Made by a program: the position numbers and the translations under genes. Shown here one piece after another: positions 1 through 24,552 of a stretch of 24,552 bases of DNA. Position 1 is the stretch's first letter, and the number at the start of each line of letters is the position of its first letter. The notes under the pieces were generated by a model that worked only from the letters and a program-made list of their open reading frames with translations, was not told the origin of the DNA and did no database searches. The stretch is from a virus, in the IMG/VR virus record IMGVR_UViG_3300030390_001235, positions 1 through 24,552 of that record, one strand, 5' to 3'.

Positions 1-207
1 CTCAAGCGTCATTTGATCGTCACACGTTAGTGCGTCCCACTCGCTTGTGGTGGTTGCTTGGTCAAACGTTAAGCCGTCGAAAAGGTTTTTCATAGCTTGT
101 ATTCGTAGGTCCTGAGCTAGTGTGTCGTTTTGAGAAACGATTGCCTTTGGAAAATGTGCTTTGACGAGTATTCGTGCAAAGTCTTGCATATTGATATTCT
201 TATCCAT
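1..207 (-). CDS. Hypothetical protein, N-terminal 69 residues, cut by window edge
   Basis: An open leftward frame runs from an ATG at 207 to the first base of the window without a stop, so the C-terminus lies outside. The 69 visible residues begin MDKNINMQDFARILVKAHF and look like a soluble, mostly helical protein with no signal peptide or membrane segment. I do not recognise the family. The start is supported by the 5' element at 218-230, which stands 10 bases upstream of this ATG and recurs, at nearly the same distance, before the next two leftward genes. An alternative in-frame ATG (residue 7) would sit further from that element. It is the last visible gene of the leftward cluster and is separated from its upstream neighbour by a long hairpin. 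Confidence 0.6.
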   Translation of the reverse strand, partial: MDKNINMQDFARILVKAHFPKAIVSQNDTLAQDLRIQAMKNLFDGLTFDQATTTSEWDALTCDDQMTLE

Positions 208-217
208 GATGTATGGG

Positions 218-230
218 TTTAAATGGTTTA
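218..230 (-). promoter_or_regulatory. Repeated 5' element, copy 1
   Basis: Read on the minus strand this is TAAACCATTTAAA, 10 bases before the ATG at 207. The core AAACCATTTAAA occurs at 10-11 bases before all three leftward starts (207, 730, 1079). Its fixed distance from ATG points to a ribosome-binding or leader element, or to an operator shared by the cluster, rather than a -7 promoter box. Confidence 0.5.
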
Positions 231-252
231 TAAAAATTGATGATACTAATAT

Positions 253-301
253 GGTTTGTATTATATATCTTCATAAATGAAGAGATATATAATACTAAAC
301 C
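253..301. repeat. Long imperfect hairpin between two leftward genes
   Basis: Arms 258-273 and 278-295 are complementary apart from a two-base bulge, with loop TAAA. The pairing continues outward through GGTTT (253-257) with AAACC (297-301) across one bulged T. It lies just after the stop of the gene ending at 311 and upstream of the gene starting at 207. No U-run follows it on the minus strand, so an RNA-processing or 3'-protective role is as likely as termination. Confidence 0.55.
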
Positions 302-310
302 TTATAAGAG

Positions 311-730
311 TTAGAAGGGAGCAATCGAATTTTCGAACTCAGTAATCGCAAGTGCCTTTGCATCTGCAAGACGCTTAGTGCGAAGCTTTGCCATAGCAAC
401 TTCGACTGTCTCTCCTTCGGAGAGTGTGTACACCTCCCTACGGGGCGCTTGGTAGCTTTTCTCAGCCTCAGGCTTTAAGTACGTAGTACTTACGTTGTCC
501 CTAGCTTGTTGACGTTCCAACTTTTGGTTACGGCTTTTCGGCCTACCTGCAGATGCCTTACGGGCCAGAGGGTTTGACTTTGATGGTTTTGCCTCAACCT
601 CTTCGAGGTTAGAGACAGCCTCGGTTAACTGCTTTAGCAGTTTTAATGCAAGTGCCTTGCGCTCTGCCGTAGCTCTGAACTTGGCTTGGTTTACTGCCTT
701 ACGGCAGTCTTTGAAATTAATGTCTTTCAT
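311..730 (-). CDS. Basic protein with AT-hook-like motif, paralogue of the next gene
   Basis: A 139-residue basic protein. Residues 1-45 form a charged helical segment (DCRKAVNQAKFRATAERKA, then LTEAVSNLEEV at 35-45) that is nearly the same as residues 1-45 of the protein encoded at 831-1079, so the two arose by duplication. After it comes a basic linker with AGRPKSRNQK at 61-70, which resembles an AT-hook (GRP core flanked by lysine and arginine). The C-terminal part (from about residue 90) is unrelated to the paralogue. I infer DNA binding or nucleoid/virion-DNA association; no family is recognised. Transcription probably starts from the promoter at 771-801, and the start ATG has the shared 5' element upstream (735-754). 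Confidence 0.7.
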   Translation of the reverse strand: MKDINFKDCRKAVNQAKFRATAERKALALKLLKQLTEAVSNLEEVEAKPSKSNPLARKASAGRPKSRNQKLERQQARDNVSTTYLKPEAEKSYQAPRREVYTLSEGETVEVAMAKLRTKRLADAKALAITEFENSIAPF

Positions 731-734
731 CGTA

Positions 735-754
735 GATGAGATTTAAATGGTTTA
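735..754 (-). promoter_or_regulatory. Repeated 5' element, copy 2
   Basis: Minus-strand TAAACCATTTAAATCTCATC, with the TTTAAATGG core (plus strand 742-750) 11 bases from the ATG at 730. It matches copy 3 over 19 bases, well beyond the part shared with copy 1. Confidence 0.55.
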
Positions 755-770
755 CTGATTGATGTTGGGG

Positions 771-801
771 CAAAGATATGACAGAAGTTATGAAATTCCA
801 A
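771..801 (-). promoter_or_regulatory. Bacteroidota-type promoter, leftward
   Basis: On the minus strand, TATCTTTG (778 to 771) fits the -7 consensus TAnnTTTG. TTTGG, whose TTG is at 801-799, lies about 20 bases upstream, matching the -33 element. It would start transcription about 33 bases before the ATG at 730, placing the repeated 5' element inside the leader. Confidence 0.6.
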
Positions 802-809
802 ATCTTTTT

Positions 810-827
810 TAACCCCTAAAGGGGTTA
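810..827. repeat. Stem-loop after the leftward paralogue gene
   Basis: TAACCCC and GGGGTTA form a 7-bp stem around TAAA, directly after the stop codon at 831-833 of the leftward gene. On the minus strand the stem is followed by A residues, not U residues, so it is not a clear intrinsic terminator. A shorter version, ACCCC-TAAAA-GGGGT, recurs at 1300-1314. Confidence 0.45.
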
Positions 828-830
828 GAA

Positions 831-1079
831 CTATGCTGATAGCATAGCTAATAACTCAGCCTTCGTTAGCTTTGCTAACTTAGCTTTTGACACCTTCGGT
901 GTAGCCTTCTTCTTAGCCTTCGGCTTAGCTTTTGGCTTTGGTTTAACCTCTTCGAGGTTAGAAACTGCTTCGGTTAGCTTTGCTAACAAGTTTAAGGCTT
1001 TAGCCTTTCTCTCAGCTGTTGCTGAATACTTAGCTTGGTTTATTGCCTTACGGCAATCTTTGAGAATTGAATCGTTCAT
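831..1079 (-). CDS. Histone-H1-like basic protein, paralogue of previous gene
   Basis: An 82-residue protein. Residues 1-45 match the N-terminal domain of the protein encoded at 311-730 (DCRKAINQAKYSATAERKA, LTEAVSNLEEV). The remainder is a lysine, alanine and proline-rich tail (KPKAKPKAKKKATPKVSK at about 48-65, then LAKLTKAELL), the composition of histone-H1-like C-terminal tails in bacterial Hc1/KapA-type proteins. I infer non-specific nucleic-acid binding. The same N-domain thus carries two kinds of basic tail in neighbouring genes. The gene itself contains perfect hairpins, including two copies of GTTAGCTTTGCTAAC (865-879, 973-987), which encode LAKLT twice, and a 7-bp stem over the stop codon (831-847). 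The start is supported by the shared 5' element at 1084-1102. Confidence 0.7.
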   Translation of the reverse strand: MNDSILKDCRKAINQAKYSATAERKAKALNLLAKLTEAVSNLEEVKPKPKAKPKAKKKATPKVSKAKLAKLTKAELLAMLSA

Positions 1080-1083
1080 CTTT

Positions 1084-1102
1084 GATGAGATTTAAATGGT
1101 TT
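1084..1102 (-). promoter_or_regulatory. Repeated 5' element, copy 3
   Basis: Minus-strand AAACCATTTAAATCTCATC, with the TTTAAATGG core (plus strand 1091-1099) 11 bases before the ATG at 1079. It is identical over 19 bases to copy 2. No TAnnTTTG box was seen nearby for this gene, so this element or the hairpin at 1127-1184 may hold its control. Confidence 0.55.
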
Positions 1103-1126
1103 GAATTTGCAACTTCGAAGCCTCTA

Positions 1127-1184
1127 AGAGTTAAGAGTAATAAGAAGAAGTCATAGACTTCCTTCTTCTTATTCCTCTAACTCT
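1127..1184. repeat. Large imperfect inverted repeat
   Basis: Left arm 1127-1150 and right arm 1162-1184 pair over about 22 bases with one bulged A and one mismatch, around an 11-base loop. Perfect inner stem: AATAAGAAGAAG (1139-1150) with CTTCTTCTTATT (1162-1173). It lies upstream of the leftward gene starting at 1079 and may be part of its leader, a bidirectional terminator or an RNA element. Confidence 0.6.
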
Positions 1185-1722
1185 ACCTTTTGGAATCCCC
1201 AATCAACATACGGAATCTAAAGATTCTCAGCGCGTTGACCATCAAGACTTGTACTCTAGCTTTAGCTAGACGTGAGGACTGATTGACATCAATAGTGAGA
1301 CCCCTAAAAGGGGTTATTAGATTAGAGTATAACTCTAGGGGTGGGGTTGTCCTACCTTGATAACCAACGATGTGAAACATCGGGGTGAAGCTTATCTTGA
1401 AGTACAACTACGTAACTAGCTGTTACTCAAGGAGTAAAAGTCTAAATGTTATGGCAAAATCACAACAAAGTTGTGGTAAGTTTGGAGAAAAATGCGTTTT
1501 GGGTTAGCTTTGCTAACGTCTACAGGTATAACATTATCCCCAGGGTAAACATTTCTCACAAAATTTTTTTACCAATCGCTTTTTGGTTCGGATCACGTTT
1601 CTAAATTAACCTTTTTTTACGCTGTCATACTATTAACATCTTAAATATCTCATGTTAACTATATATCGTAAAGCTTTTATTTACAGTATTTTTACGGAAT
1701 CTGTTAAACCTTTACTTTAGGG

Positions 1723-1753
1723 TTGACTTTCAAGAAAAAAAGTAGTACCTTAG
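1723..1753 (+). promoter_or_regulatory. Candidate rightward promoter
   Basis: TTG at 1723-1725 is followed 20 bases later by TACCTTAG (1746-1753), one mismatch from the Bacteroidota -7 box TAnnTTTG at normal spacing. It would give a leader of about 160 bases before the gene at 1924, or a small RNA ending before the second promoter at 1901. Confidence 0.4.
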
Positions 1754-1900
1754 CACTATTAGCGAGTAAGCTTATTAAATTGTTTTGTGTATACACATAA
1801 AGATACAAGGAAGCTTATTATTTATAGAGTAGTATACGCAATAGCTATATCTAATTGTTTAAGGGGTCGTAAGGGTAAGTTTAAGTAACAGAATAAGCAT

Positions 1901-1908
1901 TATATTTG
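1901..1908 (+). promoter_or_regulatory. Bacteroidota -7 promoter box TATATTTG
   Basis: TATATTTG followed by CA, 15 bases before the ATG at 1924. The same box occurs before the genes at 7580, 11980, 17813, 22861 and 23686. A -33 TTG at correct spacing is not obvious. Confidence 0.6.
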
Positions 1909-1923
1909 CACTAAACATTCAGT

Positions 1924-2349
1924 ATGGCGGATCTAACAATTACTATTACAGAGGCTGTAACCTTAAATGGGGCTTCAAGGGGCTCTACTAACACCCATGT
2001 GGAGTCTGTCACTCAAATAGATCATAGGATTGTTTCTTGTCTGCATACAGCAGAGCAAACGGTAGTTCTTTTTGACACGGCGGTAGCTGCTGGAACAATG
2101 GCTGACGCAACGTTAGATTACCTTAGGTTAACCAACCTAGATTCTACTAATTTTGTTAATGTGCGCATTAAAGGTACTGGAGAAGAATACTTTGTAAAAC
2201 TAGAGGCAGGTGACAGCTTTTTGCTTAATAACTCTGTTATGGATGCTAATGCTGCTGGAGGGGCTTCGGTAAGTTTAGCCAATATAAACTCAATAGGAAT
2301 ACAAGCTGATGGAGGCACCTGCGATGTGGAGGTCTTTGCTGCAGCATAA
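1924..2349 (+). CDS. Beta-rich structural-type protein, paralogue of the 17.8-19.4 kb genes
   Basis: A 141-residue protein, probably all beta, with no signal peptide. Its middle (LRLTNLDSTNFVNVRI at about 67-82, then VKLEAGDSFLL at 91-101) follows the same pattern as the proteins encoded at 17813, 18259 and 18975: a strand ending in R/K-N, an F-V-x-V-x-I strand, then K-L-x-x-G-D/E and a hydrophobic run. I read it as a diverged member of that set, most likely a virion or decoration-type protein. It stands about 16 kb from the others with its own promoter at 1901-1908, so it may be made at another time or in another amount. The gene for a glycine-motif protein follows after 9 bases. Confidence 0.65.
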   Translation: MADLTITITEAVTLNGASRGSTNTHVESVTQIDHRIVSCLHTAEQTVVLFDTAVAAGTMADATLDYLRLTNLDSTNFVNVRIKGTGEEYFVKLEAGDSFLLNNSVMDANAAGGASVSLANINSIGIQADGGTCDVEVFAAA

Positions 2350-2358
2350 TAAATAAAT

Positions 2359-3606
2359 ATGAAAGCATTATACGACGGAATGGCTCAAGGCCGATCATAC
2401 GGACAAGGTGGATCTCACAAAAATTCTCCTCCGCTGACCCCTGCTCAAATAAAAGCAATGAAAGAGCGAGCAAGAAAAGCAATGCTGGAGGACGCTAGAA
2501 GAAGAAACGCTGAAAAAGATTTTGATGAGTCTTTGTTTAACGCTGCTATGGGGGGGCGTATGTATGAACATGGTGGTACTCATCCAACGGAAGAGGAGAA
2601 GGAAAGGAGAGAAACAAACGAAGAAAGAATAGCACGGCAAACAGCTGGAGACTCAGCTTTTGGGGATTGGAGCGGTAAAGACACACGAGACCGAACCCCT
2701 TTGACTCAAGATCAAATTGACCTAGCTTTTAAAGGCTGGCCAGATGACGCACGTGAACTAGCTCTTAAAATGTATGAAGCTGGCACATTGGACGGAGGCA
2801 GTTTCGTTAAAGTAAAACAACGAGGCGAACCTCTCAGTCTTGAGGGGTTTAATAAAATGGCTTTTAAAGACGGGGACGTAAGTGAAGGATATAAAGTAGA
2901 AAACTTAAATAATGATTACCGAAAGCTATTTAAGAAAGACGGATCGTATCAATTAAAAGACAAACAAGTTGGCAATATTATCCAGAAAGGCGCCAACGAA
3001 CTGATGGCGAGAGGGGTTAACATCCCAGGCCGTAATAACAAATTCGTGGACGTTAATGCATTTAGACTTGGTGTAGATAAATCTGAATACTATGGCGACA
3101 AACCAGTAGAAGAAGAAGAAATCCTAGAAGAGGTAGTAGAAGAAACGCCACCAGAGGATTTAACCCCTGTAGACACAAAAGATCCAGTGGTTCCCGTTAC
3201 TGAAAAGCCAAGGGTTATAAAAAAAGAAGACCCAGTAATAGAAGAGGAGGTAGTAGAAGAAGAAGTTCCTGCTACAACACCGAAGCCCAACTTTGGTGCT
3301 ATGCCAAACTTAGGTGTTACAGAAAGGTCTGACCGTTTAGGACGTGGTGACGTCCCAACACAATCTGAGATGGGTTTATACGGAGAGGACGATAGACCTA
3401 TCGGTGGAGGTATTAAGCTTATTAAAAAGCCTACTAATGAAAAAGGAGGTAAGCTATACGCTCAGGGAGGTAGACAAGGTAAACAAATGTCTCCAGCCCT
3501 TATGGCCTACCTTAAAAAACACCAGCAAAAGTTTGAAATGGGCGGGGCCTATAGAGTTAAAAAAAAAAGTCCTTCAATGAGGGGGGGAGGACAGCTTCGC
3601 CTGTAG
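2359..3606 (+). CDS. GG-motif protein with acidic low-complexity linker
   Basis: A 415-residue protein of unknown function. It carries repeated Y-x-x-G-G motifs: YGQGG (14-18), YEHGG (69-73) and YAQGG (367-371), plus a looser FEMGGAY (392-398). The first 95 residues are highly charged and helical. A globular-looking part spans about 110-245. Residues 246-305 are a low-complexity acidic linker of E, V and P. The tail is basic and glycine-rich. Proteins with such YxxGG motifs occur in Bacteroidota phages (my recollection; role unknown), and the small protein encoded at 17576 has one as well. Near its 3' end the gene has a run of ten A (3559-3568) and of seven G (3581-3587). The -1 frame is open from 3561 to 3818, so the zero-frame stop may not be the only end. 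Confidence 0.7.
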   Translation: MKALYDGMAQGRSYGQGGSHKNSPPLTPAQIKAMKERARKAMLEDARRRNAEKDFDESLFNAAMGGRMYEHGGTHPTEEEKERRETNEERIARQTAGDSAFGDWSGKDTRDRTPLTQDQIDLAFKGWPDDARELALKMYEAGTLDGGSFVKVKQRGEPLSLEGFNKMAFKDGDVSEGYKVENLNNDYRKLFKKDGSYQLKDKQVGNIIQKGANELMARGVNIPGRNNKFVDVNAFRLGVDKSEYYGDKPVEEEEILEEVVEETPPEDLTPVDTKDPVVPVTEKPRVIKKEDPVIEEEVVEEEVPATTPKPNFGAMPNLGVTERSDRLGRGDVPTQSEMGLYGEDDRPIGGGIKLIKKPTNEKGGKLYAQGGRQGKQMSPALMAYLKKHQQKFEMGGAYRVKKKSPSMRGGGQLRL

Positions 3607-3818
3607 GGGAGCTTTTAGGTATACTAGGAAATCATAGCAAGCCAGGCAACACAAGAACAGGAAATATGCCCGTGGGCCAGCAAGCCTCTATACAATACCT
3701 AAGTAAAGCTACCGAAGGTTTATCCCCACAAGCAAAGGCTCATATAATGAGAGCAAGAATGGAAAGTGGAGACGACGAAAAAGTAGCGGGCGCTGTTTAT
3801 AGTACGTTAAACTCCTAG
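3561..3818 (+). CDS. Candidate -1 frameshift extension of the GG-motif protein
   Basis: After the stop TAA at 3558-3560 the -1 frame stays open to a TAG at 3816-3818, and its sequence looks protein-like (ends MRARMESGDDEKVAGAVYS-TLNS). Two sites upstream of the zero-frame stop fit the slippery form X-XXY-YYZ in the correct phase: A-AAA-AAA at 3561-3567 and G-GGG-GGA at 3582-3588. A slip at either would give a product of about 486 residues. The extension ends 3 bases before the convergent gene at 3822, which fits tight phage packing. Alternatives are a single-base indel (natural or from sequencing) in a homopolymer, or a separate 50-residue gene starting at ATG 3666. Confidence 0.5.
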   Translation, partial: KKKSFNEGGRTASPVGELLGILGNHSKPGNTRTGNMPVGQQASIQYLSKATEGLSPQAKAHIMRARMESGDDEKVAGAVYSTLNS

Positions 3819-3821
3819 CCT

Positions 3822-3995
3822 TTATCTTTTCTCCCAAGGCAAGGGAGACTGTAAGTGCTTTAATGTAATCACGTACTCTTGAATCTGAGCGTTATTCATC
3901 CTTAGGGTCTGATGATTCTTCATAGAAGACTTCGTTGGCATAAGGGGGAGCAATACTATTACTGCTAGCGTTAATTTAAGAAGGTAATTTTTCAT
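3822..3995 (-). CDS. Small exported or membrane-anchored protein
   Basis: A leftward 57-residue frame from ATG 3995 to TAA 3822-3824. It starts MKNYLLKLTLAVIVLLPLMP: two lysines and then a hydrophobic stretch at about 5-19, that is, a signal peptide or an N-terminal anchor, followed by a short polar, slightly basic tail with a helical part (NNAQIQEYVITLKHL at 34-48). I do not recognise it. Its position next to the DUF5675-like gene makes a lysis role (small holin or spanin-like) possible but unproven. It is the only gene I can fit in this stretch, and it ends 3 bases from the convergent extension at 3818. No clear leftward -7 box was found, which lowers confidence. Confidence 0.45.
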   Translation of the reverse strand: MKNYLLKLTLAVIVLLPLMPTKSSMKNHQTLRMNNAQIQEYVITLKHLQSPLPWEKR

Positions 3996-4009
3996 AGTAT
4001 ATAAATTAA

Positions 4010-4053
4010 AGATTAAAGATTCAGTCGTATATTTGGACTGCTGATCTTAATCT
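4010..4053 (+). promoter_or_regulatory. Promoter box inside an inverted repeat (operator-like)
   Basis: TATATTTG at 4028-4035 lies in the loop of an imperfect inverted repeat: 4010-4026 (AGATTAAAGATTCAGTC) against 4036-4053 (GACTGCTGATCTTAATCT). A repressor bound to the two arms would cover the promoter. Transcription to the right would give a leader of about 150 bases before the gene at 4192. The stretch 4054-4191 holds no gene that I can see. Confidence 0.45.
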
Positions 4054-4191
4054 ACAACATAATTTCCGTAAAAACAAATTTCTATGGCAAATAAAAATCT
4101 AAAACTTTGAATAAGTTTTATTTTAACCCTATACGGAAAAGAAAAGATCACGCTAAGGAAGCTGAAAAAATTAGACTAAATAAAATTAAAA

Positions 4192-4707
4192 ATGAAACTA
4201 GAAGTAATAAGGTTCAACAAAGGTAAAGACGCCACTAACGGACTGCTATTCGATATAACAAATGATAAAAGAAAATTTTTATGCTATACTCTCGAAGATG
4301 AGAGCCGCACCGAAAAAGTTTGGGGAGAAACTTGTATACCTGAAGGAGAGTATTGCCTCGGTCTTAGGACTGTGGGCGGCCACCATTCCAAGTACTCCAA
4401 GAGGTTTGCTGATATACATAGTGGGATGCTTCAAGTCCTTGATGTTCCTAATTTTACGCATATTCTTATTCACTGCGGTAACACTGACGAGGATACTGCT
4501 GGGTGTTTACTACTTGGTGACACGCAAGAAAACAACAACATAAAAGAAAACGGATTTATAGGTAGATCAACATTAGCATATATGAGGGTGTACCCTAGTA
4601 TAGCTAAAGCTTTGGAAGACGGGGAAGATGTAACTATAACATATAGAGATTTTGAAACTTCACTTCTCTTATCTAAAGCAGAAGTAACAAATTTTTTTGA
4701 CAAATGA
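4192..4707 (+). CDS. DUF5675-like protein, possible cell-wall function
   Basis: A 171-residue protein matching the DUF5675 pattern as I recall it: an N-terminal strand region with YTLEDESRTEKVWGET (32-47), then IPEGEY, and the hallmark IHCGNTDEDTAGCLLLG, with H94 and C105. The H-x-G-N-T and later G-C arrangement recalls the catalytic H and SxxGC of L,D-transpeptidases, so a peptidoglycan-acting fold is a fair inference, though activity is not established for the family. In phages such proteins often lie near lysis genes; here a small signal-peptide gene lies upstream on the other strand. No signal peptide is present. The gene is preceded by an A-rich leader and overlaps the next gene by ATGA (4704-4707). 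Confidence 0.75.
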   Translation: MKLEVIRFNKGKDATNGLLFDITNDKRKFLCYTLEDESRTEKVWGETCIPEGEYCLGLRTVGGHHSKYSKRFADIHSGMLQVLDVPNFTHILIHCGNTDEDTAGCLLLGDTQENNNIKENGFIGRSTLAYMRVYPSIAKALEDGEDVTITYRDFETSLLLSKAEVTNFFDK

Positions 4708-5228
4708 TAGGACTGGGAGCGGGCTTAACGAGCGATAGCGGTTCTTTTGAGGACACACCATTTACAGCCTTATTTTTAAGGGGGGCGCTAAACGTATCGT
4801 CGTCAAATGATGAAAACATAGCTATTATTCTTGATGCTCAAGGAGCTACAAAGCGAGGCTTAAACTATAATAGCTTTGCTGAATATGCTAGAATAACTGG
4901 AGTAACAGCTAATGTAACTGTAGTTCATACGCATGGCGAAGACGGCGTAGCTTTAGATCCTGTTGTTACGCAGTCTAACAAAACGCTGTATGTGTATAAG
5001 ACACCAGCAGTATTACAAGATCTACTTGGGGCGTTCATACTAAATAATGCAGATGCCTCTAGTTCTGCTTTTCAAGGTGTTGACTTTACGGCAAGCCCTT
5101 TTAGCGGTATTGACGCTGTTGGGAGCGGTAATAAATATACCATTACTTTAAACTTTATTGCTAAATCAGGACTTACAAATAGTGGGGCATTAGCACCTGT
5201 TACTGACAAAATTATTAGTGCAGCATAA
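4704..5228 (+). CDS. Hypothetical protein, possible virion protein
   Basis: A 174-residue protein starting MIGLGAGLTSDSGSFED. It is small-residue-rich with predicted strands and a helical middle, and has no signal peptide, membrane segment or recognised motif. Composition (many A, S, T, N, G and few charges) resembles the virion proteins elsewhere in the window. It is translationally coupled at both ends: its ATG overlaps the upstream stop (ATGA), and its own TAA overlaps the next ATG (TAATG at 5226-5230). Unknown function. Confidence 0.65.
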   Translation: MIGLGAGLTSDSGSFEDTPFTALFLRGALNVSSSNDENIAIILDAQGATKRGLNYNSFAEYARITGVTANVTVVHTHGEDGVALDPVVTQSNKTLYVYKTPAVLQDLLGAFILNNADASSSAFQGVDFTASPFSGIDAVGSGNKYTITLNFIAKSGLTNSGALAPVTDKIISAA

Positions 5229-5383
5229 TGACAGACCTTAAAAAAAAATGCACTAACCCTCAAGGTTTCTGTAAATGTCCTGGACCAACAGGCGAGCCTT
5301 CTGCGTTAGAGCGTAACGTACCCTGTAGTTGTACTTTGTCTCAGACCGAAACAAGTGATCCTCTAAACTCTGAGAAGGTGTAA
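5228..5383 (+). CDS. Small cysteine-rich protein, overlaps an antisense gene
   Basis: A 51-residue frame starting on the TAATG overlap with the previous gene. It has five cysteines in two groups (C8, C15, C17 and C33, C35), separated by a proline- and glycine-rich loop (PGPTGEP), a pattern that could bind one zinc ion. Function unknown. Bases 5253-5383 also code on the other strand for the end of the winged-helix-like protein, so one stretch would serve two genes in opposite senses. The tight coupling to the upstream gene and the clustered cysteines favour this frame being real, but it is short. Confidence 0.45.
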   Translation: MTDLKKKCTNPQGFCKCPGPTGEPSALERNVPCSCTLSQTETSDPLNSEKV

Positions 5384-5675
5384 GCCTATCAAAGTGTTTA
5401 TACACATACCCTTCTTTAACTAAAGGTTGCACAACCCTTTCTCTTAGCTTTTTAGCGTTCCCACCGTAATCTTCTGATGCATGCTTAAGAGTCCAGAACT
5501 CTAGATCATAAGCCCATAGCATAAAGAAAATTTCTTTTTGGAATATGTCATATCTATCCTGTGTGGATAAAATAACGGACCGCAATCTTTTTAGGTGATT
5601 TCTTTTTACGTATCTTTGATTTAGCTTCGAGTGTTCTCGAAATAGTTTTTTTTTAGAAACGCGGCTTTTTGGCAT
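5253..5675 (-). CDS. Winged-helix-like DNA-binding protein, possible regulator
   Basis: A leftward protein of 140 residues with a very basic N-terminus (MPKSRVSKKKLFREHSKLN, then RYVKRNHLKRLRS) and a middle and C-terminal part that reads like a MarR-type winged helix: FFMLWAYDLEFWTLKHASEDYG, KKLRERVVQPLVKEGYVYKH (recognition helix and start of wing), then a beta hairpin and RYALTQKARLLVQDIYRNL as the last helix. The phrase LTQKAR is typical of such folds. I infer a transcription regulator; the operator-like repeat at 4010-4053 is one possible target. It is one of only two leftward genes inside the rightward array. Its 3' end overlaps the cysteine-rich gene by 131 bases. Confidence 0.7.
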   Translation of the reverse strand: MPKSRVSKKKLFREHSKLNQRYVKRNHLKRLRSVILSTQDRYDIFQKEIFFMLWAYDLEFWTLKHASEDYGGNAKKLRERVVQPLVKEGYVYKHFDRLTPSQSLEDHLFRSETKYNYRVRYALTQKARLLVQDIYRNLEG

Positions 5676-5703
5676 AGGGGTAAACTAAATTATTTGTAAA
5701 GAT

Positions 5704-5994
5704 ATGGAAGAAGATGGGTTTTTATTTGAAATTCAACAGATATCTTTTGATCTAGAAAGAGTGATTGAGAAATATGGGGTAAGAGACAGGGTGATGCAAC
5801 TTATGGTTGTTGGGATATTAGACGAAGATGTTATAGGAAACACAAGACTAAAAGCTATATATAGCTACCACATAGAGTCTGATGATGAATTAAAAAGCAT
5901 AATTAACTTTGTAACCGATACCTGGAAAGACGACGATGACGACGATATAGACTTAAGTGATCTTTTAGATGGAACAGGTATAGAATTAGAATAA
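5704..5994 (+). CDS. Small acidic hypothetical protein
   Basis: A 96-residue acidic protein with a helical N-terminal half (FEIQQISFDLERVIEKYG) and an aspartate run (WKDDDDDDIDLSDLLDG, 73-89) near the end. No motif is recognised. Strongly acidic phage proteins of this size sometimes mimic DNA or bind host proteins, but nothing here proves it. It starts 28 bases from the divergent winged-helix gene, and the pair share an intergenic stretch that contains ATTATTTG (5689-5696), a weak -7 candidate. The next gene follows after one base. Confidence 0.6.
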   Translation: MEEDGFLFEIQQISFDLERVIEKYGVRDRVMQLMVVGILDEDVIGNTRLKAIYSYHIESDDELKSIINFVTDTWKDDDDDDIDLSDLLDGTGIELE

Positions 5995-5995
5995 A

Positions 5996-6232
5996 ATGGA
6001 AGGACTTATTAGAAAAATTATTATAGGTAAAGACCCTAAAAACGCCATGGCTTATTATGTTGGCATGAGGGCAGGTGGCGGTGAGGTGTCTACTATAATT
6101 CTAGATGATAAACATCTGCATAAATATAGCAAGACAAGGTATCTAGTTTATTTAAACATAGATGACTGCCAGGTTTTATGGAAAGGCATTGATGACATGC
6201 CATGTATTATTGAGTATAATTTAAATTTTTAG
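5996..6232 (+). CDS. Small hypothetical protein
   Basis: A 78-residue protein with alternating short strands (LIRKIIIGKDPKNAMAYYVG, STIILDDKHL, YLVYLNIDDCQVLWKGI). It looks like a compact alpha/beta domain. I do not recognise it. It is packed one base after the previous stop, and the next gene starts one base after its own stop, so it sits in an operon with the acidic protein and the GroES-like protein. Confidence 0.6.
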   Translation: MEGLIRKIIIGKDPKNAMAYYVGMRAGGGEVSTIILDDKHLHKYSKTRYLVYLNIDDCQVLWKGIDDMPCIIEYNLNF

Positions 6233-6233
6233 C

Positions 6234-6821
6234 ATGAAGTCTATGAAAGGGTTTGTTGTTGAGATCCCTAAAAAAACTAAAGAGTCTGTTACTTTATCAG
6301 GAGGTGTAGAAATTTTTATGGACACTAAATATGATGAGTTTAGACATAGGGTTATGGACGGTAAAGTAGTGGCTCTACCCGCAAGGCACAAAACTGAAGT
6401 TAAGATAGGTGATACAATATACTTTCACCACCATGTGGTGGTTCAAGGTGGTTCTCCTTTGCCTGGACATGAGCACCACTATACAGTTAGATATCATCCT
6501 GATATCGCTATGGACTCACAAGCCTTTGCTCATAAGTGTGCGAAAACAGGAAAGGTAAGTAGTTTATCCTCTTGGTGCTTGCTTGAATTTGTAGAAGAAA
6601 AACATAAAGATGACCTAGAGTCTGAAACTATAGAAATAATAAGCTCTAAAAAACCCCCAACAAAAGCAAGGGTAGCGTTTGCTTCAAAAGATTGCGAGTA
6701 CCTAAACGTTAAGCCTGGAGATATTGTTGGCATTGACAGGAACCGAGATTATGGGGTAGTGGTAGATGGAAAAAATTATTATAGAACCCGCGCAGAAGAC
6801 CTTATGTATGTCGAAAACTAA
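6234..6821 (+). CDS. Divergent GroES-like co-chaperonin, apparently two barrels in tandem
   Basis: A 195-residue protein. Residues about 20-95 follow the GroES/Cpn10 layout: GGVEIFMDTKYDEFRHRV where the mobile loop would be, DGKVVALP, VKIGDTIYFHHHVV (GroES: VKVGDxVxF), then HYTVRYHPDIAM, matching the final GroES strand pair. Residues about 130-195 repeat much of the plan: ARVAFASKDCEYLNVKPGD, VVDGKNYYRTRAEDLMYVEN. Phages often carry a co-chaperonin so that host GroEL can fold the capsid protein (T4 gp31 is the known case); that is the likely role. Typical Cpn10 is about 95 residues, so the double length is unusual and recalls plant Cpn20. The inserted part is histidine-rich. The hydrophobic GroEL-binding tripeptide of the mobile loop is not obvious, so binding is uncertain. 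Confidence 0.5.
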   Translation: MKSMKGFVVEIPKKTKESVTLSGGVEIFMDTKYDEFRHRVMDGKVVALPARHKTEVKIGDTIYFHHHVVVQGGSPLPGHEHHYTVRYHPDIAMDSQAFAHKCAKTGKVSSLSSWCLLEFVEEKHKDDLESETIEIISSKKPPTKARVAFASKDCEYLNVKPGDIVGIDRNRDYGVVVDGKNYYRTRAEDLMYVEN

Positions 6822-7098
6822 ATTTACAACAATAGGGGCTTCTCGAAGTCTTATGTCTAGTATGGAGGCTGCAATTAATAATATGATCCAGGAAATAAAA
6901 AAACCTGTTGATCCTGAGATTAACGGCAGCGCTAGAAAAGCGGAGTTGCAGTCAATAAAGCAAACGGCGACAGATTGTAAGGAGCTTATTATAGAAAGGC
7001 AAAGATTAGGACAGATGGTTAAAGATCTTGAAAGTAGCGGTGAAATCAGTGAATCGAAAGATTACTCTGGAGGGTTTGCGGAAAGGTTTTCAAAGTGA
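6808..7098 (+). CDS. Small coiled-coil hypothetical protein
   Basis: I place the start at 6808 (MSKTKFTTIGASRSLMSSME), giving 96 residues and a 14-base overlap with the previous gene. A longer start at 6766 would overlap it by 56 bases and add an unlikely N-terminus. The protein is mainly helical with heptad-like stretches (about 15-32 and 45-75: NGSARKAELQSIKQTATDCK, LIIERQRLGQMVKDLESSG). No family recognised. Its TGA overlaps the GTG start of the HNH gene, so the two are probably coupled. Confidence 0.6.
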   Translation: MSKTKFTTIGASRSLMSSMEAAINNMIQEIKKPVDPEINGSARKAELQSIKQTATDCKELIIERQRLGQMVKDLESSGEISESKDYSGGFAERFSK

Positions 7099-7565
7099 AA
7101 CGTTGTAAAACTTGCCAAAGAGTTTTACCCTTAGATAGGTTTTATCACAGATCTGGTAGCGATGATTATTTTAACTCTTGTATACCTTGCCGCGCAAAAA
7201 ATATTGCCCAAAGAAAAAGTAAGATATATAGTTGGGTAGATGAATATAAGTCTACAGTTGGGTGCGCTGCATGTGGGGAAAAAGACTATAGGTGCCTACA
7301 GCTGCACCATCAAGATCCCTCTAACAAAAAAAAAAGCGTTGCCACCCTTATAGGTAAGGGTTATATATTTAAAACGGTAAAGGCTGAGGTAGAAAAATGT
7401 GAAGTTTTATGTGCTAACTGCCATTCAAAACATCACTACAAAGAAAGAAGGTCTAAACGCTGGGGTGCTGGCAAAAATACTAGCGATATAATAAGCGAAG
7501 AGTGTATTCCTGTTCTGGAGCAATTAGAGTTGTTTTTAAACTACACTGACAATGCTAAAATATAG
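7095..7565 (+). CDS. HNH endonuclease
   Basis: A 156-residue zinc-containing nuclease. It starts with GTG at 7095, overlapping the preceding stop. Two CxxC pairs at the N-terminus (C4/C7 and C29/C32) form a zinc knuckle. The HNH core follows: C57-AA-C60, then LQLHHQDP with H71/H72 as the catalytic pair region, and C106-AN-C109-H110 with HH at 113-114, giving the CxxC...HH...CxxCH layout of HNH domains. Such genes in phages are free-standing homing-type nucleases or help DNA packaging. As it lies about 2.2 kb from the terminase with two secreted-protein genes between, a homing or accessory nuclease is more likely than the packaging HNH. Confidence 0.85.
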   Translation: MKRCKTCQRVLPLDRFYHRSGSDDYFNSCIPCRAKNIAQRKSKIYSWVDEYKSTVGCAACGEKDYRCLQLHHQDPSNKKKSVATLIGKGYIFKTVKAEVEKCEVLCANCHSKHHYKERRSKRWGAGKNTSDIISEECIPVLEQLELFLNYTDNAKI

Positions 7566-7567
7566 CG

Positions 7568-7575
7568 TATATTTG
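7568..7575 (+). promoter_or_regulatory. Bacteroidota -7 promoter box TATATTTG
   Basis: TATATTTG stands only 4 bases before the ATG at 7580. Transcription would start at or very near the ATG, so the mRNA of the secreted pair is probably leaderless. No convincing -33 element is visible. Confidence 0.6.
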
Positions 7576-7579
7576 TTAT

Positions 7580-7948
7580 ATGAAACAACTTGTCGCATTA
7601 CTATTATTGATTTTTGTATCTTACTCTGCTTCGTCTCAGTGTAACCAACACGTCTTCACTTCTGTAGGAGCTGAAAAATGGACAAATTTTCAATACCAAG
7701 ATTGTGATGGGGGATCCCATTACTTTGGGTTGCCTGCAGGAGGATACACTGTAATATTCTGTGCGGACATAGGTACTGCTTTTATTCTAAACGGGGATGG
7801 GTTTGTATACCCGCTTCTTACGGAGCATCCTAATTATGCTTCATGTATACAGGTAGAGTCGTGCCCTGGAGACTTAGATGATAACGGGGCGGTAGATGTT
7901 CAGGATTTATTGTTATTTTTAGAAAACTACGGGCTTTCATGCGAATAA
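7580..7948 (+). CDS. Secreted protein with C-terminal EF-hand/dockerin-like motif
   Basis: A 122-residue exported protein. A signal peptide covers about residues 1-19 (MKQLVALLLLIFVSYSASS), with Q20 as the likely mature end, as is common in Bacteroidota. A cysteine-containing middle (C21, C42, C61, C89) is followed by one clear calcium loop, GDLDDNGAVDVQD (D98, D100, N102, V105, D109), then LLLFLENYG. This is the half-dockerin pattern common at the ends of secreted Bacteroidota proteins. Only one calcium loop is present, whereas true type I dockerins have two. No T9SS sorting domain. It shares a promoter with the next gene, whose ATG lies inside its 3' end (10-base overlap), so the two exported proteins are made together and may act together. 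Confidence 0.7.
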   Translation: MKQLVALLLLIFVSYSASSQCNQHVFTSVGAEKWTNFQYQDCDGGSHYFGLPAGGYTVIFCADIGTAFILNGDGFVYPLLTEHPNYASCIQVESCPGDLDDNGAVDVQDLLLFLENYGLSCE

Positions 7949-9147
7949 ACTTATTTCATATAATATGGCTTCTGTATAGCGTTTTTGTATTTAACAATTC
8001 CGCATACGGGCAGTGTGATGTAGCTATAAGTAGCTGGGATGCCGCGTCAGGCGATATTGTTATTGAAGCTGTCAATAGCGAAAATTGTGGATGCAATGAG
8101 TTCACGTCTGAAGGTACTACTTGTGAAAGTAGTGCTAGTTCTCATGTAACTAACAATGCAACTGTTAGTCATCTTGTTTTAGGCTTACATGTAGAAGGAT
8201 TAGATTATAATTGGTTGGATTGTTTGACTGGGGTCAATCACCCAGGTTGGACATTTAAAGTGTTTACTCTTTACGGGAATCAAATATTAGAAAGCGGTGA
8301 TACTTGGAGCGCTAATGTTTATGATACAGGGGCAAGTACAAACGATTGTTGGACAGAGATACTCGCTAACGACAGCCTATGCACTGAATTAGTAATATGG
8401 CAAATAAACTTATCTCGAACAGCCTCAACAGAGGAAGGCGGATGGGCGCTAAATCAAGGGTTTAACCAAACTCAAAATTATCCTGATATAGATCTTACTA
8501 ACAACTTTGCAATAAACTGTGCACCACCTGCGTGTGACACCGTGTATGTAGATGTTATTGAATACGTAGATGTTATTGAATACGTAGATGTTATTGAATA
8601 CGTAGATGTTATTGAATACCTTACGGATACTATAATAGAGTATGTAGATGTTGAATGGGTAACGACAGACACCTTATACATATCAGACACTATAGTAGAG
8701 TACATAGACGTTGAATGGATAACAACCGACACACTGTATGTTACAGATACTATAGAAACTGTAGTATATGATTATATATACATTTATGAAACAGATACTA
8801 TAACCGAGTATTTAGTAGAGTCTGTATACATTGACTGTAATACGGGTTTAATATGCGGAGAAGAATTTCCGTGTGATGAAACCTCTATATATGCACCTAA
8901 CGTAGTAACTCCTAACGGAGACGGCTGGAACGACACATGGAAGGCTGTTGCAGATGGCGCATGCTGGGCTCAATGGGAGGTGCGTATATACAATAGATGG
9001 GGAGGACTGGTTTGGATCAGCGCTTCCTCAACGGATGAATGGGATGCTAATGTTGCAACAGGAACCTATGTGTATACTATTACGGCACACAGCTCAGTCA
9101 ACACTAGTGTTTTTGAGTTTAACGGGACTTTAACTGTGTTATATTAG
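7939..9147 (+). CDS. T9SS cargo with CHU_C (type B sorting) domain and tandem repeats
   Basis: A 402-residue secreted protein. The signal peptide covers about residues 1-25 (ends SAYG, then QC). Residues 26-195 are a cysteine- and tryptophan-containing beta-rich domain of unknown fold. Residues 203-226 are four exact YVDVIE repeats, followed by two 20-residue repeats (230-269, DTIxEYxDVEW type) and related threonine/tyrosine/aspartate-rich sequence, probably an extended stalk. Residues about 318-402 are the gliding-motility-associated C-terminal domain: NVVTPNGDGWND from residue 321, VRIYNRWGGLVW, GTYVYTI and a final FNGTLTVLY. In Bacteroidota this domain sends proteins through the type IX system to the cell surface or medium. 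A phage gene carrying it implies use of the host T9SS. Role unknown; surface masking, adhesion and superinfection exclusion are options. Confidence 0.85.
   Translation: MRINLFHIIWLLYSVFVFNNSAYGQCDVAISSWDAASGDIVIEAVNSENCGCNEFTSEGTTCESSASSHVTNNATVSHLVLGLHVEGLDYNWLDCLTGVNHPGWTFKVFTLYGNQILESGDTWSANVYDTGASTNDCWTEILANDSLCTELVIWQINLSRTASTEEGGWALNQGFNQTQNYPDIDLTNNFAINCAPPACDTVYVDVIEYVDVIEYVDVIEYVDVIEYLTDTIIEYVDVEWVTTDTLYISDTIVEYIDVEWITTDTLYVTDTIETVVYDYIYIYETDTITEYLVESVYIDCNTGLICGEEFPCDETSIYAPNVVTPNGDGWNDTWKAVADGACWAQWEVRIYNRWGGLVWISASSTDEWDANVATGTYVYTITAHSSVNTSVFEFNGTLTVLY
8545..8616 (+). repeat. Four in-frame 18-base tandem repeats
   Basis: Four copies of TAyGTAGATGTTATTGAA (8545-8562, 8563-8580, 8581-8598, 8599-8616). 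Copies 2-4 are identical, and copy 1 differs by one synonymous base. They encode YVDVIE four times. The near identity points to recent gain of copies by slippage, and each change of copy number keeps the reading frame. Confidence 0.9.
8626..8745 (+). repeat. Two diverged 60-base tandem repeats
   Basis: Units 8626-8685 and 8686-8745 encode two 20-residue repeats of the form DTIxEYxDVEWxTTDTLYxx. They have many synonymous differences, so they are older than the adjacent 18-base repeats but share the YxDV core with them. Confidence 0.8.
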
Positions 9148-9151
9148 GGGT

Positions 9152-9409
9152 ATGGCAAGAGACTATAAAGATGAATACAAAAAGTTTCAAGGCACTGAAA
9201 AGCAAAAAAAACTAAGGGTTATAAGAAACCGCAATAGAAGAAAACTAGAGAAAGCGTGTAGAGTGAAAAAAGGTGACGGAAAAGATATACACCATGAGGG
9301 GGATGTGTTAATAGTAATGGACGCATCTAAGAACCGAGGGCTTCCAGAAAAATCTAGGCTAAAAAAATCTAAAAGAAAAAAACACAGAATTAAAAAAAAC
9401 GATGGATAA
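9152..9409 (+). CDS. Small basic HNH-like protein near terminase
   Basis: An 85-residue, very basic protein. Its first half is a charged helix (MARDYKDEYKKFQGTEKQKK, then RNRNRRKLEKACRVKKG). It continues GDGKDIHHEGDVLIVMDASKNRG. The GKD-[IV]-H/D-H motif followed by L-x-V-x-x-x-S-x-N-R is a layout I associate with small HNH-like proteins near phage terminase genes. The expected second-histidine segment is shortened, so nuclease activity is doubtful. A packaging helper or DNA-binding role is an inference from context. Its end overlaps the next start by 8 bases. Confidence 0.55.
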   Translation: MARDYKDEYKKFQGTEKQKKLRVIRNRNRRKLEKACRVKKGDGKDIHHEGDVLIVMDASKNRGLPEKSRLKKSKRKKHRIKKNDG

Positions 9410-9593
9410 AAAAATTAAATCTCAAGAAACCTCAAACCAGTCAAAAGGTTTAGGTGACACAATAGAAAAAATAACTACCGCTACGGGTATTAAAAAGTTA
9501 GCGGGCGTAGTTGAAAAGGTTACTAAAAAACCTTGCGGGTGCGCTGAACGTAAAGAATCTTTAAATAAAATGTTTCCTTACGATAAAAAATAA
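9402..9593 (+). CDS. Small conserved-looking phage protein with CGC motif
   Basis: A 63-residue protein with the segment GLGDTIEKITTATGIKKL (16-33) and, after a short helix, PCGCAERKESLNKMFPY (44-60) with C45 and C47. I associate this pattern (GxGDxIxxxTxxTGIKK followed by CGCxxRxxxLN) with short proteins found beside the packaging genes of phages of Bacteroidota. Function is unknown. It overlaps the upstream gene by 8 bases, and the next gene follows after an A-rich spacer. Confidence 0.6.
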   Translation: MDKKIKSQETSNQSKGLGDTIEKITTATGIKKLAGVVEKVTKKPCGCAERKESLNKMFPYDKK

Positions 9594-9604
9594 AATTAAA
9601 TAAA

Positions 9605-9805
9605 ATGGCAGAATATAAATGCGATTGCAACGATGACGTTGTAGAAAAAACAAACGTTACTATTAGATTTATTGACGGAGAGGCTCTTCATGATGTTAAG
9701 TGTTCGTGCGGCAAGTATCTTAATCTAATTGAAAAAGAAAGAAATTACACAAAAGATGGGATTGCTTCTCTTGGAAGAATGAATAAAAATGGTAGTAGTT
9801 ACTAA
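9605..9805 (+). CDS. Small zinc-ribbon-like protein before terminase
   Basis: A 66-residue protein with cysteine pairs C6/C8 and C33/C35 (KCDCNDD and VKCSCGKYL), fitting one zinc site between two beta hairpins. It ends SLGRMNKNGSSY. Its TAA overlaps the terminase ATG (TAATG at 9803-9807), so it is almost certainly translated together with the terminase and may assist packaging. No small terminase subunit was recognised in this window; this protein looks too short and lacks a helix-turn-helix, so I do not assign it that role. Confidence 0.6.
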   Translation: MAEYKCDCNDDVVEKTNVTIRFIDGEALHDVKCSCGKYLNLIEKERNYTKDGIASLGRMNKNGSSY

Positions 9806-11928
9806 TGTCTACATTGTTAGATCTAGACGAATATGATGAGCCTGCTATTAAAATTTGCCCCAACGGTACAGAGGGTGAAATTATTAAACTCGGTGGGTTA
9901 CTCATTTGCCTTCCAAAAAGGCCGCCGAAAAAAGAAATTTTCGGATATAAAAAATCAAACTCTATGCAAATGTGGGAAAGGCTACCTATGCCGAAGGAGC
10001 TGTCTCGTATTCGTTCTATGGATGAGTGGGCGGAAACTCCAAGGGAGTTTAGAGAGAGGTTTCGTCCATATATCGAGGAAGAGTTTAGGCGTAGGCGTGA
10101 GGGCTTTTGGTTTTATAACAACGGTGCAGCTACATATATTACGGGGAGGCACTACATGATGGTCCAATGGACTAAGCTAGATATAGGATATCCGTATTTT
10201 TTAAACTTTCAAAGAGATATATTTTTACACATGGCTGCCTGCGAGTCCGATTCTCGTTGTATTGGTCAGCTTTATACTAAGTGCCGCCGTAGCGGTTACA
10301 CTAATATATGCTCATCCGTACTTGTAGATGAGGCCACGCAAGTAAAAGACAAGCTTATAGGTATACAATCAAAGACGGGTAAAGACGCTCAAGAAAACAT
10401 CTTTATGAAAAAGGTTGTTTACATGTTTAGAAATTATCCATTCTTTTTTAAGCCAATTCAAGATGGTACTACTAACCCTCGTATGGAGCTAGCTTTTAGG
10501 GAACCTTCTAAAAGAATAACAAAGAAAAACAAAACCTCACAAACAGGAGAGGCTCTTAATACTGTTATAAACTGGAAGAACACAACAAACAATGCTTATG
10601 ACGGTGAAAAGCTACACCTGTTGTATTTAGATGAGGCTGGCAAATGGGAGCGTCCTACCGACATAAAAGATGCGTGGCGCATTCAAAGAACGTGCCTTAT
10701 AGTAGGTAAAAGAATAGTAGGGAAGGCGATGGTTGGAAGTACTGTAAACCCTATGGACAAAGGTGGCAAACAATACAAAGCCCTATGGACAGATTCTAAC
10801 CCCGATGAAAGAAACGCTAACGGAAGAACCAGAACGGGCCTATACAGGTTGTTTATACCTGCTTATGAGTCTTTAGAAGGTTTTTTTGATGTGTATGGAC
10901 TTCCTGTAGTAGAAACTCCTAACGATCCAGTATCGGGAATAGACGGTGATTCTATTATTTCAGGAGCTAAAACTTATTTAAAAAACGAACGTAACAGTTT
11001 AAAGCATGATGCATCTGAGTTAAATGAGGTGGTAAGGCAATTTCCTTTTACTACCGACGAGGCATTTAGGGATAGCATTGAAGGGAGTCTTTTTAATATA
11101 GGAAAAATATACGAGCAAATTCAACATAATGATGATTTGTTTCCTAACCCTGTTGTATCTGGGAACTTTCAATGGAAAGGAGGCGAAAAAGATACGGAGG
11201 TGGTATTTTCTCCAGATCCTAATGGAAGATTTCGTGTGGCCTGGTTGCCGCCAAGCGAGTTGAGCAATCAAAAACTATTAAGCAAAGGTCAAAAAATTGC
11301 TCCGAACTCAAATATAGGTTGCGGAGGAGTAGACTCCTACGATTTAGATTCCACTGTTGACGGTAGAGGATCTAAAGGGTCTCTTCATTTATACAATAAA
11401 TTTAACATGGAGTATCCTTCTGATACTTTTGTTTTAGAATACGCTTCGCGCCCACCTTTAGCTAAGATTTTTTATGAAGATGTTTTAATGGCAGCTGTGT
11501 TTTATGGGTACCCTATATTAATAGAGAATAATAAATATGGTATTGCAAGGCATTTTGAATCTAGGGGGTATGACGGGTACTTAATGGATAGACCTAAGCA
11601 TTTGCTGGCTGCTAATAGCTCTGTAGTAAAATCAAAAACAAAGGGGATTCCTTCAAACTCACAAGACGTTATACAAGCTCACGCTCACGCTATAGAATCT
11701 TATATTCATAATCACGTAGGTATAAATTACGATACGGGTTATATGGGAGATATGAGTTTTAATCGTACCTTAGAGGATTGGATCGGATACCAAATAGACA
11801 ACAGAACTAAGTTTGACCTTACTATTAGCTCGGGGCTAGCTCTTTTGGCATCTCAAAAAGCTAAACTAAAGAAAAAGTCAGTTAATTTTTCTGATAGTAT
11901 ATTTCTAAGGAGGTTTAAGGTTAATTAA
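9805..11928 (+). CDS. Large terminase subunit (DNA-packaging ATPase and nuclease)
   Basis: A 707-residue protein that drives viral DNA into the prohead and cuts it. The ATPase half has a Walker A of the deviant kind, TKCRRSGYTN at 158-167: the lysine stands early (K159) and Y165 replaces the usual GKT lysine, as in the lambda large terminase motif KSARVGYSK. The Walker B is LHLLYLDEA, with D276 and E277. SKTGKDAQENIF (190-201) is typical of the region after Walker A in this class. The nuclease half shows GCGGVDSYD (D510) and YPILIENN (E574), and a third acidic residue probably lies in SQDVIQAHAHAIESYI near residue 626. The length fits large terminases of Bacteroidota phages. The portal gene follows. 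Confidence 0.92.
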   Translation: MSTLLDLDEYDEPAIKICPNGTEGEIIKLGGLLICLPKRPPKKEIFGYKKSNSMQMWERLPMPKELSRIRSMDEWAETPREFRERFRPYIEEEFRRRREGFWFYNNGAATYITGRHYMMVQWTKLDIGYPYFLNFQRDIFLHMAACESDSRCIGQLYTKCRRSGYTNICSSVLVDEATQVKDKLIGIQSKTGKDAQENIFMKKVVYMFRNYPFFFKPIQDGTTNPRMELAFREPSKRITKKNKTSQTGEALNTVINWKNTTNNAYDGEKLHLLYLDEAGKWERPTDIKDAWRIQRTCLIVGKRIVGKAMVGSTVNPMDKGGKQYKALWTDSNPDERNANGRTRTGLYRLFIPAYESLEGFFDVYGLPVVETPNDPVSGIDGDSIISGAKTYLKNERNSLKHDASELNEVVRQFPFTTDEAFRDSIEGSLFNIGKIYEQIQHNDDLFPNPVVSGNFQWKGGEKDTEVVFSPDPNGRFRVAWLPPSELSNQKLLSKGQKIAPNSNIGCGGVDSYDLDSTVDGRGSKGSLHLYNKFNMEYPSDTFVLEYASRPPLAKIFYEDVLMAAVFYGYPILIENNKYGIARHFESRGYDGYLMDRPKHLLAANSSVVKSKTKGIPSNSQDVIQAHAHAIESYIHNHVGINYDTGYMGDMSFNRTLEDWIGYQIDNRTKFDLTISSGLALLASQKAKLKKKSVNFSDSIFLRRFKVN

Positions 11929-11946
11929 TAATAACCGTACGTGTAG

Positions 11947-11954
11947 TATATTTG
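11947..11954 (+). promoter_or_regulatory. Bacteroidota -7 promoter box TATATTTG
   Basis: TATATTTG directly upstream of the portal gene and 5 bases before the ATG of a 6-codon leader ORF. Transcription would begin about at that ATG. This allows the portal to be expressed apart from the terminase. Confidence 0.6.
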
Positions 11955-11959
11955 CAAAA

Positions 11960-11980
11960 ATGCGCTTATTAAGAAAATAA
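11960..11980 (+). CDS. Leader mini-ORF MRLLRK before portal
   Basis: ATG at 11960, six codons, and TAA at 11978-11980 that overlaps the portal ATG as TAATG. The ATG stands where a leaderless mRNA from the TATATTTG box would start. A ribosome that ends here could restart on the portal gene. It may also be chance; the arrangement, not the peptide, is the evidence. Confidence 0.35.
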   Translation: MRLLRK

Positions 11981-14436
11981 TGTATAGCAATAAGAAAAAA
12001 GGTGGCAAAACAAAAGGATTTCCAGATCCGCTAGCCAAATCAGAGGAAAAAGCTATGCATGAATATGGGCTAAACTATGCCCAGGCCATTGAGTCTCAAT
12101 GGGGTAGCGACGGAGATATATCTTCTTTATATAAAACAAAAGAACAAACTTTTAGTAAAAGTAGAAGATACGCTAACGGAACTCAAGATACAACTCCGTA
12201 CAAAAAGATGTTAACGTCTTTAGATCCTAACGGAAGTAGCGGAACTTTATTAAACTTAGATTACACTCCAGTTCCTATATTACCTAAGTTTGTTAAGATT
12301 GTAGTTAACAATATTTTATCTAGAAACCCTCAGCCTAACGTAGAGGCGATTGACCCCCTTTCTTCTTCCGAAAAGGATTTAGAAAAAAAGAAAGTTGAGT
12401 CTTCTGTGCTAGCTAAAAAGCAGTTAATGGAGCTTAAGGATTCCACGGGTATGGAAATAAATGGTGATCCAAGTCAGATACCAGACACCCTAGAGGAGGC
12501 TGAGATATTTATGGGGACAAGCATAAAAACCGATGCGGAAATTGCAGCTCAGATAGGCACTATGATGACCTTAGAGTGGAATGATTTTAACGACAGTATT
12601 CTGCGAAGATGTGTCGGGGACTTAGTAACCTGTGGTATGGCCGTGGTTAAAAGAGATAATGACCCTAATTACGGGATTACTACTCATTACGTAGACCCTA
12701 GTAGGTTTGTGCATAGCCGCACTGAGGATGCTGGAATGAATGATCTCCTATACGCTGGTCACACAAAAAGAATAAGTATCCAGGAATTAAAAAGACTAGC
12801 AGGTGATCAGCTGACAGAAAAACAATACGAAACTATAGCGCAAAAAGTATCAGATAAATTTGGTAACAACTCCTCTCTTTTAAACTACAGGGAAACAAAC
12901 AGCTCATCTAGCTCTTCGTCTTATGGTTATGACGAGTACATGGTGGACGTATTAGACTTTGAGTTTTTAGCTGTAGACTGCATTAATTTTGAGGAAAAAG
13001 AAAACAGACACGGGAATACTGGGTTTTACCCAAAGCCGTCTGATTACAAGCCTAAACATGGATCTATATACGATAGGACAGCTCACTCTATGGAGGTGGA
13101 AACTGTGTATGGTGGTAGTTACGTTTTAGGGTGTGAATACCTATTTAATTATGGCTTGAAGAAGAACGTTCCAAAAAACGTTCACGATATATCTAAAGCA
13201 AAAATGTCGTATTCTCCTATTGCGGTGAATATGAGTGATATGTGCCCTAAGTCTCTCGTTGATAGTTGCGTAGGCTTTGCGGATATGCTACAGCTTACGC
13301 ACCTTAAGATCCAACAATCAATAGCCAAAGCAAAACCAGATGGTTTAATTATAGATATTGAAGGCTTAGAAAATGTACAACTAGGTAAAGGCGGTGATTT
13401 ACAACCTCTTGAGCTTCACGATATATACGAGCAAACAGGTGTATTTTACTACAGAAGTAAAAATCCTGAGGGAGGTTTCCAAAACCCTCCAGTAAGGGAA
13501 ATAGGGAATAGTATTAGAAATATTAACGAATTAATAGGCATATATAACCATTACCTAAAATTAATTCGAGATGCAACAGGCATAAATGAAGTTATGGACG
13601 CAAGCTCTCCTAAAGCAGACTCGTTAGTAGGAGTAAGAGAGCAAGCTATGCAAGCAAGTAATAACGCTATATATAACATTACTAACGCTTCTATGGTGTT
13701 ATATAAAAAGGTTTGTCAAGATGTCGTTAAATGTTTACAAATATTACCTGAAGAGTCTGTAGTTTTTAAAACTTATTCAAATGCTATAGGTGAAAACAAC
13801 ATGAAGGTTCTTTCTTCTTTTCAGGATTTATCCATGTATAACTTTGGAGTAAAGGTTGTAAAAGAGATGGAAACTCAAGATAAAGCCGCTTTAGAGCAAA
13901 TGATACAAGTTTCTTTGGGTCAGAAAGAAATAGACCTAGAAGATGTTTTAGCTATAAAGGATCTTAAAGATATTAATCAAGCCCAACGTCTTCTTATGGT
14001 AAGAAGAAAGAAAAGGATGGCCTCTATGCAGCAGCAACAACAAGCTATGCAACAACAGCAGCAGCAAGCCGCTATGCAAGCTGAACAAATGAAACAACAA
14101 TCAACTGCTCAAATTGCTCAAGCGGAAGCTCAATTAGAAATGCAAAAAATTCAAGCTAAGGCTGCTGCGGAAATTGAAGTAGCAAAAGCTTTGCATGAGT
14201 TCCGAAAAGAAATAGAGATAATAAAAGCTCAAGCTACACTAGGCTTTAAAACTGACGACAAAGAGTTTAAGGAAAAGATAGAGGTTTTAAAAGAAGATAG
14301 AAAGGACGACAGGGTTGAGAAGCAAGCTGTTCAGCAGTCCAAGCTAATGTCCCAAAGACAAGAAAAGAGAGGAGAGCTTCAAGACTCCCCTCCAGATGAA
14401 TCTAATCAATCTGTTTCTCAAATATTAAACCAGTAA
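11980..14436 (+). CDS. Portal protein
   Basis: An 818-residue protein forming the DNA entry ring at one vertex of the capsid. Support is its place right after the large terminase, its length, and portal-like features: an early YAQAIESQW segment, a mixed alpha/beta core (VVKRDNDPNYGITTHYVDPSRF), then a helical stem and crown region with IYNHYLKLIRDATGINEVMD, and DSLVGVREQAMQASNNAIYN, the pattern seen in portals of podovirus-like phages. The last 150 residues are a glutamine-rich coiled coil (QQQQQ runs at about 684-700, then alternating A, Q, E, K to about 800), probably the C-terminal barrel or a tunnel inside the capsid. A few serines in a row (about 307-314) form a flexible loop. The promoter at 11947 and the mini-ORF precede it. 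Confidence 0.82.
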   Translation: MYSNKKKGGKTKGFPDPLAKSEEKAMHEYGLNYAQAIESQWGSDGDISSLYKTKEQTFSKSRRYANGTQDTTPYKKMLTSLDPNGSSGTLLNLDYTPVPILPKFVKIVVNNILSRNPQPNVEAIDPLSSSEKDLEKKKVESSVLAKKQLMELKDSTGMEINGDPSQIPDTLEEAEIFMGTSIKTDAEIAAQIGTMMTLEWNDFNDSILRRCVGDLVTCGMAVVKRDNDPNYGITTHYVDPSRFVHSRTEDAGMNDLLYAGHTKRISIQELKRLAGDQLTEKQYETIAQKVSDKFGNNSSLLNYRETNSSSSSSSYGYDEYMVDVLDFEFLAVDCINFEEKENRHGNTGFYPKPSDYKPKHGSIYDRTAHSMEVETVYGGSYVLGCEYLFNYGLKKNVPKNVHDISKAKMSYSPIAVNMSDMCPKSLVDSCVGFADMLQLTHLKIQQSIAKAKPDGLIIDIEGLENVQLGKGGDLQPLELHDIYEQTGVFYYRSKNPEGGFQNPPVREIGNSIRNINELIGIYNHYLKLIRDATGINEVMDASSPKADSLVGVREQAMQASNNAIYNITNASMVLYKKVCQDVVKCLQILPEESVVFKTYSNAIGENNMKVLSSFQDLSMYNFGVKVVKEMETQDKAALEQMIQVSLGQKEIDLEDVLAIKDLKDINQAQRLLMVRRKKRMASMQQQQQAMQQQQQQAAMQAEQMKQQSTAQIAQAEAQLEMQKIQAKAAAEIEVAKALHEFRKEIEIIKAQATLGFKTDDKEFKEKIEVLKEDRKDDRVEKQAVQQSKLMSQRQEKRGELQDSPPDESNQSVSQILNQ

Positions 14437-14438
14437 AA

Positions 14439-14831
14439 ATGCCTATTACATTAAACTTAGATATAGCCCAAGAGATGGACATAACCGCCCGTAAAGGCGA
14501 CAGTTTCACCTTTGATGTGTCTGTAAAAAACGCCGACGGAACCGCGAAAGATCTTTCTTCATACACGTTTAATATGGATGTTAGGGACTCTTCTGATAAG
14601 TCAACCAGAGATAACGTGGCTATTAGTACAGCAACCTCTAGGTCTAATGCTCCCATTAAAATTGTAGGGTTAGCAAACGGAACCCTGACGGTATCTGCAA
14701 CACATGTAGCTATGTCCGATATATCAGAAGGAACTTACTTGTATGACATACAAGCTAATTTAAGTTCTACAAATCAAACTTGGTTTTTTGGAAGCTTTAC
14801 TATTAACGCAGATATTAGTGATTTAATCTAA
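14439..14831 (+). CDS. Ig-like beta-sandwich virion protein
   Basis: A 130-residue all-beta protein. ITARKGDSFTFDVSVKNADG, AKDLSSYTFNMDVRDSSD, then EGTYLYDIQANL and WFFGSFTINADISD reproduce the layout of Ig-like or BppU-N-type domains found in phage baseplate, neck and fibre proteins (GD-x-F start, strand, DL-x-x-Y strand, final G-x-Y-x-Y-D and G-x-F-T-I). It starts 2 bases after the portal stop, so a connector or tail-attachment role is plausible. Its stop overlaps the next ATG (TAATG). Confidence 0.6.
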   Translation: MPITLNLDIAQEMDITARKGDSFTFDVSVKNADGTAKDLSSYTFNMDVRDSSDKSTRDNVAISTATSRSNAPIKIVGLANGTLTVSATHVAMSDISEGTYLYDIQANLSSTNQTWFFGSFTINADISDLI

Positions 14832-14992
14832 TGGCGACTATTGTCACTCTAAAAGGTAATCAGCGGGTAACTTTAAGTTTTTCTGCTGGATTATCTGAAT
14901 CTATAACTTTAGATTTAAGTTCTGGAAGCTCAACTTTGCAGGTTAATTTTCCGCAAACATTGTCGCTTTCTGGACCCGTAGAGGTGTCGTAA
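14831..14992 (+). CDS. Small beta-rich protein
   Basis: A 53-residue frame, MATIVTLKGNQRVTLSFSAG, followed by serine-, threonine- and leucine-rich strands and ending SLSGPVEVS. It begins on the TAATG overlap with the Ig-like protein gene, which supports it despite its small size. It has alternating polar and hydrophobic residues typical of virion beta proteins; no family is recognised. Confidence 0.55.
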   Translation: MATIVTLKGNQRVTLSFSAGLSESITLDLSSGSSTLQVNFPQTLSLSGPVEVS

Positions 14993-15006
14993 AAACAAAC
15001 AACAAA

Positions 15007-15207
15007 ATGAGCTACTTTACAAATAAAAAAATTAAAAAACGTATTGATGTTCTTTTAGGTAAAAATGCAGCTTACCAGGCAGGCAATGTTTGTGTTACAA
15101 ACAGCAAGACTAAAAGACAGGATATAAATAGATATTGTCGTGTTAATTTTATTAACCCTATTAAGGATATAGATAAAGACTTTTATAATCAAATTATTTT
15201 ACAGTAA
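15007..15207 (+). CDS. Small basic hypothetical protein
   Basis: A 66-residue basic protein: MSYFTNKKIKKRIDVLLGKN, then AAYQAGNVCVTNSKTKRQDI and NRYCRVNFINPIKDIDKDFY. It appears to be a small alpha/beta domain with two cysteines (C29, C44). It has no signal peptide, and I do not recognise it. It lies between the beta-rich structural genes and the outer-membrane-like gene, with a 14-base A-rich spacer upstream. Confidence 0.55.
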   Translation: MSYFTNKKIKKRIDVLLGKNAAYQAGNVCVTNSKTKRQDINRYCRVNFINPIKDIDKDFYNQIILQ

Positions 15208-15223
15208 AACATATATTAGAATA

Positions 15224-16318
15224 ATGCGTAAAGCCTTACTAACCATACTATTAGTTTCTGTTACCTTAACCCATGGTTTAAGCCAGGGGGTAATTAAGAA
15301 CTTTTTTAAGTATAGTACTTTTTATACTTCCTTCAGTCAATCCAACCCTATGGTCCAGGAAGACACATATGCCGTAATAGATGGGTTGCTTACTGTGGTA
15401 CCTATGGCATACGAACCTAATTATACTTTTTCCTTGGGTTTAAGAAAGTTAGCGCGATTTAAGTACGAAATTAAGGCGACTAATTTTTATAATGGTTCGG
15501 AGGTATCCATGTCGGAAGAGGCTAACGTAGGTAATGTAAGTGGTTTTGAGTATGTGTTCGAGCATTCGGAAGTAAGGCTTACAGGTCAAGAGTCAAAAGA
15601 TCAGCGTTACTTTCTTAGGCATCTATCTAAGTGGATGGTTGCGGAATTAGATTTTCTAGAAAACGGGCGAGCGGACATAAAATATTTAGAGACTGCTCTT
15701 AAGCTGCGTGTTCAAGTAGGTAATAAATTTAACTTTACTGCGGGTGTAGCAGCGCGTAGACACCCTGCTTACACTGTAGCGCCTATTGAGGATTGGATAG
15801 AAGAGAATGAGGGAGCGTGGTGGCAGCTAGCTTATGACTACGATTATGTAGACAACTGGGTATACGTAGATTCTAACAATGACGGTGATTATACAGTAGG
15901 CGAGTGGAGTGACTGGGAGTGGTACGGACCAGAGGGTAACCTAGTTGCAGAAACTGACTCAGAATTTAGACGATATCAATATGGAGCTATAGTAAACACT
16001 TACAACAGGGATATACGTAGACAGCTTCCTAATCAATATCAGCTTTCTGCAGCAATAGGTGCAGACTTTTACCACTACTCAGAAGATTTCTGGTTACACT
16101 CGTGGGTGAATGTAATGCCTTATCACAAAGAGCTAGGGGATGAAGAATACTCTTACTCAAGAGTAGTAGGGGATACATGGGTAGACTATAACGCAGGAAT
16201 TGTTTTCGGGGCTAACATAGGAAAGCACTTAGGTTTGTTTGCGGAAGGAAATTTTAGTGAGTACTGGGGAAGACCCCTAGGAAGTTTAACAATGGGGGTA
16301 AATTATGTAATCAAGTAA
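15224..16318 (+). CDS. Exported outer-membrane-like protein with EF-hand loop
   Basis: A 364-residue protein with a signal peptide (MRKALLTILLVSVTLTHGLS, cleavage near SQ-GV). The mature part is rich in tyrosine, tryptophan and alternating strand patterns (VIDGLLTVVPMAYEPNYTFS, KYEIKATNFYNG, LKLRVQVGNKFNFTAGVAAR, AGIVFGANIGKHLGLFAEGN), and ends GSLTMGVNYVIK, as expected for an outer-membrane beta-barrel of Bacteroidota. An acidic aromatic insertion contains a calcium loop, DSNNDGDYTVGEW (D216, N218, D220, D222, E227). I do not know a function. It is encoded within the virion gene array, so it could be made late to change the host surface, for example to block further adsorption or aid release; packaging into the virion is less likely given the signal peptide. 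Confidence 0.7.
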   Translation: MRKALLTILLVSVTLTHGLSQGVIKNFFKYSTFYTSFSQSNPMVQEDTYAVIDGLLTVVPMAYEPNYTFSLGLRKLARFKYEIKATNFYNGSEVSMSEEANVGNVSGFEYVFEHSEVRLTGQESKDQRYFLRHLSKWMVAELDFLENGRADIKYLETALKLRVQVGNKFNFTAGVAARRHPAYTVAPIEDWIEENEGAWWQLAYDYDYVDNWVYVDSNNDGDYTVGEWSDWEWYGPEGNLVAETDSEFRRYQYGAIVNTYNRDIRRQLPNQYQLSAAIGADFYHYSEDFWLHSWVNVMPYHKELGDEEYSYSRVVGDTWVDYNAGIVFGANIGKHLGLFAEGNFSEYWGRPLGSLTMGVNYVIK

Positions 16319-16320
16319 AA

Positions 16321-16605
16321 ATGGCACAACACATAGGGGAAAAAACAGAGGTAACATTAGATCTAAAAACAATAGGTTTAGGAGTGGCGGGGCTAGGCTC
16401 ATTAATAGCTATGTGGTTTGCTTTACAAGCAGATATAGCGGAAGCAAAGGAACTACCTATACCAACCGCCCCAGAGATTACCCGTATGGAATTTGACATG
16501 AAGGATCAGCTTGTAAGGCAGACAATTATGACCACGCAAGAGGATGTTATAGAAATAAAAGAAGACTTAAAAAATATAGAACGAAAAATAGATCAATTAA
16601 AATGA
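16321..16605 (+). CDS. One-TM, coiled-coil protein, possible holin or spanin
   Basis: A 94-residue protein with one membrane segment (about 17-36: KTIGLGVAGLGSLIAMWFAL), followed by a helical, charged tail that ends in a coiled coil (about 60-94: RQTIMTTQEDVIEIKEDLK, NIERKIDQLK). It starts 2 bases after the outer-membrane-like gene. Topology with a short N-terminus, one TM and a periplasmic coiled coil matches inner-membrane spanins and some small holin-like proteins. No lipoprotein partner is recognised nearby, so the assignment is open. Confidence 0.6.
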   Translation: MAQHIGEKTEVTLDLKTIGLGVAGLGSLIAMWFALQADIAEAKELPIPTAPEITRMEFDMKDQLVRQTIMTTQEDVIEIKEDLKNIERKIDQLK

Positions 16606-16611
16606 TGAAAC

Positions 16612-16980
16612 ATGAAAACAATTCTTGCGGCTTTTGCGTCGCTCACCTTATTTTCGGCAGCTGTGTATGTAAATGCTGTTCCTGCCCCCGTTAGTATTCC
16701 TAATTCTGGAGTATGTGTTGTAGAGTTTAACGCTAGCTTTAATACTGCTAATAGTGTTGAGTGGTTAGACAATCTTAGCGACTGTAAAGGCAGGCGTGTA
16801 GATATAGCCGCGAACCCTGACATGCAGAAAAAACATAAAATTGTTGTTGTGCCTACAGTTATTGTATTTGATGATGGAAAAGAAGTCAAACGGTTCCAAG
16901 CTAATATTATGATGCAATTAGAGGCTAATGAAGATGATGTTCAAGAGGTTATTGATGAAATTATAATGAGCGCATTCTAA
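16612..16980 (+). CDS. Exported thioredoxin-fold protein lacking the CxxC site
   Basis: A 122-residue protein with a signal peptide (MKTILAAFASLTLFSAAVYV, end near VNA-VP). The mature part reads as a thioredoxin fold: CVVEFNASFNTANSVEWLDN (strand, then the place where WCGPC would be), CKGRRVDIAANPDMQKKHKI (second strand and helix), VVVPTVIVFDDGKEVKRF with the conserved cis-proline P81, and a last helix EDDVQEVIDEII. The catalytic cysteine pair is missing; only C35, before the first strand, and C58 remain. Reductase activity is therefore unlikely. It may bind an envelope protein or act as a chaperone. It lies between the TM coiled-coil gene and a small basic gene, with the TAATG overlap at its end. 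Confidence 0.65.
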   Translation: MKTILAAFASLTLFSAAVYVNAVPAPVSIPNSGVCVVEFNASFNTANSVEWLDNLSDCKGRRVDIAANPDMQKKHKIVVVPTVIVFDDGKEVKRFQANIMMQLEANEDDVQEVIDEIIMSAF

Positions 16981-17249
16981 TGAAGGTAAAAAAGAAAGAT
17001 TCTAAATTAACTTCAGCAGGAGTTTCTGGGTATAATAAACCTAAACGAACCCCTAATCACCCTACAAAGTCACACGTCGTCGTGGCTAAAAAAGGTAGCG
17101 AAACAAAGCTTATAAGATTTGGGCAACAGGGTAAAACAGGAAGTCCTGACGGAAGTAAACGTAATAAAGCTTTTAAAGCTAGACACGCTAAAAATATAGC
17201 TCGTGGAATTTTTTCTGCGGCTTACTGGGCAAACAAAGTAAAATGGTAA
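16980..17249 (+). CDS. Small basic phage protein, RHAKNI family
   Basis: An 89-residue basic protein. Its C-terminal half, IRFGQQGKTGSPDGSKRNKA, then FKARHAKNIARGIFSAAYWA and NKVKW, is a pattern I recall from small proteins of many marine phages (FGxxG...K.....RH......SA.YW...V.W). The function of that group is not known to me; the composition suggests nucleic-acid binding or internal virion placement. The first 45 residues are a lysine-rich, disordered arm. It starts on the stop of the thioredoxin-like gene (TAATG at 16978-16982) and is followed after one base by the next small gene. Confidence 0.65.
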   Translation: MKVKKKDSKLTSAGVSGYNKPKRTPNHPTKSHVVVAKKGSETKLIRFGQQGKTGSPDGSKRNKAFKARHAKNIARGIFSAAYWANKVKW

Positions 17250-17250
17250 T

Positions 17251-17436
17251 ATGAAAACAATAAAGGAAAATAGCAAGTTAAAAATATTTAACAAAAAGGT
17301 AAATGTTGATCCTCCTAAAGGCTACCACTGGATGGAAGAAAAGGGTCGGTACTACTTAATGGAGGGTGATTACGCGCCGCACCCAAGATCCGTAAAAAAA
17401 GCAACATTTAAAACAGCCACTCATACTAAGTCTTGA
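17251..17436 (+). CDS. Small phage protein, PPKGYHWM type
   Basis: A 61-residue protein: a lysine-rich start, then VDPPKGYHWMEEKGRYYLME and GDYAPHPRSVKKATFKT. I recall short phage proteins with this PPxGxHWM...G...Y.LM.G....H pattern, usually beside the RHAKNI-type protein, with no known role. It is one of four short basic genes in a row (16980-17776) and ends on a TTGA overlap with the next. Confidence 0.55.
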   Translation: MKTIKENSKLKIFNKKVNVDPPKGYHWMEEKGRYYLMEGDYAPHPRSVKKATFKTATHTKS

Positions 17437-17579
17437 AGATTAATAAAAAATATTTAAAAGGTAGTAAAAACCCTACTCGTCGTGCAGAGTTAATCCGCAA
17501 AATAGCGGCTATATATAAAAAAGGCAAGCCGTACCCTAAAAACCTAGACGCCCTCATGAAAGAAAGAGATTCATTATGA
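17433..17579 (+). CDS. Small basic phage protein, TTG start
   Basis: A 48-residue frame: KINKKYLKGSKNPTRRAELI, then RKIAAIYKKGKPYPKNLDAL and MKERDSL. The only start that keeps the conserved-looking beginning is TTG at 17433, overlapping the previous TGA. A later ATG (17556) would leave 7 residues. It ends on the ATGA overlap with the next gene. The pattern KGSKNPxxRxxxIxxIxxxYKxGKP is one I associate with small marine-phage proteins. It is basic, helical, and of unknown function. Confidence 0.6.
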   Translation: MKINKKYLKGSKNPTRRAELIRKIAAIYKKGKPYPKNLDALMKERDSL

Positions 17580-17776
17580 TAGTGAAAAAATATAAGAAAG
17601 GAGGTATGGCTGGATTAAGTGCTGCTCAAAAAGAAGTATACAAGAGAGGGTTGGCTGCCTACATGAGCTCTGGCAACAGACCTGGAGTCTCTCAACATGC
17701 ATGGGCTATGGCTAGGGTAAGAAGTGAATTTGGCAAAAAAGAAGCAGCTAAGATTCGCAATAAAAAAGAAACCTAA
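17576..17776 (+). CDS. Small phage protein with YxxGG and GLAAYMSSG motifs
   Basis: A 66-residue basic protein: MIVKKYKKGGMAGLSAAQKE, then VYKRGLAAYMSSGNRPGVSQ and HAWAMARVRSEFGKK. The part from YKRGLAAY to ARVRS is like a group of short marine-phage proteins (GLAAYxSSGxRPGVSxxAWAxARV) that I recall without a known role. Its YKKGG links it to the YxxGG motifs of the large protein encoded at 2359. It closes the small-gene run; the next block has its own promoter. Confidence 0.6.
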   Translation: MIVKKYKKGGMAGLSAAQKEVYKRGLAAYMSSGNRPGVSQHAWAMARVRSEFGKKEAAKIRNKKET

Positions 17777-17784
17777 TAAATAAC

Positions 17785-17792
17785 TATATTTG
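17785..17792 (+). promoter_or_regulatory. Bacteroidota -7 promoter box TATATTTG
   Basis: TATATTTG followed by CA, 20 bases before the ATG at 17813, at the head of the virion-protein block. It closely resembles the box at 1901, which also precedes a gene of the same paralogous family. Confidence 0.6.
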
Positions 17793-17812
17793 CATATAAA
17801 TAACTACCTCCA

Positions 17813-18244
17813 ATGCCTACGACTACCGCGACAATTACACTTAACTCCCAAGACATAACGGGAGATCCGTTAAACTTAAGTAAACAAGCAACGCTAACTA
17901 AAGCTCAAGAAGAGGTTGGCCTAAATCAATTCACAGGTATTACAACCTTGGTTTATGCTTCGGCTCAGACCGCTACTCCGCTTGTGCTTGCGGCTTCATA
18001 TGCTGGAGCTGTTGACGGCTCCTCAAACGTTGTCGCACATAAAGTTTACATTCGCAACACATCCGAATCCCCTGCTGATTTTGTCAACATTGAGATAGGG
18101 TCTTCTAATGTTTCTTTAGGTAAGTTATACGCAGGTGATTGGGCTTTTTTGCCTTGGGATGGTCATCACGATATAGACGTTGATATTAGCGGGGCTCTCA
18201 CTATTGAATTTGGCGTCTTCTCTCAATCAGCAGTCACAGCTTAA
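17813..18244 (+). CDS. Beta-rich virion protein, paralogue A
   Basis: A 143-residue protein that opens with regularly spaced strands (TTTATITLNSQDITGDPLN). Its core matches the next two genes: HKVYIRNTSESPADFVNIEI and LGKLYAGDWAFLPWDG (102-117), ending in a short strand FGVFSQSAVTA. Shared nucleotides with the next gene (GGTAAGTTATACGCAGG at 18119-18135 and 18535-18551) show recent duplication. It probably forms part of the virion (decoration, head fibre or tail); position upstream of scaffold and capsid genes fits. It is the first gene after the promoter at 17785. Confidence 0.65.
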   Translation: MPTTTATITLNSQDITGDPLNLSKQATLTKAQEEVGLNQFTGITTLVYASAQTATPLVLAASYAGAVDGSSNVVAHKVYIRNTSESPADFVNIEIGSSNVSLGKLYAGDWAFLPWDGHHDIDVDISGALTIEFGVFSQSAVTA

Positions 18245-18258
18245 AAAATATATAAAAA

Positions 18259-18975
18259 ATGGCAACCACAACCGCAGTATTAACCGTTTCAGGAACAGGC
18301 TTAGTAGGCTCTTCTTTTAACGTAAACGCCTCGTCTGTTTTAACTAAAGCAGGCAACAGCACGGGTATCGATCAGGCTTCGGGTTTAAGCAGTAGACAAA
18401 CCTCATCGCAAGATAGATATACTATTTATAAAGCCGACGAATACACCGCAGACTTAGCTCATAAAGTATTTCTAAGAAACACATCTACTACAGCTACTGA
18501 GTTTTTTACTGTAAGTATAGATGACACTGTTTTAGGTAAGTTATACGCAGGAGACTTTGCTTTTTTCCCTTGGTCTGCAAAAGACGGAGTAAAGCAGCAG
18601 TTTACTTGTACGCTCGCAGCAACATATGCGGCTGGAGATACAATTGTATTTGACGGTGTTACTATTACGGCTGCCGACTCAAACGTAACAAACATTGCTA
18701 ATTTAGTTTCTGCATCAAGATTCCCTAACTGGACCGCAACGAATGCTTCTGGTGTTATAACGTTTGTAGCTAAGAGCAGTAATAACTTAGAAAATGTACT
18801 TCTTGGCGATATGGCCGCTACAACAACGGGGTCCCTTGTGGCTACTACCGCTGGTAATGGAACGGCAACAAACGCTCAGACAGTAGAACCTATAGCTAAC
18901 GCAGGAGATATAAAAATAACACCTAGCGTAGGGACGGCTATGACGCTAGAATCTATGTTAATTTATCAGTCATAA
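18259..18975 (+). CDS. Beta-rich virion protein, paralogue B with inserted domain
   Basis: A 238-residue protein. The N-terminal half copies the previous protein (SSVLTKAGNSTGIDQ, HKVFLRNTSTTATEFFTVSI, LGKLYAGDFAFFPWSAKDG at 92-110). About 95 residues then separate that part from a short final strand (IKITPSVGTAMTLESMLIY). The inserted part (QFTCTLAATYAAGDTIVFDG, ADSNVTNIANLVSASRFPNW, then GVITFVAKSSNN) looks like a separate small domain. It is therefore a paralogue with an added module, probably exposed on the virion. It ends on TAATG with the next gene. Confidence 0.65.
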   Translation: MATTTAVLTVSGTGLVGSSFNVNASSVLTKAGNSTGIDQASGLSSRQTSSQDRYTIYKADEYTADLAHKVFLRNTSTTATEFFTVSIDDTVLGKLYAGDFAFFPWSAKDGVKQQFTCTLAATYAAGDTIVFDGVTITAADSNVTNIANLVSASRFPNWTATNASGVITFVAKSSNNLENVLLGDMAATTTGSLVATTAGNGTATNAQTVEPIANAGDIKITPSVGTAMTLESMLIYQS

Positions 18976-19379
18976 TGGGCAGTTTAAGAGCATTAATAAG
19001 ACTAACATCTTCGGATGTTTTAACTACCGCAGTAGATCTATCTACTTCTGCTTCGTTTGAAGCGGATAGCGGAAATATGGGAAGAGGTAAAATTTTAAAA
19101 ACCGCTCCTGATGCTGCTGCATTAACCGTGTACAAATCGGATGATAAACTTGTGTCTGCTTGTTTATATATAAAAAACTTAGAAACTGAAAAAGAAAACT
19201 TTGTATATATATATAATGATACTGACTCTGATGGGTTGGTATCCAAGTTGGGAGGTGGGGAGTTTTGTTTTATCCCAGTAGCTGTAGATAAAACATATAA
19301 GGCGTATGCTACAAAAGTAGACAGTATTATAGAATTTGCTGTGTTTGGATTAGACAGCTCAGCAGTAACATTAGGATAA
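18975..19379 (+). CDS. Beta-rich virion protein, paralogue C
   Basis: A 134-residue protein. Same order of elements as its neighbours: DLSTSASFEADSGNMGRGKI, then SACLYIKNLETEKENFVYIY and VSKLGGGEFCFIPVAVDK (89-106), ending IIEFAVFGLDSSAVTLG. Sequence is more diverged than between paralogues A and B, but the strand pattern IKN-x6-FVYI-x7-SKLGGGEFCFIP is the same. It is translated from the TAATG overlap with paralogue B, so the set is coupled. Confidence 0.6.
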   Translation: MGSLRALIRLTSSDVLTTAVDLSTSASFEADSGNMGRGKILKTAPDAAALTVYKSDDKLVSACLYIKNLETEKENFVYIYNDTDSDGLVSKLGGGEFCFIPVAVDKTYKAYATKVDSIIEFAVFGLDSSAVTLG

Positions 19380-19380
19380 A

Positions 19381-19749
19381 ATGAGTAGATTATCAAATAA
19401 CGGAAAATCAAACCAAATGGCTTTCGGTCAGTTTGGAAGTATGCACAGTGCTGCGACTGCTAATGCAGTAGTTGCTCCAGCTGGAAGGGTAATAGTAGCT
19501 ATTACTTTTTTAGCTGATACGACTGTGGATGCATTAGTCGCAGAAGATCCTAACAACTGTATAAATACAGCTACAGCCTCACAGGGGCGGCACAGTGTTG
19601 ATGGCGCAAACGTAGACGGGTCAGGTGGAACAACAATTGCTGCTGGTACTTGTGTTTTTCCTAAAGGGTTGACTATATACGGAAGGTGGCTTAACATTGA
19701 CATCGACGCAGATGACGATGCTGGGGTTATCTGCTACATAGGAGAATAA
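19381..19749 (+). CDS. Virion protein, decoration-like
   Basis: A 122-residue protein: polar start (MSRLSNNGKSNQMAFGQFGS), then strands VVAPAGRVIVAITFLADTTV and GTCVFPKGLTIYGRWLNIDI and a final DDDAGVICYIGE. The pattern APAG-x-x-VAITFLxDTxxxxLxxE... followed by FPKGxTIYGRW is one I connect with small marine-phage structural proteins. It has no signal peptide. It is one base downstream of paralogue C and is followed by the scaffold-like gene. Confidence 0.55.
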   Translation: MSRLSNNGKSNQMAFGQFGSMHSAATANAVVAPAGRVIVAITFLADTTVDALVAEDPNNCINTATASQGRHSVDGANVDGSGGTTIAAGTCVFPKGLTIYGRWLNIDIDADDDAGVICYIGE

Positions 19750-19772
19750 AATAATAATTAATTAAATATAAT

Positions 19773-20840
19773 ATGAGTGAAGAAACATTTGACAAAGTAG
19801 AGTTCCTTGACACCCCTGAGCAACTGCAGGCGTCACTACAGGCAGATACAGAAAGTCAACCACAACAGACCCAGGAGGCTCCTTCCCCAGTGGAGGAACA
19901 GACTCAAGTTGAGCAAGCCCCTGAGGCACAGAATTTTCAGCAAGAAGCATCACCTACGAGTGATGTCCCTTCTACTGAATTTAATGAAGAAGAGATTGAA
20001 ACTGGAGTTTTTAATTTCCTAAGCGAAAAGCTTGGTAGGGAAGTTTCCAGCTTTGATGATCTAGCTTCTGCGCAATCGGAGTCTCGTCAATTAGATGAGC
20101 GTATTCAGGCAATAGCTGACTTTGTTGAAACAACAGGTCGCCCGCCCAGAGATTGGTTTGCATACCAGTCGTTAAACCCATCCGAAATGGATGATGCGAC
20201 AGCAGTAAGGATTAACCTTTCTGCGGACTATCCAAACTTAAGCTCTGAAGAGATAAACATGCTCGTCTCCGATAAGTATAAGCTTGATTCCGACCTCTAT
20301 TCTGAGGAAGAGATGAAGCTGTCCAGATTGCAACTGAAGATTGATGCTAGTAAGGCTAAGCAGTCTATTGAGTCCATAAGGAATCAGTATAATGCTCCTG
20401 ACCCGTCAGTCTCAAGGAAGTCGTTAGTTGACGACGAGTGGGTTTCTAATATGTCTGAAGAAGTAGACTCCATGACTGGGGTTGAGTTTGATTTAGGCAA
20501 TGGAAAGTCTTTTACTTTTGGTTTAGATGAAAATTACAAAACCAGCTTGAAAGACAAAAACGCTCGGATTGACGATTACTTCCAACCCTATATACAAGAG
20601 GATGGAAAGTGGGATTTCGATACGTTAAATTCACATCGGGTTGTTGTAGACAACATAGACTCCATTGTAGCCAATGCATATAAGCAGGGGCTAGGCGATG
20701 GGCAAAAAAGTCTAGTTGATAGAGCAGCTAATGTAAGTATGGATACCGCTAGGCCCTCAAATAATCAAAACGTCAACTCTGTGGCTGCGCAATTAAAACA
20801 ACAGCTTGGCAACAGAGGGACACTAAATATTAAAATCTAA
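19773..20840 (+). CDS. Scaffold-like protein
   Basis: A 355-residue acidic protein just before the capsid gene, the usual site of the scaffold. The first 70 residues are disordered and rich in Q, E, P and T (TESQPQQTQEAPSPVEEQTQ). Helical regions follow (EEIETGVFNFLSEKLGREVS, LDERIQAIADFVETTGRPPR, EEMKLSRLQLKIDASKAKQS). A more globular segment covers about 245-315, and the end is NVNSVAAQLKQQLGNRGTLN with a positive charge, as scaffold tails that grip the capsid protein often have. It has no similarity that I recognise beyond this layout. Scaffold proteins guide shell assembly and then leave the head. Confidence 0.65.
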   Translation: MSEETFDKVEFLDTPEQLQASLQADTESQPQQTQEAPSPVEEQTQVEQAPEAQNFQQEASPTSDVPSTEFNEEEIETGVFNFLSEKLGREVSSFDDLASAQSESRQLDERIQAIADFVETTGRPPRDWFAYQSLNPSEMDDATAVRINLSADYPNLSSEEINMLVSDKYKLDSDLYSEEEMKLSRLQLKIDASKAKQSIESIRNQYNAPDPSVSRKSLVDDEWVSNMSEEVDSMTGVEFDLGNGKSFTFGLDENYKTSLKDKNARIDDYFQPYIQEDGKWDFDTLNSHRVVVDNIDSIVANAYKQGLGDGQKSLVDRAANVSMDTARPSNNQNVNSVAAQLKQQLGNRGTLNIKI

Positions 20841-20854
20841 AAAACTAAGAAAAT

Positions 20855-22372
20855 ATGGCAATAGATGTCGCAAGCGGTAACGTCGCCGATCAGACGCCAG
20901 TATCAGGTGGTATAACTAACTCGCCAGAGAAGTATACTACTGTTGAACAACTACTAGCGTATAATGCACCAGACGTAAAAGATGAGCTTATTAAAGCTTA
21001 CGGTGACCAGGGTATTACTGGTTTCCTTAAAATGACAGGGGCTGTCCGTTCAGGCGGAACAGCTGATTTTGTAACATGGTTCGAGGAGGGCCGTCGTCAC
21101 ACAACATTTGAGTTTGGCGCAACAACCGAAACTACCGCAGATGAAGATGGCGCTGGATTTGACGGTGTTGAGATGATCGAAATGGTCCTAACCAAGGTAA
21201 ATGGAACGGCGCTCGCATCAATCGGAGCTGGACTAGGCGGTGTTGTAACCAAAGCTGCGCAGGTACTAAACGTAGGTGATGTACTTCTTTCTCAGGGCAC
21301 AGGACATACTTACATCGTAAGAAGCGTAGACCTTTCAGCAGATCTTGCTACTGGAGCTGATCTAGATGTTATTGTAGCGCGTATGGATGGTACCGATGGC
21401 ACGAGCACAATGGAGGCTACTAATGAGACTTTTTCTCTTATCGGTAGTGCACACCCAGAGGGTCAAGCTGCTGGAGCACGTAGCGCTTACCAAAGAGCTA
21501 ACTTAACTAAGCTAAACAACTCATACAATATTATTAAAGATATGTACCAGGTATCTGGTTCTGCTGCTACTAATATTGGATATGTAAACATCGGGAACGG
21601 TGATTACCGCTGGTACATTAAAGGAGAGCAAGAAACTCGTGCTCGCTTTATGGATAAGCGTGAGATGATGATGCTTTTTTCTGCTAAGCAGAATCAAAAT
21701 CAGCAAGTGGGATCTGGAGCAGTTATTTCAGATCTTCCTGGTGATGTTGCTGGATCTGAAGGATACTTTGCAGCTGTTTCTGGTCGCGGTATTACCGCTA
21801 CAGGCGATGCTACAAGCAGAATCTTTGACGAGATGGCTACATTAGATAATATCCTTATTGAGCTAGACAAAGAGGGAGCGCCAGCTGAGTACGCTATGTA
21901 CTTAGACCGTCGTACTTCTTTAGATATTGACGATATGTTAGCTAACGGAGTTGCTACTCAAAGCACTGCTGGTTTACCAGGACAGTTTGGAGCATTCAAC
22001 AACGATTCTGACATGGCTGTTAAGCTTGGATTTAAATCTTTCTCTCGTGGAGGATACACTTTCCATAAGCATGACTGGAAGCTAATGAATGACCCTCAGC
22101 TTGCTGGAGGAATGACAGCAGCTGAATACAGAGGAGCGATGATTCCTATGGCTACTTACACTGATCCTAAGTCTGGGCTTTCTGCTCCAGCCCTAGAGAT
22201 GGTTTATAAGGAGGCTAACGGGTATTCTCGTGAACTAGAGCACTGGGTAACTGGTGGAGCAGTAATTGGCAATAAGACAGATGATTCTGACATTGCTAAG
22301 TTCCACTATCGTTCTGAGTGTCAGCTAGTGACTCGTGCAGCTAACCAACACGTAGTTCTTCGCGGAGCTTGA
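20855..22372 (+). CDS. Major capsid protein (probable)
   Basis: A 505-residue protein, the likely shell subunit. Evidence is position after the scaffold gene, length, and composition: polar N-terminal arm (MAIDVASGNVADQTPVSGGI), then NAPDVKDELIKAYGDQGITG, TWFEEGRRHTTFEF, and a long helix-like stretch KGEQETRARFMDKREMMMLF. Later segments TLDNILIELDKEGAPAEYAM, YLDRRTSLDIDDMLANG and FKSFSRGGYTFHKHDWKLMN are like capsid proteins of Bacteroidota phages. Codon choice is visibly more biased (many GCT, GGA, CGT, AAG) than in the neighbouring small genes, as expected for a very abundant product. A strong hairpin at 22388-22413 follows the stop. An HK97-type fold is assumed from the phage context, not seen. 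Confidence 0.75.
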   Translation: MAIDVASGNVADQTPVSGGITNSPEKYTTVEQLLAYNAPDVKDELIKAYGDQGITGFLKMTGAVRSGGTADFVTWFEEGRRHTTFEFGATTETTADEDGAGFDGVEMIEMVLTKVNGTALASIGAGLGGVVTKAAQVLNVGDVLLSQGTGHTYIVRSVDLSADLATGADLDVIVARMDGTDGTSTMEATNETFSLIGSAHPEGQAAGARSAYQRANLTKLNNSYNIIKDMYQVSGSAATNIGYVNIGNGDYRWYIKGEQETRARFMDKREMMMLFSAKQNQNQQVGSGAVISDLPGDVAGSEGYFAAVSGRGITATGDATSRIFDEMATLDNILIELDKEGAPAEYAMYLDRRTSLDIDDMLANGVATQSTAGLPGQFGAFNNDSDMAVKLGFKSFSRGGYTFHKHDWKLMNDPQLAGGMTAAEYRGAMIPMATYTDPKSGLSAPALEMVYKEANGYSRELEHWVTGGAVIGNKTDDSDIAKFHYRSECQLVTRAANQHVVLRGA

Positions 22373-22387
22373 TACTAACTAAGGGAT

Positions 22388-22413
22388 GAGAGTTGGGCTT
22401 CGGCCCTTCTCTC
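22388..22413 (+). terminator. Stem-loop with TTCG loop after capsid gene
   Basis: GAGAG-TT-GGGC, loop TTCG, GCCC-TT-CTCTC: 9 paired bases with a TT/TT internal loop and the very stable UUCG tetraloop. The downstream T-tract is weak (TGATCTTT), so it may only partly stop transcription or protect the abundant capsid mRNA from 3' decay. Confidence 0.6.
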
Positions 22414-22434
22414 TGATCTTTAAAACAATTAACT

Positions 22435-22767
22435 ATGGCTAAAAAACACGTATTCCCATTATTTTTAGACGCAGCTGCTGTTTCTACTGCAGGAGCTGGC
22501 GCTTTAGCGGTAACAACAAGTTACCACATTGTGACTCCAGGGTCGTCTGAAGTAGCTTACGCTGTTGCGGCTGGAACTATTCCAGGGCAGATGATGGTTA
22601 TTATTAACGCACACGCCTCTAACGATGCTAACATTACTTTTGCTTCACCTTTGAATGCAGCTGCTGATGTTATCGGATTAGATAACGGCGGTGAGCAGGT
22701 TACAGCTATGTGGAATGGAACCGCATGGGTAATCCTATCTGGAGAAGCTCCTGCTAGCGTAGCGTAA
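22435..22767 (+). CDS. Decoration-like protein, short paralogue
   Basis: A 110-residue protein: MAKKHVFPLFLDAAAVSTAG, then VTTSYHIVTPGSSEVAYAVA, GTIPGQMMVIINAHASNDAN and AMWNGTAWVILSGEAPASVA. The fold looks like a small beta-barrel of the head-decoration or fibre-tip kind: a strand with GxxxGQxMVIIN followed by WNGTAWVxLSG, a pattern frequent in phage tail and capsid decoration proteins. The next gene begins with the same segment (MA-x-KH-[VI]-FPL-[FY]-L), so the two are related. Located between two hairpin terminators, with no TATATTTG box of its own, so it probably depends on readthrough past 22388-22413. Confidence 0.65.
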   Translation: MAKKHVFPLFLDAAAVSTAGAGALAVTTSYHIVTPGSSEVAYAVAAGTIPGQMMVIINAHASNDANITFASPLNAAADVIGLDNGGEQVTAMWNGTAWVILSGEAPASVA

Positions 22768-22790
22768 AAGCATATAAGATTAACTACGAG

Positions 22791-22821
22791 AAAGGCTCCT
22801 TCTGGGGCCTTTTTCTTTTTT
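22791..22821 (+). terminator. Intrinsic terminator
   Basis: AAAGGCTCC (22791-22799), loop TTCT, GGGGCCTTT (22804-22812), followed by a T-rich tract to 22821: 9-bp stem with one T-G pair. The stem core GGCTCC/GGGGCC is repeated in the terminator at 23638. Confidence 0.85.
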
Positions 22822-22822
22822 G

Positions 22823-22830
22823 TATATTTG
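22823..22830 (+). promoter_or_regulatory. Bacteroidota -7 promoter box TATATTTG after terminator
   Basis: TATATTTG starts one base after the T-tract of the terminator, giving a compact stop-then-start cassette (22791-22830). The cassette matches 33 of 40 bases of that at 23640-23679. Confidence 0.6.
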
Positions 22831-22835
22831 CAGTT

Positions 22836-22871
22836 ATGAGAACATTTAATAAAAATAATTATGGCAACTAA
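22836..22871 (+). CDS. Possible leader mini-ORF overlapping the next gene
   Basis: ATG at 22836, 5 bases after the TATATTTG box, opens an 11-codon frame (MRTFNKNNYGN) ending at TAA 22869-22871, just past the ATG at 22861 in another frame. If the mRNA starts at about 22836, this is its first codon. It could be chance in AT-rich sequence. Confidence 0.25.
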   Translation: MRTFNKNNYGN

Positions 22872-23616
22872 ACATATATTTCCCTTATATTTATCTTACC
22901 CTACCCAAGAGGCTGGCACGGCAGCTACTGTAAATTGGAATGGGTTATCTAGTAGGATTATTACTACAAGACAAAATGCAGGGACTATTAATCTTGATGC
23001 AGCCGCTGGGACTATTAAAAACGGAACTATAATAGTAATTGAAAAAACCCATGCCTCTCCTTTAGGAGCGGCTACCATTAAATATGGAGGTGTTACGATA
23101 ACTACTTTAGCCACAACTAATGAGACTGTTGCTGTAATGTTCTTTAATGATAATGATGACGTAAGCGATGGTGGATGGGAGATTATAAGTAAAACCACCC
23201 TACCTACTTCTGTTACGTCCTCAACTACTAGCACATTTTCAGAAGCTGTTACATTTACTGTGGGATCTCAAAACACAGCAGTAGCAAGAACAGCAACAGC
23301 AGACGGAACAGGCACTGGGACTATAGCTGCAGGAACGTCGTTTGTTTCTGTGACTTCAGCAAATGCTAATCACATAATAGTATTACCTACACCAGTTGTT
23401 GGTAACTCTATAGTTTTGCATGTTGGAGCTAATGGTTATGAATTGCAAACTAACGACGCAGCCAACGTTTCTTTAAATAACGTAAGCGGAGCAGGAAAAG
23501 AACTTGCAATTGGTGCTAACGTTGTAATCCGTTGCACTTGTGTAAGCGCTACAGCTTGGGTAGCAGAACAGATCTCTAATGTAGGCGCTCCAACTGCAGG
23601 CGGAACACCAGATTAA
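22861..23616 (+). CDS. Decoration-like protein, long paralogue
   Basis: A 251-residue protein. Residues 1-120 mirror the previous gene product: MATKHIFPLYL, GTIKNGTIIVIEKTHASPLG, VAVMFFNDNDDVSDGGWEII. The second half is a separate repeat-like unit: SEAVTFTVGSQNTAVARTAT, GTSFVSVTSANANHIIVLPT, VVGNSIVLHVGANGYELQTN and VVIRCTCVSATAWVAEQISN, a pattern known from fibre and decoration proteins (ANxxxIVLPTPxVGNxIxL...GxELQT...AWxxEQ). So it is a two-domain version of the short neighbour and is probably displayed on the virion surface. It has its own promoter upstream and a terminator downstream. Confidence 0.65.
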   Translation: MATKHIFPLYLSYPTQEAGTAATVNWNGLSSRIITTRQNAGTINLDAAAGTIKNGTIIVIEKTHASPLGAATIKYGGVTITTLATTNETVAVMFFNDNDDVSDGGWEIISKTTLPTSVTSSTTSTFSEAVTFTVGSQNTAVARTATADGTGTGTIAAGTSFVSVTSANANHIIVLPTPVVGNSIVLHVGANGYELQTNDAANVSLNNVSGAGKELAIGANVVIRCTCVSATAWVAEQISNVGAPTAGGTPD

Positions 23617-23637
23617 ACCTCACCTAAATAAACAAAC

Positions 23638-23664
23638 AAAAAGGCTCCTTTGGGGGCCTTTTTT
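23638..23664 (+). terminator. Intrinsic terminator
   Basis: AAAAAGGCTCC pairs with GGGGCCTTTTTT across a short loop, with T6 at 23659-23664. The stem core is the same as in 22791-22821, and it is again followed by a TATATTTG box. Confidence 0.85.
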
Positions 23665-23671
23665 ATTGCCG

Positions 23672-23679
23672 TATATTTG
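23672..23679 (+). promoter_or_regulatory. Bacteroidota -7 promoter box TATATTTG after terminator
   Basis: TATATTTG, 6 bases before the ATG at 23686; implies a leaderless or near-leaderless mRNA for the fibre-like gene. Second copy of the 40-base terminator-promoter cassette. Confidence 0.6.
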
Positions 23680-23685
23680 TAAACA

Positions 23686-24552
23686 ATGAAACAGTTTCTA
23701 TTTATAAAGTCAGCTACGGATGTCACTACGTTGCCCGCATCTGCTTTTTCTCATGCAGAGTACGCTAGCGCCACATCCGTTACGTTGTTTTTTAAATCAA
23801 ACGTAGCTGGCGGGGAAGGTAGCGTTGCAGTAACGTTAGCGATTACCTCTGGAAAAGCCAGCGAGGTTATATCCTCTATATCTTCTCAGGTTGCAAACTC
23901 TAACGCTTTTGTATTTAAATACGATGCTGTCAAAAACACATACTTTACATCTAATGTAACTGGCATAACAAGTATCATCACAACCACACCAGTTCTTTCT
24001 ACTCAACTTACCCAAGAACAAGTAGAGGACTTTGCTGGACCTTTAGTTGCTACTGGGGGGACTAAGACAAACATAGCAGTTACATACGATGACGCTAACG
24101 GCAACATGGACTTTGTTGTTGCTTCAGATTTAAACACTACAGGCACAGCCGCTACGGTTACATCTGCAGCACAAACAAACATAACGTCACTTGGAACCCT
24201 TACCGCTTTAGATGTTGATAACATTAATCTAAACGACAAGACTATAACGATAACAGGAGACACTGACGACACCTTTAGCATTGTTGCTGGAGCTAATGGG
24301 GCAACGACACTTACCACCGTAGATACTGCTGGAGATCTTGGGCATTTTGAAATAGCTGCTGACGGAAATATAACATTAGATGCTGCTGGGAATATAGCGC
24401 TAGAGGCCGCTGCCAATGCCATCACTATGGATGCAGATACCCTAACCATAGAAAGCTCTAGTTTGTTATCTCCATTTGTTACACTTAAAAGCACTGGTAG
24501 CAATGCTTTTGCAAGCCACTTTGCTTTTAGTAAGTTGCGAGCTGATGACTCT
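23686..24552 (+). CDS. Tail-fibre-like or virion protein, N-terminal 289 residues, cut by window edge
   Basis: An open frame from ATG 23686 runs to the window end with no stop: 289 residues visible. The first 110 residues (MKQFLFIKSATDVTTLPASA, then SEVISSISSQVANSNAFVFK) look like an alpha/beta attachment domain. Residues from about 115 are repetitive beta sequence, ending with the ladder DGNITLDAAGNIALEAAANA and ITMDADTLTIESS, which is typical of long marine-phage tail fibre or fibre-like structural proteins, where GNIxLDAxGxI units stack. TNITSLGTLTALDVDN is the same type of fibre phrase. It would contact the host surface or form the shaft. The leftward open frame at 24003-24503 is its shadow. 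Confidence 0.75.
   Translation, partial: MKQFLFIKSATDVTTLPASAFSHAEYASATSVTLFFKSNVAGGEGSVAVTLAITSGKASEVISSISSQVANSNAFVFKYDAVKNTYFTSNVTGITSIITTTPVLSTQLTQEQVEDFAGPLVATGGTKTNIAVTYDDANGNMDFVVASDLNTTGTAATVTSAAQTNITSLGTLTALDVDNINLNDKTITITGDTDDTFSIVAGANGATTLTTVDTAGDLGHFEIAADGNITLDAAGNIALEAAANAITMDADTLTIESSSLLSPFVTLKSTGSNAFASHFAFSKLRADDS

Follow-up and report, generated by a model that had tools for sequence, protein, structure and literature searches.

Two overlapping genes upstream of a phage terminase gene appear to form an accessory cassette that remodels the cell surface of the Bacteroidota host during infection, a reading to which we assign a probability of roughly 0.55. The genes lie in a 24,552-nucleotide stretch of viral DNA (IMG/VR record IMGVR_UViG_3300030390_001235, hereafter the window), and the second of them, an intact open reading frame at 7939-9147 on the plus strand, encodes a 402-aa cargo protein with a type B sorting domain that, judging from its sequence and a structural model, is probably exported by the type IX secretion system (T9SS) of the host. 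Phage-encoded T9SS cargo is already known (PMC7468147, PMC6949934); what is new here is the type B, phage-specific, two-gene and modular form. The initial annotation of this DNA had recognized a phage-encoded protein with such a sorting domain, and that part stands; it missed the companion gene and the cassette, as well as the fact that this cassette is spread over unrelated phages and swaps its head and C-terminal domain (CTD). The uses it put forward, such as blocking of receptors, altered adhesion or capture of substrates, are conjectural.

The 402-aa protein and its phage origin

The signal peptide of the 402-aa protein occupies residues 1-24 (7939-8010, plus strand), where a hydrophobic N-terminus is followed by AYG^QC, with cleavage predicted before Gln25. 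Residues 2-23 form a helix in the AlphaFold2 model, and the full-length relatives listed all have Gln at the predicted start of the mature protein. Judged by eye, this is the Sec signal peptide expected of a type B cargo. Exposure of Gln by signal peptidase I is known for Bacteroidota substrates as the Q-rule (PMC5837995), and Q-rule N-termini are common to both cassette proteins. The signal peptide is followed by a Cys-rich, beta-rich head of about 170 residues (residues 25-195, 8011-8523, plus strand) and a repeat stalk (residues 196-300, 8524-8838, plus strand), which contains a perfect 4 x 18-bp tandem repeat at 8548-8619 (plus strand) and a second array, 60 bp x 2.3, at 8620-8755, and which varies from 69 to 120 residues in relatives. 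Signal peptide and repeat stalk had both been proposed in the initial annotation, and both are evident.

The CTD, residues 312-402 (8872-9144, plus strand), is a CHU_C / type B T9SS sorting domain by both models that define it, with matches above the curated cut-offs to PF13585 (residues 319-388, E=7e-16, 58.6 bits, cut-off 27) and TIGR04131 (38.8 bits, cut-off 35); no type A T9SS domain was reported for the protein in the HMM search. These matches confirm the CHU_C/gliding-motility domain first read from the letters alone, as well as the placing of its motifs (TPNGDGWND from residue 324, YNRWGG at 351-356 and GTYVYTI at 375-381). In an AlphaFold2 model built with 27 relatives the CTD is confident (pLDDT about 80) and the stalk is not resolved. 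The modelled CTD best matches T9SS substrate CTDs, with the NucA CTD trapped in the SprA translocon (8glk_D) at the top (Z 9.2, rmsd 1.8 A, 72 of 75 residues); 8glj, 8gl6 and 8gl8 were matched too, and the CTDs of FspA, RemA and RemZ are in the same list, as are PorZ, PorU and RgpB. The model thus has the beta-sandwich fold of T9SS cargo CTDs, although the solved CTDs that it matches are not type B, a class that has no solved structure (PMC12618676), and since these matches barely exceed generic beta-sandwiches (Z about 8), the fold backs the HMM result and does not replace it. The residues PN..TPN.D..ND, NRWG, W and G.YVY are kept in all or nearly all members of the family, alongside the signal peptide. 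The best match in a viral structure library is a protein of Virus NIOZ-UU157 (37% identity, 416-column alignment).

Phage genes surround the cassette. Downstream, all on the plus strand, are the terminase large subunit (TerL; 9805-11928, phrog_6681, E 4e-203), the portal protein (11980-14436, phrog_6547, E 1e-183) and a major-capsid-like virion structural protein of the head-and-packaging category (20855-22372, phrog_13704, E 2e-107). Among the relatives of TerL, those whose hosts are named infect Flavobacterium and Cellulophaga, and the names of others refer to Tenacibaculum, Maribacter and Azobacteroides. Bacteroidota hosts commonly encode CHU_C domains, so that a host fragment or an assembly chimera at 7580-9147, which would have undone the initial annotation, had to be considered; but many independently assembled contigs have this gene next to the same phage genes, over 100 viral contigs encode the head domain, the family occurs in unrelated phage lineages, and 33 of its 34 virus records hold exactly one CHU_C domain. 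Together with the TerL, portal and virion structural genes of the record itself, this effectively excludes contamination or chimerism.

A pattern scan for the head, based on two short peptide patterns that distant cellular relatives could escape, found it in 105 viral stretches and gave one match among 84,980 cellular genomes, in a Pseudomonadales metagenome-assembled genome (MAG). The contig concerned has a terminase as well, with 50% identity to the one in the window, and its CHU_C domain is the only one in this 5.8-Mb MAG; the match is a misbinned phage contig. Since the single cellular match is itself phage, no head-bearing prophage was seen among the 84,980 genomes, and lysogenic conversion by the cassette is unlikely. 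Matches to Bacteroidota plasmid proteins, in Hymenobacter and Adhaeribacter, covered the CTD only, and named phages likewise gave CTD-level matches only, which came from very large metagenomic phages and a single short fragment. Two metagenomic phages of about 640 kb (LR756502 and LR745206) have more than one CHU_C-like stretch each.

The companion gene and the insertion site

The gene at 7580-7948 (plus strand), whose end overlaps the start of the cargo gene by 10 nt, encodes a companion of 122 aa with a signal peptide, a mature start QC, a small Cys-containing domain and a C-terminal EF-hand/dockerin-like half-repeat, and without a sorting domain. The half-repeat is a single loop of the Ca-binding type plus a helix (CPGDLDDNGAVDVQDLLLFLENYG; 7862-7933, plus strand), recognized through dockerin chains and, weakly, EF-hand_6: the C-terminal end of the companion matches dockerin 2y3n_B (E 2.3e-4), and EF-hand_6 is found in 14 of 30 companion members, with a best E of 0.005 and all matches weak. 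A dockerin has two duplicated Ca-binding F-hand repeats and the companion has one; a cohesin-dockerin pair was rejected on account of this single repeat and of the head, which has no cohesin match. The model of the companion is weak (pLDDT 60) and gave no structural match, and no match was obtained among named phages.

The two genes recur together. A companion homolog is found near the CHU_C gene at 45 of 66 mapped loci, several of the remaining loci running off contig ends, and in nearly all 45 it is adjacent or one gene off (30 have it immediately upstream, 7 immediately downstream and 7 across one gene). The intervening gene, where there is one, is homologous to DUF5675, except in L161, which has a DUF285 gene there. 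The window has a DUF5675 gene of its own at 4192-4707, the homolog of which sits between the cassette genes in another phage lineage (L014, L022, L024, L025 and L065).

The borders of the insertion, placed by homology of the flanks to empty sites, are an HNH endonuclease gene on the left (7095-7565, plus strand; phrog_2255, E 1e-27) and a small conserved phage gene on the right (9152-9409, plus strand). Relatives that lack the pair have the HNH gene followed directly by the small gene, with a gap of 39 nt in L117 against 1.63 kb in the window. The pair occupies an otherwise empty site upstream of the terminase in a minority of relatives; a CHU_C match is present in only 3 of 42 TerL relatives, which is a lower bound because the records are partial. 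Being present in some close relatives and absent from others at one and the same site is characteristic of an accessory gene, or moron, and the pair behaves in this way. The family also occurs in records as long as 199 kb with terminases of another type; in other lineages the pair lies in quite different neighbourhoods, and the association of the family with unrelated terminases indicates that the cassette has moved between phage lineages.

Other genes of the region were recorded as well. Short lipoprotein-like ORFs (LASCS-type) occur in four relatives (L087, L090, L092 and L113) close to this insertion site upstream of the terminase. A GroES-like phage co-chaperonin is encoded at 6234-6821 (phrog_13932, E 1.6e-33), and in Elemovirus a GroES gene likewise lies just upstream of TerL, with a GroEL gene nearby. 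A small exported protein encoded at 16612-16980 resembles thioredoxin (PF00085, E 4.8e-4, below the cut-off).

Selection on the head and exchange of domains

The head has no Pfam or PDB relative by sequence and no database family covers it; sequence searches matched no known adhesin or carbohydrate-binding family. Foldseek and VIA returned weak generic beta-sandwich matches, in a list dominated by the CTD by which the head was barely tested. The head is under purifying selection, with a dN/dS of about 0.1: by a simple pairwise estimate the median dN/dS is 0.105 for the head and 0.365 for the CTD.

Head and CTD are exchanged independently between phages. Compared with the window, L027 shares 88% of the head and 39% of the CTD, while in L252, L265 and L271 it is the CTD that is alike (84-85%) and the head that differs (24-27%); exchange of the CTD occurs only between sorting domains. 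In F. johnsoniae, type B CTDs select specific PorP/SprF-like shuttles (PMC12618676), so exchange of the tag could fit the cassette to different hosts. Many viral contigs stop within the CHU_C gene (L025, L040, L042, L054, L065, L067, L070 and L076-L081), which suggests strong strain variation or repeats that break assembly.

Export and possible roles at the cell surface

We propose that both cassette proteins would cross the inner membrane by Sec and that signal peptidase I would then expose their N-terminal Gln. Recognition of the type B CTD would allow the 402-aa protein to pass through the host SprA translocon, after which a PorP/SprF-like shuttle of the host may take it over and hold the phage-specific head on its stalk at the outer surface. 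The companion, at the surface or within the envelope, probably acts with it. That the host T9SS exports the protein was already the claim of the initial annotation; the type B sorting domain (by HMM and fold) and the signal peptide support it well, and secretion itself is what we infer from them. A search for PF11751 found no PorP/SprF-like shuttle in 35 virus records, although it was run without a positive control, and orphan type B cargos served by a distant shuttle are known (PMC12618676). The ORF at 15224-16318, which encodes a 364-aa exported, possibly beta-barrel protein without a Pfam or PHROG match, was considered as a phage shuttle and set aside, as it occurs in relatives both with and without the cassette.

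The benefit to the phage would most likely be a surface changed toward other phages or cells. Gliding and T9SS surface proteins have been implicated in flavobacterial phage adsorption (PMC13288928), and type B CTDs depend on cognate shuttles, which are apparently used stoichiometrically (PMC12618676); together these make it our leading guess, held at well under even odds, that the head masks a receptor or that the CTD and the type B adhesins of the host compete for shuttles. The cassette may possibly serve superinfection exclusion, which would fit less well if the genes, lying among head-packaging genes, are expressed late with them. In its boldest form, which we consider rather unlikely, the proposal is of a widespread, phage-only secreted two-protein system with exchangeable tags matched to different host shuttles, which strips or covers host type B surface proteins through shuttle depletion or adhesin masking and so closes the cell to other phages.

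Other readings share some of this evidence. The protein may be exported in the same way and act as an adhesin, so that infected cells stick to host cells or particles and progeny are released near new hosts, with no block to other phages. The stalk-and-head build with its variable repeat number, the strong variation of the head and the putative adhesins, moved or anchored at the surface, among F. johnsoniae type B cargos (PMC12618676) all agree with this, but the head belongs to no known adhesin or carbohydrate-binding family, and we think an adhesin a minor prospect. Less probable again is that both proteins reside on or around the virion, or are decoys released at lysis that keep progeny off debris, the T9SS tag being a means of outward delivery. 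The genes do lie beside packaging and structural genes, and in L161 the pair adjoins a DUF285-repeat gene and beta-helix, tail-like genes; Virion proteins that assemble in the cytoplasm, however, would not be expected to have Sec signal peptides, and in other lineages the neighbourhoods differ. It is also improbable that T9SS does not export the protein, its CTD being either a relic or a beta-sandwich that serves another purpose. Secretion is deduced here from the parts of the protein, and for some type B CTDs the minimal signal reaches beyond the domain (PMC12618676), but the sorting residues are conserved together with the signal peptide, and CTDs are exchanged solely between sorting domains.

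The cassette proposed here resembles several known systems. Cryophage (PMC7468147) also encodes proteins with T9SS domains that vary between related phages and are thought to be secreted by the host, but its domains are type A and sit on two glycoside hydrolases and a PA14 protein, whereas the window has a type B domain, a phage-specific head that matches no enzyme, a stalk of repeats and a companion gene that recurs with it. The crAss-like BACON/T9SS-domain ORFs likewise belong to Bacteroidota phages and, as genes with a T9SS sorting domain, lie upstream of the head module, but they have BACON repeat domains, and the passages on them in PMC6949934 describe no companion of the cassette type. 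The type B T9SS adhesins SprB and Fjoh_3952 share the type B CTD (TIGR04131) and, by analogy, the hold at the surface by a PorP/SprF-like shuttle; they differ in being chromosomal host genes, often followed by a shuttle gene of their own, and none was found beside the phage gene. The gliding motility-associated C-terminal domain protein of Virus NIOZ-UU157 apparently belongs to the same family as the 402-aa protein but is known by database annotation, and we found no paper on it; nor did the open-access literature yield papers on a phage-encoded type B, phage-specific, two-gene, modular cargo.

If the proposed remodelling is correct, lytic Bacteroidota phages put proteins of their own on the infected cell by way of the host T9SS, and the address tag evolves separately from the payload. 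The heads and tags of these phages would then form a natural set in which to ask how type B signals choose their shuttles and whether T9SS display drives competition between phages.
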